From Alloacidobacterium dinghuense (GTDB lineage Bacteria; Acidobacteriota; Terriglobia; Terriglobales; Acidobacteriaceae), in contig NZ_CP060394.1 in NCBI RefSeq assembly GCF_014274465.1, positions 2,728,001 to 2,792,000 of the forward strand: a stretch of 64,000 bases of DNA, given 5' to 3'. The notes under the pieces were generated by a model. The model saw nothing but the letters and a program-made list of their open reading frames with translations. It had not been told where the DNA came from and did not search any database. The translations under genes were made by a program, and so were the position numbers. Numbering within the stretch: the first letter of the stretch is position 1; every line of letters begins with the position of its first letter. Shown in pieces: positions 1-64,000 of this stretch.

Positions 1-153
1 CCGGTGGAGTGGAATGCGGAATTGCGCGATGTATTTTTCATCGCCGGTCAGCCGCGCATTCGCAAAATCTTCCAGCGCGATGCCAATGGAAAAATCACGG
101 GCTTCGTCGATCGCCGCAAAAGCTGGGACCTGGTCTGGAAGAAGACTGGATAA
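1..153 (+). CDS. C-terminal end of an unidentified protein (5' end outside window)
   Basis: Frame 1 is open from the first base to a TAA at 151-153 and encodes the last 50 residues of a protein. The tail reads like a compact beta-rich domain ending in ITGFVDRRKSWDLVWKKTG. Similar endings occur in secreted hydrolases of Acidobacteria, but I cannot assign a family from 50 residues. The next gene lies on the opposite strand and its stop is 20 bases away, so the two genes converge. Confidence 0.6.
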   Translation, partial: PVEWNAELRDVFFIAGQPRIRKIFQRDANGKITGFVDRRKSWDLVWKKTG

Positions 154-173
154 AAGGGCCGAACTGGAATTTG

Positions 174-998
174 CTACTGGGAGGAAGAAGGCGTAACCGG
201 CATGACTGCCTTCGAGTTTGCCGGCGCCTTTGGGTCTATTGCAAAATCGAATACCCTTGTCGGAAACAGGTTTTGCCCCCGGGGCAAACACATAAGCGCA
301 TACTCTCCCGGCGCTAGCGGCTCACTCGCTGTAATTTTTTGCCAATCTGTACCACCCACTTTTTCGGTTTTAATTACGAGAGCCTGGCTATTTCGTGCCG
401 CTTTGCCCGTGATCTGAGTGAAGGCGATTGTGCTCACGATCCGCCGGTCTTTCTTCGATTCGACTCTTACCATGGCTAGATCCATCTGCGTGGAGGTTTC
501 AGAGGATACCGCGGCATCTTCGGAGGATATTGCATACCCGCGAATGTAGATGCTGAGATTCGGCTCATGGAGCCGCACACTTGCTGCTGCGCCCTGAATC
601 TCGACGGATTCTTTTGGCTTATAGATGAATGGAGCCATGTTGGCTTTTAAGACATTGGAGCCTGCATGCCTGTCTATGTCTGTCGGCACGTATTTCAATT
701 GAACAAGCTGCCGCACGCCATCAAAGTTGTCCGTGGCCCACACATGACCGACAGATGGCAATACCAACCCATCCCCGATTGGGGTGCCCGCTGCCCTGGC
801 AGAAGACGCGACATCTGGCCGGCTGACTGAAACTTCGCTTTGAGGAATTGGCTGCGATTGATGGCTGAGGCGTGGACGGTTAGGGTCATCCTGTTGAGCC
901 CACAATCCAAACGCAAAAGCTGCTAACGCCCCTACTAAGCAAGCCTTTGCCAAAAGAGAACCAGACAAGCGCGGGAGCCCCGCGAAAACCGAAATCAT
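174..998 (-). CDS. Secreted or membrane-anchored hypothetical protein
   Basis: The product has 274 residues. The N-terminus has a hydrophobic stretch (about residues 14-33, ending FGLWAQQ) that looks like a signal peptide or single anchor, with possible cleavage after WA. The rest is hydrophilic with beta-type alternation and no cysteine-rich or catalytic motif that I recognise. The ATG at 996-998 is supported by an AAGGA sequence a few bases upstream on the minus strand. A strong leftward hairpin with a T-run (1073-1102) lies about 75 bases upstream and probably isolates this gene from transcription coming from the ferritin-like gene. Function unknown. Confidence 0.7.
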   Translation of the reverse strand: MISVFAGLPRLSGSLLAKACLVGALAAFAFGLWAQQDDPNRPRLSHQSQPIPQSEVSVSRPDVASSARAAGTPIGDGLVLPSVGHVWATDNFDGVRQLVQLKYVPTDIDRHAGSNVLKANMAPFIYKPKESVEIQGAAASVRLHEPNLSIYIRGYAISSEDAAVSSETSTQMDLAMVRVESKKDRRIVSTIAFTQITGKAARNSQALVIKTEKVGGTDWQKITASEPLAPGEYALMCLPRGQNLFPTRVFDFAIDPKAPANSKAVMPVTPSSSQ

Positions 999-1072
999 GT
1001 ACGTCCTTAGGCCCTTTTACCAGAAATGTTTTGAGAACAACATTACACTATCCGCTTTGTTGTAGTCACAAA

Positions 1073-1102
1073 AAAGGGCAGAGCTGGTTGGCTCTGCCCT
1101 TT
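1073..1102. terminator. Hairpin terminator, copy 1 of a repeated stem-loop
   Basis: A perfect 12-bp stem (core arms GGGCAGAGC and GCTCTGCCC) has a TGGTTG loop. On the minus strand it is followed by six Ts, so it looks like a good leftward intrinsic terminator. The same 24-base core recurs at 1377-1400. Confidence 0.7.
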
Positions 1103-1195
1103 CTATTTCCTAACCGAGTCCCACCAGGTCGGTAAGGTTTGTTCGTCGATCTTCGTTGACCGCACCCACAGCGTCTCACGATGGCATGTCGCTTG

Positions 1196-1228
1196 TGTCA
1201 CGCGTGTGTCATATGCGTGTCATCGCTT
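1196..1228 (+). promoter_or_regulatory. Triple Pho-box-like direct repeat (copy A)
   Basis: TGTCA starts at 1196, 1207 and 1218, giving exactly 11-base spacing three times. This is the geometry of PhoB binding sites (11-bp direct repeats with a TGTCA core). It precedes the decayed HD-gene relic at 1257-1366 and matches copy B upstream of the intact HD gene. Binding by PhoB is an inference from spacing and core only. Confidence 0.55.
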
Positions 1229-1256
1229 TGTTCTTGCATCCTCCCGCGACTTGCTG

Positions 1257-1366
1257 TGATTGAATCGAGTCATGCTGGCAAAACACAAGGCGCCTGACGG
1301 AACCGAAAATCGTTGCGCTCAGAAATTTTCTGGAAGCAGTCGAATCGGAATCCGCAGGCGCCTTTG
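1257..1366 (+). pseudogene. Internally deleted relic of an HD-domain hydrolase gene
   Basis: Bases 1280-1361 align without gaps to 3375-3456, the 3' end of the intact HD gene, with 70 of 82 bases identical. Eight of the 12 differences fall in third codon positions, so the copy had diverged under protein-level selection before it decayed. Bases 1257-1279 (TGATTGAATC, then ATGCTGGC) match the start region of the same gene (TGATTGAATC, ATGCTAGC). The middle of about 500 bases is missing, and the join puts the start ATG (1272) out of frame with the retained 3' end. The relic also keeps the Pho-box-like repeats upstream. It is therefore a paralogue that lost its interior, not a random duplication of a gene end. 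Confidence 0.75.
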
Positions 1367-1374
1367 TATATATT

Positions 1375-1402
1375 GAGGGCAGAGCTGGTTGGCTCTGCCC
1401 TC
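1375..1402. terminator. Hairpin terminator, copy 2 of a repeated stem-loop
   Basis: An 11-bp stem with the same 24-base core as 1076-1099 and loop TGGTTG is followed on the plus strand by TTTTCTCC. It lies just after the HD relic on the plus strand and about 80 bases beyond the stop of the ferritin-like gene on the minus strand, so it could serve either direction. Confidence 0.65.
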
Positions 1403-1482
1403 TTTTCTCCGCTATGTTCCAGCGGCCCCACCCTGCTGGCTTCATGCGAGAACAACGCAGATATGGTTCGAGGTTTTACGAA

Positions 1483-2649
1483 TCAATCCCTGCGCCTTGC
1501 CTCGTCGGCGTCTTCTGCCAGATCGTTTATATATTTGAAGAACGCCGGCGACTGGCGGAGAAACAGGCCGTCATCGATAAACGCCTTCACTGTTGCCGCT
1601 GCCGCGCCTTTTGTCGCTGTCGGACGGATGATCGAAACCGGGGGAAATTTTCTGTTTAGAAAACTAGTCGGCTCGGGCATGATGAGATTCGCCTGCAAAT
1701 CTTCATTGCCTGCGAACTTGCTGATATCCGGAAAGTCCACGGTATCGCCGCTTACCGGATCCTTCACGCCCTTCAATGGCGGACAATTCCCGGCCTTGTC
1801 GTGCCACGTCTGGAAGTGCATGATCTCCGTTCCCCCAATGCTCAGCAGAATACGAAGAACTTCCGAATGACTGACTCTTTGCGCCAGCTGAGCGTAGAGG
1901 CTTGTTCCCCCCTGCTCGATAAATGCAAAGTGAAAACCCGCGGTATTGGCGATGTATTGCGTGAGGTCAGTGACGCCATTGGGCGAGCTCGAGTCCAATT
2001 GCGCTTCATTGTTATTTCTGGGGATCGCTGTATGTTTCTTCGTTCCCAATACCTTGATCGCATTGGTGAAGGTATCGCCAAGGTCAGGATTCTTAGTGCG
2101 GCTTCGGTATCGTGTCCACCACGACGTGTCGACGGTCAACTCCATAAGATTGGTGAGCCGTCCTATATTCTGCGCGCCAGTCGCCTGACTGCTGGGCAGA
2201 TTTCGGAATGATTTGAGATCTGCAGTATCGGCGCCTTTCGAGGCCAGATACGAATTGATGAAGTCCTGATGACTGAATTCATCTTCGGTATTGTCGTGAA
2301 TGTATTGGGGCATGTCGCCGTCGAGATTTTGCAACGCCCTGATGTAGGCGGCATTTCCCCCGGTCAGTCCCGTGATTTGAGGCGGTTCATTCGTTTGATT
2401 GCCTCCGAGTTCTGCGTACTGCTGCCAAAGATCCGTTTCAATGGTCTCGATGGCGGCAAGAAAGCGCAGAATTGCTGCGTCGCCTGGTTCGAGCCTTCCG
2501 CTCTTTTCGTCTTCTTCTGCCTGAAGTTTGAGGCTTCCCAGTAAACCTCCGGTTGACAACGCGGCACTGGCAACGCCAATGCCCTTGATAAACGAGCGAC
2601 GCTTCACTACACCAGTCGCGTTGCTCGGTGCGTGATTTTCCTTTTCCAC
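1483..2649 (-). CDS. Tat-exported ferritin-like domain protein
   Basis: The 388-residue product starts with a twin-arginine signal (KRRSFIKG at about residues 16-23, then an Ala/Gly-rich hydrophobic stretch), so it should be exported folded. The body has helices with spaced Glu/His pairs (IETIETDLWQQY, EDEFSHQDF, GGTEIMHFQTW) typical of the ferritin-like di-iron fold (Pfam Ferritin_2-like proteins). The frame is open further upstream to 2733, but I chose the GTG at 2647-2649. It has AAAGGAGTG about six bases upstream, and the extra 28 residues are arginine-rich and unlike a leader. Role is unknown; oxidative or metal handling in the periplasm is plausible. Confidence 0.8.
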   Translation of the reverse strand: MEKENHAPSNATGVVKRRSFIKGIGVASAALSTGGLLGSLKLQAEEDEKSGRLEPGDAAILRFLAAIETIETDLWQQYAELGGNQTNEPPQITGLTGGNAAYIRALQNLDGDMPQYIHDNTEDEFSHQDFINSYLASKGADTADLKSFRNLPSSQATGAQNIGRLTNLMELTVDTSWWTRYRSRTKNPDLGDTFTNAIKVLGTKKHTAIPRNNNEAQLDSSSPNGVTDLTQYIANTAGFHFAFIEQGGTSLYAQLAQRVSHSEVLRILLSIGGTEIMHFQTWHDKAGNCPPLKGVKDPVSGDTVDFPDISKFAGNEDLQANLIMPEPTSFLNRKFPPVSIIRPTATKGAAAATVKAFIDDGLFLRQSPAFFKYINDLAEDADEARRRD

Positions 2650-2740
2650 GCTGCACACTCCTTTAAGGATCGTCTGCGGTGACCTGGCCCGTCGATCTCG
2701 ATCACCGCGTAATAAGCCTCTCGCTGTATCCACTTGAGCT

Positions 2741-2786
2741 TGTCATGCAGATGTCATCTACGCGTCATCTGTTTGTTTACTACTTA
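2741..2786 (+). promoter_or_regulatory. Triple Pho-box-like repeat with candidate -10 (copy B)
   Basis: TGTCA, TGTCA and CGTCA begin at 2741, 2752 and 2763, exactly 11 bases apart. A TACTTA sequence at 2781-2786 lies about eight bases beyond the third repeat, which is where a -10 would sit in a PhoB-type promoter whose -35 is replaced by boxes. The orientation points to the HD-domain gene at 2861. The ferritin-like gene starts 92 bases away on the other strand and could also be affected. Confidence 0.6.
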
Positions 2787-2860
2787 AGAACTACAGCCAA
2801 ACTTCAAACACCTTTCGCGCGCTCAAAAAAAACAGGCTCTGTTCATGATTGAATCTGTCT

Positions 2861-3466
2861 ATGCTAGCCACGTTTCGCACAGGCATTGAAAAGTTCATCC
2901 AAAGCCACGCAAAGCCGGTTGAGAAGTACGGCCACCAGCCGCGGCTCTACGCGTTGACCCGACACATAGGCGCAGATCTCAAGTACGACGATGATGTGGT
3001 TTTTGCGGCGGCATGGCTGCACGATCTCGGCGTCTTCGTGGGGCATCGTCCGGAAGACCCGGCAGAGCTTGCCAGCTGGGATCACGTGCGCTATGCCTGT
3101 GACTGCGCTCCTCAGATTTTGCAGGACACTGGATTTCCTGCTGAAAAAATTCCTGCTGTGCTGGCTGCGATCAGCGAGCATCAGCCTCAAGACAGCCCGA
3201 CGAGCATCGACGCGACGATTTTGCGCGACGCCGACATTCTGGAACAGCTGGGCGGAATTGGCGCTCTGCGCACAATCGCGAAAGTGGGACGCGACACCCG
3301 CTTCTCGACGTTTACCGACGCGGTAAAAACATTACGGAAGAATCTGGAGGCGCTGCCCGGACAAATTCGTCTGGAAAACACAAAGCGCCTGGCAGAGCCG
3401 AGGATCGCTGCACTCAGGAATTTCCTGGATGCAGTCGAATCGGAATCTGCAGGCGCTCTGTTTTAG
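2861..3466 (+). CDS. HD-domain metal-dependent phosphohydrolase
   Basis: The 201-residue protein has the HD-superfamily arrangement: a histidine in LTRHIG, the HD pair in AAWLHDLG, a histidine in AISEHQ, and aspartates in LRDADILEQLGG. These residues usually bind two metals and hydrolyse phosphate esters or nucleotides. The substrate cannot be told from sequence. I use the ATG at 2861; a TTG at 2849 in the same frame is an alternative, and neither has a clear ribosome site. Upstream Pho-box-like repeats suggest induction under phosphate limitation, which would suit a phosphohydrolase. A decayed paralogue lies at 1257-1366. Confidence 0.75.
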   Translation: MLATFRTGIEKFIQSHAKPVEKYGHQPRLYALTRHIGADLKYDDDVVFAAAWLHDLGVFVGHRPEDPAELASWDHVRYACDCAPQILQDTGFPAEKIPAVLAAISEHQPQDSPTSIDATILRDADILEQLGGIGALRTIAKVGRDTRFSTFTDAVKTLRKNLEALPGQIRLENTKRLAEPRIAALRNFLDAVESESAGALF

Positions 3467-3489
3467 TTGGTGGCTGCAGAACATCATCG

Positions 3490-3575
3490 TCTCTCGTCAT
3501 TCTGACGACCACCGGGAGGAAGAATCTCAGCGATGTTTGCCGGACTCTTCGCTGTGATAAGAATGACGGTCTGAG
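3490..3575. repeat. Interspersed inverted-repeat element
   Basis: CGTCATTCT at 3495-3503 is mirrored by AGAATGACG at 3560-3568, and GAAGAATCTC lies between them. A related single-sided copy (GTCATTCTGAGCG ... GAAGAAT) is at 23098-23124. I recall GTCATTCTGAGCGAAGCGAAG-type repeats as common intergenic elements in acidobacterial genomes. It sits between the convergent HD and secA genes, so it may also act as a transcript end. Confidence 0.5.
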
Positions 3576-3602
3576 TACGTGCACACTCTTGCTTCGCTGA
3601 AA

Positions 3603-6590
<2,988 letters not shown>

Positions 6591-6677
6591 AGCAGAATTT
6601 CCTCAAGATATAGTGTAACTGGTTTGGGAAATGATCGCTTCGTTTGAGCGACATGATGTTCCCTGGCATTTTCTTTC

Positions 6678-7340
6678 ATGCAGAATCCGTCAGACGTTTA
6701 CCTCAACCTTTGGAAACAACAGCTTACCCGCGTCCCAGACTCGACATGGAAACTGGTCGATACCGAAATGCTCGTGTTGGCTGACAACCAGCTATCTGAA
6801 ATTTCGGAACAAATTGGCGGACTGCGAAAACTTCACACACTCGATCTCGGGCACAATCGACTGACACAAATCCCGGACGCTCTTGGCGACCTCGATAACC
6901 TGAGGAACTTCCTCTACCTTCATGATAATAAGTTGACCGGTCTGCCTGTCTCTTTAGCGCGTTTGAAGAGGTTGCGTTATCTGAACATCAGCGAGAATGC
7001 CTTTTCAGAATTGCCGGAATGCATTCCCAATCTCGAAAGCCTGGTCGAGCTTCGCGCTGACGACAATCGGCTGACGGTAATTCCGGATTCAATCGGGCAG
7101 TTGACGCGTTTACGCGAGCTGCATCTTCGGAACAATCGGCTCACCTCACTGCCTCAATCGGTTGGAGCATTACTGGAACTAAGACAGCTCGACCTCAGAG
7201 GCAATCCCCTGGTCCAGCTGCCTGAAGCAATCGCGAAGCTGCCAAAGCTGGAGAAGCTTGATCTGCGTTGGGTGAGCACGCTTGCAATGCCTCCATGGAT
7301 CGACGCTCTCGAAACACGCGGGTGTCTCGTATATTTTTGA
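6678..7340 (+). CDS. Leucine-rich repeat protein
   Basis: The 220-residue protein consists almost entirely of leucine-rich repeats of about 23 residues from around residue 30 to 205 (LxxLxLxxNxLxxIPxxIxxL). About seven full units are visible. There is no signal peptide or transmembrane segment, so it is probably cytoplasmic. Such short bacterial LRR proteins are generally protein-binding; no enzymatic domain is present. It starts at an ATG 87 bases from the divergent secA start and converges with the mannosidase gene, whose stop is nine bases away. The partner is unknown. Confidence 0.85.
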   Translation: MQNPSDVYLNLWKQQLTRVPDSTWKLVDTEMLVLADNQLSEISEQIGGLRKLHTLDLGHNRLTQIPDALGDLDNLRNFLYLHDNKLTGLPVSLARLKRLRYLNISENAFSELPECIPNLESLVELRADDNRLTVIPDSIGQLTRLRELHLRNNRLTSLPQSVGALLELRQLDLRGNPLVQLPEAIAKLPKLEKLDLRWVSTLAMPPWIDALETRGCLVYF

Positions 7341-7349
7341 GCAAAATTT

Positions 7350-9701
7350 CTAGCGAGATTCTCCTGCTTTGTCTGCGATGGATTGAGAAAACGGACGCGC
7401 CTCCGGACTCGTCGCCCACGTCTTATTCGGGACCGCACTCATCACAAAATGCAGCTCGCCTCCAGCCATAATTTCCTCATGGCGCAGATAGCTGCGGGTC
7501 AGCGGCTTGCCATTCAGCATGACTTTGCCGACATAGCGATTCGTGCCTGAAAGATTGTCTGTAACCATGTGGAATTGCTTGCCATTTGGCAGATGCAGGG
7601 TTGCCTCCTCAACGAAGGGCCGCCCGATGACGTATTCATTCGTTCCCGGCGCAACTGGATAGAATCCGAATGCAGTGAACAGCAGCCATGCCGACATCTG
7701 TCCCAGATCATCGTTACCCACCAGACCATCCGGCGCGGGACGGTATTGCGAATCGACAATTTGCTTCAGGCGCTCTTGTGAACGCCACGGCTGTCCCGCG
7801 TAGTCGTAGAGATACGCAAGATGATGGCTCGGTTCGTTGCCGTGAATGTACTGCCCGATCATGCCGGCAATATCTTCAACATCGGCATAGCGCTTGGGAT
7901 CGACCTTCGCGTCAAACATCGCGTCGAGCTTGTCGACAAGCTTCTGATCGCCGCCGAGAAGCCTGATCAACCCTGCCTCATCCTGCGGCTGATACCACGA
8001 ATATTGCCATGAATTCCCTTCGGTAAAGCCGCTCTGCGCTCCAGCCTGTGCCGGGTCGAATGGCTCACGAAAACTTCCGTCCGCTTTTTTGGGTTGTAGA
8101 AAGCCAGTCTGCGTATTGAAGACGTTGCGCCAGTTCTCTGCACGCTTTTCAAAAGTATCGGCTACATCCATACGGCCCAATTTCCGAGCCATCCGCGAGA
8201 TCGTCCAGTCGTCGAAGGCGTACTCCACCGTCTTCGATGCTGCTTCTCCATCGTTGTCTACCGGCACATAACCAAGCTTCATATACTCGCCGAGATGGCC
8301 ATATGGAGCATACGTCGCGCTGGCCACCATGGCATCGAGCGCTTCCTTCGCGTCGAAGTTGCCCACGCCCTTCATATACGCATCCGCAATCTCGGGCACG
8401 GCATGGTAGCCGATCATGCACCACGTCTCCAGCCCCTGGAACTGCCAGATGGGCAAAATGCCGAATGGGCTTTCCTTCTGCGAAACCAGCAGAGATCGCA
8501 CCACATCCGTCGTGCGGCTCGGCGGCTCGATCAGAGTCATCAGCGGTTGTTCCGCCCGGTACGTATCCCAAAGCGAGAACGCAGAAACAAAGTTGAAACC
8601 TTCGGCCTTATGCACCTGATAATCGGGCCCGCGGTATCTTCCGTCCTCATCCATTGCAACCGACGGCGCCATCAGCGCGTGATAAAGAGCCGTGTAGAGG
8701 CTCTTGCGCATCGCTGGATCGGCCTTGATGTCGACGACTGAGAGCTCTTTTTCCCATGCCTGCCGCGCCTGCTCCCGCACAGCATCGAAGTCGAAACCAC
8801 TCACCTCAGCATCGAGATTCGCGATGGCACCGTCTTCGCTCACCGGCGAAATCGCGACTTTGACGACCAAAGGCTGCTCGAGTTCCCCGAAATCAAAAAC
8901 ACCGATGAGCCCGCGCCCCATAATCGCTTGCGTATCTGCCGGCGATGTCCCTGGAGTTGCGAAGCCTTTGTACTCCTGCGGAAGCGGTTCGCGGTCGTAC
9001 AGTTCGTGCCCGGCAAGCGGCTGCGAAAAGCGCATCGCAAAATAGAGCTGCCGTGCGGGAGCCCACCCGCGCGTCTCGCGCATACCCGTCACAGTACCGT
9101 CTGCGCGTAGCCGAATGCTCGACCATAGAACCTTTCCCGTGTAGTTGTAGATCGACGAGCGCATATCGAGCAGCAGATGCGCTGTCTTGTCTGCCGGAAA
9201 GGTGTAACGGTGTACTCCCACCCGCGTTGTTGCTGTAAGTTCCGCGCGTACCGCGTAGTCATCGAGCGTTACGGCGTAATAGCCGGGTTCAGCTTTTTCC
9301 GTTTCATGGTGAAAGCGCGAGCGATATCCAGATCCCGGCGTGTCGATCTCGCCCGGCTCCAGCCTTACGTCACCCGCAATCGGCTGCACAAGAAAGTCGC
9401 CCAGATCCGAGTGCCCTGCCCCGGAAAAGTGCGTGTGGGAGAAGCCAAGGATCGTCGTGTCCTCATAGCGATAGCCCGCGGCCCACTTGTAGCTCTGCTT
9501 GAAGGGACGAATCTGCGTGTCCGGACTGAGCTGCACCATGCCAAACGGCACCGTCGCCCCGGGAAAGGTGTGGCCTTCCGGGCCCGTGCCGATCATTGGA
9601 TCGACGGATTGAAAAGCGCTAGACGTTTGCGCCTGAATCAAAGACGAGAACCCAACGAAGAAAGCGAAACAACATGAAACAAGACGAACCTTGACCTGCA
9701 C
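7350..9701 (-). CDS. GH92 family exported alpha-mannosidase
   Basis: The 783-residue enzyme belongs to glycoside hydrolase family 92 (calcium-dependent exo-alpha-mannosidases, mostly alpha-1,2). Recognisable blocks are DPMIGTG...FPGATVPFGMVQLSPDT near the N-terminus, GFSHTHFSGAGHSDLGDF, SLWDTYRAEQPLMTL, GNEPSHHLAYLY and GNDDLGQMSAWLLFTAFGFYPV. A Sec signal peptide (VRLVSCCFAFFVGFSSLIQAQ) places it in the periplasm or outside. The frame is open upstream to 10010 but that part overlaps xerC. I chose the GTG at 9699-9701 with a GAGG ahead of it, just before the signal peptide. It probably releases mannose from fungal or plant glycans; the sialate O-acetylesterase at 21 kb has a similar glycan theme. 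Confidence 0.92.
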   Translation of the reverse strand: MQVKVRLVSCCFAFFVGFSSLIQAQTSSAFQSVDPMIGTGPEGHTFPGATVPFGMVQLSPDTQIRPFKQSYKWAAGYRYEDTTILGFSHTHFSGAGHSDLGDFLVQPIAGDVRLEPGEIDTPGSGYRSRFHHETEKAEPGYYAVTLDDYAVRAELTATTRVGVHRYTFPADKTAHLLLDMRSSIYNYTGKVLWSSIRLRADGTVTGMRETRGWAPARQLYFAMRFSQPLAGHELYDREPLPQEYKGFATPGTSPADTQAIMGRGLIGVFDFGELEQPLVVKVAISPVSEDGAIANLDAEVSGFDFDAVREQARQAWEKELSVVDIKADPAMRKSLYTALYHALMAPSVAMDEDGRYRGPDYQVHKAEGFNFVSAFSLWDTYRAEQPLMTLIEPPSRTTDVVRSLLVSQKESPFGILPIWQFQGLETWCMIGYHAVPEIADAYMKGVGNFDAKEALDAMVASATYAPYGHLGEYMKLGYVPVDNDGEAASKTVEYAFDDWTISRMARKLGRMDVADTFEKRAENWRNVFNTQTGFLQPKKADGSFREPFDPAQAGAQSGFTEGNSWQYSWYQPQDEAGLIRLLGGDQKLVDKLDAMFDAKVDPKRYADVEDIAGMIGQYIHGNEPSHHLAYLYDYAGQPWRSQERLKQIVDSQYRPAPDGLVGNDDLGQMSAWLLFTAFGFYPVAPGTNEYVIGRPFVEEATLHLPNGKQFHMVTDNLSGTNRYVGKVMLNGKPLTRSYLRHEEIMAGGELHFVMSAVPNKTWATSPEARPFSQSIADKAGESR

Positions 9702-9773
9702 TCCTGACCTCGCAGTGTTACAGATAACGACTTCAACAGAATATACAGAGCCGCGTGCGAATATCTCAGCGGC

Positions 9774-9818
9774 TACTTCGCTCCCATCTGCTACTTCGCT
9801 CCCGCTGTTACTTCGCTC
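9774..9818. repeat. Three tandem copies of TACTTCGCTC
   Basis: TACTTCGCTC occurs at 9774-9783, 9792-9801 and 9809-9818, spaced 18 and 17 bases apart. The last copy overlaps the stop and final codons of xerC. It looks like slippage of the gene end into the intergenic space; no function is apparent. Confidence 0.6.
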
Positions 9819-10743
9819 TTGGATGGGTTCGGTCGTAGACCTCAGCCACCTGCCCGACCGTGAGCTGCGTGTAACGCTGTGTTGTCGAGAGTCGCTCGTG
9901 ACCGAGCAGTTCCTGAATCGCCCGCAGGTCTGCACCTTCTTCCAGCATGTGCGTGCCGAAGGCGTGTCGCAGCGTGTGCGGATGCACTTCCGCCGGAAGT
10001 CCATTCGCAATCGCGAGCGTCTTTACAATGCGGCCCACGCTGCGCGTTGTCAGACGTCCATTGCCGCGCAGCTTCGCATTCAACAGCAATGCCTCAGTCT
10101 GTTTCCGTGCCGCTTGCAAGCGCGTTTCGCGCTGCGGCAGATACGCGCGCAATGCCTGCGCCGCCGCGTCGCCAAGAGGAACATACCGCTCCTTCCTGCC
10201 TTTGCCGCGCACAAGAATTGCCTCATTCGCCCAGTGAATATCCTTGAGGTCGATCCCGACGAGTTCGGCGTTGCGAATGCCACAGCCATAGAGCAACTCA
10301 AAGATCAGCCGATCCCGCTCCGGCCATGCGGCGAAATCCTCGGTCACGCCGTCAACGGCGCGGTTCATCTGCTCGATCGTCGGCACGCGCGGCAGATGTT
10401 TCGGCAGCTTCGGAGTCGCCACCAGCGCGGCGGGACTCTGTTCAACATAACCGCTACGCGCCAGCCACTTGAACCACGAGCGGATCGCGGCCAGTGCGCG
10501 CGCCGCCGAAGCCTTAGACAATCCCTTTTCGTAAAGCGTGCCCAGATAAGCGCGAATATGCTGGTGCTCAACTCGCTTGATTTGGACTCCTGCTCCAAAC
10601 GTCTGGACAAGATACGCGGCAAAGCTGTGCAGTTCGCGCTCGTACGCGCGCATGGTATGCGGCGACGATCCACGCTCATTCTGCAATGTAGAAAGAAAAC
10701 GACCTGCGAGAAGCACTATCTCTGGTTTCGCTTCTTCAGCCAT
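9808..10743 (-). CDS. xerC: Tyrosine recombinase XerC
   Basis: The 311-residue site-specific recombinase has the N-terminal SAM-like core-binding domain (about residues 12-100) and the catalytic domain with Arg in [10 protein letters not shown], Lys in [10 protein letters not shown], His-x-x-Arg in [13 protein letters not shown], His in LLGHERLST and the Tyr nucleophile in TQRYTQL. The ending [13 protein letters not shown] is the XerC-type tail. With XerD it resolves chromosome dimers at dif. The ATG at 10741-10743 has GAGG upstream and overlaps the end of the doxX-like gene by eight bases; a TTG at 10761 is an alternative. It is the last gene of the xerD-doxX-xerC operon. Confidence 0.88.
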
Positions 10744-11218
10744 GGCTGCCTCGTTTTGCAATCAGAGCGTCGAGTGTCCACTTATCGGGCGCTGTGATTG
10801 CGGCCAGGAATAGAGAAGCCGCTGAATAGACGAACACACCGTAGATGAGCGGGGCATGAATACCGAGCACAGCTGTCATCGCCAGGGCGAAAATCAACGT
10901 CAGCATACCGCTGAACAAGGCCGCCATACGCGTCATCAGGCCTAGAATCAGGAGGACTCCGAGTATCGCTTCAGCAAACGTTACAATCCCAGCCAGCGCT
11001 GGAACCATTACTGCCGGACTCCACGGGTTGAGCTTGGCCGTGTACGCAACGAAGTTCTGGTAGTTTCCCCACGAAACCGAGGGAGTTCCCGCCGGCCCCC
11101 AAACACCAAAGCGGTCGGCCACAGCGGAGAGAAATCCGGCTCCGAGCGAAATCCTTACAAGAAACGGAGCAAGATCGGACTGCACGCGCGGTCTACGCGA
11201 AGTTTCATGTCTTTCCAT
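10736..11218 (-). CDS. DoxX-family membrane protein
   Basis: The product has 160 residues and four predicted transmembrane helices (about residues 20-40, 60-90, 92-112, 115-145), matching the DoxX/DoxD superfamily of small membrane proteins. Members have been linked to thiosulfate:quinone oxidation or to redox defence, but most have no known role. Its ATG overlaps the xerD stop (TGATG), and its own stop overlaps xerC, so the three genes should be translationally coupled. That placement between two recombinase genes is unusual. A GTG immediately before the ATG (11221) is a less likely start. Confidence 0.8.
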
Positions 11219-12135
11219 CACGGCTCCTGCACGGTGCGCTTTGCCCTTGGATGATGCATGCGATGTACAGCCTTCAGTCTACCGAGCGCAAGATGCGTAT
11301 AGACCTGTGTCGTGGCAATATCGGCATGGCCAAGAAAGGTCTGCACCGTACGCAGGTCCGCGCCATGCTCCACCATGTGCGTGGCGCAGCTATGCCGCAA
11401 CTTGTGCGGACTGGCGTGGCTGTCACTCGACTTCACCAGCTTCCACACCCACTCCCGCGAAAGGGCCTTGCCGCGCGTGGAGAGAAAAAGTTGATTGGCC
11501 CGGCCACCCCGCACAAGCGCAGGACGCCCGCGCTCAAGATACTCGGCAATCGCCTTCAAGCACAAGGCGCCCAGCGGCACGATGCGCTCCTTGTCGCCTT
11601 TGCCACGCACCAGCGCGCGTCCGGCATCAAGCGAAAGATCCGCGACACACAGGCCCGTCAGTTCCGATACGCGCAAACCGCCTGCATACAGCAATTCCAG
11701 AATCGCCCGATCGCGCAACGCAATGGCATCCGCCTCCGGATGTTCGGCTGCGATCGCCGCTCTTTCCAGCATGGAGTTCACTTCGGTAGGCGCGAGAGAC
11801 TTCGGCAATACCTTCCATGCCTCCGGTGATTCGAGATTCATCGTCGGATCGTGCTGGATGCGCTTGTCAAGCAGCAGCCATTTGTAGAAGCCGCGCAAAC
11901 ACGAAAGCTTGCGCGCCATCGATCTCGATTCAACTCCATGCATTCGCAGATGTTCGAGAAATCCCGCCACCTCCTGCTGTCGCGCTGTAACCAGCAGCAC
12001 ATTCTCGCGCTCAAGAAATTCAGCAAATTGCAGCAGATCGCGCTCGTAAGCCTCGCACGTCAGCGGCCGCAGGCCCTTCTCCACGCGCAGATATGTCAGG
12101 TACTCGCGAATCACCTCGGTATTGCGGCCCGTACT
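11218..12135 (-). CDS. xerD: Tyrosine recombinase XerD
   Basis: The 305-residue recombinase has the N-terminal core-binding domain beginning IREYLTYLRVEKGLRPLTCEAYERD and the catalytic set Arg (GGLRVSELTG), Lys (GKGDKERIVP), His-x-x-Arg (SPHKLRHSCATHM), His (FLGHADIAT) and Tyr (TQVYTHL). The tail LKAVHRMHHPRAK is XerD-like, in contrast to the XerC-type tail of its downstream neighbour. The start is uncertain: I prefer the GTG at 12133-12135, which gives the usual length of about 300, though the frame stays open to a TTG at 12180 and no site has a strong ribosome-binding sequence. First gene of the operon. Confidence 0.87.
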   Translation of the reverse strand, partial: STGRNTEVIREYLTYLRVEKGLRPLTCEAYERDLLQFAEFLERENVLLVTARQQEVAGFLEHLRMHGVESRSMARKLSCLRGFYKWLLLDKRIQHDPTMNLESPEAWKVLPKSLAPTEVNSMLERAAIAAEHPEADAIALRDRAILELLYAGGLRVSELTGLCVADLSLDAGRALVRGKGDKERIVPLGALCLKAIAEYLERGRPALVRGGRANQLFLSTRGKALSREWVWKLVKSSDSHASPHKLRHSCATHMVEHGADLRTVQTFLGHADIATTQVYTHLALGRLKAVHRMHHPRAKRTVQEP

Positions 12136-12271
12136 CACACTCTGATTATCCGCGCCGGGCGAACAAGTCGGCACCCACAAGTTGTTTCCAGAACCAAGTT
12201 CACCAACGCTTTACATTCCATGTCGTGCAAAATCTGCGACCATCGCTGACAATAGATAAAGGAGTATTCTT

Positions 12272-13009
12272 TTGACCACGCTGCATACCGCACCCGCCGA
12301 GCAATTTACCCGCGAAGAATTTCACCAGGCCGTCATCGCTGCCAATCCAAAGGTCGCTGTCTTCGATTGCGACGGCACGCTCTGGACCGGCGATGCAGGA
12401 TACGGATTCATGATCTGGTCGATCGAGTCCGGGCTGGTCTCGCGCAATACCGCCGACTGGGTCGACACCCAATACCGCCTCTACCGCGCTGGAAAAGTGT
12501 CAGAAGAGGAGATGTGCGCCGAAATGGTTCAGATGTACGCTGAGCTGCGCGAAGACGAGATGCGCCACGCCGCAGCGACCTACTTCCGCACTCATATTGA
12601 GGCAAACATCTTTCCAGAGCTGCGGAACCTGATCGCCGATCTGCGGGCCGCCGGAACCGAACTCTGGGCAGTAAGCTCCACCAACAACTGGGTCATTGAA
12701 GAAGGCGTCGCCCGTTTCGGCATCCCCGCATCGCGAGTGCTCGCTGCGGAAGTCAAGATCGTCAACGGCCACGTCACCAGCGACCTGATCGACGTACCCA
12801 CCGACGAAGCCAAGGCCACCGCGCTCGTCCGCGCAGGTGTTCCGCATCCCGACTGCGTCTTCGGCAACTCCATCCACGACGAAGCCATGCTGAAGATCGC
12901 AAAACACGCCTTTCCCGTGAATCCCACACCTGCGCTAGTGCAGTCAGCGGCAGAAAATGGTTGGACCGTCTTTTACCCGGCATCGGTGCTCAAAGACAGC
13001 AAGGTCTAG
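12272..13009 (+). CDS. HAD-superfamily (subfamily IB, SerB-like) phosphatase
   Basis: The 245-residue cytoplasmic enzyme has HAD motif I as FDCDGTL (nucleophile Asp32, acid Asp34), motif II in WAVSSTNNW, a lysine in the DEAKATAL region, and motif IV as GNSIHDEAM. This fits the phosphoserine-phosphatase-like IB group, but the substrate is not set by sequence. The start is TTG at 12272, chosen because AAGGAG ends eight bases upstream. The gene is divergent from xerD and is followed, 21 bases after its stop, by the BtuF-like gene. Confidence 0.85.
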   Translation: MTTLHTAPAEQFTREEFHQAVIAANPKVAVFDCDGTLWTGDAGYGFMIWSIESGLVSRNTADWVDTQYRLYRAGKVSEEEMCAEMVQMYAELREDEMRHAAATYFRTHIEANIFPELRNLIADLRAAGTELWAVSSTNNWVIEEGVARFGIPASRVLAAEVKIVNGHVTSDLIDVPTDEAKATALVRAGVPHPDCVFGNSIHDEAMLKIAKHAFPVNPTPALVQSAAENGWTVFYPASVLKDSKV

Positions 13010-13030
13010 TGACATCGCACGGTCGAGAGA

Positions 13031-13894
13031 ATGACAACTCTTTCACTGGGACACGATAAGCTGGCATCCAGAATGCGCATCGTTTCCTTGCAACCCAGTG
13101 TGTCGGTAATTCTCAATTCGCTTGGCCACCTCGATACACTCGTCGCGTGCACGCGTTATTGTCTGGACGTTGTTCCCGAACTGCGCCGCCGCAATCTTCC
13201 GCTTGTTCATGACGCCTGGACCACAACGACCGACGAGCTGGCTGCTCTAAAGCCCGACCTCGTCATCGCGTCGGTTCCCTATAGGCAGGAATCGCTGGCG
13301 GCCATTCTCAAAGCCGGATTCTCCGTGCTGGCGCTCGCTCCGCATTGCCTGGCCGACATCTACAGCGACATCCGGCTTGTTGGCTCCGTCGTACACGCGA
13401 CCGAAAAAGCCGAAGCGGTCATTGCATCCATGCAATCCGCGATTGCGGAAGTCAGCAGCAAAGCTGCGCTTACTGGTAAGCGGCCATGTGTTTACTGCGA
13501 AGAGTGGGGCAAGCCGCTGATCCACTCGCAACTCTGGGTCAAAGAACTGGTCGAAGCCGCAGGCGGCGACTTTGTTGGCTCGCCCGGCACGGTCACAGAA
13601 GCCGACGTCATCGCCGCAGCCAATCCCGATGTGATGGTGATGGCGTGGTGCGGCGCAGGCATGCGCGTTCCCCTGGAGCGCACTGTGGAAAAGCGCGGGT
13701 GGCAAGATCTTCACGCTGTCGGCGAACGCCGGGTCTTCTGCATCACGGAAGAACTGCTGAACACCCCGGCGCCCACGCTGATTGGTGGCTTGCACGCGCT
13801 CGCCTCGGTCATCCATCCCGAGATTTTTGGCCAGATGCAAAGTCCGCAAATGCGTTGCATCGATTTTGAGGCTGAACCGTCTAAACTGGTGTGA
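13031..13894 (+). CDS. BtuF-like periplasmic-binding-fold protein
   Basis: The 287-residue protein has the helical-backbone binding-protein fold of cobalamin and iron-siderophore ABC systems (MRIVSLQPSVSVILNSLG, LAALKPDLVIAS, VIAAANPDVMVMAWCGAG). It has no signal peptide, so it is probably cytoplasmic, and no transporter permease or ATPase is adjacent. Such orphan copies are often named cobalamin-binding proteins without proof. The ATG at 13031 has GAGAG upstream; an ATG at 13073 (MRIVSL) is the start most relatives would use. It overlaps the Nudix gene by four bases, implying co-translation. Confidence 0.75.
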   Translation: MTTLSLGHDKLASRMRIVSLQPSVSVILNSLGHLDTLVACTRYCLDVVPELRRRNLPLVHDAWTTTTDELAALKPDLVIASVPYRQESLAAILKAGFSVLALAPHCLADIYSDIRLVGSVVHATEKAEAVIASMQSAIAEVSSKAALTGKRPCVYCEEWGKPLIHSQLWVKELVEAAGGDFVGSPGTVTEADVIAAANPDVMVMAWCGAGMRVPLERTVEKRGWQDLHAVGERRVFCITEELLNTPAPTLIGGLHALASVIHPEIFGQMQSPQMRCIDFEAEPSKLV

Positions 13895-14337
13895 GCGTGG
13901 AGGATATCGAATCCCAAAAAGTCGGAGCCGCGGAGTCCAAATCCGTGCGCTACGTTGTCGCTGGGCTCATCCTCCGCGGCAACGAAGTCCTTATCTGCCA
14001 GCGCCGTCCCGACCAGGCCATGGCTCTCAAGTGGGAGTTTCCCGGCGGCAAAATGGAGCCGGGTGAAAGCCCGGAGCAGGCACTCGTCCGCGAACTCGAA
14101 GAAGAATTAGGAATCAAGGCCGCGATTGGCACGCTCGTTGCCCACGTGCGCCATGCTTACCGCAACGGCAGCTCGGTCGACCTGCAATTCTTCGCCGTGC
14201 ATCGCTTCGAAGGCGAGATCACCAACCACATCTTCAACGATCTGCGCTGGTGCAACCTGCGCGACCTGCCCGCCTATGATTTCCTCACCGCCGACCGTGG
14301 CCTCGTCCGCGACCTCGCCGCCGGCAAGCTCCTCTAG
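13891..14337 (+). CDS. Nudix hydrolase (MutT-like)
   Basis: The 148-residue protein carries a complete Nudix box from Gly52 to Ile75, with the GG-x5-E-x7-RE-x2-EE-x-G pattern intact (PGGKMEPGE and RELEEELGI visible). This binds Mg2+ and hydrolyses nucleoside diphosphate derivatives. The RRP.....W.FPGGK context resembles MutT, which removes 8-oxo-dGTP, so an oxidised-nucleotide clean-up role is likely but not proven. Start is GTG at 13891, overlapping the stop of the BtuF-like gene (GTGA). Confidence 0.87.
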   Translation: MSVEDIESQKVGAAESKSVRYVVAGLILRGNEVLICQRRPDQAMALKWEFPGGKMEPGESPEQALVRELEEELGIKAAIGTLVAHVRHAYRNGSSVDLQFFAVHRFEGEITNHIFNDLRWCNLRDLPAYDFLTADRGLVRDLAAGKLL

Positions 14338-14402
14338 CCACTAAATCCTGCCGATCTGATTCCGAAAGTGTACGCCTCCAATTTCCTGTGACCGGGGAAC
14401 TG

Positions 14403-16889
14403 TTACTCGGAGCGCAGTGCCTCCATTACATCGACGCGGGCAGCGCGTGCTGCGGGTAGAAGCGAGGCGACCACCGCAACCGTCATCAGCAGGAACGCGG
14501 AAATGACCACCGGCAAAGCGCCCGGCATCTTCATTTCAGCAAAATAGCTACTCGCTAAACGTGCCGCCACGAACCCGAACGCTGCGCCGGCGAGCACGCC
14601 CAGTGCGGCCATCCCGGCACCCTCTGCTATCACGCCTTTAAGGATCAACTGAGGCTCCGATCCAAGCGCCAGCCGGATCCCGAATTCACGTGTGCGCGAG
14701 CTGACCGAAAATGCCAGCACGCCTGCTACCCCCACCACTGCGATGGCCAACGCCACACCCGCAAACACTCCGAACACCACCGAGTTCAAGCGGTCCGGCG
14801 TGAGCACTTCGGCGCGGACATCTTCAAGCGTGGCCGCGTGCTCAACGGGCTGATCGGCGGACATCGAGCGAATAAGGCGCGTGATTGGCGTGACCAGCGT
14901 GTACGGATCTCTGGTCGTGTGGACGAACAGCCGACCGCCTATGATCAAACCTCCCGCAAGGGGGTCGTAGACAGTGACAGTGGGCTCAGGGACGATGTGA
15001 TTATCATCAATATCGGCCGCGACCCCGATAATGCGGTGCGGCGCCATCAGGCGTGCCTTGTCGGCATCCGTTCCGGGAAAGAATTGCAATACGGGATCCG
15101 TCCAAAAAACATGCCGATTGATGGGATCCTGATTGGGAAACATGCGCTGTGCGAGTGTCTGGCTGATGATAACGACACTGTCGTCATGGTTCTGGTCGTC
15201 GAGCGCGTTGAAATCACGGCCGGCGACGATGGGAACACCGAGCGCCGCAAAGTATCCGGGAGAGATAACCCGCCACGTCGCGCGCGGGTCCTCTACGCCA
15301 GGGGTGTGAACGTGACCATCAGCAGAAAATTGCAGACCTCCGGTGCCTGGGCCACTGTCGCGCCAGGGAACGACGTCGCCGAACGCGGTCCGATTCACGC
15401 CCGGCAGCGCATCCACCCGACGCATCGCTTCCCTGTAGAAATCAACGACCTGCTGTGGTGTCTTTCCATAGTACATGGCCGGAACATCGATCGCGAGAAC
15501 GCGTTGCGTGTCCAGGCCCGTCCGCGCTCTTTGCAGCGCGATCAGCGTCGAGATCAACACACTTGCGCCGACCAGCAGCACGAACGAAGCGGCGATTTGT
15601 GTTACCGCGAAGATCTGCTGGCGACGGTTCGTGCCACTGGTGATGCGCACACTGCCACTTGAAAGGCCCAGCCCGCTCGATGAGGCCGATGACGGCAGAC
15701 GTGGGACAAACGCCAGAATCACCGCTGCGACGATGGCCAGTGCTGCTCCTACCCACAGCAGGCTGGAATCTACTTTTAAGTCGAGGGCGCGGACCGAAAA
15801 CCTGGAAGCATAGCGGGCGAGGACAGCGACCATCAGCGGGGCACTTGTTACACCGATCAAGGCACCGGTGCCACAGAGCACGAGGCTTTCAGCCAACAGC
15901 ATGCGGCGCAGCGCCCCTCTGCTCGCGCCAAGCGCCATGCGGACCGCGAGTTCACCTTCGCGGCGAACCGTCCGTGCCAGAATCAGGTTGGCGACGTTGC
16001 AACATGCAATGACAAACACCAGCGCCGAGGCTGCGAGTAACACCAGCAGCACATCCCTGGCGCCAGACGTAATCTCGTCGCGAAACATCCGGGCTTCTAT
16101 CTGATAGTCAGCTTGCTTCGAATAGGCCTCGGGGTGGTCTTTCTTCATCGCGGAGTAGACGGTGTGCAGCTCAGCACGAGCCTGGTCGAGTGTGGCTCCG
16201 GGCGCGAGACGGCCGAAAAGCTCAGTCATGCGATGGATGCGGCCGGTGACCATGGTCGCGGAGAGATGATGCGGGCTGGTGACGATGTTGGAGATAATTT
16301 CGGTGTCCTGTGGGTATGGGACACAGGGTTCGAGGACGCCAATGATTTTCGCCGTTCGTTCACCAATGCTGCCGAGTCGAACAGTCTTGCCGATGACCGA
16401 AGGATCCTTGCCAAGAGCGGTGGCCCAGAAACGATAGGTGAGAACGACGACTCCGGCAGCGTTAGGGCCATCGTCCTGAGCCCCGATGAGACGCCCTAGG
16501 ACGGGATGAAGGCCCATTACATCGAAAAACGTGCCGCTGACAACGCCCCCTTGAATGGTACGCGGCTCGCCGAGGCCGACCATGGTGAAACCCATGGTGG
16601 AGAAGTCGCCGAATGCGCTCAAGGTTTTGACACTAGCGCGCAAGTCCTGGATCTCGGGTACGGAAAAGGCGGCGTTGGCCTCGTGAATGCCTGGCGCGCT
16701 CTGCCGGATATAGATCAGACGGTTCTCATCACGATTGACCAGGGGCTTGAGAAGGACACCACGCACCAGTGTGAAGATCGCTGCGTTAGCGCCGATGCCA
16801 AGCGACAGCGTGAGAACCACCGTAATCGCCAGCCCGGGAGTGCGAGTTAATGAATGAACCGCAACTCTGAGATCGCGAAAGAATGACAT
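14403..16889 (-). CDS. ADOP-family ABC transporter permease (MacB/FtsX-like)
   Basis: The 828-residue protein is a duplicated MacB-type permease of the ADOP group (acidobacterial duplicated orphan permease). The N-terminal half has a transmembrane helix (LAITVVLTLSLGIGANAAIF), a large periplasmic domain and an FtsX block (LLVLLAASALVFVIACCNVANL). The second half repeats this plan and ends LLPAARAARVDVMEALRSE. No ATPase gene is adjacent, which is usual for ADOP genes. The ATG at 16887-16889 (MSFFRDLR) has AAAGGGGG seven bases upstream; the upstream in-frame ATG at 16931 is less likely. A sigma-54-like promoter and paired palindromes lie upstream (17026-17131). Substrate unknown; export of small molecules is the family guess. 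Confidence 0.9.
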   Translation of the reverse strand: MSFFRDLRVAVHSLTRTPGLAITVVLTLSLGIGANAAIFTLVRGVLLKPLVNRDENRLIYIRQSAPGIHEANAAFSVPEIQDLRASVKTLSAFGDFSTMGFTMVGLGEPRTIQGGVVSGTFFDVMGLHPVLGRLIGAQDDGPNAAGVVVLTYRFWATALGKDPSVIGKTVRLGSIGERTAKIIGVLEPCVPYPQDTEIISNIVTSPHHLSATMVTGRIHRMTELFGRLAPGATLDQARAELHTVYSAMKKDHPEAYSKQADYQIEARMFRDEITSGARDVLLVLLAASALVFVIACCNVANLILARTVRREGELAVRMALGASRGALRRMLLAESLVLCGTGALIGVTSAPLMVAVLARYASRFSVRALDLKVDSSLLWVGAALAIVAAVILAFVPRLPSSASSSGLGLSSGSVRITSGTNRRQQIFAVTQIAASFVLLVGASVLISTLIALQRARTGLDTQRVLAIDVPAMYYGKTPQQVVDFYREAMRRVDALPGVNRTAFGDVVPWRDSGPGTGGLQFSADGHVHTPGVEDPRATWRVISPGYFAALGVPIVAGRDFNALDDQNHDDSVVIISQTLAQRMFPNQDPINRHVFWTDPVLQFFPGTDADKARLMAPHRIIGVAADIDDNHIVPEPTVTVYDPLAGGLIIGGRLFVHTTRDPYTLVTPITRLIRSMSADQPVEHAATLEDVRAEVLTPDRLNSVVFGVFAGVALAIAVVGVAGVLAFSVSSRTREFGIRLALGSEPQLILKGVIAEGAGMAALGVLAGAAFGFVAARLASSYFAEMKMPGALPVVISAFLLMTVAVVASLLPAARAARVDVMEALRSE

Positions 16890-17025
16890 GTTGCCCCCTT
16901 TCCTGTTGAGCTTGCGCGCAGGATCGTTCACCCTTATAGTCGTTCGGGCGCAGGGAAATCGACAACAGAGAAGAGTTTTATTTCAAATCCCGCAGCCGCA
17001 CGTCAGGAATCTGTTTGGGATATTC

Positions 17026-17041
17026 AGCATCCCATGAGCCA
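17026..17041 (-). promoter_or_regulatory. Candidate sigma-54 (-24/-12) promoter for the ADOP permease
   Basis: Reading leftwards, TGGCTCATGGGATGCT matches the TGGCACG-N4-TTGCW consensus with the obligatory GG and GC separated by exactly ten bases. It is about 140 bases upstream of the permease start and 55-90 bases downstream of the paired palindromes at 17097-17131, as expected for an activator-dependent promoter. This is a prediction from motif and geometry. Confidence 0.5.
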
Positions 17042-17096
17042 AATGCTAAATGCCAGATCGCAAATGACCTGATATCACTCTGCGTTGGTTCGTGTC

Positions 17097-17131
17097 GTCC
17101 GTTTCCGGACACCCTGTCACAAATACGGACA
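17097..17131. promoter_or_regulatory. Paired palindromes, candidate activator (UAS) sites
   Basis: The first site is GTCCG-TTTC-CGGAC at 17097-17110. The second is TGTC-N9-GACA at 17115-17131, containing CGGACA. The CGGACA half-sites start at 17106 and 17126, exactly 20 bases (two helical turns) apart. Tandem sites on one DNA face suit a dimeric or oligomeric enhancer-binding protein acting on the sigma-54-like promoter nearby. Confidence 0.5.
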
Positions 17132-17187
17132 TCGACCGCGTGTAGACCAAAATAGCCTGGAGAGTTCTCCCAGCAACACGAACGGAC

Positions 17188-17231
17188 TTGACAACGTTCG
17201 ATTACTACTACAAAGTAGTAGTAATCGAACG
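17188..17231 (+). promoter_or_regulatory. Promoter with a perfect 17-bp-arm palindrome
   Basis: TTGACA (17188-17193) could be a -35. Immediately after it is a perfect inverted repeat with arms CGTTCGATTACTACTAC (17195-17211) and its complement (17215-17231) around AAA. TACAAA at 17209-17214 could be the -10, though the 15-base spacing is short. The palindrome spans the whole core promoter of the gene at 17239, so a bound repressor would block it. The half-site CGATTACTACTACAA recurs at the padR promoter (17906-17920) with one mismatch. Confidence 0.65.
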
Positions 17232-17238
17232 CGCAACC

Positions 17239-17877
17239 ATGGCAACCCTTCCGGAGACGCGACCAGCCCTGCAAAATCCAGGAAGGCGATCTCTGCTCTG
17301 GTCTCTGGCAGGCCTTGGCCTCAGCGCAAAGGTGTTGAAGGCCGAACAGCATTCCGACCACACATACCGATTCGTGAGGCCGGAATGTGAGGTGCGCATG
17401 CGCGTTCAATATTTTGCGAACACCTCGAACGATGGCCTCCGCTTCCGCGATGGCGTGACGAACCGCGCATTCTGCCTTTCCGCCAACGGAGAGGAAGATC
17501 GCGGCTGCGTTGCGCGATTCGTCGGCGCCATGGCTATCGCCCGCTATGAGTTCCGTGCGCGGTCCCATTCCAGCAGCCCTCTCAACCTGCGCGAGCGCGT
17601 TCTCACCATTGATCACGACGACCGAATGAGTCCCCGGCCGCCTTTTGAAAGAGCGCTCGCCGTCGAGGGATCGGCAGCCAGTGACATTCAGGCATTCGGT
17701 TATAACCCCGCCGATACGAAAGATCGACCGCTTGCCGTCTGGTGTCTGCTGCGCCAGGACCTGTTCCTGAATGATCAAGCTACGGCATTCCTCATCGTGC
17801 ATTGGAAACACACCCTCGACGCCATCTCCCTCGTCGACATCATCCCCGGCGACGGCACTCGCTGGGTGAACGAGTGA
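17239..17877 (+). CDS. Conserved-looking exported hypothetical protein
   Basis: The 212-residue product has an N-terminal signal-like segment (RRSLLWSLAGLGLSAKVLKA, about residues 16-35) with a twin arginine and possible cleavage before EQH, so it is likely exported. The remainder is soluble, with conserved-looking stretches (FRDGVTNRAFCLSANGEEDRGCVARFVGA, DVWCLLRQDLFLNDQ-like text and HWKHTLDAISLVDIIPGDGT near the end). I do not recognise a named domain. Third-position GC usage favours this strand over the long opposite reading. The ATG at 17239 has no clear ribosome site. The gene's promoter shares an operator-like motif with padR, so PadR control is likely. Confidence 0.65.
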   Translation: MATLPETRPALQNPGRRSLLWSLAGLGLSAKVLKAEQHSDHTYRFVRPECEVRMRVQYFANTSNDGLRFRDGVTNRAFCLSANGEEDRGCVARFVGAMAIARYEFRARSHSSSPLNLRERVLTIDHDDRMSPRPPFERALAVEGSAASDIQAFGYNPADTKDRPLAVWCLLRQDLFLNDQATAFLIVHWKHTLDAISLVDIIPGDGTRWVNE

Positions 17878-17893
17878 TTTACTTCAGAATCTC

Positions 17894-17933
17894 TTGACTA
17901 TATCTCGATTAGTACTACAATGTATTTCTAATA
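17894..17933 (+). promoter_or_regulatory. padR promoter with shared operator half-site
   Basis: TTGACT (17894-17899) and TACAAT (17916-17921) are separated by 16 bases. CGATTAGTACTACAA at 17906-17920 lies over the -10 and matches 14 of 15 bases of the half-site at 17199-17213. Transcription should start around 17927-17929, only some six bases before the ATG at 17934, and no ribosome-binding sequence fits, so the message is probably leaderless or nearly so. Confidence 0.65.
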
Positions 17934-18263
17934 ATGCTCGGCGAATTCGAATACACGTTAATCACCGTCGCCGCCGGACTCGGCGAAAACGCCTACGGCG
18001 CGGCCATTCGCGAAGAGCTCGAATCCACCATCGGGCGCAAATGCTCTATGGGCGCGCTTTACACCACCATTGATCGCCTGGAAGCGAAAGGTCTGCTGAA
18101 AACTTGGATGGGAGAATCCACCCCGCTGCGAGGCGGGCGTGCTAAGCGCATGGTGCGTGTCACCGCGCAAGGCGTGCGCGCAGCCAAAGAGTTCTACGAT
18201 GCGGTAATGCGTATAAGCCGCGGCGCAGCCTGGGTGGAGAACCGGACAGGAAGGACCTCATGA
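17934..18263 (+). CDS. PadR-family transcriptional regulator
   Basis: The 109-residue protein has the PadR winged helix-turn-helix: FEYTLITVAAGLGENAYGAAIREELE, then SMGALYTTIDRLEAKGLLKTW and the wing TPLRGGRAKRMVRVTAQG. The long C-terminal dimer helix is short here, as in the acidobacterial subgroup found beside ADOP permeases. It likely represses its own promoter and that of the gene at 17239 through the shared CGATTA(C/G)TACTACAA motif. It overlaps the next gene by four bases (ATGA), so the two are co-translated. Ligand unknown. Confidence 0.9.
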   Translation: MLGEFEYTLITVAAGLGENAYGAAIREELESTIGRKCSMGALYTTIDRLEAKGLLKTWMGESTPLRGGRAKRMVRVTAQGVRAAKEFYDAVMRISRGAAWVENRTGRTS

Positions 18264-18970
18264 ACACTGTTGCCTGGCCGCTGATAGAGCTTAGCGCAAA
18301 GCTGCTTGATCGGAACGAGCGCGAAGCAGTCCTTGGCGATTTACTGGAAACAAATGAAGTAGCGTGGCGAGGATTCCTCGACGTTATCGGACTGGCATTC
18401 CGTCGTCATGCTGCTCTCTGGAAGAGCCCCCGGCCATGGCTTGCCGCCTTCGCCGTCGCGCTTCCCAGCAGCTACCTTCTGCGATATGTCTCCGTCTCGG
18501 TGAGCTGCACCTGGCTACGGCTGGTCAATCACAAAGTTTACGGGTGGCAATGGCCAACAGGTCATGAAGGCTTCCCACTGCTCTTTTGCCACATCCTTCT
18601 CCTCATCGCCTGGTCCTGGACGGCTGGCTACATCGTTGGGTCGCTTTCGCGGCGGACCTTGTGGGTAAGCGCGTCTTTGTCCGTGCTTCCCGTCGTTCTA
18701 AACCTGAGCCACTCGGACGGTCTACCCAGACTCTGCCTGTTCTTGTTTCTTCTGCCCGCCATCGTCGGTGTCCGCCACGGACTGCGGAATGTTCGCATCT
18801 CACTGCCTGCGGCATCCCTTCTGGCCTTCACCATGACAGTGCTGATGATCTCAGCCTGGAGCTATGGGGCTTTGTGGGCTCTGAACTGGGCTCTCATCCT
18901 GCCCACGTTTTATCTGGTCGTGGCCGCATGGCGATCGCAGTTCCGCACAGCAGCGCTTCACGCGCGTTGA
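18260..18970 (+). CDS. Membrane protein co-transcribed with padR
   Basis: The 236-residue protein starts with a short cytoplasmic part containing LLDRNEREAVLGDLLE, which resembles the prefix motif (xEReallGDLeE) seen before some ADOP permeases. It is followed by about five hydrophobic helices (residues ~62-85, 105-130, 135-150, 158-172, 185-230). It has no catalytic motif. The ATGA overlap with padR and the motif suggest a role in the PadR/ADOP system, perhaps as a sensor or accessory membrane protein, but this is inference. It converges with the GGDEF gene. Confidence 0.7.
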   Translation: MNTVAWPLIELSAKLLDRNEREAVLGDLLETNEVAWRGFLDVIGLAFRRHAALWKSPRPWLAAFAVALPSSYLLRYVSVSVSCTWLRLVNHKVYGWQWPTGHEGFPLLFCHILLLIAWSWTAGYIVGSLSRRTLWVSASLSVLPVVLNLSHSDGLPRLCLFLFLLPAIVGVRHGLRNVRISLPAASLLAFTMTVLMISAWSYGALWALNWALILPTFYLVVAAWRSQFRTAALHAR

Positions 18971-19087
18971 CCCAAAGTGCCGACTGCACAGGGATCGCAG
19001 ACCAAAGTTATACCCCGACTCTTTCTTGCCCCAGCGCGAAAAAAGCCAGTGCTTGGATTTAACAGGATGTCTTGTGAAGAATTTGTT

Positions 19088-20968
19088 TCACGGAAGCAAA
19101 ACTGGCAGAGCCGCATCTACACGATTCCGCCCAAGCGACTTCGCCACGTAGAGCGCGCTGTCCGCAGCTTTCAGCAATTCGGAAAGGTCGCCATCTACCG
19201 GCGGAACTTGCGTTGCACAGCCAATACTCACAGTAACGATTCCGTGCGGATTACCCGAGTGCGGAACCTGAAGTTGCTCCACCGCTGAACGAACCTCTTC
19301 CGCAATTGCGATGGCGCCCTCACAACTCGTGTCCGGCAGTATAACGGCGAACTCTTCGCCGCCGTACCGCGCCACCAGATCAGCCGGCCTGCGCGAGACT
19401 TGAGTGGCGGCCTCGGCCATCTGGCGCAAACATCGGTCTCCGGGAATATGCCCGTAGATATCGTTGTAATTCTTGAAATGATCCAGGTCCATCAGCAACA
19501 CCGAGCACGGGGTGCGGTCGCGCTGCGCGCGTCGCCACTCCGATTGCAGAACTTCATCAAATCGCCTGCGATTGGCAATACCTGTCAGGCCATCCACGCT
19601 GGCCAATGCTTCAACCATGCGGAACGCTCTTTGCAGCTCATCCTCGGCCGCTTTGCGGAGAGAAATGTCGCGCATCACCACCACAAATCCGGTTGCGTCG
19701 TTCGCCGAAGAATCGCGGTAGAGGCGCAGGCTGGCTTCCATCCAGAGATAACTGCCGTCTTTTTTTCGGCAGCGAAACTGGAACATCCCCGGATGACGCC
19801 CTTCGCGCGTATCTTTGAAAACGCTCTCAGCAACCGTGATGTCTTCAGGATGAAATGCTTCACGATAGCTGAGCCCGAGTGTCTGCTCCGTCTCCCATCC
19901 CAGCATCTCGGTGACCGCAGGCGAGGCGTACATCACCTTGGCTTCAAGGTTCACCAGCAGAATCGCGTCGCGGGAACTCACAGCCAGCAGACGAAAGCGC
20001 GCTTCGCTCACGCGCAGGCCTTCCTGCAATCGATAGCCCTCAGCCCGCAGCACCTCAAGGATGTAGAGCATCAACATGGAAAAGGCGATGAAAGCTTGCA
20101 GCGTCAACTCGCGGGTCGTGAGCGAAACGTTCTGCATCAATGCAAGAGGCCCGCGCCCAGCCGTGGTAAAGAATCCACCAATGATCGAAACAACCAGCAG
20201 CCCAAGAGCCGAACCCGCCAGCCCCAGCCGCACGCCGATCATCAGCAGGCCAAGCAGCAGAGCAAAGAGAAGAGGCGCCTGGGTCTGCCAGAAGACGGCT
20301 ACCGCACTCCCACACAGCAGCGCAAAGACGCCGACTATCTCCCACCATGACCTGCCCAAAAACAGTTTTCGCCGCGCAAACGACAAATACAGCGGAATCA
20401 TGACCGCCATCCCCAGCGCATCTGCCGTGAACCACCACTGGAAGGTGTGGATGTGCGACATGATGTGCCTGCCCTGGCGGCCAAACACCAACGTCGCCAT
20501 TAGCGACGCCACAGCAGGCGCAACCACGACGCCATAAAGCAGGAAACGGGTCAGCTGTTTGCGTTGCGTAAGGTCTGGATTGGGAGCAATCGTCCGATAC
20601 AGAAGAGTCCCCGCCAGCAGCGCCTCGACCATGTTGCACAAGGCGAGATAGACAGCCACCCATGAAGGTGTCGCAAGGCTCAGGTTAATGCCGAGATCAA
20701 CCAGAAACCCCACCGCCAGATATGCTGGCCAATGCCTGCGGCGAACACACAGCAACGCGCCGGCAAGAAATCCATTCGAGGGCCAGAGAATCGTGATGCC
20801 GCCCGAATGCCAGCTTTGCAAGTTAAGCAGAGATGTCGTGGTCGAGAGGGAAGCCAGTATCAGCGCCAGCACGGCGAGCCTGCGCATGGAGAGCTTTTGT
20901 CCGTCCTTCCTCGTAAAAGCGACCACCGGAAAAGCCATAAAGCTCAGAGAACCCTCAAAAACGTGCAC
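19088..20968 (-). CDS. Diguanylate cyclase with MASE1 and PAS domains
   Basis: The 626-residue protein has an N-terminal MASE1 membrane sensor (eight or so helices, about residues 28-320), a PAS domain (about 330-450, RLLAVSSRDAILLVNLEAKVMYASPA) with its PAC end, and a GGDEF domain. The active-site loop is GGEEF (536-540), and the RxxD inhibitory site (RPAD, 527-530) is present. It should therefore make c-di-GMP and be subject to product inhibition. The start GTG at 20966-20968 has AAGGA about nine bases upstream, inside a hairpin that could limit translation; an ATG at 20938 is an alternative start. It is divergent from the esterase gene. Confidence 0.93.
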   Translation of the reverse strand: MHVFEGSLSFMAFPVVAFTRKDGQKLSMRRLAVLALILASLSTTTSLLNLQSWHSGGITILWPSNGFLAGALLCVRRRHWPAYLAVGFLVDLGINLSLATPSWVAVYLALCNMVEALLAGTLLYRTIAPNPDLTQRKQLTRFLLYGVVVAPAVASLMATLVFGRQGRHIMSHIHTFQWWFTADALGMAVMIPLYLSFARRKLFLGRSWWEIVGVFALLCGSAVAVFWQTQAPLLFALLLGLLMIGVRLGLAGSALGLLVVSIIGGFFTTAGRGPLALMQNVSLTTRELTLQAFIAFSMLMLYILEVLRAEGYRLQEGLRVSEARFRLLAVSSRDAILLVNLEAKVMYASPAVTEMLGWETEQTLGLSYREAFHPEDITVAESVFKDTREGRHPGMFQFRCRKKDGSYLWMEASLRLYRDSSANDATGFVVVMRDISLRKAAEDELQRAFRMVEALASVDGLTGIANRRRFDEVLQSEWRRAQRDRTPCSVLLMDLDHFKNYNDIYGHIPGDRCLRQMAEAATQVSRRPADLVARYGGEEFAVILPDTSCEGAIAIAEEVRSAVEQLQVPHSGNPHGIVTVSIGCATQVPPVDGDLSELLKAADSALYVAKSLGRNRVDAALPVLLP

Positions 20969-20985
20969 GGCAAGAATCCTTGCCG
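20968..20985 (-). promoter_or_regulatory. Hairpin covering the ribosome site of the GGDEF gene
   Basis: On the mRNA (minus strand) CGGCAAG-GATT-CTTGCCG forms a 7-bp stem with a 4-base loop. The AAGGA ribosome-binding sequence lies in the stem and loop, and the last stem base is the first G of the GTG start. Folding would hide the translation start, so translation may be kept low or controlled. Confidence 0.45.
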
Positions 20986-21171
20986 GAAAAACATGTTATT
21001 TCATTTAACTGTTACAACGGAAAAATGCCTTGATTCCCAGTCGTCGACGAGCTCCCTGCCCTGGAAACTTTTGTACGCGCCCTCTACGCAGATCGATTAA
21101 ATCTCGGGGAATGCTATGGTTATCCTGCCAGTTTAGTTGTGGTTTCCATTGTAAAGGAGGCAGTTTAAGAG

Positions 21172-22737
21172 ATGTTGTTTGAACGGAGGCTTATCGGTGC
21201 CAGCGCAATGATTGCAGCCCTGTTGGGAATTGGCGTGGCAGGCGCCGAAGTTCGGCTGCCAAATGCCCTCAGCAGCCATGCGGTCCTACAGCGTGACCAG
21301 CCCATTCATATCTGGGGATGGTCCGATCCGGGTGAGACCGTCACCGTTCATTTTCACGACCAGACGCGAACCGCCAGCGCTGACAACCTCGGCAAATGGA
21401 GCCTGTGGCTCACGCCCGAACATGCAGGAGGCCCCTATACACTGGGCGCCCAAGGCAGTTCAAGCACCGGATCCGGCGTCACACTTTCCGACATTCTGGT
21501 CGGCGATGTCTGGGTTGCATCCGGTCAGTCCAACATGGAAATGCCTCTGAACGGCTTTCCCGGCAGCGCCGTTCTGAAAAACGCGCAGCAGGAGATAGCC
21601 CAGGCAAACCTGCCCACTGTCCGGTTGCTGCGCATCGAGCACAAGCCCTCCTATTTTCCGGAAAATGACGTGAGCGCCACCTGGACCGAGTGCACGCCGC
21701 AAACTGCAGCCGACTTCTCCGCCGTCGCCTACTTCTTCGGCCGTGAAATCAACACCCGCGAGCATGTACCGATCGGCCTCATCGACTCTACCTGGGGTGG
21801 CACTCCAGTAGAGGCCTGGACCAGCATGGACCGCATCGGCTCCGATCCCGGTCTGATGCCGATGTTCGCCTCCTGGGCGCATTTCACCGCCGACCTCAGC
21901 GACACCGACCTCATCGTTGCCAGGGAAAAGCGCGAGGACGCAGCCGCTGAGGCCGCTCATCAGCCCAGGCCCGACCACCCGTGGCACCCGGATGCCCGTT
22001 CCTGGCAGCCCACAAGCCTCTACAATGGCATGATCGCGCCGCTCATTCCCTACACCATCAAGGGAGCCATCTGGTACCAGGGCGAAACCAATAGCGCACC
22101 CGACCGCGCACCCTATTACACCCGCTTCTTCTCGGCCATGATTCAGGACTGGCGCGCAAAGTGGGGCGAAGGCGACTTCCCGTTCCTTTACGTGCAGATT
22201 TCCAACTTCTACTCGCCGCAGGAAGACTGGGGCCAGCTCCGAGACAAGCAGCGACGGACACTCGCCGTCGCCAATACTGCCATGGCGGTAACGCTCGATG
22301 TCGGTGACAGAGACAATGTCCACCCCGCCGACAAGCAGACCGTAGGCGCTCGCCTCGCCCTCGCCGCCCGCGCCATTGTTTATGGTGAATCGCAGCTTGA
22401 GTACTCCGGTCCGCTCCTCCGCACCGCAACGGTGGAAGGCTCAACCATGCGCGTCTGGTTCGATCACACAAGGGATGGTCTTGCCGCGCACGGTCCGCAG
22501 CTGGCAGGCTTCGAGATCGCCGGATCGGACAGAAAATTCGTTCCTGCAACAGCAAAAATCGACGGCTCAACGGTTGTGGTCCAGTCGGCTGGCGTAGCCA
22601 TCCTCAATCCGTCCGCTACGCGTGGCAAGGCTGGACCGACGCCAACCTCTTCAACAAGGACGGTCTGCCCGCATCCACCTTCACATCGGAATCAATCTTG
22701 CCGTAGCAGTACAACAACAAAGGGTGCCCCATCCTGA
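21172..22737 (+). CDS. Sialate O-acetylesterase-like SGNH hydrolase, frameshifted near the C-terminus
   Basis: The reading as it stands has 521 residues. It has a signal peptide (LIGASAMIAALLGIGVAGAE), a beta-sandwich region (HIWGWSDPGETVTV), the SGNH nucleophile block VASGQSNMEMPL and the later blocks GAIWYQGETN and VHPADKQTVG that supply the catalytic His. It should deacetylate sialic acid or plant and fungal glycans outside the cytoplasm. After GVA at about 22598 the frame changes. One missing base there would restore SVRYAWQGWTDANLFNKDGL and a TAG at 22704-22706, the ending typical of the family. The present reading instead runs 46 unrelated residues to 22737. Start ATG has AAAGGAGG upstream. 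The catalytic core is intact. Confidence 0.85.
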   Translation: MLFERRLIGASAMIAALLGIGVAGAEVRLPNALSSHAVLQRDQPIHIWGWSDPGETVTVHFHDQTRTASADNLGKWSLWLTPEHAGGPYTLGAQGSSSTGSGVTLSDILVGDVWVASGQSNMEMPLNGFPGSAVLKNAQQEIAQANLPTVRLLRIEHKPSYFPENDVSATWTECTPQTAADFSAVAYFFGREINTREHVPIGLIDSTWGGTPVEAWTSMDRIGSDPGLMPMFASWAHFTADLSDTDLIVAREKREDAAAEAAHQPRPDHPWHPDARSWQPTSLYNGMIAPLIPYTIKGAIWYQGETNSAPDRAPYYTRFFSAMIQDWRAKWGEGDFPFLYVQISNFYSPQEDWGQLRDKQRRTLAVANTAMAVTLDVGDRDNVHPADKQTVGARLALAARAIVYGESQLEYSGPLLRTATVEGSTMRVWFDHTRDGLAAHGPQLAGFEIAGSDRKFVPATAKIDGSTVVVQSAGVAILNPSATRGKAGPTPTSSTRTVCPHPPSHRNQSCRSSTTTKGAPS

Positions 22738-22756
22738 CGAAGTCAGGGTGGGAACC
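22722..22756. repeat. Interspersed hairpin repeat
   Basis: CCCATCCTGAC and GTCAGGGTGGG form a near-perfect stem around GAA, flanked by GGGTGCC on the left and AACC on the right. I recall GGGTGCCCCATCC...GGGTGGGAACC elements as common between acidobacterial genes. It lies between the convergent esterase and Rieske genes, where it may serve as a transcript end. Confidence 0.5.
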
Positions 22757-22763
22757 ACCACCC

Positions 22764-23072
22764 TCACAGCTTCACCAGTACATCCTCCCCCTCAACCTTG
22801 ACCTCATACACCGGAACCCTCGCCATCGTCGTATGAGCCGCTTCACCGGTCCTCAGATCAAAAGCCCAGGCGTGCCACGGGCAGATCAGCTTACCGCCTT
22901 CAATCATGCCCTGCCCCAGTGGCCCGCCCCGATGCGGACACACGTTGTCCATGACAGAAATCGATCCCTTCTCATTCGCAACGCAGAGCACTCTTTCACC
23001 CGTTGAGACTTCCCGCGCCTCACCCGACGGCGGCAGATCGGCCTTGCCACAAATTCTTACAAATTCAGACAT
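22764..23072 (-). CDS. Rieske [2Fe-2S] ferredoxin-like protein
   Basis: The 102-residue protein is a single Rieske domain with both cluster-binding boxes: CPHRGGPLG (Cys, His) and CPWHAWAFD (Cys, His). Length and layout match the small Rieske proteins of the NirD/BphF type, which pass electrons to oxygenases or nitrite reductase. No oxygenase or reductase partner is adjacent, so its partner is unknown. No signal peptide, so cytoplasmic. Confidence 0.9.
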   Translation of the reverse strand: MSEFVRICGKADLPPSGEAREVSTGERVLCVANEKGSISVMDNVCPHRGGPLGQGMIEGGKLICPWHAWAFDLRTGEAAHTTMARVPVYEVKVEGEDVLVKL

Positions 23073-23097
23073 TCATCTCCCCGTTGAAACTAACCCT

Positions 23098-23124
23098 GTC
23101 ATTCTGAGCGCAGTGAAGAATTTG
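23098..23124. repeat. Interspersed repeat, GTCATTCTGAGCG type
   Basis: GTCATTCTGAGCGCAGTGAA followed by GAATTTG resembles half of the inverted element at 3490-3575. It lies between the Rieske gene start and the zinc-ribbon gene. Confidence 0.45.
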
Positions 23125-23179
23125 CTTGATCGCCTTGCAAAGCGAACACCCGCGCCCTCATGCTACGCTCATCTTCAGA

Positions 23180-23350
23180 ATGCACGATCAGCAGTCCCCG
23201 AATCTACCCGCAGGCAAAGAAGTGCGCTTGTGGTGCCCCACCTGTGCGCGGGAAGTGGATGATCCACTCGTCTGTGGTGACTGCTCCGCCGTCATCTGCC
23301 GCGTCTGTGGAACGCCGCTCGAATCCGCCGACGAACTCGCTTTTGGATAG
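23180..23350 (+). CDS. Zinc-ribbon small protein
   Basis: The 56-residue protein has three CxxC pairs close together (CPTC, CGDC, CRVC), which suggests a small zinc-binding fold. I chose the ATG at 23180 because it leaves a compact protein; the frame is open upstream to 23126. It ends seven bases before the GTG of the alpha/beta-hydrolase-like gene, so the two are probably one operon. The function is unknown; it might act as a protein- or nucleic-acid-binding adaptor. Confidence 0.65.
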   Translation: MHDQQSPNLPAGKEVRLWCPTCAREVDDPLVCGDCSAVICRVCGTPLESADELAFG

Positions 23351-23356
23351 CCTTCA

Positions 23357-24295
23357 GTGCCGAAGAAATCTCCCACCAGAAATGAACCAAGGCTAACCGC
23401 GAAACAAGCCCGCGCCGCCGGATGGCCCTCCGGATCGAATGACCCGCTGCGACCGCAGCAGGAACTCGTCAGCGGAAAGTGGCTCCTCTCGGCGCTGGGC
23501 ATCGTGCTGGGCGTCGCAGCGATCTGCGCCTATGGGACCCTCTGCCTGCTCTTCTATCAGGGAAGCTGGCAGTTCATCTTCCACCCATCGCGAACCGTCC
23601 GCGCCACCCCGGACGTTCCCTTTCAGGAAATCCAATTCGACTACACCGAGACCGGCAAGCCGCAGCTCACCGGCTGGTGGATCCCCGCCGAAGCTCAAGG
23701 ACGATTTGGCTCCGCCACCATTCTCTTCCTGCACGACGGACGCGGCTCGCTCTCTGACGCCGTCCTGCAGCTCCAGTCGCTGCACTCCATCGGCATCAAC
23801 GTCTTTGCATGCGATTACCGCGGCTTTGGCAAAAGCGCCGACCTGCACCCCTCCGAAGCCAGCATGAATCAGGACGTCGACGCTGCATTCGAATATCTGA
23901 CCGGAACGCGCCACCAGCCCGCACACTCCATCGTCATTCACGGCGTCGGCCTCGGCGCACCTGTCGCGGCTTCCGCTGCTGCTCGCCATCCGGAAACTGC
24001 AGCCCTGATCCTTGAAAACATCAGCCCCACCGCTTCCACACTCTTCTCCGCCGACGCCCGCGCGACCATCCTGCCCGTGCGCATCCTTACCAGCGACCGC
24101 TTCAACCCCATTAAGACGCTAAAGAAGCTTCAAACACCCAAGCTCTTCCTCGAACGCGGCGGAAACGCCCCAACCCAGGATGCCTACAGCACCGCCACCG
24201 CTCCCAAGCTGCTATTCGAGGTCGCCAGCGAGGATTGGTTAAAATACCCAGAAGTCATCCAGGGATTTCTGGACGAAGTGCTTTCACATCAGTAA
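23357..24295 (+). CDS. Membrane-anchored alpha/beta-hydrolase-fold protein lacking the catalytic triad
   Basis: The 312-residue protein has one transmembrane helix (about 42-68) followed by a BEM46/YfhR-like alpha/beta-hydrolase domain (IFHPSRTVRATPDVPFQEI, FLHDGRGSLSDAVLQLQSL, FACDYRGFGKS). The nucleophile elbow that should be GxSxG is GVGLG at residues 196-200. The usual Asp loop reads FLERGGNAPTQ (265-273). The expected final His region reads VASEDWLKYPE. All three catalytic residues thus appear absent while the fold is kept, so it is probably a pseudoenzyme, perhaps with a binding role. Start is GTG at 23357, seven bases after the zinc-ribbon gene. Confidence 0.75.
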   Translation: MPKKSPTRNEPRLTAKQARAAGWPSGSNDPLRPQQELVSGKWLLSALGIVLGVAAICAYGTLCLLFYQGSWQFIFHPSRTVRATPDVPFQEIQFDYTETGKPQLTGWWIPAEAQGRFGSATILFLHDGRGSLSDAVLQLQSLHSIGINVFACDYRGFGKSADLHPSEASMNQDVDAAFEYLTGTRHQPAHSIVIHGVGLGAPVAASAAARHPETAALILENISPTASTLFSADARATILPVRILTSDRFNPIKTLKKLQTPKLFLERGGNAPTQDAYSTATAPKLLFEVASEDWLKYPEVIQGFLDEVLSHQ

Positions 24296-24335
24296 AATGC
24301 AAGGAATTCCTTAAACCTTCAAGGAGCAAGCCTGA

Positions 24336-24752
24336 ATGTTCGCATGGCTCGACCGTTTTCGCCCACTGGGAGTACTGATTGCCCGCATCGTTCTCGGTGT
24401 CATTATGCTCGTCCACGGATGGCACAAGATTTTCCCGCGCGGCTCCCTGTACAACTTCGCGCAATCTGTCGCACATATGGGCATGCCTTACTGGCTCGGC
24501 TATGTCGCCGCTTTCACAGAGTTCTTTGGTGGTGCGCTGCTTATCCTCGGCCTGCTCATCCCCATCGCGGCTCTCGGCGTTGCCATTGATATGGCAGTAG
24601 CGGTCATCAAAGTCCACCTGCATCACGGGTTAACGGGGCCCATGGGATTTGAGTTCCCGCTGTCGCTCTTTGCGCTGGCCTTGCTGATACTGGCAAGCGG
24701 CTCGGGCCATCTGGCTGTCGATTCACGTCTCGGAACCGGCGTCAGACGATAA
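24336..24752 (+). CDS. DoxX-family membrane protein
   Basis: The 138-residue protein has four transmembrane helices and the DoxX signature (LIARIVLGVIMLVHGWHKIF, AAFTEFFGGALLILGLLIP). A run of His residues (VHLHHG) lies between helices three and four. Related proteins are small quinone- or redox-linked membrane proteins of unknown detail. AAGGAG lies about nine bases before the ATG. It starts 40 bases after the preceding gene, so it may be its third operon member. Confidence 0.85.
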   Translation: MFAWLDRFRPLGVLIARIVLGVIMLVHGWHKIFPRGSLYNFAQSVAHMGMPYWLGYVAAFTEFFGGALLILGLLIPIAALGVAIDMAVAVIKVHLHHGLTGPMGFEFPLSLFALALLILASGSGHLAVDSRLGTGVRR

Positions 24753-24789
24753 GCATATGTGAGAAAACCAAGACAGAAAATACTTCAAG

Positions 24790-26049
24790 TTAAGCCTTCA
24801 AAATATTGAGGAAGCGATTGCTTTTTAAATCTGCTCCGGGAAAGACGAGATCCAGGTTCCGTGCGCCGACCGTCTTATAAGCTGCCTCGCCTAGAACCTG
24901 CCGGAAGTCTGTCGTGATGGCCAGATCGCGTCCTTCGTAGAGCTGATCCTGGCGCATTCCCGGCCACCTTCCATACACCCGTCCACCTTGAACGTCACCG
25001 CCAACAACGAACATGACGTTGGCGTGACCGTGATCGGTGCCTCCAGTACCGTTCTGGTGGACCGTCCGGCCAAACTCCGACATTGTGACCAGAACAATGT
25101 CGTTCGCCTGATCACCCATGTCCGTCCAGAAGGCGGCAATTCCTTCACTGAAGTCCTTCAGCCGATTGGCAAGCTGACCGGTCGCATTCCCCTGGTTCTG
25201 GTGCGTGTCCCATCCGCCAATATCGGTAAAGGCAGCCTCCACACCCAGATTGGCCTTGAGTAGCTGCGCGACCTGCCGCAGGCTGTTTCCAAACGGACCG
25301 TTGGGGTAGTTCGCGCCCGGCGCAGGCGTGTATTTCGCAGGATCGGTCGCCTGCAGCATCTTTACAGCCTCAAAAGTCTCTGTACCCGTCCCGTGCAAAA
25401 CAGCATTCACACTGTCGGCATACATGGTTTGAAAGCTGGCGGCGATGGGAGCTGCCGCCGGGTTCTGCCCACCTACGCTGAAATCACGAACATTGTTGAT
25501 GGCCACAGCCGGGATTTTGCCCTCAAGTGTTCTTGGAACCTGTGTACCCAGAGCCACTGCGCGAAAGGCCGAATACTTTCTGCCAGCATGCATCGCATCT
25601 TCGGACTGGAGTGCGCGGTTCAGCCAGCCATCATTCGTCGCTTTCACCCCGGGAGTGCCGCTCTCCATATAATCCTGAGCGTCGAAATGCGAGCGCGTCG
25701 GATCGGGCGAGCCGCAGGCGTGGACGATGGCCAGATGCCTCTGGTCCCAGAGAGGCTTGAGCGGCTGCATCGCCGGATGCACCCCGAAAAACCCATCCAG
25801 ATCGATGACCTGGTTTTGCTGAATCGCGATCGTCGGGCGCATCTGGTAGTAGGCGCTCTCGCGATGCGGCACGACGATATTCAGGCCGTCCGCCGCGCCG
25901 CGCTGAAAGATGACGACCAGCTTCTTACCCTGCGCCTGTGCAGTCGTAGCCTGCGCCAGCACCGTCCGCGTCAGAAAACTTGGAATCGCAGAGGTGCCCA
26001 CGACGGCCATCGCTCCGCCCTTCATAAATGCTCGCCGTGTAATTGCCAT
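24790..26049 (-). CDS. DUF1501 (sulfatase-like) Tat-exported protein
   Basis: The 419-residue protein begins with a twin-arginine signal (TRRAFMKGGAMAVVGTSAIPSF). It then has the DUF1501 body, related to alkaline-phosphatase/sulfatase folds: KLVVIFQRGAADGLNIVVP, ACGSPDPTRSHFDAQDYMESG, GGWDTHQNQG, VTMSEFGRTVHQNGTGGTDHGHANVMFVVGG. DUF1501 genes usually sit next to a DUF1800 gene; none is present here. Role unknown; in soil bacteria these pairs are thought to be exported and possibly involved in polysaccharide or surface metabolism. The ATG has GGAG six bases upstream. Confidence 0.88.
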   Translation of the reverse strand: MAITRRAFMKGGAMAVVGTSAIPSFLTRTVLAQATTAQAQGKKLVVIFQRGAADGLNIVVPHRESAYYQMRPTIAIQQNQVIDLDGFFGVHPAMQPLKPLWDQRHLAIVHACGSPDPTRSHFDAQDYMESGTPGVKATNDGWLNRALQSEDAMHAGRKYSAFRAVALGTQVPRTLEGKIPAVAINNVRDFSVGGQNPAAAPIAASFQTMYADSVNAVLHGTGTETFEAVKMLQATDPAKYTPAPGANYPNGPFGNSLRQVAQLLKANLGVEAAFTDIGGWDTHQNQGNATGQLANRLKDFSEGIAAFWTDMGDQANDIVLVTMSEFGRTVHQNGTGGTDHGHANVMFVVGGDVQGGRVYGRWPGMRQDQLYEGRDLAITTDFRQVLGEAAYKTVGARNLDLVFPGADLKSNRFLNILKA

Positions 26050-26179
26050 GGATACTCCGGCAGAAAATCAACTCACTGTTTTCAGCAGACCCGCATTTCC
26101 ATGCCAAAGTTGCGGCAGAACTTCATTTCTGGAAAGGTTCTTGGCTGCCAATTTCTAGCACTGCATAAACATGGTGCCA

Positions 26180-27022
26180 TCACGGATTCTCGCCCGGGAT
26201 CACCCAACCCGAAGACCAGATGTCGCGCCAATCCCGGACGCAGACATCTATGGCTTCCCTCAGCCCCTCGATGTTGAACCGCTCGGCTTGAATCTCTAGT
26301 GCGATGAGCACGCAATTGTGTGCGGTCATGAGTGCTTGGTCAGCCATATCAGGCTGATGCTCGGACTTAAACTCCATGCGGTCGCCAACGATTTCAACTC
26401 GTCCGCTCAACGAGCCTAATGTCGGGTGCGCATGGCGCAGCGGGATGAAATAGCCGGGGACAATGAGAGTTCCGATGTGTCCCGCTTTCTTGGCCATCGA
26501 TACGAAATCCAGTTTGCTCCATGTGTGGCTTAGCCGCATTTCGTCGCACGTTTTCGACTTGCATGACTTCACCATGAATCGGTTTTTGACCGCTTCAAAC
26601 TTTTTCCTCTGTTCTTCTTTCAGTTCGTCGGACAGAACCTTTGTCCCGAATGTTTCCTCAATGGGCTTTATGAGCTTTTGAAGTTGTACGGCATTGAAAT
26701 CTAGGAAATCCTGCACTTCGTCCGGATGGTCGTTCAGATAACGCAGAGTAACAGTTTGCTCATACATCGTACGGAGCAATTTCATTGCTGCTGCGCCGTA
26801 GCCGTTCACCGAAACAAGAAAGATTTCCATGAAGTCCTCGGCGATGAGGGTGCCGAAGAAATACACGAATCTGTCGGCCGGAGATGTCATATTCTGCGTT
26901 CGGACAAACGCTATCGTAATGGCACGTTCGAAATTTCCCATTCTTTCGTTGAACGCAGGATGTCTTTGCTCGAAAGCAGTCGCGGCGTCCGGAAACCCGT
27001 AGATTGCGGTTGCGGTTTGCAT
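26180..27022 (-). CDS. DUF5677-like protein
   Basis: The 280-residue, mostly helical protein contains a stretch typical of DUF5677 proteins (VNGYGAAAMKLLRTMYEQTVTLRYLNDHPDE), where an arginine-glutamate pair sits in a helical bundle. There is no signal peptide. Its AT-richer codon usage differs from that of neighbouring genes, which hints at acquisition from elsewhere. DUF5677 proteins have no established function, although some lie in mobile or defence-rich regions. No such genes flank it here; it starts a fairly empty stretch (26-27.8 kb). Confidence 0.7.
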   Translation of the reverse strand: MQTATAIYGFPDAATAFEQRHPAFNERMGNFERAITIAFVRTQNMTSPADRFVYFFGTLIAEDFMEIFLVSVNGYGAAAMKLLRTMYEQTVTLRYLNDHPDEVQDFLDFNAVQLQKLIKPIEETFGTKVLSDELKEEQRKKFEAVKNRFMVKSCKSKTCDEMRLSHTWSKLDFVSMAKKAGHIGTLIVPGYFIPLRHAHPTLGSLSGRVEIVGDRMEFKSEHQPDMADQALMTAHNCVLIALEIQAERFNIEGLREAIDVCVRDWRDIWSSGWVIPGENP

Positions 27023-27213
27023 ACCCGGAGTCTGCCCTAGTCATCAATCGCGTGCAAGTCTCGAAAGAATATGGAGGAAGTTGAGGGAGAGCACATTTCC
27101 TCCGGCAAAGTTTGCCAATAAAAGCAACTTCGTATCGGTTCCCTTATCGGACAACGAAAATCCCTCACCCGCCCTTCAGATGAACGAACGCTAAATTCTC
27201 CGAGGGGAACAGC

Positions 27214-27426
27214 ATGAAAGTTGCAGGAATTGTTTTGATTGTTCTGGGTGTCATCGCCCTGATCTATGGCGGCATCACCTACACCACACACAAGAAGGTT
27301 ATCGACATAGGCCCCATTCAAGCCGAGAAGAAGGAAACCCACAACATTCCACTGCCGCCGGTTCTTGGGGTCGTTGCCATCGCGGGCGGAGCTGCTCTCA
27401 TGCTCATCGGCGGGAAGGGCCGCTAG
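27214..27426 (+). CDS. Small two-helix membrane protein (DUF3185-like)
   Basis: The 70-residue protein has two transmembrane helices (about residues 3-23 and 48-66) separated by a charged loop with VIDIGPIQAEKKETHNIPLPP, the layout of small DUF3185 proteins. AGGGGAACAG lies before the ATG. Function is unknown; genes of this type are often stress-related in other bacteria. Confidence 0.75.
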   Translation: MKVAGIVLIVLGVIALIYGGITYTTHKKVIDIGPIQAEKKETHNIPLPPVLGVVAIAGGAALMLIGGKGR

Positions 27427-27586
27427 GCGTTGTCAAGCCCTGTCTTGCCAAGAATCTCTGCAAATTCCTGATTCCAAGATGTAATCGTCGCAACGATCAG
27501 TGGCGGAGAATTTTGCCGAATTCGCTAAACTGGATATAGGCGGAAAATCTCCGAGAGCCGCAAGCTCGAAACGATCTATTGCGGCT

Positions 27587-27798
27587 AAGTGGCTGCAATA
27601 CGAGGAATTTAGGAAAAGATGGGGGAGGGGTAGCCGAAAAACAAACCCGCCTCCGAAGTTAGCAACCCATTCCTCCAATCAGCTTCAGCTTGATAACGAA
27701 AAATCCAAAAGAGCCTGCATCACCCTCTTGAGCGGCAGTCGAAGACCAACATCTGTGCAGCGCAAGTATCTGCATTATGAGGAATTTACAAAATGTAC
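27587..27798. repeat. Two degenerate copies of an intergenic repeat in a gene-poor stretch
   Basis: The interval 27427-27819 has no convincing gene. Two similar segments start at 27587 and 27764: AAGT-NN-CTGCA-N-TA, then GAGGAATTTA, then AAA, then a G-run. About 24 of the first 30 bases agree. I recall TGAGGAATTTAGGAAATGGAGG-type repeats in acidobacterial genomes. A small plus-strand reading across them (27500-27823) contains the repeat in both halves and looks like an artefact. Confidence 0.5.
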
Positions 27799-27799
27799 G

Positions 27800-27818
27800 G
27801 GGGGTGAAAACCACCCCC
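27800..27818. terminator. GC-rich hairpin after the E1 gene
   Basis: GGGGGTG and CACCCCC form a perfect 7-bp stem around AAAAC. It lies directly beyond the TAA (27820-27822) of the minus-strand E1 gene. The T-run on the minus strand is weak (ACATTTTG), so it may be a terminator or a 3'-end stabiliser. Confidence 0.5.
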
Positions 27819-27819
27819 T

Positions 27820-29991
27820 TTAGTACTTCATGAGCTTCGCAATCGCCTGGTAGATGTGGTCTGGCTGCGGCAGGATCACATCCTCCAGCAGCGGCTGGTA
27901 AGCCACAAAGGTGTCCATCGCAGCCACTCGCTTCACCGGAGCATCGAGGTCTTCGAATAGCTCATCGGCGATACGGGCCGCAATTTCCGCCCCATAGCCC
28001 CAGCTCAGCATGTCTTCGTAGGCAACGATGACCCGGCTGGTTTTCTTCACCGAGGTCGCAATCGCCTCCCAGTCATAAGGGCTGAGCGTGCGCAGATCGA
28101 GAATCTCCGCCTCGATGCCATGCTCGCGCTGCGCCTTCTGCGCCGCCTGCAGAGCACGCGGAACTACGGCGCCGTAAGTCACAATGGTCAGGTCCTTGCC
28201 CCCACGCACGGTCTTAGCCTTGCCGAAGGGAATCATGTAATCGGGTCCGGGATACGGCGCCCGGCCAAACGTCTCGCGATAGAGACGCTTGTGCTCAAGA
28301 AAGAGCACCGGATCGTCGCAGCGGATCGCCGTCCGCAACAAGCCGTTGGCATCGAGCGCATTCGACGGAAACACCACTCGGACGCCGGGGGTATGGGTAA
28401 AGATGCTCTCGCCCGACTGCGAGTGATAAATCGAGCCGCCGGTAAGATAGCCGCCGATAGCAACGCGAACCACAGCAGGCGCGGAGAACGTTCCGTTCGA
28501 CCGCCAGCGCATTGAGCTCAGCTCATTGCGCATCTGGTGCATCGCCGGCCAGAAGTAGTCGAAGAACTGGATCTCCACCACTGGCTTCAAGCCACGCACA
28601 GCCTGTCCAACAGCGCGACCGACGATGTTCGCCTCAGCCAGCGGCGAATTGAAGGCGCGATCGCTGCCAAATTCACTCTGCAGTCCCGCCGTCAGCTTAA
28701 AGACGCCACCCTTGCCCTTGACCAGCCCTTCGCGCAGATACTCCTCACGACTGCAGTCGGCCACGTCTTCGCCGAATACGACGATGCGCGGATCGCGCCG
28801 CATCTCGTCCTTGAGGCAGGCATTGATGAGGTCCGCCATCGTACGTTCCTGCGTGTCAGACGTCTGCGCAGGTTTGGTCTGCAAGTCGGCGCGCGCCGGA
28901 TCGTAATTCTCGGAGTACACATGTAGCGGGATGCTCGCCGGTTCCGGAAACGGCGCGCGCAAGGCACGCTCGGCAGCCTGACGAACCTCTTCGTCGACCT
29001 CTTTCTCCAGGCGATTGATCGCCTCGGCATCGAGAATGCCCTCGCGCAGCAGGAACATCTGCATCTTCTGCAGCGGATCGCGCAACGAGTCAGCCTCAAG
29101 CTCGCTCTTCGGCCGGTACGCACGATCGTCGTCGGAAAATGAGTGCGAGTAAGGCCGCGTCACATGCCCGTGCACGAAGGCAGGCCCATTGCCCGCTCGG
29201 CAATGCGCGACCGCCTCTTCAAAAACCCGATAGCTTTCAATCGGATCGGTCCCGTCGACCTCGGCAAAATAGAAATTCGGGAAATTTGCAACCAGCTTTG
29301 AGATGTTGCCGCCCGGCGTATTTACCTCGACGGGAACCGAGATGGCGTACTTGTTGTCCTCGACTACGAACAGCACTGGCAGCTTGAGGTTCGAAGCGGT
29401 ATTCAGCGCCTCCCAGAACTCACCCTGGCTCGTCGAACCCTCGCCGAGCGAAACGTAAACAACCTCGTCACCGTGGAAGACGACGTCTTTGAAAGCGCGA
29501 TAATCACCCTCATGCTCCGCCGCTTCCGGATGGCGCGAGAAATAACGCCCCGCCTCAGCGCATCCCACAGCATGCAAGACCTGCGTCGCGGTAGCCGAAG
29601 ATTGCGACACAATATTCAGCTTGGTATTGCCCCAGTGCGACGGCATCTGGCGGCCACCGCTCGACGGATCGGCGGCAGCACCGACAGCCTGCAGCAGCAT
29701 GTCTTCGACGGTGCTGCCAAGCGTAAGGCAAAGCGCGCGGTCGCGATAGTAAGGGAAAAACCAGTCGTAGCCGGGCTTGAGCGCCATGCCTGCAGCCACC
29801 AAAAGGGCCTCATGACCAGCGCCGGAAATCTGGAAGAAGATTTTCTGCTGCCGCTTGAGCAGGATTTCGCGGTCATCGGTGCGCCGCGAAAGATACATAA
29901 GACGGTAGACTTCAATCAGGCGCTCAGAATCGACGCCTGAAACCACACTTGTTTCATGCTGCTCAGCGCCGCTTACCGCTGCTTTTGCCAT
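27820..29991 (-). CDS. Fused alpha/beta E1 subunit of a 2-oxo acid dehydrogenase complex
   Basis: The 723-residue protein joins the alpha subunit (about 1-360) to the beta subunit (about 390-723) of a thiamine-diphosphate E1. The alpha half has the cofactor motif beginning [15 protein letters not shown] and ending with Asn in [12 protein letters not shown]. The beta half starts [28 protein letters not shown] and contains [23 protein letters not shown]. It probably decarboxylates branched-chain 2-oxo acids (2-oxoisovalerate type) or pyruvate and hands the acyl group to an E2, not encoded nearby. The fusion is common in some phyla. A hairpin follows its stop. Confidence 0.88.
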
Positions 29992-30000
29992 TCAAAAGAA

Positions 30001-30429
30001 CCTCTATCATCGTTCCTGGGATAACTCGAACAACCCAGGCGACAGGTGATTGTACAGCTTTCGCCAAAGTCTGTCTGTCGTCTCGAAACAATCCAACCGT
30101 ACTTTGATGCCCCGAACCGGAACCGGGAACCGGCAGCTTTTTGTTATTTCTATTCTAAGAAAGTAATAATGGATCAGCTACCCGAAACCGACCCAATATT
30201 GCCGCCGCGGCTTCGATCATCTATCCGTGAGTGCGCGCATTGACCATCGTTTTCGCAACGTGCTTTAATTCAACGTTTTCATAATGATGTCTGCCCGGAA
30301 GGTTCCGGCTCGCATTGAGGCCATTTCCGCATCTCATTTGAATTCTGGTTCTGATATGTTTCTGATTCCGGAGTGTGCAGATGCCGGAAGCGCAAGATTG
30401 GGTGATTGCTATTCTCTGGAGGACATTGA
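30001..30429. other. Intergenic region upstream of hppA
   Basis: This 430-base interval between the divergent E1 and pyrophosphatase genes should hold both promoters. I see no convincing gene, repeat or structured RNA in it. The only clear element is GGAGG at about 30419-30423, the ribosome site of hppA. Confidence 0.5.
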
Positions 30430-32694
30430 ATGTCGTTTTACTCCTCGCTGGCTGCATTTTTCTGGCAGGCCACGGATTCCTTAAACACAAGCTCTGACAG
30501 TCTCTATCTCTGGATCGCGCTCGCAGTCGGCCTCCTTGGCCTGATCGCAGCGCTGGTCTTCGCACGCTCTGTCCTCAGTTCCGACACTGGAACGGCAGAC
30601 ATGCAACGCATCTCCGACGCTATCCGCCAGGGAGCGGAAGCCTTTATGCGCAGGCAGTACGGTACGATCGCGATGATTGCCGTAGCACTCGCCATCATTC
30701 TTTATCTTGGCTATCGTCTCTCGCCGTTTACTGCTCCATATGCGAATAAAGTCGTCATCAGCTTCCTGATCGGCGCAACCTGCTCGGCGCTCGCAGGTCA
30801 AACGGGTATGTGGGTGTCCATTCGCTCGAACATCCGTACAGCATCGGCTGCTCGCACAAGCTTGGGAAAAGCACTGCAGATCGCGCTGCGCGGCGGCGCC
30901 GTGACAGGGCTCATCGTGGTAGCACTCTCACTGCTCGGAGTCGGCGTTCTCTTTCTTCTCTTCGGCGGACTGCAACACCCGCAGGAGACCCCGTTCAAGC
31001 TCGTCGGCTTTGGCTTTGGAGCATCCTTGGTGGCGCTCTTTGCCCAGCTCGGTGGCGGCATCTATACCAAGGCTGCTGACGTAGGCGCTGATCTGGTTGG
31101 CAAAGTCGAAGCTGGAATTCCGGAAGACGATCCCCGCAACCCGGCTGTCATTGCGGACCTCGTGGGCGACAACGTCGGCGATTGCGCAGGTCGCGGCGCA
31201 GACATCTTCGAGTCGACTGCCGCAGAGAACGTCGGCGCCATGATTCTCGGCGCTGCGCTCTACCCCGTCTTCGGAATCAAGGGCATTCTCTTCCCGCTCA
31301 TCGTGCAAGCGATCAATCTCATCGCCAGCATCATCGGCGTCAGCATTGTGCACAGCAAGGAAGACGAAGATCCGATGCACGCGCTCAACCGGGGCTATTA
31401 TGTCACGTCGATTCTGGCGCTCGTCGGCTTTGCGGTTGCGGTCTACTACATGCTGCAGGGACGCTGGTGGCTGCTCGGATGCGGTATCTGTGGCATCATC
31501 ACCTCGTTCCTCTTCGTCCGCATCACCGAGTACTACACGGAAACGCGCTTTCGTCCGGTGCAGAGTATCGCCAAGGCCTCGCTGACCGGCCCAGCGACGA
31601 ACATCATCAGCGGAATCGCCGTCGGCATGGAAACCCCCGCAGTTCCGGTCATCGTTATCGGCTGCGCACTGCTGTTCAGCTACTATTTCGGCACACGTGG
31701 ATTGGCCGACGTATCCACGATTTCCGAATACTCAAAGGGCATCTATGGCACTGCCATTGCAACCATGGGCATGCTCTCTTCAGCGGCTTACATCCTGGCG
31801 ATGGATACCTTCGGTCCCATCACCGACAATGCTGGCGGCATCATTGAAATGAGTAACCAGCCGCACGACATTCGCGAAAAAACCGACAAGCTTGACGCCG
31901 CCGGAAACACAACGAAGGCACTCACCAAGGGATACGCCATCGGTTCAGCCTCCCTAGCGGCCTTCCTGCTCTTCTCCGCTTACCTCGAGGCTATTCACGA
32001 CATCGTTAGCCAGCGGCTCGCTGCTGCGGGCGAAGTTTTGCCGGCATCGTGGAGCTTCTCGAATGTCAACCTTGCATCGGTGCCCGTCTTCGTCGGCGCA
32101 TTGCTGGGTGCAATGTTGACCTACCTTTTCTCCTCGATGGCGATCAAAGCTGTAGGCCGCGCCGCGCAAACCGTGATTCAGGATGTCCACCAGCAGTTCA
32201 AAGAGAATCCCGGCATCATGGAAGGCACGTCGCAGCCTGATTACGGACGCTGCGTCCACATCGTCACCGGAGCGGCGCTCAAGGAAATGGTCTTGCCGGG
32301 TGTGCTCGCGGTTGCGATGCCGCTCGCAGTGGGCGTCATCTTTCGACATTTCAGTTCGACCTTCAACCTCAAGGAGCTAGCCGATTCTCCAACCATCCAC
32401 GGCATCCCTGTGAACCTGAGCGGAGCTGAGGCTGTTGCCGCACTGCTCATGGTCGGCACCATCTCCGGTATCTTGCTCGCTATGCTGATGAACAACGGCG
32501 GCGGCGCATGGGACAACGCCAAGAAGTTCATTGAGACTGGCCAGTATGGCGGCAAACGCTCAGAAGCGCACAAGGCTGCAGTTGTGGGCGACACGGTTGG
32601 CGATCCTTTCAAGGACACAGCCGGGCCGTCGTTGCACGTGCTCATCAAACTGCTGGCGACCGTAACACTGGTGCTGGCTCCCCTCTTCGTCTGA
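30430..32694 (+). CDS. hppA: K+-independent, proton-pumping membrane pyrophosphatase
   Basis: The 754-residue protein has about 16 transmembrane helices and couples hydrolysis of pyrophosphate to H+ export. The substrate site is seen in KAADVGADLVGKVEAGIPEDDPRNPAVIADLVGDNVGDCAGRGADIFES-type text (around residues 210-265) and DTFGPITDNAGGI. Residue 496 in GNTTKALTKG is lysine; family members with Lys at this place are K+-independent, whereas K+-dependent ones have Ala. The start ATG has GGAGG eight bases upstream, and a strong terminator follows at 32713. It probably conserves energy from biosynthetic pyrophosphate. Confidence 0.96.
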   Translation: MSFYSSLAAFFWQATDSLNTSSDSLYLWIALAVGLLGLIAALVFARSVLSSDTGTADMQRISDAIRQGAEAFMRRQYGTIAMIAVALAIILYLGYRLSPFTAPYANKVVISFLIGATCSALAGQTGMWVSIRSNIRTASAARTSLGKALQIALRGGAVTGLIVVALSLLGVGVLFLLFGGLQHPQETPFKLVGFGFGASLVALFAQLGGGIYTKAADVGADLVGKVEAGIPEDDPRNPAVIADLVGDNVGDCAGRGADIFESTAAENVGAMILGAALYPVFGIKGILFPLIVQAINLIASIIGVSIVHSKEDEDPMHALNRGYYVTSILALVGFAVAVYYMLQGRWWLLGCGICGIITSFLFVRITEYYTETRFRPVQSIAKASLTGPATNIISGIAVGMETPAVPVIVIGCALLFSYYFGTRGLADVSTISEYSKGIYGTAIATMGMLSSAAYILAMDTFGPITDNAGGIIEMSNQPHDIREKTDKLDAAGNTTKALTKGYAIGSASLAAFLLFSAYLEAIHDIVSQRLAAAGEVLPASWSFSNVNLASVPVFVGALLGAMLTYLFSSMAIKAVGRAAQTVIQDVHQQFKENPGIMEGTSQPDYGRCVHIVTGAALKEMVLPGVLAVAMPLAVGVIFRHFSSTFNLKELADSPTIHGIPVNLSGAEAVAALLMVGTISGILLAMLMNNGGGAWDNAKKFIETGQYGGKRSEAHKAAVVGDTVGDPFKDTAGPSLHVLIKLLATVTLVLAPLFV

Positions 32695-32712
32695 GAATGT
32701 TCGGAGCCATAT

Positions 32713-32740
32713 AAAAGGCCGCCCCGCAAGGCGGCCTTTT
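32713..32740 (+). terminator. Intrinsic terminator of hppA
   Basis: AAAAGGCCGCC and GGCGGCCTTTT form a perfect 11-bp stem with loop CCGCAA, followed by ATTTC. It lies 18 bases after the hppA stop and also has a T-run on the opposite strand. Confidence 0.9.
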
Positions 32741-32846
32741 ATTTCTCGTCACAATCTCTGCTATTGTTCCGCAATGGTTTGGCGAAGCAAAGAACCCTGG
32801 TCCAGGCAGGATTATCAGTAATCTCTAAAGGCGAAGACGGACTTCG

Positions 32847-34019
32847 ATGCTACATTATCTTTGGTATAGGCGCAGACAGGACTATCGGTACTATCGTTCT
32901 GTCCCATTTAAGAGGTTGTGGCCCTTTTTCGCCGCGGTATTTTGCCTCTTTTGCATTCTTGGAGTCTTTGGCGACTTGACCAGCCTGGGACGCCTCCCTT
33001 ATGTGATTCTTGCGGCGAATGCAATTCTCAGCGGCCTGACGGCAAACCTGTATCTCTTCATCGCCCTACGGCTCAGGACATATCTTTTCTTTGTCGTATC
33101 AGTCCTTCAGATTCCCCTTTGGATCGCATTCGGCTACCTCGTTCCTATCGCCACTCGCCATTATCACTTGCGCGAGCCTGCCCCCGAAGCTGGCGTTCGG
33201 GTTGATGCGATTGCCATTTTGGTGCTGGTGATTCTTTCGTATTCCTTCTTCGTCCGCTTCCTTCGGGGCGAAGGCCGTGAGGCATTCCGGCTCAGCAATG
33301 AACTCGAACTGGCTCACGGTATCCAGAAGACACTCGTACCGCCGATTCATCTGCGGACAGAGCAGTTCGAACTCTACGGCCGCTCCGATCCGAGTGAGAA
33401 GGTTGGCGGCGATCTCGTCGACGCGCTCGAACTCGAAGACGGCAGCACGGTTGCCTACATCGCCGACATTGCGGGTCATGGCCTGCAGGCCGGCATCCTG
33501 ATGGGAATGCTGAAGACCGCTGCGCGCACGGCCCTGCTCGATGCTGCATCAACTGATGCGCGCATGGTTTTGCCTGTGCTCATGGACAGGCTGAACCGCG
33601 TGCTCCCTAGCGTAAAAGAACCGCAGATGTATGCCACGTTCGCCGGCTTTCGTCTGAATCCCGATGGCAGCGTCTTCTACGCACTGGCCGCGCATCCGCC
33701 AATTTTGCATTACCGCGCCGACGCGCGCTCAGAGCACCTCTCAACAGAACAGTTTCCACTTGGGCTTTTGCCGGTCGACGGCTATTCTTCGGCAGCCACG
33801 ACCATGGCCTCCCGCGACCTGCTCATCGTCGTAACAGATGGAATTCTTGAAGCCAGCGACAAATCTGAAGACGAGTTCGGTCTTATCCGCCTGCAGGAAG
33901 TAATCGCCCGTCACGCTACGAGCAGCCTTCCTGATATGGCAACCGCGATACTCACGGCCGCTCGCGCCTTCGGCAAACAGATTGACGACCAGACGCTGTT
34001 GCTGATCCGAAGGCTATAG
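32847..34019 (+). CDS. Membrane-bound SpoIIE/RsbU-type serine phosphatase
   Basis: The 390-residue protein has an N-terminal membrane part with four helices (about residues 25-45, 52-80, 84-102, 122-142). A linker helix (EAFRLSNELELAHGIQKTLVPP) leads to a PP2C-like SpoIIE domain (about 180-390). Metal-binding positions are visible in KVGGDLVDA, IADIAGHG and VVTDGILEA. Such phosphatases act on anti-sigma antagonist proteins to release a sigma factor; no antagonist or kinase is adjacent. The ATG at 32847 has no strong ribosome site. Confidence 0.87.
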   Translation: MLHYLWYRRRQDYRYYRSVPFKRLWPFFAAVFCLFCILGVFGDLTSLGRLPYVILAANAILSGLTANLYLFIALRLRTYLFFVVSVLQIPLWIAFGYLVPIATRHYHLREPAPEAGVRVDAIAILVLVILSYSFFVRFLRGEGREAFRLSNELELAHGIQKTLVPPIHLRTEQFELYGRSDPSEKVGGDLVDALELEDGSTVAYIADIAGHGLQAGILMGMLKTAARTALLDAASTDARMVLPVLMDRLNRVLPSVKEPQMYATFAGFRLNPDGSVFYALAAHPPILHYRADARSEHLSTEQFPLGLLPVDGYSSAATTMASRDLLIVVTDGILEASDKSEDEFGLIRLQEVIARHATSSLPDMATAILTAARAFGKQIDDQTLLLIRRL

Positions 34020-34023
34020 CCGC

Positions 34024-34581
34024 CTAGGCTGCCGCGTTCAGAAAACGCCGCACCGCAAGCAGCGCCATCAGGCGCGTGATTCCACTGATGAGAAGGTTTA
34101 CGCCGACAATCGTAGCAATCGCCCAGGCTGCGCTCGAAGGCCAGCGGTCGAGAATCAAAAGGGCAAGAAGCAGAGTAACCACGCCGTCAAACAACAGCCA
34201 TCCGGAACCAGCCGTCTTGCGCATCGAGAAGAAATGAATGATGGCGAAAAATCCTTCGATCAAAAAGATGATGCCAAGAACAAATGTGAAAGAAATCAAT
34301 CCGATTACCGGGTGCATGAGCAGCCAGATTCCGCCAATGATGTAGACGATACCGACGAGTGTGCGCCAGAGATAACCGCCGAATCCGCCGCTGACTGGAG
34401 CCGTAGTTAAGTGAATAACGCCTGCAACCAGGATCAAAGTGGCCAGCACGTAGGCCATGCTGATTCCTGCAAGCGACGGCAGGCATAGCGATATAAATCC
34501 GCAGATGATCAGAATTACGGCCCAGGCAATAGCCAGCCCCGTTCCGCGCTTAAGCGTAGTGCTGAGTGCATCTGTTGCCAT
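34024..34581 (-). CDS. HdeD-family acid-resistance membrane protein
   Basis: The 185-residue protein has six transmembrane helices in three pairs, with the DUF308/HdeD pattern (GFISLCLPSLAGISMAYVLATLILVAGVIHL, GGIWLLMHPVIGLISFTFVLGIIFLIEGFFAII, VTLLLALLILDRWPSSAAWAIATIVGVNLLISG). HdeD is linked to acid resistance at high cell density in E. coli; here an acid-stress role is plausible for an acidic soil organism. The ATG at 34579-34581 has AAGGGGG five bases upstream; an upstream start at 34614 is unlikely. Its stop is four bases from that of the converging phosphatase gene. Confidence 0.87.
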   Translation of the reverse strand: MATDALSTTLKRGTGLAIAWAVILIICGFISLCLPSLAGISMAYVLATLILVAGVIHLTTAPVSGGFGGYLWRTLVGIVYIIGGIWLLMHPVIGLISFTFVLGIIFLIEGFFAIIHFFSMRKTAGSGWLLFDGVVTLLLALLILDRWPSSAAWAIATIVGVNLLISGITRLMALLAVRRFLNAAA

Positions 34582-34728
34582 GCGACCCCCTTCAAGGAGA
34601 ATGACCACAACCACAGATTCAGCGTTTTACAAAGATGCTGACAGTACCGAAGACCGTTTTATTGGAGCAGGTTTTTCCGCAACATCATACTCGCGAACAC
34701 ATTAGGATGCTAAGGAAAACGCAGGGCG

Positions 34729-35121
34729 CTAGCTTCCCTTCATCTTCTCCTTAACAGCCTTAGCCAGCTTCTCAATTTCCTCAGCCTTCTTGATCACGGA
34801 GACAGACATCTGATCCTTGTCGCTTTTTGCCACCTCGTCCTTGAGTTGTTCCGTAAGAGTCAGCAGCTTGGCCGTGTCAGTAACGATATCCTTCTGGCGC
34901 TGGTCATTCCGCCTCTGCGCCTGCTGCACCATCGCCCGGTGCGCCATGGTATCTCCATCGTTCTCATCGCTTGAATTTGGCGCTTGACCAGGAGACACGG
35001 GCGGACGCGTGGTAATGGGAGGCAGCGTCTGCTGCGCTTTCGCCGTCAGGAAACAACCACCGAGAACGACAACCACCGCAAAAAGACTCAGCCGTAGCGA
35101 ATTGGCATCTAAACATCGCAT
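34729..35121 (-). CDS. Small secreted protein with a coiled-coil tail
   Basis: The 130-residue protein starts with a signal peptide (LRLSLFAVVVVLGGCFLTAKAQQ) that contains a GGC, so it could be a lipoprotein or be cleaved after AKA. A proline-rich linker (PPITTRPPVSPGQAP) leads to a charged helical region (about 75-130) predicted to form a coiled coil (LLTLTEQLKDEVAKSDKDQMSVSVIKKAEEIEKLAKAVKEKM). I chose the ATG at 35119-35121 because the further open frame upstream would read through the divergent MscS gene. Function unknown. Confidence 0.65.
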   Translation of the reverse strand: MRCLDANSLRLSLFAVVVVLGGCFLTAKAQQTLPPITTRPPVSPGQAPNSSDENDGDTMAHRAMVQQAQRRNDQRQKDIVTDTAKLLTLTEQLKDEVAKSDKDQMSVSVIKKAEEIEKLAKAVKEKMKGS

Positions 35122-35136
35122 CAGGCCATTATAAGA

Positions 35137-36144
35137 ATGTTTGCTATGTTCGTGACACCTATGCTTTCGCTCTCCTCCATCTTTGCTGCAAATGACGTTC
35201 ATACGTCGTATAGCGCGAAATTTCTCGATGACCTGCAGGCCTTTGCATACGAAAAACTCCCGCCAATCGTAATCACCCTGATCCTCGCATGGGTTCTTAG
35301 CCGTGTTCTGAAGGCCATCACAAATCGCGTTGTCCGCATCACCGAGCGGCATGGGGCCGGTGCAGCTCGCTTGGCGCAGGTGCGCACGCTCGCATCTGTC
35401 ATCCGCGCGACAGGGATTGGATTTATCGCCATCGTTGCGGCGATGGAGATATTGCCGAAGCTGGGATTCGAGTTGGGGCCGCTGCTCGCCAGCGCCGGCG
35501 TCGCCGGGGTTGCCATAGGCCTGGCGGCACAGACAATTGTGAAAGACTGCCTGAACGGGATTCTTATTCTCATCGAAGATCAGTACAACGTTGGAGACAA
35601 AGTCCGGTTGGCGGGATTGACCGGCATCGTTGAGTCTCTTTCATTACGCAAAACCACCGTGCGCGATGGCGATGGCACGCTGTATGTTATTCCAAATTCG
35701 CAGATCACCACCGTTGCCAATCTCACCCGCGATTATTCCGTTGCAACCATCAATGTCTCGGTCGATTTCTCCGCCGATCCAGACAAAGTTCTTGCATTGC
35801 TGAAAGAAGTCGCTATGGGCGTACGCAACGATCCCGCTTACAGCGATCTCTTCATCAGCGACCCCACACTGCTTGGCGTCGACACCATCAAGGGATCGCA
35901 GGTGATCTACCCGGTGCAGCTCAAAACGAAGGCTGACAAGCAGTGGGCGCCGATGCGCGAAACACAGCGGCGCATCCGGATCGCCTTGGCCGAAAACGGG
36001 ATGCTGCCGGGAGATCCGTTACGCGTTTATGGATCAAACTTTCAGGTGGTCGGCGCGCGCGACAGCGAAGCCGCATCGAAGCCGGCCGATCCAACCGCAG
36101 CCAAGGCAAATGAAATCAACCCCTTCACCGGCGAAGGCTTGTGA
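35137..36144 (+). CDS. MscS-family mechanosensitive ion channel
   Basis: The 335-residue protein has transmembrane helices near residues 42-60, 85-105 and 118-140. The last is the pore helix with the Gly/Ala pattern (GPLLASAGVAGVAIGLAAQTIVKDCLNGILILIEDQYNVGD), followed by the beta domain (GTLYVIPNSQITTVANLTRD) and C-terminal domain. It should open under hypo-osmotic membrane tension. The start is unsure: the ATG at 35137 lies 15 bases from the divergent start of the small secreted protein, and ATGs at 35146 and 35161 are in frame. No ribosome site stands out. Confidence 0.9.
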   Translation: MFAMFVTPMLSLSSIFAANDVHTSYSAKFLDDLQAFAYEKLPPIVITLILAWVLSRVLKAITNRVVRITERHGAGAARLAQVRTLASVIRATGIGFIAIVAAMEILPKLGFELGPLLASAGVAGVAIGLAAQTIVKDCLNGILILIEDQYNVGDKVRLAGLTGIVESLSLRKTTVRDGDGTLYVIPNSQITTVANLTRDYSVATINVSVDFSADPDKVLALLKEVAMGVRNDPAYSDLFISDPTLLGVDTIKGSQVIYPVQLKTKADKQWAPMRETQRRIRIALAENGMLPGDPLRVYGSNFQVVGARDSEAASKPADPTAAKANEINPFTGEGL

Positions 36145-36207
36145 TAATCGCCGCAAATCAGCGGCTTTCCATGCGGCGATCTACTGAGACGATGGAAGAG
36201 CGCAGCT

Positions 36208-38319
36208 TTAGATTCCGCTCAATTCTTTCAACAACTCTTCGCTATCTCGCGTGGGCGGCTGGCACGCATTGCCCCGGCAGACGACCGCAAAGCTCGTCTC
36301 TTCTTCAAGCAACGGAAGTTGCGGCAACGTGTCTGCCAGCACAGGAGGAAGATTCACCCATGTTACCTGATTGCGTTGTATAGTAATGATGCTTTTGTTC
36401 ACCGCGTAGCGAGCGCTGGCAATAGTGGCCAGTTGTTGTGCCTGTTCATCATCGCCAATAACGACAACCTGGACCTGCGGCAGTAACAATCGCTCCAGCG
36501 CAAGCCCATAGGTGCCGGCGTACAAACCAAAATGCTCGACAACACCGCCGAAATGCTCGAGTGTATCTTCCGCTTTTTCACGAAAATCGGCGCGTCCGCT
36601 CAGCGCTTCGAGACGCAACAGCGCCGCTGCAGCAGCCGGATTGCCAGCAGGCGTCGGCGTATCCTGCAGCGGCTTGCGACGCGCTGATAGCGCACCCAGC
36701 ACTTCTCCTTCCGGCCTTTCTGTGTCGTAGAAGCCTCCGCCCGTCGAATCATAGAAGCGCTCCACCATCGCTTCGCCAATTTCCATAGCTGCTTTGTAGT
36801 AGCGAAGTTCTCCAGTGGATTGCCACCCATCGACGCACGCCAGCGCGAGAAAAGCATAGTCGTCCAGAACACCGGCCACCCGCTGCCGGGCCTGCTTTTG
36901 ATCTGAGTACGCGATGACGTGCGCTAACCCGGAATCCTTATCCCATCCCTCGCATAGGATCCGATCCAGCGTCTTCAGCGCGAAGTCGCGTGGAGCCGCG
37001 ATCTGCAGCACATGCGCAGCCTCAAGATAGGCCGAGACAGCAAGCGCATTCCAGCTTGTATAAACGGTTTTGTCCACGAACGGCGTGGGCCGCGTCAATC
37101 GCGCAGCGTAGAGCTTTTTCTGCGCTGATGCCAAGTCGTTTCGAACACCTTCGACGCTACGCGACAGCCTCTGTGTAACGTCCTCGACGGTGTACTTCAC
37201 ATGCAGCACATTCTTTTTCGGATCGTGGTGCATGTCTCCCATCTCGCCGATATCGAAATAAATTCCCACCACCGCCAACTCATTTTCAGTTAGAACAGCC
37301 GCCGCTTCTTCCTTCGTCCATGTGAAATAGTCGCCATCGTCATCGAACGATACGTCCGCGTCCTGCGACGCATAAAAGCCCCCGTGCTCGCGGTCGGTAA
37401 GCCATTCATCCATCCAGCGCATCATGTCCTTGGCGACACGCGCGAACTCCGGGTCCACAAATGTCTGGAACGCATGCACGTAGTTCTTCAGCAGTTCCGC
37501 ATTGTCATACAGCATCTTTTCGAAATGCGGCACCACCCAGCGCTCATCAACGGAATAGCGGTGAAACCCTCCGCCAAGGTGATCGTAGATACCGCCGGAA
37601 GCCATCTTCTTGAGCGTCACGGTCGCGGCTTCCTTCGCTCTCTCGTTACCGGTGCGCGCGGCCACGTCAATCAATAGATCGAGCGCAGCCGGATGCGGGA
37701 ATTTCGGCTGCGTGCCAAAGCCGCCGTGACGCGGATCGAATTGGCTCACGGCGCTTGCAACCAGCTTATCTGCCAGTTCCAGACTCAGCGAACTGCTGCG
37801 TCCGGAAAAGCTCTCGCCATGCTCGATCGCAGCCACAACGCTGCCCGCTGTTTCCAGAGCGTCGCCACGCTTTGTCGTCCACACATCGGCGAGTGTTCGC
37901 AGCACGCGCTCAAACCCCGGACGCCCGTAACGGTCGTCGCGCGGAAAGTACGTCCCTCCGAAAAACGGCATCCCCTCTGGAGTCAGAATCGCCGTCAGCG
38001 GCCAGCCGCCCTGTCCGCTCATAGCCTGCACCGCAGCCTGATAGCGGCTGTCCACATCGGGGCGCTCATCGCGGTCGACCTTCACCGCCACAAAATGTTG
38101 ATTGATGACCTGCGCGAGCGAAGCGTCTTCATACGACTCGCGATCCATTACATGGCACCAGTGACACCAGACCGCGCCAATATCGAGCAGAATCGGCTTG
38201 TCTTCTTTCGCCGCGAGCGCAAACGCTTCCGGTGACCACTCGTGCCACTTCACCGGCTGATGCATGGCAGAGCGCAGATACGAAGACGCAGCATGTTCGA
38301 GGGAGTTGTATTCACTCAT
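36208..38319 (-). CDS. YyaL/SPATA20-like thioredoxin-domain protein (DUF255)
   Basis: The 703-residue protein begins with a thioredoxin-like domain containing the WCHWCHVM motif (residues 51-58) and NQHFVAVKVDRDERPDVDSRY. It continues with a large alpha/alpha-toroid domain resembling N-acylglucosamine 2-epimerase folds (GGIYDHLGGGFHRYSVDERWVVPHFEKMLYDNA). No signal peptide, so cytoplasmic. Proteins of this family are widespread but the reaction is unknown; redox-linked modification is a guess from the CxxC. Confidence 0.93.
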   Translation of the reverse strand: MSEYNSLEHAASSYLRSAMHQPVKWHEWSPEAFALAAKEDKPILLDIGAVWCHWCHVMDRESYEDASLAQVINQHFVAVKVDRDERPDVDSRYQAAVQAMSGQGGWPLTAILTPEGMPFFGGTYFPRDDRYGRPGFERVLRTLADVWTTKRGDALETAGSVVAAIEHGESFSGRSSSLSLELADKLVASAVSQFDPRHGGFGTQPKFPHPAALDLLIDVAARTGNERAKEAATVTLKKMASGGIYDHLGGGFHRYSVDERWVVPHFEKMLYDNAELLKNYVHAFQTFVDPEFARVAKDMMRWMDEWLTDREHGGFYASQDADVSFDDDGDYFTWTKEEAAAVLTENELAVVGIYFDIGEMGDMHHDPKKNVLHVKYTVEDVTQRLSRSVEGVRNDLASAQKKLYAARLTRPTPFVDKTVYTSWNALAVSAYLEAAHVLQIAAPRDFALKTLDRILCEGWDKDSGLAHVIAYSDQKQARQRVAGVLDDYAFLALACVDGWQSTGELRYYKAAMEIGEAMVERFYDSTGGGFYDTERPEGEVLGALSARRKPLQDTPTPAGNPAAAAALLRLEALSGRADFREKAEDTLEHFGGVVEHFGLYAGTYGLALERLLLPQVQVVVIGDDEQAQQLATIASARYAVNKSIITIQRNQVTWVNLPPVLADTLPQLPLLEEETSFAVVCRGNACQPPTRDSEELLKELSGI

Positions 38320-38369
38320 CCCTTAAAGTCTATCGTCTTACATGAAGCACGACCAAAAGAGCAGAGTCC

Positions 38370-39383
38370 TCAGCCGACCAGCCGCCGCGCAATCTGCACA
38401 TATAGATCCACGGCTTCCAAAAGTTCGCGCTTGGCCAGCTTTTCATGCGGAGTGTGCGCCACATGAATCGATCCGGGGCCAAGCAACACGGGCTCACCCC
38501 AGTTCAACAGAGCAGGAATATCCGTCGTGAACGCAGCAACCATTGTCGGCAGGCCATCCAATTGCCGCATGCGAATAAAAGGAAGATCAAGTGTGAAGTG
38601 AACCTCTGCCAGATCGCCCACGGCATCGAGAATCGCTGTGCGCACCGGTTCGGACGGACCAACCAGACGCACCAGCATCTGCGCTTCCGCATGGTCCGCA
38701 ATCACATTCGTAGCACGCCCGCCTTCGAGCAAACCGATATTCAGATTGCACGGTCCCACGCCTTCCGTCACGGGCATCGGAATCGCCAGGACTCGATCCA
38801 GTGCCTCAACCAGCTTGTGAATTGCGCTCTCACCCAGTTCCGGATACGCCGAATGGGCCATCTTTCCTTTCGCGCGGATCAGCACACGCAATGCACCCTT
38901 CGATGCAATCGCCAATCGATTATCCGTAGGCTCGCCGTTGATCAGAAATCTGCTGCCCTTCGGTTGCGTATTCGCAAGCTTGGCGCCGCCCGAATCGCGC
39001 TCTTCACCAACGACAAAGAGCAGCCCGACCTTCACGCCGTCTTCACGCAAGCGCTCTGCCGCGGCGATCTGCGCCGCAATGATCCCCTTTGCATCGCAAG
39101 CTCCACGTCCGTAGATGTTCAGGTCGTCTTCACTGCTGGGAATAAACGGCGGCACTGTATCCAGGTGCGTCGAGAGAACAACATCCGGCGTCTGCTTCAC
39201 AACTCCGGCGTACACGTTGAATCGCTCTCCTTTGTTCTCCGGCTGGTCAACCGGTGTTGTTTCGACAGCAAAATTACGCCCCGCGAGAAACTCCGCAAGA
39301 AATGCACCCACCGCCCCTTCGTTATAGGTAATCGATTCGATGTCGATCAGTCTGCGCGTCAGTTGAATCGGATCAAGCGTCAT
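38370..39383 (-). CDS. M20-family zinc metallopeptidase (ArgE/DapE type)
   Basis: The 337-residue protein has the M20 ligand set: His in LSTHLDTVPP, Asp in GRGACDAKG, the Glu pair in VGEERDSGG, the acidic NGEPTDN and His in VAHTPHEK. A dimerisation domain lies between (about 165-280). It should cleave N-acyl or dipeptide amide bonds, for example deacylation in arginine or lysine biosynthesis, but the substrate is not clear. I start it at the ATG 39381-39383 (MTLDPIQLTRRL); the longer open frame would overlap the divergent hydrolase gene and has a non-protein-like sequence. Confidence 0.88.
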   Translation of the reverse strand: MTLDPIQLTRRLIDIESITYNEGAVGAFLAEFLAGRNFAVETTPVDQPENKGERFNVYAGVVKQTPDVVLSTHLDTVPPFIPSSEDDLNIYGRGACDAKGIIAAQIAAAERLREDGVKVGLLFVVGEERDSGGAKLANTQPKGSRFLINGEPTDNRLAIASKGALRVLIRAKGKMAHSAYPELGESAIHKLVEALDRVLAIPMPVTEGVGPCNLNIGLLEGGRATNVIADHAEAQMLVRLVGPSEPVRTAILDAVGDLAEVHFTLDLPFIRMRQLDGLPTMVAAFTTDIPALLNWGEPVLLGPGSIHVAHTPHEKLAKRELLEAVDLYVQIARRLVG

Positions 39384-39477
39384 CGTGTCCCAGAATACCC
39401 CAACCTCGCTCGCCTCCCGGTGAATCCGCCTTGTTCCGCTCGTTTGACCGACGGCTTGGCTACAATACTTGAGAAAC

Positions 39478-40155
39478 ATGACAACGATCTCTTCCGGCTC
39501 CGCAGTGCTACGCACAATCGACGACCTGCGCGGCCCCGCAGGCAGGCTCGAAGCTCTATTGAACACCGGCTCAAGCGATGCTCCATACGCTGCCCTCGTT
39601 TGCCATCCGCATCCGCTCGGCGGCGGGACGATGCACAACAAGGTCGTCTACCACGCCATGAAGGCGCTCCAGTCCTTTGGATTGCCGGTGCTGCGATTCA
39701 ACTTCCGCGGTATCGGATTAAGCGAAGGCTCGCATGATGGACACGAAGAACGAAGTGATGTTCAGGCGGCTCTCGACTGGCTGGAACGCGAATACCACCT
39801 TCCCATTCTGTTTGCCGGATTCTCCTTTGGCGCAGCCATGGGTCTGCAAGCCTGCTGCGGCGACGAGCGCGTCAAAGGACTGATCGCTCTGGGATTGCCC
39901 GTTCAAGCCGAGGGTCGCGACTATCACTACCGTTTCCTGCCTTCGTGTCCGCAACCGAAGCTCTTTATCAGCGGCGCGCGCGATCAATATGGACCACAGT
40001 TGCGGGTCGAAGATGTTGTTCACTCCGCAAAACAGCCCGCAGAGCTAGTGTGGATCGATGATGCGGATCACTTCTTCGTAGGTAAACTGGATCAGGTCCA
40101 GCTTGCCATTCGCAACTGGGTGCAAATGCATTTTCTTCCTGCCAGAGTCTCATGA
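39478..40155 (+). CDS. Alpha/beta hydrolase with intact triad
   Basis: The 225-residue enzyme has the short alpha/beta-hydrolase fold (CHPHPLGGGTMHNKV, LRFNFRGIGLSEGSHDG) with nucleophile Ser in AGFSFGAA, Asp in SGARDQYGP and His in DDADHFF. Similar proteins are called dienelactone-hydrolase-like or DUF-type esterases; the substrate is unknown. The ATG at 39478 is about 12 bases after a TACAAT that could be a -10, so the leader would be very short. It overlaps the glycerate kinase gene by four bases (ATGA), hence one operon. Confidence 0.85.
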   Translation: MTTISSGSAVLRTIDDLRGPAGRLEALLNTGSSDAPYAALVCHPHPLGGGTMHNKVVYHAMKALQSFGLPVLRFNFRGIGLSEGSHDGHEERSDVQAALDWLEREYHLPILFAGFSFGAAMGLQACCGDERVKGLIALGLPVQAEGRDYHYRFLPSCPQPKLFISGARDQYGPQLRVEDVVHSAKQPAELVWIDDADHFFVGKLDQVQLAIRNWVQMHFLPARVS

Positions 40156-41531
40156 CCCCCGAAACCGGCCCGAAACTCGAAGAGCTCCACTCGGCAGCGC
40201 AAAGTATGTTTCTGCATGCGCTCGACGCGTGCGACATCGGCAAGGCATTCGATCGTCATCTCCACTTCGATGGCACAACTCTGATCCGCCATCCATCGGC
40301 AGCGCTGAAGCCTGTCTCCATCCCGCTCGATCGATATAAGAAGGTATTTGTCATTTCCTTTGGCAAGGCGGCCATGACCATGCTCGACGCTCTGATCGAG
40401 CGGTTGCCAAAGAAAATTCACCTGCGTGGCGTCTGTTGCGCACCCGTAACACCGAAGAAGAGAAACTGGCGTATCCGGTACTTCACCGGTGGCCATCCTC
40501 TTCCCAACGAAGATTCTTTCGCAGCCGCAGAAGCCACGCTCAAGCTCCTCAAGCGGGCTCGCAAGGATACCTTCGTATTCTTTCTCATTAGCGGCGGCGG
40601 CTCCGCCATGCTCGAATTGCCGCGCAACCAGAAGATTTCACTCGACGATACGATTGCCTTTCACGAGACGCTCATCGCATCCGGCGCCTCCATCACTGAG
40701 ATCAATACCATCCGAAAATATTTCTCCGCTGTAAAAGGCGGACGCCTCGCGCTGGCTGCGCCCGAAGCAGAAAAGCTCTCGCTGCTTCTCGCCGACGTGC
40801 CTCTCAAGGATCTTGGTTCGGTTGCTTCATCACCCACACTGCCCAATCAATCAACCCTTGAGGACTGCCGCGAAGTCTTGGCACGATTTCATCTGCTCGA
40901 AAAATTTCCGCCCTCCGTGCGCACCTATTTCGAATCGCTCTCGTCTGACGTTGCCGCCGAAACACACGGCCCGATTGCGGACGAGGCATTCCGTCACACG
41001 CAATTTGACACTCTGCTGTCGAACCACGATTTCCTGAACGCAGCCCGCGACCGCGCGCAGGAACTCGGCTTCCGCGTAGTCATCGACAACGCCTGTGATG
41101 ACTGGGATTATGCCGATGCATCTCGCTATTTGCTGAAGCGCTTTCATGAGCTTCGCGCTCAGCATCCAAGGCTGTGCCTGCTCTCAAGCGGTGAAGTGAC
41201 GGTCCAGCTCGGCCCGCAGCCTGGATGTGGCGGACGCAATCAGCAGTTCGCGCTCGCGTCAGCCTTTGACCTTGCCAGGTACGAAGGTCAGCCGCTCGTA
41301 GTCCTCAGCGCCGGATCCGACGGCATCGACGGCAACAGCCCTGCTGCCGGTGCCATCGTGGATACGACGACCATAGCGCGCGCCCGCGAATTCCACTTCG
41401 ATCCGGAAGGGAATCTAGTCCGGTTCGATACTTGCCCCCTCTTCACCGCCCTCGGCGACACGATCATCACCGGACCAACAGGCAATAATCTTCGCGACCT
41501 TCGCATTCTGCTTGCCTCTCGCGACGAGTAA
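40152..41531 (+). CDS. Glycerate 2-kinase (GckA/MOFRL family)
   Basis: The 459-residue protein has the DUF4147 N-terminal domain (VISFGKAAMTMLDAL, GGHPLPNEDS, FLISGGGSAMLELP, NTIRKYFSAVKGGRLA) and the C-terminal MOFRL domain (LLSSGEVTVQLGPQPGCGGRNQQFALASA, SAGSDGIDGNSPAAGAIVD). It phosphorylates D-glycerate to 2-phosphoglycerate with ATP, feeding C2/C3 acids into glycolysis. It is coupled by ATGA overlap to the hydrolase gene upstream. Length is normal for the family. Confidence 0.93.
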   Translation: MTPETGPKLEELHSAAQSMFLHALDACDIGKAFDRHLHFDGTTLIRHPSAALKPVSIPLDRYKKVFVISFGKAAMTMLDALIERLPKKIHLRGVCCAPVTPKKRNWRIRYFTGGHPLPNEDSFAAAEATLKLLKRARKDTFVFFLISGGGSAMLELPRNQKISLDDTIAFHETLIASGASITEINTIRKYFSAVKGGRLALAAPEAEKLSLLLADVPLKDLGSVASSPTLPNQSTLEDCREVLARFHLLEKFPPSVRTYFESLSSDVAAETHGPIADEAFRHTQFDTLLSNHDFLNAARDRAQELGFRVVIDNACDDWDYADASRYLLKRFHELRAQHPRLCLLSSGEVTVQLGPQPGCGGRNQQFALASAFDLARYEGQPLVVLSAGSDGIDGNSPAAGAIVDTTTIARAREFHFDPEGNLVRFDTCPLFTALGDTIITGPTGNNLRDLRILLASRDE

Positions 41532-41645
41532 GTCGCGGCGACGCTCGAAGAGTTGCCGGAGAATGATCCGTAGCTGAATCAATCTAAGCTGCTACAGGCA
41601 TGCGGTATTCTGGAAGCATTAGCCGTTCGGAAAAGGAGAAGCAAC

Positions 41646-41744
41646 TTGGCTCTGTTCGTTATTGGTACCTTCGCGACCATTTTTGTAGTGGGAATTCTGT
41701 GGGCCACCAGCCGCAAGGCAGACGATCACTCGCACGAGGCTTAG
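41646..41744 (+). CDS. Predicted 32-residue single-helix membrane microprotein
   Basis: A TTG at 41646 with AAAAGGAG seven to nine bases upstream opens a 32-codon frame ending at TAG 41742-41744. The product has one hydrophobic helix (LFVIGTFATIFVVGILWA) and a charged tail rich in Arg, Lys, Asp and His (SRKADDHSHEA). The strong ribosome site, clean helix and lack of any other gene in 41532-41740 support it. Its stop codon overlaps the stop of the converging hydrolase gene. It resembles the small accessory subunits of membrane complexes in size only. Confidence 0.55.
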   Translation: MALFVIGTFATIFVVGILWATSRKADDHSHEA

Positions 41745-42652
41745 AGAGTAGATCGAACAAGTTGCGGCCCATGCGCCGCCTCACTGCGGTCGATTTTCCT
41801 GAGAAAAGCGTTCGCCACATCTGAAAATGCGATCGGAGCCTCGTCGTGCGGGAGGTGCCCTACACCGGGGAGGATCACCATCTCTGCGCGAGGAAGCACC
41901 TTTTCGAGCTGGCGGCCTGATTCCAGACTGACCGCCCGATCGCGTGTCCCCCACATCAGCAGGGTCGGCACATCACGCAGTTTTTCCAGCGAAGCCCCAA
42001 GCTCGCGCATATCCTCGAACCAGCTATCCAGAATATTCAGCACGTGCTGCACGGTTCCCGGAACACGCAGCGAGCTCATATAGCGCTCCAATGCTTCTTG
42101 CCGAACGAGCTTGCTGTTCCCATACATGCGACCCAGCGCCAGTTCCTGCAGTTTTTCCGGCAGATTCGGAACTTGGTTTGCGAACCACCGCCCCAGCGGA
42201 GTCCGGTAGAAATGCACCATCGGATCACCTAGGAGAGAAAACGGATTAGCCGGAGCGTGCAACAACAGGCTGCGCACCCTTTCCGGATGACGCGCCGCCA
42301 GCATCATCGCCACGGCGCCCCCATGCGACGTTCCCATGATGTCCGCCCGGCCAATGCCCACTTCGTCAAGGAAAGTCGCCATGCGATCGGCATGCGCACG
42401 CAGGCTTGCGTCAAGACCCGGCACGCGGTCCGACCGTCCGATCCCGAACGAATCGACGGCGTAGACGAACGAATCCTGCCCCAGCCTTGAAAGGCAGGGA
42501 TACCAGGCATGTGCCGATCCCAGAAGTCCATGCAGAAGAAGGAGAGACGGACCATTGCCCGTTGTAAGGCAATACATCCTGTGTCCGTTGACCGGGACCG
42601 AAATCTCATTGACTCGCGGATCGTCCGCCAGTATCCAGCTTGCTAATGCCAT
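41741..42652 (-). CDS. Alpha/beta hydrolase
   Basis: The 303-residue protein is a classic alpha/beta hydrolase with the oxyanion HG (LLLHGLLGSAHAW), nucleophile Ser in MGTSHGGAVA, Asp in WGTRDRAVS and His in PGVGHLPHDEAP. A cap of about 60 residues (GDPMVHFYRTPLGRWFANQVPNL) precedes the Asp. It resembles carboxylesterase or epoxide-hydrolase-like enzymes, but the substrate is unknown. No signal peptide. Confidence 0.87.
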   Translation of the reverse strand: MALASWILADDPRVNEISVPVNGHRMYCLTTGNGPSLLLLHGLLGSAHAWYPCLSRLGQDSFVYAVDSFGIGRSDRVPGLDASLRAHADRMATFLDEVGIGRADIMGTSHGGAVAMMLAARHPERVRSLLLHAPANPFSLLGDPMVHFYRTPLGRWFANQVPNLPEKLQELALGRMYGNSKLVRQEALERYMSSLRVPGTVQHVLNILDSWFEDMRELGASLEKLRDVPTLLMWGTRDRAVSLESGRQLEKVLPRAEMVILPGVGHLPHDEAPIAFSDVANAFLRKIDRSEAAHGPQLVRSTL

Positions 42653-43040
42653 CGAAAACCCTCGGCCAGACTCCGCGTACGCTCCAGCAGCCCAGCAAAT
42701 TCACAAAATATTAAACTAATTTTTAAGACAAGTGTATGACCCAAAAAGATGCCTTTTATGTCCACAGTTCCAAATACCAGCCGCAGGACCCGATTTGCAC
42801 AGGATGAAAGGCGTTTTAAGCTTCAAACCGCCTATGGTTTTCCATAGCAAGATACCGAAAATTTCATCCCAAATACGCTAACCCTCGTCACACGTGTAAT
42901 TTCGATCTTCACGAAATTCCGTATCTTACCCAAAATCAAGGGTATACTGGACAGCGGGGCATGTAAGCCATCGTAGGCTCGCGATGGCAGTTCAGTTGCA
43001 TGGTATCGATTGCACACGCTCTATTCATTGAACCGCACAC
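42653..43040. other. Intergenic region upstream of the sensor kinase
   Basis: This 388-base interval is AT-richer than its surroundings. It should carry divergent promoters for the hydrolase and the sensor kinase; TATACT at about 42942 may be a -10. Two short inverted repeats are visible: TTTCG with CGAAA near 42900-42916, and GCCATCG with CGATGGC near 42968-42989. I found no gene or recognised structured RNA. Confidence 0.4.
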
Positions 43041-45869
43041 ATGGAAAGGCCGCTACAAACCCGGATTACGGTTCTCCTCCTGGCGCTTTTCACAGTAGCT
43101 GCGACGGTTTTTGCGGCCTTTAATTTCATCCAGGAAAATAACTACCAGCTCCCGACTGACGGTGTCTGGTGGGTGGAGGCATCCGGCGGTCTCGAAGCCC
43201 AGCGCGTCCTGGCCAACAGCCCCGCCCAGAAGGCGGGTATCAAGACCGGCGACCTGATCGTCCAGGCAAATGACCATCCGCTGCCGCGGTACGCATCGCT
43301 GGTGCGGGAGATGGTGCGCACCGGCGCTTACGGTACTATCCGTTACTCGGTCATCCGCTCCGGGGTCCGGCTTCCCGAAGTGCCGCTGATTCTCGACCCC
43401 CTCGACCGCAGCAACAATCAGGGCTTCCGTCTCATCGCGCTGGTCTATCTCGGCATCGGTCTCTACGTCCTCTTCCGACGCTGGACGGCGCCGCACGCGA
43501 CTCATTTCTACATCTTCTGCCTTGCGTCGTTCACGCTCTATGCCTTCAAATACACCGGCAAGCTGAACGCTCTTGACCAGGTCATTTTCTGGGGCAACAT
43601 TATCGCCGGAGCCCTGCAGCCCGCGCTCTTCCTGCACTTTGCTGTGGCCTTTTCAGATAGCCGGCGCATTCACCGCTGGCTGATAGGTGTCGCGTATCTT
43701 CCGGCCTGCCTGGTGATCGGGCTGCAGGTCACCGCCATCCAGCTTTGGTCCGCAACTGCGCTGCTGCAGCACCGCCTTGACCAATTCACCATCGGCTACC
43801 AGGCCCTCTATTATGTTCTGGCCGCGATCATCTTCTTCGTCAACTATCAACGTGAGGACCAACCGCTGCGGCGCCAGCAACTTAAATGGCTCACGCGCGG
43901 AACTGTGCTGGCCATCGCGCCATTCACAATCCTCTATGCCATTCCGTTTCTGGCCGACGCGCAGATCCCGGACCTCCTGACCAAGGTAGCAGTCCTGGCC
44001 CTCGTCTTTCTGCCGCTGACCTTCAGCTGGGCCATCATCCGTTACCGGCTCATGGATACTGACCTCATCTTCAAGCGGGGTGTCTCCTACACGCTCGCAA
44101 CGGCCGCTCTCGTGGCGCTGTATTTCGGGCTGGTCGCCCTTGCCGGTGAAGTTGTCCGCAATCGACTGCCCAGCTTCGGGCTCTGGGGACTCGTAGCCGC
44201 CATCATCATCACCGCCCAGCTCTTCGACCCCTTAAAGCGCGGCATCCAGGAATGGGTTGACCGCGCCTTCGATCGCAAACGCTTCGACTACCGCGAAACA
44301 TTGATCGAGTTCGGACGCGGCCTCAGCTCTCAGACTGACCTCGATGCTCTGCTGAACTCCATCGTGGAGCGTCTGCCGCACACCCTGCTGGTTTCGCGCG
44401 TCGCAGTCATACTCACGGAGAAAACAGGCGAATACCGACTGGCAGCTGGTCATGGATTACAGCCATCCGTCCTCGATGGCAGCCAAGCGCTCAATCTCAC
44501 TTTTCTTGATTTCGACCAGCCCGACGCCGGTTCGCACATCTTTCTTGAAAACCCGCAGCAGGCTCTGCATTTAACCGACAGCGAGCGCCGCACAACAGCA
44601 CTGCTCGACCTGAACTACTATCTGCCCTGTCGCCTGCAAGACCGCACCATCGCAGTCATCGGACTTGGCCGCACCAGCGAAGGCGATTTCCTTTCGAGCG
44701 AGGACATGGAGCTGCTCGAATCGCTGGCCGGCTACATCGGCATCGCCATCCAGAACGCCCGCCTTTATCAGAGCCTCGAACAGAAGATCTCCGAATACGA
44801 ACGCCTCAAGGAATTCAACGAGAATATCGTCGAATCAATCAACGTCGGTATCCTCGCCGTCGATCTCGAAGACCGCATCGAGAGTTGGAATGCGCAGATG
44901 GAGGTCTTCTGTGCTCTGCCGCGCCGTGAGGCTCTCGGCAAGCGCATTTCAGAAGTCTTTCCCCCAACCTTCATGCATGAGTTCCATCGCGTCAAGAACG
45001 ATGCAGGCGTGCACAATCTCTACAAGTTCCGCCTGGAGATGCGCGAGGGTGAGGCCCGCACGGCCAATATCGCGATTGCGCCGCTCATCGCCCGCAATTT
45101 CCAAACCGTTGGCCGAATCATCCTTCTCGACGACATCACCGAGCGCACCGAACTCGAAGTGCAACTCAGCCAGGCCGAAAAGATGTCTTCGATCGGTCTC
45201 CTTGCCGCGGGAGTCGCGCACGAAGTCAACACACCGCTCGCAGTCATCTCGTCCTACACGCAGATGCTTGCGAAACAGCTGCGCGGTGACGAGCGGCTCT
45301 CTCCATTGCTGGAGAAAATTACTTCCCAGACATTTCGCGCCTCAGAGATCGTCAACAACCTGCTCAATTTTTCGCGCACCAGCAGCACGGAATTCCGCGA
45401 AACCGACCTGAATGCGATCATCCGCGAAACGCTCACCCTGTTGGAACATCAGTTCAAGACCGCACAGGTCAAAACTGAGCTTGCCCTCGGTGAAAAGCTT
45501 CCGCCAATCCTTGGCAACTCCGGCAAACTGCAGCAGGTCTTCCTCAATCTGTTTCTCAACGCCAAGGATGCGATGACAGGCGGGGGAACGCTGCGCATCG
45601 CCACCGAAGCCAACGGACTCATCGGCGTTTCCATCTCTGACAGTGGCTCCGGCATCGCGCCCGAGCACTTGCAGCGCATCTACGATCCGTTTTTCACCAC
45701 CAAAGGCGCCCCCAAGCATGGCCAGCGCCGCGGTACCGGCCTTGGCCTCGCCGTTACTTACGGCATCATTCAGGAGCACGCCGGAAAAATTCACGTTGAA
45801 AGCCAGGTAGGAACAGGCACGACATTTCTCCTCGAATTCCCCATGTTAAGGAAACCAGCGCATGTCTGA
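43041..45869 (+). CDS. Sensor histidine kinase with PDZ, GAF and PAS domains
   Basis: The 942-residue protein has an N-terminal helix (7-26) and then a PDZ-like domain outside the membrane (about 45-115: VWWVEASGGLEAQRVLANSPAQKAGIKTGDLIVQAN). About seven or eight membrane helices follow (130-400), then a GAF domain (about 435-590), a PAS domain (about 600-715) and HisKA with phospho-accepting His727 in AAGVAHEVNTPL. The ATPase domain at the end carries NLFLNAKDAM, DSGSGI and GTGLGL. It overlaps the response regulator gene by eight bases, so they form one two-component pair. A PDZ domain suggests sensing of exported proteins or peptide ends. Confidence 0.92.
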   Translation: MERPLQTRITVLLLALFTVAATVFAAFNFIQENNYQLPTDGVWWVEASGGLEAQRVLANSPAQKAGIKTGDLIVQANDHPLPRYASLVREMVRTGAYGTIRYSVIRSGVRLPEVPLILDPLDRSNNQGFRLIALVYLGIGLYVLFRRWTAPHATHFYIFCLASFTLYAFKYTGKLNALDQVIFWGNIIAGALQPALFLHFAVAFSDSRRIHRWLIGVAYLPACLVIGLQVTAIQLWSATALLQHRLDQFTIGYQALYYVLAAIIFFVNYQREDQPLRRQQLKWLTRGTVLAIAPFTILYAIPFLADAQIPDLLTKVAVLALVFLPLTFSWAIIRYRLMDTDLIFKRGVSYTLATAALVALYFGLVALAGEVVRNRLPSFGLWGLVAAIIITAQLFDPLKRGIQEWVDRAFDRKRFDYRETLIEFGRGLSSQTDLDALLNSIVERLPHTLLVSRVAVILTEKTGEYRLAAGHGLQPSVLDGSQALNLTFLDFDQPDAGSHIFLENPQQALHLTDSERRTTALLDLNYYLPCRLQDRTIAVIGLGRTSEGDFLSSEDMELLESLAGYIGIAIQNARLYQSLEQKISEYERLKEFNENIVESINVGILAVDLEDRIESWNAQMEVFCALPRREALGKRISEVFPPTFMHEFHRVKNDAGVHNLYKFRLEMREGEARTANIAIAPLIARNFQTVGRIILLDDITERTELEVQLSQAEKMSSIGLLAAGVAHEVNTPLAVISSYTQMLAKQLRGDERLSPLLEKITSQTFRASEIVNNLLNFSRTSSTEFRETDLNAIIRETLTLLEHQFKTAQVKTELALGEKLPPILGNSGKLQQVFLNLFLNAKDAMTGGGTLRIATEANGLIGVSISDSGSGIAPEHLQRIYDPFFTTKGAPKHGQRRGTGLGLAVTYGIIQEHAGKIHVESQVGTGTTFLLEFPMLRKPAHV

Positions 45870-47298
45870 AGGCACTCTTGCAGCACCGCCCTCTACAATG
45901 TCAACGCAATCGGAACGTGCGCACCGCATCCTGATCATCGATGATGAAGCCTCCATCCGCGAATCGCTGGAAACGCTGCTCACCATCGAAGGCTACGTTG
46001 TTGAGACCGCGCCCGAAGGCGAATCGGGCCTTGATCGGATCGACCGCTCCTCCTACGATCTCGTTCTGCTCGATCTCGCTCTTCCCGGCAAGAACGGCCT
46101 CGAAGTGCTGCAGCTCATCCGCGAGCGTAGCCCCGATCTGCCGGTCATCATGATCACCGCCTTCGGAACGGTAGACAACGTGGTTGAGGCTATCCGCACC
46201 GGCGCTCAGAACTTCGTTCAGAAGCCCTGGGACAACGAGAAGCTGCTGGCTGACATTCGCTCGGCCATTGCGCGCTATCACGCCGAAGAAGAGAACATCC
46301 AGCTCAAGCGTGCGCTCAAGCAGCGCTACAACTTTGAGAACATCGTCGGCAAGAGTGAAGCGATGCTGCGCATCTTCGACCTCGTCGCGCAGGTCGCGCC
46401 CAGCCGCTCCACCGTGCTCATCCAGGGCGAAAGCGGAACCGGCAAAGAGCTCATTGCCAAGGCGCTGCATGCAAATTCGCCACGCCGCGACAAGCCTTTT
46501 GTTCCGGTCAACACCGGGGCCATGCCGTCCGAGCTGCTCGAATCCACGCTCTTTGGCCATGTCAAAGGCGCATTTACATCAGCCATCGCCACTAAGAAAG
46601 GCCTCTTCGAAGTCGCCAACGGCGGTACGCTCTTTCTCGACGAAATCGCCACCATGGGCATGGACACGCAAGCGAAAATCCTGCGCGTTCTACAGGACAG
46701 GCGCTTCATGCAGCTTGGCGGCATTCAAGAAATTCAGGTCGATGTGCGCATTATTGCCGCCACCAACATCGATCTGCGCCACGCCGTTCGTGATGGCAAA
46801 TTCCGCGAAGACCTCTACTACCGGCTCAACGTCATCACCGTCGATCTGCCACCGCTGCGCAGCCGCCGCGAAGACATTCCGCTGTTGGCCACCCACTTTC
46901 TCAAGCACTTCTCTGAGGAAAACACCCTGTCGCTGCGCTCGCTTTCATCCGACGCCATTCGCGCGCTCGTCGATTATGACTGGCCTGGCAACGTGCGCGA
47001 ACTCGAAAACATCATCGAGCGCGGCGTCGTACTCTCATCCAGTCAGACCATCAACTCCGATCTTCTGCCCGGCCATCTCACCGGCCGGAGCTATTCTTCC
47101 AGCCTGCTTGAACACAACCCCAACGCATCCCTCTTCGACATCATCGAAGACATTGAGCGCCGCATCATTGTCGATAAGCTGGAACACTGCAACTGGAACC
47201 AGACCGAAGCCGCCGAGCAGTTCCGTATCCCGCTTTCGACGCTGAACCAGAAGATCAAGCGCCTCAATATCGAAATCAAAAAGCGAGTAAAGGAGTAA
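45862..47298 (+). CDS. NtrC-family sigma-54-dependent response regulator
   Basis: The 478-residue activator has a receiver domain (phosphorylation site Asp71, Lys121) and an AAA+ domain with Walker A GESGTGKE (189-196), sigma-54-contacting loop GAFTSA (236-241) and Walker B GGTLFLDEI. It ends with a Fis-type helix-turn-helix (NQTEAAEQFRIPLSTLNQKIKRL). The usual loop sequence is GAFTGA; here the fifth residue is Ser. It is the likely effector of the overlapping sensor kinase. A candidate sigma-54 promoter with paired palindromes at 17.0-17.1 kb could be a target, but that link is a guess. Confidence 0.95.
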   Translation: MSEGTLAAPPSTMSTQSERAHRILIIDDEASIRESLETLLTIEGYVVETAPEGESGLDRIDRSSYDLVLLDLALPGKNGLEVLQLIRERSPDLPVIMITAFGTVDNVVEAIRTGAQNFVQKPWDNEKLLADIRSAIARYHAEEENIQLKRALKQRYNFENIVGKSEAMLRIFDLVAQVAPSRSTVLIQGESGTGKELIAKALHANSPRRDKPFVPVNTGAMPSELLESTLFGHVKGAFTSAIATKKGLFEVANGGTLFLDEIATMGMDTQAKILRVLQDRRFMQLGGIQEIQVDVRIIAATNIDLRHAVRDGKFREDLYYRLNVITVDLPPLRSRREDIPLLATHFLKHFSEENTLSLRSLSSDAIRALVDYDWPGNVRELENIIERGVVLSSSQTINSDLLPGHLTGRSYSSSLLEHNPNASLFDIIEDIERRIIVDKLEHCNWNQTEAAEQFRIPLSTLNQKIKRLNIEIKKRVKE

Positions 47299-47420
47299 AC
47301 GCGCCGAATCCCTTTCTCCTCGGCGCCATGCGAGACCATCGTCGAAGGGCTTGGTCCGTGTTACCCTCACCCTTGTGAGTCACAATTCTTCTTGTCGCAT
47401 CTAGGCGAATAAACTGGACA

Positions 47421-48203
47421 ATGGCCGCTATCGCTACGCTTGATCGGGCAGCAAAAAAAGGTGTCAGCGCGGTGCAGCAATATGCGCTGATCTCAGGTCG
47501 CGCACTCGGCAATCTCTTTCACCGGCCGTTCTACGGTGCCGACATCATCACACAAGCGGACATCATCGGTGTCGGCTCGATTCCCATTGTCATCCTGACG
47601 GGCTTTTTTACTGGAGGTGTGCTGGCGCTGCAATCCGCCTCTACGCTCGCCCAGTTTGGCGCAGCCGCGGTCACAGGACAGCTCGTCGCCCTTTCCATGA
47701 TCAAGGAGCTCGGCCCGGTGCTCACCAGCCTCATGGTCTCCGGACGCAACGCCTCCGGCATGGCCAGCGAACTCGGCTCAATGATGGTAACCGAACAGAT
47801 CGACGCGATGCGCGCTCTCGGTACCGATCCGCTCAAGAAGCTGGTGATGCCGCGCATCACCGCTACCGTCATCATGCTCTTCTTCCTCACCATCATCTCT
47901 GACGCCATCGGCATCCTCGGCGGAGCCGCTGTCTCCGTCTTCCTGCTCAGTCAGGACGGATCGCAGTACTTCCACACTGCCTATCAGTCGCTTCGCTACG
48001 CCGACATCGTCCAGGGATTAGCCAAGCCGCTTTTCTTCGGACTCATCATTTCTACCATCGGTTGCTATTACGGAATGACAACCCGAGGTGGCACACAGGG
48101 CGTCGGCCGTTCGACAACGCAGGCCGTTGTCGTCTCCTCTGTTCTGATCATCGCCTCAGACTTCATCATCAGCCGCTTCATGATTGGCATCTTCGGCAGG
48201 TGA
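47421..48203 (+). CDS. mlaE: MlaE-family phospholipid-transport permease
   Basis: The 260-residue permease has five or six transmembrane helices and the MlaE core GSIPIVILTGFFTGGVLALQS, then IKELGPVLTSLMVSGRNASGMASELGSMMVTEQIDAMRALG. It forms the membrane part of an ABC system that moves phospholipids between the two membranes (retrograde Mla type). It is followed seven bases on by its ATPase. The MlaD-type MCE protein that usually follows is absent here. Confidence 0.93.
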   Translation: MAAIATLDRAAKKGVSAVQQYALISGRALGNLFHRPFYGADIITQADIIGVGSIPIVILTGFFTGGVLALQSASTLAQFGAAAVTGQLVALSMIKELGPVLTSLMVSGRNASGMASELGSMMVTEQIDAMRALGTDPLKKLVMPRITATVIMLFFLTIISDAIGILGGAAVSVFLLSQDGSQYFHTAYQSLRYADIVQGLAKPLFFGLIISTIGCYYGMTTRGGTQGVGRSTTQAVVVSSVLIIASDFIISRFMIGIFGR

Positions 48204-48210
48204 TCCACGC

Positions 48211-49044
48211 ATGAGCCAGGCCGCCCTTGCCCCCGAACTCAAGCAGCCTTCATCAGACGAGCCTGTCGTCGTCTTTGAGAATGTCACCATCGGCTTCGAA
48301 AACAAGCCGGTGCTCAATAACATTTCGTTCACCGTAAAGCCGGGCGAAACGCGTATCCTGCTCGGACCCGCCGGCGTCGGCAAGAGCGTTCTTCTCAAAA
48401 TGACAGATGGATTGTTTCGCCCGGACTCGGGCCGCATCTTTGTCTTCGGGGAAGAAGTGAGCGCCATGCCCGAAGAGCAGCTCTTCGCCCTGCGCGCCCG
48501 CATCGGCATCGTTTTCCAGGAGGGCGCGCTCTTTGATTCGCTCACAGTCCGCGACAACGTCGGCTACCGTCTCATGGAGGAGCACAGAGCCGACGACGAA
48601 ATCGATCAGCGCGTGCTCGAGGCTCTGCGCTTCGTCGAACTCGAACACACGATCCACAAGTTTCCATCCGAGCTTTCCGGAGGCATGCGTCGCCGCGTCG
48701 CCATTGCCCGCGCCATCATCACCAAGCCCGACCTGCTTCTCTACGATTCACCCACCGGCGGCCTCGACCCCATCACATCCACCACCATCATTGAACTCGT
48801 CATCAAGCAGCGCGATGTCTACCACACCAGTTCCCTGCTGGTGACGCACCGCCTCCAGGATGCCTTCGTGCTTGCCTCGCACCATTTCAACCTCGAAGCC
48901 AACAAGATGGAGCCGCTCCCCGAAGGCCAGTCCGATCCTCAGACCAGCTTTCTCGTTCTCAACGAAGGCAGGCTCGTCTTCGACGGATCAACCCACGACC
49001 TCGTTCATTCCGACGACCCATTCCTGAAGGAATATCTAACCTAA
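48211..49044 (+). CDS. mlaF: MlaF-like ABC ATPase with Ser in place of the catalytic Glu
   Basis: The 277-residue ATPase has Walker A GPAGVGKS (52-59), a Q-loop in VFQEGALF, signature LSGGM (155-159) and Walker B LLLYD ending at Asp179. The next residue, normally the catalytic Glu, is Ser180 (DSPTGGLDP). ATP binding and dimer formation should work, but hydrolysis might be slow unless another residue substitutes. The ATG at 48211 follows AGGTGATC; an earlier in-frame start at 48184 would overlap mlaE. The partner permease is directly upstream. Confidence 0.9.
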   Translation: MSQAALAPELKQPSSDEPVVVFENVTIGFENKPVLNNISFTVKPGETRILLGPAGVGKSVLLKMTDGLFRPDSGRIFVFGEEVSAMPEEQLFALRARIGIVFQEGALFDSLTVRDNVGYRLMEEHRADDEIDQRVLEALRFVELEHTIHKFPSELSGGMRRRVAIARAIITKPDLLLYDSPTGGLDPITSTTIIELVIKQRDVYHTSSLLVTHRLQDAFVLASHHFNLEANKMEPLPEGQSDPQTSFLVLNEGRLVFDGSTHDLVHSDDPFLKEYLT

Positions 49045-49053
49045 GCAAGAGAA

Positions 49054-49710
49054 TCAGCTTTCCAGCGAGAGAGCATTCTTTATGATCCGGGGGAGTAAAC
49101 GCGCAACTTGGTCGACGCCACCACAACCCTCGCTCAGCGCGTCAAAGAATTCAAATGAAGTCAGTGCATGGAGCGTGGCGACGCGCTGCTCCTTATCCAT
49201 ATGTTTGTCCGCTCCATCGCGTCTGCCTTGTCGATCCAGCATGTCGATCACTCGAATCGCTGCAAACCTGCGCCGCTGGTTGCGTGCTTCTACAACCGCT
49301 CCGAATTCCGGATCAATAGCCGCAATCCCATGCACGCGACGGATCAGGATCCGGTCCCTGCTCCAGAAGCTGCTGAATATCTCTACAAAGCCACCCAGCA
49401 TCAATTCCGGATTCGCCGCCATCATCACATTCCGCATGCGCTCCATGCCGCCTTCGAGAGCAATCTGGTCAAAGAGCGCTTCCAGCAAACCCGTCTTGCT
49501 GGCAAACAGGTTGTAGATCGTCTGCCGCGTGACGCCGCTGGCTTGTGCAAGCCGGTCCAGCGTCAGACCGGTAAAACCTTTCGCTTCCAACTGTTTCCGC
49601 AGTTCCGCCAGTACCGTCGCGCGCTTTTGATCAGACAGCTCAAGGCGTTTGCCCAGAGAATAGGGCCTCTTGCAGGCAGCTTCTTTCTTTCTCGCCACGG
49701 CTGTCATCAT
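49054..49710 (-). CDS. TetR-family transcriptional regulator
   Basis: The 218-residue protein has the TetR helix-turn-helix (VLAELRKQLEAKGFTGLTLDRLAQASGVTRQTIYNLFASKTGLLEALFD, about residues 32-80) and a helical ligand-binding domain. It lies divergent to the membrane protein at 49780, with a near-perfect palindrome between them (49723-49747). The start is one of two adjacent ATGs (49710 or 49707); no strong ribosome site. It probably represses the 49780 gene and itself. Its stop is nine bases from that of mlaF, which converges on it. Confidence 0.9.
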   Translation of the reverse strand: MMTAVARKKEAACKRPYSLGKRLELSDQKRATVLAELRKQLEAKGFTGLTLDRLAQASGVTRQTIYNLFASKTGLLEALFDQIALEGGMERMRNVMMAANPELMLGGFVEIFSSFWSRDRILIRRVHGIAAIDPEFGAVVEARNQRRRFAAIRVIDMLDRQGRRDGADKHMDKEQRVATLHALTSFEFFDALSEGCGGVDQVARLLPRIIKNALSLES

Positions 49711-49722
49711 AGCTTGCAAAGA

Positions 49723-49747
49723 TTAACTTTACAACATGTAAAATTAA
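49723..49747. promoter_or_regulatory. Candidate TetR operator
   Basis: Arms TTAACTTTACA (49723-49733) and TGTAAAATTAA (49737-49747) are inverted repeats with one mismatch around ACA. The site is AT-rich amid GC-rich sequence and sits in the short gap between the tetR start and the divergent membrane gene. TTTACA within it may double as a -35 for the rightward gene. Confidence 0.65.
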
Positions 49748-49779
49748 CTTGTATCATGCCCCTTAGATCGGAGGAACAG

Positions 49780-50475
49780 ATGCCGGCTCACCTCGATTCC
49801 GCAGAGAACCCAACCATCCTGATTCAGAAAGAAGCATTCCCCCGCGTGTTGCGCGTTGGCTTCTGGATGTGCGTCGTGATCGCAGTCGCCGTCGTGATCC
49901 GCCGCATTGTCGTGCTTCTGAATCCGCCGCAATCGCCTCCTCCGCAAATGGCTGGCCTCGATCAGTCTTTTGCTTCCCATACTGCGTTGACGCTGGCGCA
50001 CATTCTGCCGGCACTCGCTTTCGTTCTTCTGTTGCCCTTTATCTACTTCAGCCGTTTTGCGCGCGCTCTTTGGATTGAGCGGCTCCTCTTTGCGCTCGGT
50101 GCGATCGTGGGCATCACCGCGTATGCCATGAGCACCTATGCCATCGGTGGATGGACGGAGCGCTCAGCAGTCTACTTCTTCAACAGCCTTTTCCTCTATT
50201 CGCTCTTTCGCGCATGGCAATATCGGCGTACCGGCGCTCTCCACCTCAAGCAGCAGTGGCTCACCCGTGCCGTAGCAGTTCTTCTAGGCATAGCAACAAC
50301 ACGCCCGGTGATGGGCGTCCTCTTCGCCACCAGCACTCTCACACATCTCAAGCCACAACAATTTTTCGGTATTGCCTTCTGGATAGGGTTCTCGATCAAC
50401 ACCATTGCGATCGAGCTGTGGTTGCGCTCCAGGAAACACCCATTCCAATTCGAAACGACGGCGGTGCATTCGTAG
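49780..50475 (+). CDS. Multi-helix membrane protein (DUF2306-like)
   Basis: The 231-residue protein has about seven transmembrane helices (first at about 30-55). It shows the His/Arg-containing pattern of DUF2306 proteins (LTLAHILPALAFVLLLPFIYFSRFARALWIERLLFALGAIVGITAYAM and QQWLTRAVAVLLGIATTRPVMG). The ATG at 49780 has GGAGG six bases upstream; the longer open frame would read through tetR. It is likely controlled by the divergent TetR regulator. The pseudogene downstream begins 24 bases after its stop and was probably once part of the same operon. Confidence 0.75.
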   Translation: MPAHLDSAENPTILIQKEAFPRVLRVGFWMCVVIAVAVVIRRIVVLLNPPQSPPPQMAGLDQSFASHTALTLAHILPALAFVLLLPFIYFSRFARALWIERLLFALGAIVGITAYAMSTYAIGGWTERSAVYFFNSLFLYSLFRAWQYRRTGALHLKQQWLTRAVAVLLGIATTRPVMGVLFATSTLTHLKPQQFFGIAFWIGFSINTIAIELWLRSRKHPFQFETTAVHS

Positions 50476-50498
50476 CCAATGCCGGCCCTGAACGAACC

Positions 50499-50824
50499 AT
50501 GACGACACAACAAGCTGCAAAGCGCCATCAGGGCCACACCTTGCGCTACTCGCAATTCTTTACACCTTGCTTTTCAACGCCGGCCTCTATCCGGTTACGG
50601 CCATGGCAGGCAAGCCCTACTCGCCCGGAGCATAGGAACCAGTCAGCACTATCGTTTCCTACTTCCAGACGCATCATACGCAAATACTCACCTGCCTCTT
50701 TCTGCAGTTCGGCGCCATTGGCTGCCTCGGGCTGTTCACCGCCGAAGCCGTCAGCCAGATGAGATTTCTCGGCGTGCACTCTGCGGGGCCGTGGATCGCT
50801 CTTGTCAGCGGATTTCTCCGGTAA
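50499..50824 (+). pseudogene. Decayed membrane-protein gene, truncated at its 3' end
   Basis: An ATG at 50499 opens KRHQG and then, after a frame change near 50535, the text HLALLAILYTLLFNAGLYP continues with VTAMAGKPYSPGA. An in-frame TAG (50633-50635) interrupts it, and EPVSTIVSYFQTHHTQILTC then LFLQFGAIGCLGLFTAEAVSQ and MRFLGVHSAGPWIALVSGFL follow. This is clearly a former membrane-protein reading, with a frameshift, a stop and loss of its end at about 50820. There it abuts, tail to tail, the truncated diheme oxidoreductase gene. I do not recognise the family with certainty. Confidence 0.7.
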
Positions 50825-51212
50825 TCGTGTTCTTGCCATCGTTGATGACAACCGTGGGATTCACGAAATTGCCGTTTTCGTCGCTGTGGCCAACACGGAG
50901 TTCCGTAATCTGGCCTGCGCCGCCACTGTTGGGATTCTCATGGCAACTGACGCACGCGGTCGCGTTGTATACCGGACCCAGTCCAGTCTGCACGGAATGG
51001 TTTGCCTCATAGACTTGCTGGTCGAGAGCGAAGCTATCCCCCGGGGGCTCGGCAATTCCGTTGCTGACGCTTTGAGCGCCATTGAAACTGGGAGTATTGA
51101 AGCCCGCCGGCGCGTCTTTGGCGGACTCCTGACTGATTCCAGCAAGGCCAATAGCCAATCTTATAACCACTGCCAATAGGCATCCTTGCAGGATGACCTT
51201 ACGTCGAGACAT
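50805..51212 (-). pseudogene. 5' fragment of a diheme oxidoreductase (DHOR, PF06537-type) gene
   Basis: The reading has a signal peptide (ILQGCLLAVVIRLAIGLAGI) and the start of the diheme oxidoreductase family: FALDQQVYEANHSVQTGLGP then VYNATACVSCHENPNSGGAG with the first heme site CVSCH, and ITELRVGHSDENGNFVNPT then VVINDGKNTITG. At about 50823 the homology stops and only three unrelated residues remain before a stop. Full-length relatives are several hundred residues longer and have a second heme site. The gene is therefore cut off, at the same place where the converging membrane-protein gene is cut. Confidence 0.75.
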
Positions 51213-51409
51213 GGGTGCTCCTCCTCATGCAAGGGACTCCCTGACCCTTCCCGAGAAGAGAGGCGGGGTCCTGTACTCTCGCTAACTGCCATGACCGTCG
51301 AATTATTCCGGCATCGAGTAATTTTTCTTCAGCATTGAAAAGGGATCACCGATCGAGGCTCACGAACAACAGAACCTGTCTGATTTTTTCAAAGCTCAAG
51401 GAATAAATC

Positions 51410-52465
51410 GTGCTTATCTCAGTTCTCCTCGATGAACAGCAACACTCATCCGAGGGAATGAAAAGAAACGTGAAAAAGCCCGACATAGAAACTCCTAGTT
51501 CTTATCAATCTTCAGCGTCATCCGACGGCATTGATCGCCGCGGTTTTCTCAAGTGCATGGCATGGGCCGGAACCGGAGTCGTATGGAGCTTCATCGGAGG
51601 CGTCCCAGTCTCGCGCGTCTTTGGCGCAGCGACGCATCCGAAAAAACAAGAAGACTTCACTTTTGTCCAGATCAGCGACAGTCACATCGGCTTTAACAAG
51701 CCTGCAAACGCGGATGTCACCGGCACGCTCCAGGCTGCAGTGGACAAAATCCTTGCAATTCCCAGTTCGCCGGATTTCCTGATCCACACAGGCGACTTGA
51801 CGCACTCATCCAAGCCAAGCGAATTCGACACGATGGATCAAGTGCTGGCGGGAGCAAAGAGGCAAGTGTTTTACGTTCCCGGCGAACACGATACTTCTGT
51901 TGACGATGGAAAGTCTTATCTCGAACGCTATGGCAAAGGCACATCGGGAAACGGATGGTACAGCTTCGATCACAAGGGCGTGCATTTTATCGGTCTGGTG
52001 AATGTAGTTCAGTTGGAAGGTATGGGAAAACTCGGTCAGGCGCAGCTCGACTGGCTGAAACAGGACCTGACCCAACAAAAGAACAGCACGCCGATTGTCC
52101 TCTTTGCGCATATTCCGCTCTGGGCTGTTTATCCAGACTGGGGATGGGGCACATCGGACAGTGCACAAGCTCTATCTTTCCTCAAAAGATTCGGATCGGT
52201 CACCGTGTTGAACGGCCACATTCATCAGGTGATGCAAAAGGTAGAGGGCAACGCGACATTCCACACCGCAATGTCAACCGCTTTTCCCCAACCCGCCCCC
52301 GGCGCTGCGCCGTCACCTGGCCCAATGAAGGTGCCTGCAGAAAAGCTGCGCGGCGTGCTCGGAATCACAGAAGTGCACTTCATGGCGCAGCGGCGCCAAC
52401 TGGCCGTTGTCGACGCATCGCTGTCTGATGAAGCGGCAGTCTCTTCTTCTTCAGAGCTTGTATGA
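51410..52465 (+). CDS. Tat-exported metallophosphoesterase
   Basis: The 351-residue protein has a Tat signal (RRGFLKCMAWAGTGVVWSFIGG, near residue 43) and a calcineurin-like phosphoesterase domain. Its metal ligands are visible in ISDSHIG, HTGDLTHS, VPGEHDTS (GNHD in most relatives; Glu replaces Asn here), FAHIPL and NGHIHQ. It should hydrolyse phosphate esters in the periplasm. I start it at the GTG at 51410, with AAGGA eight to nine bases upstream; the ATG at 51458 has a site that is too close. It heads a cluster with a cytochrome c and an ECF sigma/anti-sigma pair, all on the same strand. Confidence 0.87.
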   Translation: MLISVLLDEQQHSSEGMKRNVKKPDIETPSSYQSSASSDGIDRRGFLKCMAWAGTGVVWSFIGGVPVSRVFGAATHPKKQEDFTFVQISDSHIGFNKPANADVTGTLQAAVDKILAIPSSPDFLIHTGDLTHSSKPSEFDTMDQVLAGAKRQVFYVPGEHDTSVDDGKSYLERYGKGTSGNGWYSFDHKGVHFIGLVNVVQLEGMGKLGQAQLDWLKQDLTQQKNSTPIVLFAHIPLWAVYPDWGWGTSDSAQALSFLKRFGSVTVLNGHIHQVMQKVEGNATFHTAMSTAFPQPAPGAAPSPGPMKVPAEKLRGVLGITEVHFMAQRRQLAVVDASLSDEAAVSSSSELV

Positions 52466-52492
52466 CGTAAAGAGTCAGATATCGGAGAAGAA

Positions 52493-52953
52493 ATGATGAG
52501 ACACAGGCTAGTACAGACATCGACGGCGCAACTACAGCGATCCGCCGCCCGTTTTTCCGGTTGGATGCACTCAGCGTTCATGGTCAGCTTCAGCGGAGGC
52601 GTCCTGATATTGGCAGCGCTGATCGCTTTTCCCCGCATCAGCCGCGCGGACGGTGATTCCGATCGCGGCAAGCAGCTTTTTGAGAAACGTTGCACCGGGT
52701 GTCATTCGCTGGACCAGGACAAGGAGGGGCCAGGCTTCGAGGAGTTTATGGAAGGCAGGCAGGTAAAGTTCCCGGCTTCAAGTATTCCGCCGCGTTACAA
52801 TCGTCGGTTGTAACCTGGGACGACGCTTCTCTCGACAAGTGGCTGACAGATCCCGACTCACTCATCCCGGATAATGATATGGCCTTCCGGATTGTTAAGC
52901 CCGATGAGCGCGCGGACATCATCAGGTTCTTGAAAGCTGTTTCAATGAATTAG
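52493..52953 (+). pseudogene. c-type cytochrome gene with a single-base frameshift
   Basis: The first part (from ATG 52493) encodes a membrane-anchored leader (FMVSFSGGVLILAALIAFPR) and a heme site (LFEKRCTGCHSLDQDKEGP). It then slides into an unrelated frame and stops at 52811-52813. From about 52733 the next frame gives the expected continuation: LRGVYGRQAGKVPGFKYSAA, then WDDASLDKWLTDPDSLIP and NDMAFRIVKPDERADIIRFL. This is the class I cytochrome c pattern with the axial Met region. Restoring one base near 52732 would make a protein of about 150 residues. It is either a recent inactivation or a sequencing indel. GGAGAAG precedes the start. Confidence 0.75.
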
Positions 52954-52984
52954 ACTGCCGGTGGCGTTCATGAAGGCGCAATGA

Positions 52985-53515
52985 ATGGACACAGAGTTTT
53001 TTGAGCAGCTGGCACTACCGTTGTTCGACTCGCTGTATAACCTCGCCCACTGGTTGACAGGCAATCGCGCCGAAGCCGAAGACCTGGTGCAGGAGACATA
53101 TACGAAGGCACTCCGCGGGTTCAAGTCGTTTCAGGAAGGCACGAATATCCGCGCATGGATGTTCCGTATTCTGCGCAACACGTTCCTGACCTCGCGAAGC
53201 GGCCTGATGGCGCGAAATACCTCGTGGCTCGAAGACGAAGACACGGATATGGATCTCACGATCGCACACACGGATACTCCCGAAGCCTTGCTGTTGCGGC
53301 AAGAGAATCAGCAAACAATCGTGGACGCATTGGAGAGCTTACCCGCGCAATTTCGTGAGATCATTCTGCTCTGCGAAGTGGAAGAATTTTCCTACCGGGA
53401 GATTGCCGAAATACTTTCTTTGCCAATCGGCACGGTAATGTCACGCCTCTACCGGGCCAAACACGCGCTGCGCCATGCACTCAAGGCGCCTCGGAGGGCT
53501 CAGCATGCACTGTGA
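52985..53515 (+). CDS. ECF-type RNA polymerase sigma factor
   Basis: The 176-residue sigma factor has region 2 (LFDSLYNLAHWLTGNRAEAEDLVQETYTKALRGF, with FQEGTNIRAWMFRILRNTF) and region 4 (LPAQFREIILLCEVEEFSYREIAEILSLPIGTVMSRLYRAKHAL), and lacks region 3. It directs transcription of an unknown regulon. Its end overlaps the anti-sigma gene by 11 bases, the standard arrangement. The cytochrome and metallophosphoesterase upstream are likely regulon members or co-transcribed partners. Confidence 0.93.
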   Translation: MDTEFFEQLALPLFDSLYNLAHWLTGNRAEAEDLVQETYTKALRGFKSFQEGTNIRAWMFRILRNTFLTSRSGLMARNTSWLEDEDTDMDLTIAHTDTPEALLLRQENQQTIVDALESLPAQFREIILLCEVEEFSYREIAEILSLPIGTVMSRLYRAKHALRHALKAPRRAQHAL

Positions 53516-54254
53516 TCAGGATGGCGCAATGCTCGTGCAGTATCTGGACGGCGAACTTTCGGCGGATCAGGCAAGCGCTCTTCAGCAACACATTGGCGAA
53601 TGCCCTCGCTGCGCCGCAGAGGTTTCGGAGTTGATAGGTCTCAAGCACAGCCTGCGGGCTGCGCGATCCCGCTTTACTCCCACAATTGAGTTCCGGCGAA
53701 AGATAGAACGACAGATCGCAAAACCGCGGCACAACTGGTGGAGGACGCGCTTCGTATCAGCACTAGCGACAGCAGCCGTCTTTCTTGTGATCGCCGCCGT
53801 CCTTTGGATGCAGCGTTCTCGTCACACGGACTCACTCGGTGAGGTGGCCGACCTGCACGTCGAGGCCCTCGCGAGTGCAAACCCTGTTGATGTGGTTTCA
53901 ACCGACCGCCATACAGTCAAGCCCTGGTTTCAAAGTAAGATTCCTTTCAGCTTCAACATTCCCGAGCTGACTGGCACTGAGTTTAGTCTCCTCGGGGGAA
54001 GACTCGTCTATCTTCATCAACAACCCGGAGCACAGCTGATCTTCAATCTACGCAAGCACGAGATATCCGTGCTGATCTTTCAGAAGACAACAGAGATTTC
54101 AAATGCGCTGCCCGCCGGAAGCCGGACCGAAAAACGCAACTCCTTCACAGTGGCAACCGAAGATTCGCAGCAATTGCGGTTCGTAATCATCGGTGATGCG
54201 GACGCGAACGAGATGCAGAAGTTGGCTCAGTTGATCAAGATTGCGAACGAATAG
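53505..54254 (+). CDS. Anti-sigma factor with zinc-binding HC2 domain
   Basis: The 249-residue protein begins with a zinc anti-sigma domain: H-x3-C-x2-C in QHIGECPRCAAEV (about 26-38), which should bind and inhibit the ECF sigma factor. One transmembrane helix (about 84-102, ALATAAVFLVIAAVLWM) anchors it, with a C-terminal domain outside (FSFNIPELTGTEFSLLGGRLVYLHQQPGAQLIFNLRKH) of the kind that could sense the envelope. The ATG at 53505 has GGAGG upstream and overlaps the sigma gene. Confidence 0.88.
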   Translation: MHCDQDGAMLVQYLDGELSADQASALQQHIGECPRCAAEVSELIGLKHSLRAARSRFTPTIEFRRKIERQIAKPRHNWWRTRFVSALATAAVFLVIAAVLWMQRSRHTDSLGEVADLHVEALASANPVDVVSTDRHTVKPWFQSKIPFSFNIPELTGTEFSLLGGRLVYLHQQPGAQLIFNLRKHEISVLIFQKTTEISNALPAGSRTEKRNSFTVATEDSQQLRFVIIGDADANEMQKLAQLIKIANE

Positions 54255-54475
54255 TTTCGGGGAAAGACTCGATATTTCCATAGCCATGCTCGGCCATCAT
54301 TATCGCTCGCTGCCGATATAAGTCGGGACCCAACGGAGTGCAGGCTGCAAGACCACCCAGAGATGTGCCGCCTCTTTGCTTGATGGAAGACCGCGAGTTT
54401 GGAGAGTAATCTAGCGAAGTGCCACAGGTCACGTCGGCGCCCATTCAATATGAACCATTCCGGGGGGATAATCCG

Positions 54476-55465
54476 ATGCGCGCCCTTGTGTACACCGCGG
54501 TAAGAGTAGTAGAGATGCAGGAGCGCGAGCGACCGCAGCCTCTCCCGGGTGAGTCTGTGATTGCGATAGAAGCAGCAGGTATCTGTGGCTCTGACATGTC
54601 AGGTTTTCTGGGGCACAGCCGCCGCCGCGTTCCTCCTCTGGTGCTGGGCCATGAACTCGTTGGCAGGCTCAACGATGGCCGGAGAGTTGTGGCAAACCCT
54701 CTTGTAAGCTGCCGGAGATGCAGCGCCTGCCTGAGCGGTGCACTGAATCTCTGTTCTTCCTGGAGGCTCCTTGGGATGGATCAGATACCGGGATGTTTTG
54801 CTGAGTTCGTATCCGTTCCAATGGATCAGCTTTACGAGATTCCTGAAGCGATGCCTACCGTTCGCGCAGTGCTGGTCGAGCCTCTGGCGAATATCGTCCA
54901 TTTGTTCCGGCTCGCATCTCCGCAGCCGTTCTTCCGTCTGGGAATCGTGGGTGCGGGAACAATGGGCGCGCTTGCGTTGCTCACTGCAAATCGAATCGGC
55001 GTGCGCGAGGTGCTTATCCAGGACGTCAATGATGCGCGATTGGCCGCGATGCGCGACATGGGTGCAACCTTGGCTGTGAATGTAGCGACCGCCGAGGGCC
55101 GTGATGAAGCTCGCCGTTTTGCTGGAGCAGGTTTCGATCTCGTCCTCGATGCGAGCGGCTCCTCACCTGCCCGGCAAGCGGCATTCGACCTTTGCCGTCC
55201 CGGTGGACAGGTTGTTCTCCTGGGAATGGCGGAGGAAAGGAGTGAGATTGATTTTGTTGCCAGCATTCGCAAAGAGCATCGGGTGACAATGTCGTTCGCG
55301 TATACTCCGCTGGATTTCGAGCGCTCCCTCACTCTGTTGAAAGCCGGCGAGATCGATCTGACTTCGTGGACCAGAGTGTTGCCACTTGAAGAGGGCCAGC
55401 AGGCTTTCAACACGATCACGCAGTCTCCGGGGGGAACTCTCAAGATGGTGTTGCAGGTCTCATAG
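54476..55465 (+). CDS. Zinc-dependent alcohol/polyol dehydrogenase (MDR family)
   Basis: The 329-residue enzyme has the medium-chain dehydrogenase fold: catalytic zinc ligands Cys37 (GICGSD) and His59-Glu60 (VLGHE), a structural zinc cluster of four Cys (C79, C82, C85, C93) and a Rossmann motif (GIVGAGTMGALAL). It oxidises a secondary alcohol or polyol with NAD(P)+, like the threonine or sorbitol dehydrogenase branch. No signal peptide. The ATG at 54476 has a G-rich ribosome site (GGGGGGAT) eight bases upstream. It heads the plus-strand part of the PQQ locus. Confidence 0.88.
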   Translation: MRALVYTAVRVVEMQERERPQPLPGESVIAIEAAGICGSDMSGFLGHSRRRVPPLVLGHELVGRLNDGRRVVANPLVSCRRCSACLSGALNLCSSWRLLGMDQIPGCFAEFVSVPMDQLYEIPEAMPTVRAVLVEPLANIVHLFRLASPQPFFRLGIVGAGTMGALALLTANRIGVREVLIQDVNDARLAAMRDMGATLAVNVATAEGRDEARRFAGAGFDLVLDASGSSPARQAAFDLCRPGGQVVLLGMAEERSEIDFVASIRKEHRVTMSFAYTPLDFERSLTLLKAGEIDLTSWTRVLPLEEGQQAFNTITQSPGGTLKMVLQVS

Positions 55466-55668
55466 CGTTTTGGATTTTTTCTTGTGGCCCAGGTTGCGCT
55501 CCCTTCCCCACGCATGGAACAGATGGTCTATAGCTTCTCCCCCTGGATCGAGGCGGATTTGTATACTGCGCATGGCAGCCGAACGGACTGAACGAGAGCA
55601 GCCAGTTTTTCCAGTCGTCAAGATCGATCATCAGCATTCGCTAGAGGCCAGTCGAGAAAGGAGTGGGA

Positions 55669-56523
55669 ATGCGCCATCCGGTTGTCCCGGTAATGCTCGC
55701 CATGGTCTTTGCTCTCGTGACAACCGCAACGGGGCAGGAAGAGCCGAGCGGCGGTCAGAATACAGCGCAGCACCAGAGCATGACGCCAGAACAACGGGCC
55801 GCCAGCACACGCGCTCTTTTGGGCCTTGGTCCAGAGCCAGATAAAGCGGCCGCTGCACGCGGAGCGCCGCTTTACCAGAAGAACTGTGCGTTTTGCCACG
55901 GTCCACAGGCACGCGGCGCCACGGGCCCCAGCCTGATCACCTCGGACGAAGTGCTCAACGACGACCATGGGGAGCGATTGACCCCATTCCTGCAGAAGGG
56001 ACGCCCGGAAAGCGGGATGCCGGCCTTTGCCACGTTGCCGCTCGATCAGCTGAGGGACATTTCTGAGTTTCTGCATTTGCAGGTTGAGGAGGTCGCGAAT
56101 CGCGGGACGTATCATGTGCTGAACATTGTGGTTGGAAATGCTCCGAAAGGTCAGGCGTATGTGGCGGCTCGCTGCATGTCGTGCCATACAGGGGATACAT
56201 TTGCGCATATTGGCAGTAAGTTCCGCTCTGCCGAGCAGCTGCAGCATGAGTGGATCTGGCCGACGCGTGCTGGAAGCAGTACGCGGGCAGCCACAGCAAC
56301 TGTGAAGACGCTGGATGGCGCTACCATAACCGGGCGGGCTACACAGATAAGCGATTTTCGCATCACGCTGGTAGACAGCGCGGGGCAAACGCGTGTCGTC
56401 AATCTGGAACCTGGAGCTGAGGTGCAGATCAAGGATCCGCTTGCAGCGCATCAGGAAATGATTATGACGCTGACAAACGATGATATGCACAACGTCACGG
56501 CTTACCTAGCGACGCTGAAATGA
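55669..56523 (+). CDS. Diheme cytochrome c of a PQQ-dehydrogenase system
   Basis: The 284-residue protein has a signal peptide (VVPVMLAMVFALVTTATG), a first heme site CAFCH (73-77) with a class I domain, and a second heme site CMSCH (169-173). The second domain is interrupted by a beta-rich insert (about 206-250: VKTLDGATITGRATQISDFRITLVDSAGQ) before it ends NDDMHNVTAYLATLK. Such two-heme proteins often accompany or are fused to PQQ dehydrogenases in Acidobacteria. The ATG at 55669 has AAGGAG upstream. It overlaps the PQQ dehydrogenase by four bases (ATGA), which makes a paired electron-acceptor role very likely. Confidence 0.87.
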   Translation: MRHPVVPVMLAMVFALVTTATGQEEPSGGQNTAQHQSMTPEQRAASTRALLGLGPEPDKAAAARGAPLYQKNCAFCHGPQARGATGPSLITSDEVLNDDHGERLTPFLQKGRPESGMPAFATLPLDQLRDISEFLHLQVEEVANRGTYHVLNIVVGNAPKGQAYVAARCMSCHTGDTFAHIGSKFRSAEQLQHEWIWPTRAGSSTRAATATVKTLDGATITGRATQISDFRITLVDSAGQTRVVNLEPGAEVQIKDPLAAHQEMIMTLTNDDMHNVTAYLATLK

Positions 56524-58133
56524 AATTAGCCAGCGGAGCTTGCGCGGCAATCGCAACTGCAGCCTTGGCTGGTGCGAGCCCCGCTGTACCGCATGTTTCG
56601 CTCGACCCGAACGCAATCGGCAAAGCACCTATCACCAGCTGGACCACCTTCAACGGCGATTACAGTGGTCAGCGCTACAGCACGCTTACACAGATCGCGC
56701 CCGCCAATGTAAATCAGCTCGCCCAGCAATGGGTTTTCAAGATCACGGGAGTTGGGGCGCAGCGAGGCGCACCCGTTCCCGTGATCAAGTGCACGCCGCT
56801 TTTGGTCGACGGCGTAATCTACATCACCATTCCGGATCATGTGTGGGCGCTGGATGTGCGGACTGGAAGCCCCCTGTGGCGCTACGACTGGGTCGATCAT
56901 GGTGGCCATCTCGTGGGGCAGCGCGGGGTAGGGATCTGGAGGTCGACGGTTTTTTTCCTCACCCCGGATAACTGGCTCATCGCGCTGAATGCAAATACAG
57001 GGCGGGAACTGTGGAGGAGGAATTATGCCGACGCGCGCAAACAGTATTTCTCGACGTCGGCGCCTCTTATCGTCAAGAACCACGTAATTGTCGGGGTCGG
57101 CGGGGATGCGATGGACATGCCCGGATTCCTCGATTCATTCGATCCTGAAACGGGCGATCTGCAATGGACCTGGTGGTCGACGCCACGCAATGGCGATCCG
57201 GCGCTGAAGACGTGGCCGAATGAGGCGACATCGGACCACGGCGGTGGCATGACGTGGATGCCGGGAACTTACGATCCGGAACTAAATCTGCTCTACTGGC
57301 CAACTGGGAATACTAATCCAGTGTTTGCTGGGCAGGGGCGTCCAGGTGCCAATCTATGGACGGAAGCGATCGTCGCGCTCGATTTGGATACAGGGAAATT
57401 GAAGTGGTATTTCCAGGTTTCGCCCCACGACACGCATGATTTCGACAATACGACGGCTCCGATTCTCTTTGATCAGGTTGTGGACGGGAAGCCGCGCAAG
57501 TTGGTCGCGCAGGCAGCTCGGAACGGCTTCTTTATAACGCTTGATCGAGTTACAGGCAAATATCTTGTGGTGAAGCCGTATGTGCCTCTGGACTATTACT
57601 CAGGCCTTTCGCAGGAGGGGGAACCTATCCCGTTTCCCGATAAGGATCCTACGGTCGGCGGTTCCATCAACATCGTGAATGCGTCAAACTGGCCGGCCCC
57701 TGCGTACAATCCGCAAACCGGCTTGGTCTATGTCAACTCAGTCGAAGGAAAGGCTATTTACTACCTGACCGATGACAGCAAAGAACCGTCAGGTTATGGA
57801 GGCACGGGTATGAGCATTGGCTATTCGCAGCGCGTGCTGCAGGCGATCGATCCGCTTACAGGCAATGCAGTGTGGAAGCATGCGTATCCGAACCTGAATA
57901 ATGCACCGACCACAGTTGGTCCGAGCATTCTGACGACCGCAAGCAATCTGCTTGTTACCGGTGACGACCAGAAGAATGTGATCATCTACAGTGCCGATAA
58001 AGGTGATGTGCTTTGGCATCACGAAGTTGGCGCCAATGAATCGGGTGGGGTGATTACCTACATTCTGGATGGAAAACAATATGTTTTGTTCGGAGCAGGT
58101 GACAGCCTCTACGCCTGGAGCCTGCCTCAATGA
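56520..58133 (+). CDS. PQQ-dependent dehydrogenase (quinoprotein, no own heme)
   Basis: The 537-residue periplasmic enzyme has a signal peptide (residues 1-22) and an eight-bladed propeller with tryptophan-docking repeats: TPLLVDGVIYITIPDHVWALDVRTGSPLWRYD, ALDLDTGKLKWYFQVSPHDTHDFDNTTAP, AIDPLTGNAVWKHAYP. It should oxidise an alcohol, polyol or sugar derivative using PQQ. There is no CxxCH, so electrons must go to the overlapping diheme cytochrome. The typical adjacent disulfide of methanol dehydrogenases is not visible. It ends close to the SDR gene, which starts 46 bases on. Confidence 0.9.
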   Translation: MKLASGACAAIATAALAGASPAVPHVSLDPNAIGKAPITSWTTFNGDYSGQRYSTLTQIAPANVNQLAQQWVFKITGVGAQRGAPVPVIKCTPLLVDGVIYITIPDHVWALDVRTGSPLWRYDWVDHGGHLVGQRGVGIWRSTVFFLTPDNWLIALNANTGRELWRRNYADARKQYFSTSAPLIVKNHVIVGVGGDAMDMPGFLDSFDPETGDLQWTWWSTPRNGDPALKTWPNEATSDHGGGMTWMPGTYDPELNLLYWPTGNTNPVFAGQGRPGANLWTEAIVALDLDTGKLKWYFQVSPHDTHDFDNTTAPILFDQVVDGKPRKLVAQAARNGFFITLDRVTGKYLVVKPYVPLDYYSGLSQEGEPIPFPDKDPTVGGSINIVNASNWPAPAYNPQTGLVYVNSVEGKAIYYLTDDSKEPSGYGGTGMSIGYSQRVLQAIDPLTGNAVWKHAYPNLNNAPTTVGPSILTTASNLLVTGDDQKNVIIYSADKGDVLWHHEVGANESGGVITYILDGKQYVLFGAGDSLYAWSLPQ

Positions 58134-58179
58134 AGGCCAATTGCACCCATTACGGCAGTTCATGAACAGGAGATAGGAG

Positions 58180-58935
58180 ATGATCATTAGTCTGAAAGGC
58201 CGAACGGCGGTTATTACGGGAGGAAGCCGTGGTCTTGGTGAAGCAATGGCAAAGGCTCTGGCCGAAGCAGGCGCGAACGTTGCGTTGGTCGCACGCGACA
58301 GCAAGCGTCTGGCACTGGTGCGCGATGCCATTGAGGAAACGGGCGGAACAGCTGCCATCTTTACCGCCGACGTGACGCAGGAGAAAGAGGTCGCCATCCT
58401 GGCGGATGCCGTAAATCAGCGCTTCGGAGCTGCACAGATTCTCATTAACAATGCGGGAACGAATATCCGGAAGAATCTGGTGGATTACTCGCTGGAGGAG
58501 TTTCGCAGCGTTCTGGACTCGAGTTTGATCTCGACATTTCTGATGTGCCGCGCATTTGTGCCGGGAATGAAGGGTTCCGGTTACGGCCGCGTTCTGAACA
58601 TGACTTCGATTATGAGTCATGTGTCGTTACCGGGGCGTACCGCGTATTCCTCTGCAAAGGCGGCTCTTCTCGGTCTCACACGCGCGCTAGCGCTGGAATT
58701 GGCCGGCGAAGGAATCACCGTCAACGGTATTAGCCCGGGGCCTTTCGGAACGGACATGAATGCGGCGGTGATGAACAATCCGGAAGCCAATGCCTTGTTT
58801 CTTGCGAGCCTGCCGGTTGGGAGATGGGGCAAGATCGAGGAGATTGGCGCCCTCGCCTGCTATCTGTGCTCCGAAGACGCGGGATTTATCACGGGAACCG
58901 ACATCCTCATCGACGGCGGGTGGACGGCCAAGTAA
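58180..58935 (+). CDS. Short-chain dehydrogenase/reductase
   Basis: The 251-residue enzyme has the classical SDR pattern: cofactor motif TGGSRGLG (residues 13-20), NNAG (90-93) and active site Ser143, Tyr156, Lys160 (TAYSSAK). It ends with the IDGGWTAK tail usual for gluconate 5-dehydrogenase and related reductases. It is cytoplasmic. ATG at 58180 has AGGAG upstream. Its place after the PQQ dehydrogenase suggests that it acts on the product once inside the cell, although the substrate is unknown. Confidence 0.9.
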   Translation: MIISLKGRTAVITGGSRGLGEAMAKALAEAGANVALVARDSKRLALVRDAIEETGGTAAIFTADVTQEKEVAILADAVNQRFGAAQILINNAGTNIRKNLVDYSLEEFRSVLDSSLISTFLMCRAFVPGMKGSGYGRVLNMTSIMSHVSLPGRTAYSSAKAALLGLTRALALELAGEGITVNGISPGPFGTDMNAAVMNNPEANALFLASLPVGRWGKIEEIGALACYLCSEDAGFITGTDILIDGGWTAK

Positions 58936-58984
58936 CTCGGCCATGTGAGAAAGATAAATATGCCGTCGCGTTGGCCGACTCTAG

Positions 58985-59854
58985 CTACTTATTCACAGCA
59001 GGCGACTGCGTATGCGAGGGCTGCGGCGGCACATAGTCGACCAGCGTGTCGACGGGCTTTTTCCCGGCCCATGCGATGCCACGCAGCAGCATTTGCTGAA
59101 TTTGATAATTGCTGAAGTTCGCGTACTCATGCCCCTGCATCCAGACGAACGCCCTGGCCGGCTCACCACCTGGCAAAGCGTGTTCATAGATCCAGATCTG
59201 CGGCACAACTTCTCCTTTGTGCGCGCCAGCGCTCGGCGTCCCCGGTATGACGGCGGTAGCCAGGACATGCATGCTCGGGTTCTGCGCCCAGGTCATGTTG
59301 TAGAAGGCTTCGTCGAAGATGGTGATGTTTGACATGCCCTTCATGATGGGGTTGGCAGCGTCAACGATTGTATAAGGGATGGGCGCGCCTAATGTGTAGT
59401 TGACCTCACCGTGCTTTTTTGCGCCTCCGACAAGTGTGGCGAAATATGCGGGGTCGGGGCCGCACAGTGAATCGTGAATGCTGACTAATCCGCCTCCGCG
59501 CTTAATATACGCTTCGAGAGCAGCCTTTTCCTCATCGATGAGATAGCCTGCATCTCCCTTGTAGATAATCACGACGTCGGCGTGCTCCAGATCTGCGGCG
59601 CGGGGTGCGTGCAGGGCCCCGTCGACTACGGCGCCATGTTCGGTAAGAAGCTTGCTCCAGTCAGCAAGGAACTGCGGATAGTCATGCTGTCCCGGCTGGT
59701 GGGATTTGAGCCCGGCCCATATGTAGATGTGCATTCCGGTGGGATTCTGATCCCACGGGCGCGGCGCCTGCGCATTGGCGCTCGTGGCCTGGCAATTGGC
59801 CTGCGGCGTCAGCACAGCGGTGAATGCAAGTAGCAGAAGAAGAGCCAGCGGCAT
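58985..59854 (-). CDS. Exported ThuA-like glutamine-amidotransferase-fold protein
   Basis: The 289-residue protein has a signal peptide (LALLLLLAFTAVLTPQANCQA) and a ThuA-type fold (DYPQFLADWSKLLTEHGAVVDG, ADVVIIYKGDAGYLIDEEKAALEAYIKRGGGLVSIHDS, EAFYNMTWAQNPSMHVLATA, VWMQGHEYANFSN). ThuA proteins are linked to use of trehalose and other sugars and to 3-ketosugar pathways. The start is uncertain: I use the ATG at 59852-59854, with no strong ribosome site; the frame stays open to 60148. It lies downstream of the second PQQ dehydrogenase on the same strand. Confidence 0.75.
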   Translation of the reverse strand: MPLALLLLLAFTAVLTPQANCQATSANAQAPRPWDQNPTGMHIYIWAGLKSHQPGQHDYPQFLADWSKLLTEHGAVVDGALHAPRAADLEHADVVIIYKGDAGYLIDEEKAALEAYIKRGGGLVSIHDSLCGPDPAYFATLVGGAKKHGEVNYTLGAPIPYTIVDAANPIMKGMSNITIFDEAFYNMTWAQNPSMHVLATAVIPGTPSAGAHKGEVVPQIWIYEHALPGGEPARAFVWMQGHEYANFSNYQIQQMLLRGIAWAGKKPVDTLVDYVPPQPSHTQSPAVNK

Positions 59855-60032
59855 GAGGTCGCAATATCTTTTCTTTGCATAGAACGCCCCTATGGTCCGC
59901 TGGAGTGTAAGTGAATATTGGAGACAATCTGGACGGATACCCAAAACAGAGCTCTCGTTAAAGTCTACAGGTGGCGATGCTTCACGAAACATCTCAAAGC
60001 GCACCATAGATACTAGATTCGGATTCGGCCTG

Positions 60033-62399
60033 TCAATTCGGCGCCGAGCCACTCTTGGGAAAAGACCTTGCCAGATAGGCGGAAATTTCATCAAACTCCT
60101 CATCGGTAGCAACCGCTCCGCGACCAGCCATTGTTTGAACAAGATCATTCCACTCCTTCGCGTCCATATGTCGCGTGGCCGACCAGTTCGCCGAGTGGCA
60201 CCCGGAGCAAACCCTGAGCATGAGCTCCCGTCCTGGACCGGGAGGAAAGAGAGATGCCTGGGTGGCAGCCGGTTCCACGGCGATATCAGGCTTGCCAGAG
60301 CCTGCGGAAGCAGCTGGCTCTGGCTGCGTAGCTATGTGGCTCTCCAAAACAGAGGAGACGGCATTCGATCCTGATAGTGAATAGGCAATGACTGCATCGC
60401 TGAGGAGCGGGGCGCCGATAAGACCGCCCCCAGTTGCAACAACAGCCACATATTGAGTCCCGCGTTCATCTGCGTAGGTGATGGGTGTGGACTCGGCGGC
60501 CGCCGGAAGCTTTACCGTCCAGATTTCCTTGCCCGTTTTTTCATCGAAGGCACGGAAGCGAGCGTCGTCTGTGGCGCCGATGAAGATGAGTCCGCTCGCC
60601 GTAACGATGGCTCCGCCCAGACCTGGCCGGCCCGTATCCTGCTTGCCTTCGGGCAAGCTGTCGGTCACTCCGAGCGTGGATCTCCAGGCGATTTTTCCGG
60701 TGTTGACGTTCACTGCAACCAATTGTCCCCAGGGAGTCGGTGTACAGGGCAAGTGATTGGCAGGATTCCAAAAGCGTTGCATACCAGCAAGTGGACCGGA
60801 GTTGATGTAGCTCCCGTCTGGATTACGAATGATGCGCATCGGCTGCGCGAGATTGTTTACGTTGACAATAAAGAAGCCCGACTTCGGATCGAAGGCTCCG
60901 CCGTAGTAATTGACGCCACCCTGCGTGCCGGGCATGGGGACGGTGTAACGGTCGAGTTGAGTCGGCGTAAATTCAACCTCGCCCAGCAGCATATCGTTGT
61001 CGTCAACGTACTTCTCGCACCATGCCTTATGCTCCGGAGTGTCTTTGTAGAGATTCGACCGGCTCAGCGTCACCTGAGAAAGCGGTTCCGGCAGGACCGG
61101 AACGGGCTGGGTAGGGGACGTCTGCTCACCCGGCACGTTGCTCTTTGGAACAGACCGTTCTATCACATCGTAGATTGGCTTGCCGGTGACACGATTGAGA
61201 ATGAACATCAATCCATTCTTGTTGACCGTGGCGACAGCCGGAATGATTTCGGCGCCATGTCTTACGTTGAACAGAGTTGGAGGCGATTGCGTGTCCATGT
61301 CCCAGATGTCATGGTGAACTACCTGGAAATACCACAGCAATTTGCCAGTATCAGCCTTGACGGCCACGAGAGAGGAGCCAAATAAATTATCGCCGGGGCG
61401 ATCCACGCCGACGCGGTCATTGTTCGGAGCTCCGAAGGGCATGTAGAGAATGCCGCGCTCCACATCGACGGTCATGTAACCCCAGACGTTTACACCCGAA
61501 CGGTTCTTCCAACTGTCTCCTGCCCAGGTCTCATGCCCTTTCTCTCCGGGAAGAGGTACGGAGTGAAACGTCCAGACAAGTTTGCCGGTTCTTGCATCCC
61601 AGGCGCGCGTGTCGCCTGCTGGCCCTAAGCCTCCATCCTTACCGCCCGGTCCTTCACCGGGCCCCGCGCCAGTTATGATCAAGTTCTTGTATATGGTGGG
61701 CGGCGACGGCAGGATATAACTCTTGTCGATGCCAGTCCTCATCACCTCCGGCGTTTTCAGGTTAACCATTCCGTTAACGCCGAAGCTCGCATTGAGATGG
61801 CCGGTTGCCGCGCTGATTGAGTACATTCTTCCGCGGCGCGTCCCGAAGATGATCGCCGCGCCGGAACTACCTTCTCCGGGCCAATATGCTGCGCCGCGCA
61901 AGGAAGCGTTATCACCATCCGGAATCTCGAAGACCCACTTCTCCTGGCCCGTCGATGAATCCAACGCAACCACGCGGCTGTAAGGTGTGACCACATACAT
62001 GGTTTGACCGACCACCAGCGGTTGATCTTCAGACTGGTGGAAGCCCGCTCCGCTGTAGGAACGCTTGGCGTCAGCATGACTCGGTTCCACCTTCGTGACG
62101 GGTCTCATGTGATAAACCCAGGCAATCTTCAGGTCACGAACGTTTCTCGGCGTGATCTGGATCAGAGTCGAATACCGCTCTCCTCCCGGGTCATGGCCGA
62201 CCATCGGCCAGTCTGCGGGTGCGTCCAAAGACGCCGATCCAAGTGTTGAGTCATTTTGACCTCCTGTGCCAGAGGCAAGGAGCGGTATAAACAACAACAA
62301 GCAAACCAGGCCGCTCGACGATATCTTTCTCAGGCAAGGCAGGCGCCGAATGGTGCACACCGGCGCGAAGATTTTCGTGAGTGTTTGTTTCCCGATCAC
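60033..62399 (-). CDS. PQQ-dependent dehydrogenase with fused C-terminal cytochrome c
   Basis: The 788-residue quinohemoprotein has an N-terminal signal region (SSSGLVCLLLFIPLLASG, about residues 28-45) and the propeller (DWPMVGHDPGGERYSTLIQI, VVALDSSTGQEKWVFEIPD, LVAVKADTGKLLWYFQVVHHDIWDMDTQSPP). At the C-terminus is a monoheme cytochrome domain with CSGCH (731-735). It should oxidise alcohols or sugars in the periplasm and pass electrons through its own heme. Start is the GTG at 62397-62399, though a GTG 13 codons further in would also give a signal peptide. The heme is built in, unlike in the PQQ enzyme at 56520, so the locus has two differently wired quinoproteins. Confidence 0.92.
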   Translation of the reverse strand: MIGKQTLTKIFAPVCTIRRLPCLRKISSSGLVCLLLFIPLLASGTGGQNDSTLGSASLDAPADWPMVGHDPGGERYSTLIQITPRNVRDLKIAWVYHMRPVTKVEPSHADAKRSYSGAGFHQSEDQPLVVGQTMYVVTPYSRVVALDSSTGQEKWVFEIPDGDNASLRGAAYWPGEGSSGAAIIFGTRRGRMYSISAATGHLNASFGVNGMVNLKTPEVMRTGIDKSYILPSPPTIYKNLIITGAGPGEGPGGKDGGLGPAGDTRAWDARTGKLVWTFHSVPLPGEKGHETWAGDSWKNRSGVNVWGYMTVDVERGILYMPFGAPNNDRVGVDRPGDNLFGSSLVAVKADTGKLLWYFQVVHHDIWDMDTQSPPTLFNVRHGAEIIPAVATVNKNGLMFILNRVTGKPIYDVIERSVPKSNVPGEQTSPTQPVPVLPEPLSQVTLSRSNLYKDTPEHKAWCEKYVDDNDMLLGEVEFTPTQLDRYTVPMPGTQGGVNYYGGAFDPKSGFFIVNVNNLAQPMRIIRNPDGSYINSGPLAGMQRFWNPANHLPCTPTPWGQLVAVNVNTGKIAWRSTLGVTDSLPEGKQDTGRPGLGGAIVTASGLIFIGATDDARFRAFDEKTGKEIWTVKLPAAAESTPITYADERGTQYVAVVATGGGLIGAPLLSDAVIAYSLSGSNAVSSVLESHIATQPEPAASAGSGKPDIAVEPAATQASLFPPGPGRELMLRVCSGCHSANWSATRHMDAKEWNDLVQTMAGRGAVATDEEFDEISAYLARSFPKSGSAPN

Positions 62400-62604
62400 C
62401 CGGTATCCCTAAGCTAGTGGAGGCGTATCAAATTGTAGAAGGCATGGCACGATTTCGGCCATATTCGCCGCAAATTGTGAATGCTGGTTGGACGTGATCT
62501 AAAATCTCCATTTGGTCGTCTGAATTGCAATTGGTGCTCTTCGCCAAGATAAAGCTACGTTATCGCAAAGGCAGCAGTTCCGGGCCTATTGTCGGCAAGA
62601 ACAA

Positions 62605-62973
62605 CTATAAGTTCGAGCCGAAGGCCAGCAGACGGCCGTCGCAATCCTTTACTACAAACTCACGCATGTTCCATGGCATGTTGGCAAGCTTCCGGGTGAA
62701 TTCCACGCCCTTGGCCGCATACTCAGCATAAAGCGCATCCACATCTGCTACAGAGAAGTATGCGTCGAGCAGTTCGTCCGCATATTTGTCTGGATTCGCC
62801 GTCGGTGGCTCGGCGCAACGGAAGTGAATCGGGCGCTGGTCACGCGCTACGATGGCATAGACCGGCGGATCCTGCCACGTCCCCTGACACTCGAAGCCAA
62901 GCTTGTCTTTGTAATAGGCGAGCGTGCCGGGGATGTCCATGGTGAAGAACAGGGGCGCGATCTGACGAATCAT
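62605..62973 (-). CDS. VOC-superfamily (glyoxalase/bleomycin-resistance-like) protein
   Basis: The 122-residue protein has one VOC fold (MIRQIAPLFFTMDIPGTLAYYKDKLGFECQGTW, HFRCAEPPTANP, AYFSVADVDALYAEYAAKGVEF, REFVVKDCDGRLLAFG). Possible metal ligands are the His in HFRC and Glu in REFVVKD. Function could be glyoxalase, dioxygenase or resistance binding; nothing in the neighbourhood decides. I start it at the ATG at 62971-62973 as in relatives; an upstream in-frame ATG at 63006 is possible. Confidence 0.82.
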   Translation of the reverse strand: MIRQIAPLFFTMDIPGTLAYYKDKLGFECQGTWQDPPVYAIVARDQRPIHFRCAEPPTANPDKYADELLDAYFSVADVDALYAEYAAKGVEFTRKLANMPWNMREFVVKDCDGRLLAFGSNL

Positions 62974-63030
62974 TGACCAAGTGTACTGCAGTTCTTCCTG
63001 CACCATCGCATGAGCCCAGGCTCTGAATCT

Positions 63031-63768
63031 TCACGCGGACAGTCGTTTCAGCATCTCGCGCGCGCTCCGGAACCAGGGTCGTTCTCGGCGGCGCAGATAG
63101 TCGGGCATCGTGGGTTTCTTATCGAGCACTTTCTGTGCCCATTCGCGAGCCTCGGCGTTGCGCCCCTCGGATGCCAGCATACCCGCGAAATTCAAGTACG
63201 TCTCCGACGACGTCGACTTGTTGGTTGCTTGCCGGAAGAGCGCCTCGGCTTTTTCTTTCTGTCCGGTTTGCGCATAGGAGTGGGCCAGCAATCCAGCGGC
63301 ACGATGGAAATCGTAGTCTCCCTCTTCGCCGACCACCCGTTCCAGATCAGGTAACGCGGCCGCCGCGTCGCCTGCCTGGAGGGCGCAAACGCCACGCCGG
63401 TAAAACGGATCGAGAGTATCAGCACGCGCGGCAATGGCCTTGTCGAACGCGGCTCGCGCCAACTGGAGCCTGCCGTCGTCCATGTAAAGGTCGCCGAGTT
63501 CTTCATAATTCCCCGCCGACGGATTGTCTCGAACCATCGTTTCGAGTTCGCCGATCCGCTTGCGGCGCGGAAAAACCTTGAAGGACTGGCGGAGCAGTCC
63601 AACGTCTGGAACCACCTCGATAAAGATATAGATGAGCGCGCCGAGTGGACCGAGAAAGAGGATGATAAAAATCCAATACGTGTCCGGCCGTCGCCGGATG
63701 AAGTGGATGATCGCAAAACCCTGCAGCAGCAAGCCCCATGGGTATAGCAGATGACTCAGGATTCCCAT
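63031..63768 (-). CDS. Membrane protein with TPR repeats
   Basis: The 245-residue protein has two N-terminal helices (about 5-25 and 30-55: TYWIFIILFLGPLGALIYIFIEVVPD) resembling a phospholipase-D N-terminal (PLDc_N) segment. A TPR solenoid follows (about 85-230: NYEELGDLYMDDGRLQLARAAFDKAI, FYRRGVCALQAGDAAAALPDLERVV, LLAHSYAQTGQKEKAEALFRQA). Such proteins are probably scaffolds in the membrane; function unknown. The ATG has no remarkable ribosome site. Confidence 0.8.
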   Translation of the reverse strand: MGILSHLLYPWGLLLQGFAIIHFIRRRPDTYWIFIILFLGPLGALIYIFIEVVPDVGLLRQSFKVFPRRKRIGELETMVRDNPSAGNYEELGDLYMDDGRLQLARAAFDKAIAARADTLDPFYRRGVCALQAGDAAAALPDLERVVGEEGDYDFHRAAGLLAHSYAQTGQKEKAEALFRQATNKSTSSETYLNFAGMLASEGRNAEAREWAQKVLDKKPTMPDYLRRRERPWFRSAREMLKRLSA

Positions 63769-63940
63769 TCGATATTGATCTCAGCGTCAGGTTAACATTT
63801 GTGGAGGAGAGCGGAATCGTCGAGCGAGGATACAGGAGCCTTACGTCCTGCTGCAGAGAACTTTCTAGATCAGGCTCGTCTTTTCCGCCTTGTTCTGCGA
63901 AGACTCAAGCACCGTTGTGACGGACCCAGGAGGAAGATGG

Positions 63941-64000
63941 ATGAAATGTCTCGCATTGGCGGCGGCGTTTTGCCTGCCGATTCCGTTGTTTGCCCAGCAA
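63941..64000 (+). CDS. Start of a secreted protein (3' end outside window)
   Basis: An ATG at 63941 with AGGAGG about eight bases upstream opens a frame that remains open to the window edge. The first 20 residues are a signal peptide (CLALAAAFCLPIPLFAQQ). Identity cannot be judged from this. Confidence 0.6.
   Translation, partial: MKCLALAAAFCLPIPLFAQQ

Follow-up and report, generated by a model that had tools for sequence, protein, structure and literature searches.

The operator-like repeat described here resembles the Pho boxes of the Escherichia coli PhoB regulon, in which TGTCA cores recur every 11 bases, as in TGTCATAAAACTGTCATA at pstS (as given in an extract of PMC10294691). The boxes of our locus are likewise direct repeats of the TGTCA type with an 11-base period, and since both core and period equal those of the E. 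coli pstS site, the resemblance is real but not specific. In contrast to the E. coli regulon, the strand opposite to that on which TGTCA is read more often carries the gene start, and the boxes track another regulator. When compared with the described OmpR/PhoB-family regulators MtrA, RpaB, PhoB and YycF, this candidate obtained best NCBIfam scores of 189–209 bits, well below all of their equivalog cut-offs (296–340 bits). The hydrolase encoded at the locus has the HD domain in common with YedJ-like HD phosphohydrolases (3gw7 and 2pq7, sequence matches with E 2.8e-9 and 2.7e-5), but it obtained 44.2 bits against an equivalog cut-off of 286 for the YedJ model NF007515. Pseudogene remnants from tandem duplication are ordinary in bacteria, and the remnant reported here is likewise truncated, out of frame and collinear with an intact copy; unlike them, it keeps an intact operator, and its surviving coding piece forms a strong hairpin.

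The window, by which we mean the whole 64-kb stretch of the Alloacidobacterium dinghuense genome that was analysed, carries the features listed in Table 1. Reading along the + strand, one finds the last part of a DUF4440 gene, then the 174-998 gene (- strand), hairpin 1, BOX1, a start remnant and a tail remnant, and further on hairpin 2, a Ferritin_2 gene (- strand), BOX2, the HD gene and a gene on the - strand which we take, from its sequence, to be secA. Three features had not been included in the original prediction for this DNA, namely the Ferritin_2 gene, which lies between both loci and is divergent from the HD gene, the two identical 26-base hairpins, and the strong hairpin that occupies the 82 tail bases. 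The HD gene scored above the curated domain cut-off (PF01966, 32.7 against 22 bits), and 29 of the 150 family genomes, own genome counted, gave a match. A 38-aa ORF at 1260-1376 spans the relic out of frame and ends at hairpin 2; it is unsupported as a gene.

Table 1. Position of the features of the two loci in the window
Feature	Position	Strand	Remarks
DUF4440 gene, 3'-most piece	to about 151		
Gene without known family	174-998	-	
Hairpin 1, terminator-like (GGGCAGAGC stem)	1075-1100	.	identical to 1376-1401; -23 kcal/mol, z -5.5
BOX1, operator-like triple TGTCA	1196-1222	+	11-base spacing, 15/15
Relic of the HD copy, leader and start region	1257-1279	+	match to 2846-2868
Relic of the HD copy, last codons, long hairpin	1280-1361	+	70/82 with 3375-3456; fold z -6.6
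Hairpin 2, terminator-like, between relic and Ferritin_2 3' end	1376-1401	.	-24.6 kcal/mol, z -5.8
Ferritin_2 (PF13668) gene	1483-2649	-	PF13668 31.5 bits, cut-off 24.7; start approximate, longest frame to 2733
BOX2, operator-like triple, between Ferritin_2 and HD	2741-2767	+	14/15; arrangement common to G088
Intact HD-domain hydrolase gene	2849-3466	+	205 aa from TTG; alternative start ATG at 2861
Long hairpin overlapping the HD 3' end	3380-3461	+	z -6.1 to -6.3; 33 pairs, 30 pairable in relic

The first locus had been described as an internally deleted paralogue of the HD gene with its box retained, and this description held. Three homologous blocks are collinear in the two loci, and the piece missing within the HD copy, estimated earlier at about 500 bases, was measured as 506 bases. 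The box with its flank (1144-1232 against 2690-2777) gave a score of 28.0, the best of 1000 mononucleotide shuffles being 25.5, the start regions scored 14.0 where none of 2000 such shuffles exceeded 13.5, and the tails align without a gap. Earlier coordinates and counts were reproduced with the exception of the third core of BOX2: TGTCA stands at 1196, 1207 and 1218 in the first site and at 2741 and 2752 in the second, where 2763 reads CGTCA. As judged by this alignment, the copy at the first locus is truncated and lacks 506 bases of the HD gene. This number cannot be divided by 3, so that start and tail stand in different reading frames; the relic is homologous to and collinear with the HD gene but with a destroyed reading frame, as is usual for a pseudogene. 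It most probably codes for nothing. The 15% difference between the copies, in a genome of one 6.27-Mb contig, makes an assembly artefact improbable. A dispersed mobile repeat was rejected, the only long match of the relic in its own genome being the HD gene. Moreover, relic and HD gene share 70 of the 82 tail bases, compared with 62 and 65 for the congener G070 and 57 and 56 for G142; the two copies are nearest each other, so that the duplication looks lineage-specific.

Of the 12 tail differences, eight affect the third base of a codon (P about 0.02 for an expected share of 1/3), and the relic had therefore been regarded as a functional diverged paralogue before the loss. With G070 as outgroup, seven changes were placed on the relic branch (1, 3 and 3 at codon positions 1, 2 and 3) and four, all at position 3, on the HD branch, the branch of one difference being unsettled; these counts are low, and the second outgroup, G142, contradicts G070 at 3394, 3397 and 3412. 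The third-position differences thus divide into four on the intact gene, three on the relic and one without assignment, and a good share of the excess comes from the intact gene. With four of the seven relic-branch changes at positions 1-2, the case for a formerly functional paralogue is weak, and the changes in the relic, small in number, show little sign of constraint.

The triple box is not a chance pattern. When up to two mismatches were allowed, the window contained three matches at two sites only (two of them overlap at site 1), where 0.31 were expected; with up to one mismatch, the own genome contained 11 matches (two overlapping) against 1 in the control. Exact triple boxes were found at 50 sites in 36 of the 150 family genomes, against one control site. 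BOX1, BOX2 and the boxes of G142 and G088 have 13-19 of 29 non-core bases in common, whereas they share 4-11 of 25 with four hand-picked other boxes. With regard to orientation, the 50 exact sites had a gene start on the reverse side only in 21 cases, on the forward side only in 4, on both sides in 22 and on neither in 3, as counted without a background control for ORFs of at least 100 aa within about 400 bases, using longest-frame starts.

To which gene the box belongs was judged from the homologous loci. We scored the 300 bases upstream of the HD match, on both strands, at 30 HD loci (the 29 family matches, own genome included, and L090). Conserved 11-bp repeats were absent from 28 of them, and the two exceptions, one of which is the window itself, both adjoin Ferritin_2 and carry boxes of 14 and 15 of 15. 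Among the 28 loci without Ferritin_2 in the fetched flank, none had a box of at least 12/15; the best score was 11/15, a borderline box of this score in G035 (L016, shuffle P 0.027) was scored as absent, and the HD locus of Edaphobacter lichenicola, confirmed by contig scan, had no box. Ferritin_2 was matched 72 times in 50 of the 150 genomes, and among 30 fetched loci, taken as the best match per genome, 21 had a box of at least 12/15 within 350 bases while nine did not. All 21 boxes read away from the Ferritin_2 gene, and for none of them did any of 100 shuffles attain the score; 19 of these 21 loci had no HD gene within 1.5 kb (one was present at 2 of the 30). We assign the box to Ferritin_2 rather than to HD because it tracks the Ferritin_2 loci and is missing from HD loci that lack them; the Ferritin_2 gene is therefore the probable main target of BOX2. 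The order HD, box, Ferritin_2 also occurs in another genus (G088), where the forward box precedes HD, just as a forward box precedes a DUF4440 gene in G142; HD could therefore be a genuine co-target.

The surroundings of these elements have been rearranged among relatives. The order is chemoreceptor, hairpin, box and DUF4440 in G142 (operator and hairpin at L051 6186-6390), chemoreceptor, hairpin and DUF4440 in G070, and chemoreceptor, hairpin and secA in G035, the names chemoreceptor and secA being our reading of the sequences. Hairpins like hairpin 1 thus follow the presumed chemoreceptor gene in G142 and G035 and stand beside it in G070. Given operator and hairpin before DUF4440 in the congener G142, and the likeness of the BOX1, BOX2, G142 and G088 boxes, one promoter module seems to sit before different genes. 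When the relic (1190-1410) was searched by blastn against the 150 family genomes, matches outside the own genome were found just in G142 and G035, both to the terminator hairpin. In the own genome this hairpin has three copies (at 1075 and 1376 of the window and at 2160 kb) and a 17-base partial match. The copy at 2160 kb belongs to a second debris site (G000:C1:2160139-2160836; L056 3140-3837) made up of a DUF4440 end (81%), the hairpin and a Ferritin_2 end, the last being 97% identical to 1372-1916 of the window.

Pfam matches indicate that Ferritin_2 is one of several targets, since 3 of the 67 scanned box-side proteins match its model. The 42 reverse-side proteins yielded Radical_SAM (8), B12-binding (8), NTP_transf_5 (4), NHL (4), ASST (3), and RibBA domains, cytochrome c, TIG and Ferritin_2 (2 each), and the 25 forward-side proteins yielded response regulator (4), Radical_SAM (4), B12-binding (4), HPr-kinase C-terminal (2), Ferritin_2 (1) and DUF4440 (1). 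Some neighbours without family match we read as porin-like from their sequences. Exact triple boxes at L095, L099, L103, L119 and L188-L190 lie before or between genes for B12-binding radical SAM-like enzymes. The family matches of these loci include NTP_transf_5 and HPr-kinase-like proteins, and the genes may form a biosynthetic cluster controlled by the regulator considered below. In two genera (L101 and L110), a box precedes an apparent RibBA (riboflavin) gene.

A one-mismatch box of the own genome precedes the gene of an OmpR/PhoB-type response regulator, G000:C1:4030340 (PF00072 and PF00486 domains). Behind it lies the gene of a kinase that has HATPase, HAMP and HisKA domains and matches dCache_3 marginally (26.5 bits, cut-off 25.7). 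Orthologues were matched in 87 of the 150 genomes. At the 30 best-scoring loci, 21 had a box of at least 12/15 in forward reading within 250 bases upstream, with a score that no more than 1 in 100 shuffles attained at any of them, and nine had none; the regulator is thus apparently autoregulated through a box at its own promoter. The regulator (at least 274 bits) was present in 32 of the 36 box-bearing genomes, four of them giving no hit of this strength, compared with 75 of all 150 (Fisher P 7e-8), and 19 of the 50 exact boxes, in 17 genomes, lay within 40 kb of an orthologue at this score; it should be underlined that these statistics ignore phylogeny and that the contigs are fragmented.

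Taken together, we consider it likely that the window holds a tandem-duplicated unit whose first copy decayed, with an operator of an uncharacterised two-component regulon of which Ferritin_2 is the conserved target. An ancestral unit consisting of terminator hairpin, Ferritin_2 (- strand), operator and HD (+ strand) would have been duplicated in tandem in this lineage. The first copy would then have lost Ferritin_2 between hairpin 1 and BOX1, besides the 506 bases within HD that are missing from the alignment, so that operator, start region, tail and the common hairpin 2 remain. Hairpin 1 would mark the lost gene, because it is identical to hairpin 2, which sits just past the Ferritin_2 3' end, and the first locus is thus probably also without a former ferritin-like partner. 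It counts against this explanation that the lost Ferritin_2 appears to have left no recognisable sequence in 1101-1195: on its own, this flank gave no match above chance to 2400-2740 (equalled by 368 of 1000 shuffles) or to the whole of 1402-2740 (123 of 500), and P was 0.007 only when the flank was anchored at the box. Further points against it are the nine Ferritin_2 and nine regulator loci without a box of 12/15, the four box-bearing genomes without a strong regulator hit, and the small share of box-side proteins that match Ferritin_2. The operator itself would be bound by the regulator G000:C1:4030340, with which the boxes are associated. HD would be a divergent neighbour that may or may not respond.

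BOX1 may instead have been kept for the 174-998 gene on its other side, whose start lies 197 bases away and which has the orientation most usual for targets of the regulon, as judged by the excess of reverse-only over forward-only sites among the exact boxes. However, hairpin 1 stands between this gene and BOX1, and in G142 and G070 no box adjoins its orthologue; we find this reading unlikely.

That the relic has become a gene for a small RNA, with an operator-driven promoter, a hairpin of about 80 bases and a strong terminator, seems to us somewhat less probable still. The operator of the relic is perfect, the terminator-like hairpin after it is stable (Table 1), and both copies of the HD tail fold as a long stem (z -6.6 in the relic and -6.1 in HD, with 34 and 33 pairs in an 88-base frame). 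Among 1305 window tiles, one equalled the stability of the HD tail and six that of the relic, the tiles on both themselves counted. Between relic and HD, three pairs have changed on both sides with pairing kept (simulated P 0.017 over 88 bases and 0.008 over 83). Of the 33 pairs, 30 can still form in the relic (P 0.06, or 0.03 over 83 bases). The strict 82-base frame, however, leaves two double changes (P 0.06-0.08; fold energy P about 0.05), in a test that was post hoc and based on two sequences. Hairpin-less orthologues also show double changes (2 in G070, and 0 to 7 in the 12 listed), so that the compensatory signal is weak. The other 28 orthologue tails folded gave no such hairpin (lowest z -1.7), and a structure conserved across species is thus missing, the hairpin occurring in the own genome only among the 29 HD tails; nor did the relic find family matches outside its genome other than those to the terminator hairpin. 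A known RNA family was rejected: Rfam gave three weak matches, and the best, with 23.9 bits, stayed far below its gathering score of 45. A quasi-palindrome repaired by template switching can acquire paired changes, and such repair would yield identical ones; selection on RNA, this repair or luck are all possible causes. In its fullest form, in which the duplicate was hollowed to operator, 3' hairpin and terminator and its stem kept by paired changes, the relic would be a newborn regulatory RNA gene; the chance of this is slight, and its transcript, if real, would be regulated and related to the 3' end of the intact parent HD gene.

The weakest alternative is the one originally proposed, namely that these are true Pho boxes through which PhoB controls HD, and formerly its paralogue, under phosphate limitation. 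It is favoured by the core and period common to the E. coli sites and by the forward position of the box before HD in the window and in G088. Against it, 28 of the 30 HD loci lack the box, and in the pst/phoU regions fetched, which were located by PhoU and in which pstSCAB names are our reading of the sequence, no triple reached 13/15; upstream scores did not exceed 11/15, a value that 13 of 200 shuffles attained at pstS and 10 of 200 at the second phoU. The regulator with which the boxes associate obtained 204.7 bits against the PhoB cut-off of 296.2, and no regulator of the own genome passed the PhoB model TIGR02154 (best 240.4 bits), a cut-off that is strict, as just 2 of 14 control genomes pass it; the best PhoB candidates of this genome are those at 2423724 and 2556418. 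The E. coli-type double-box pattern was not enriched in the window either (6 matches against 4.98 expected). We therefore rejected the PhoB assignment, and control of HD by PhoB is very improbable; the operator appears to fit an uncharacterised two-component system that targets Ferritin_2 better than it fits PhoB and HD.

The relic itself is ordinary decay beside a real operator. Traced through the genomes of one bacterial family, this operator of 27 bases points to a regulon under two-component control, and no description of such a regulon was found among the titles and abstract openings listed by the literature searches. A TGTCA repeat should not be named a Pho box before the pst operon has been checked. 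The recurring neighbours of the box, namely Ferritin_2, B12-binding and radical SAM proteins and RibBA domains, provide a short list of what the regulon may control.
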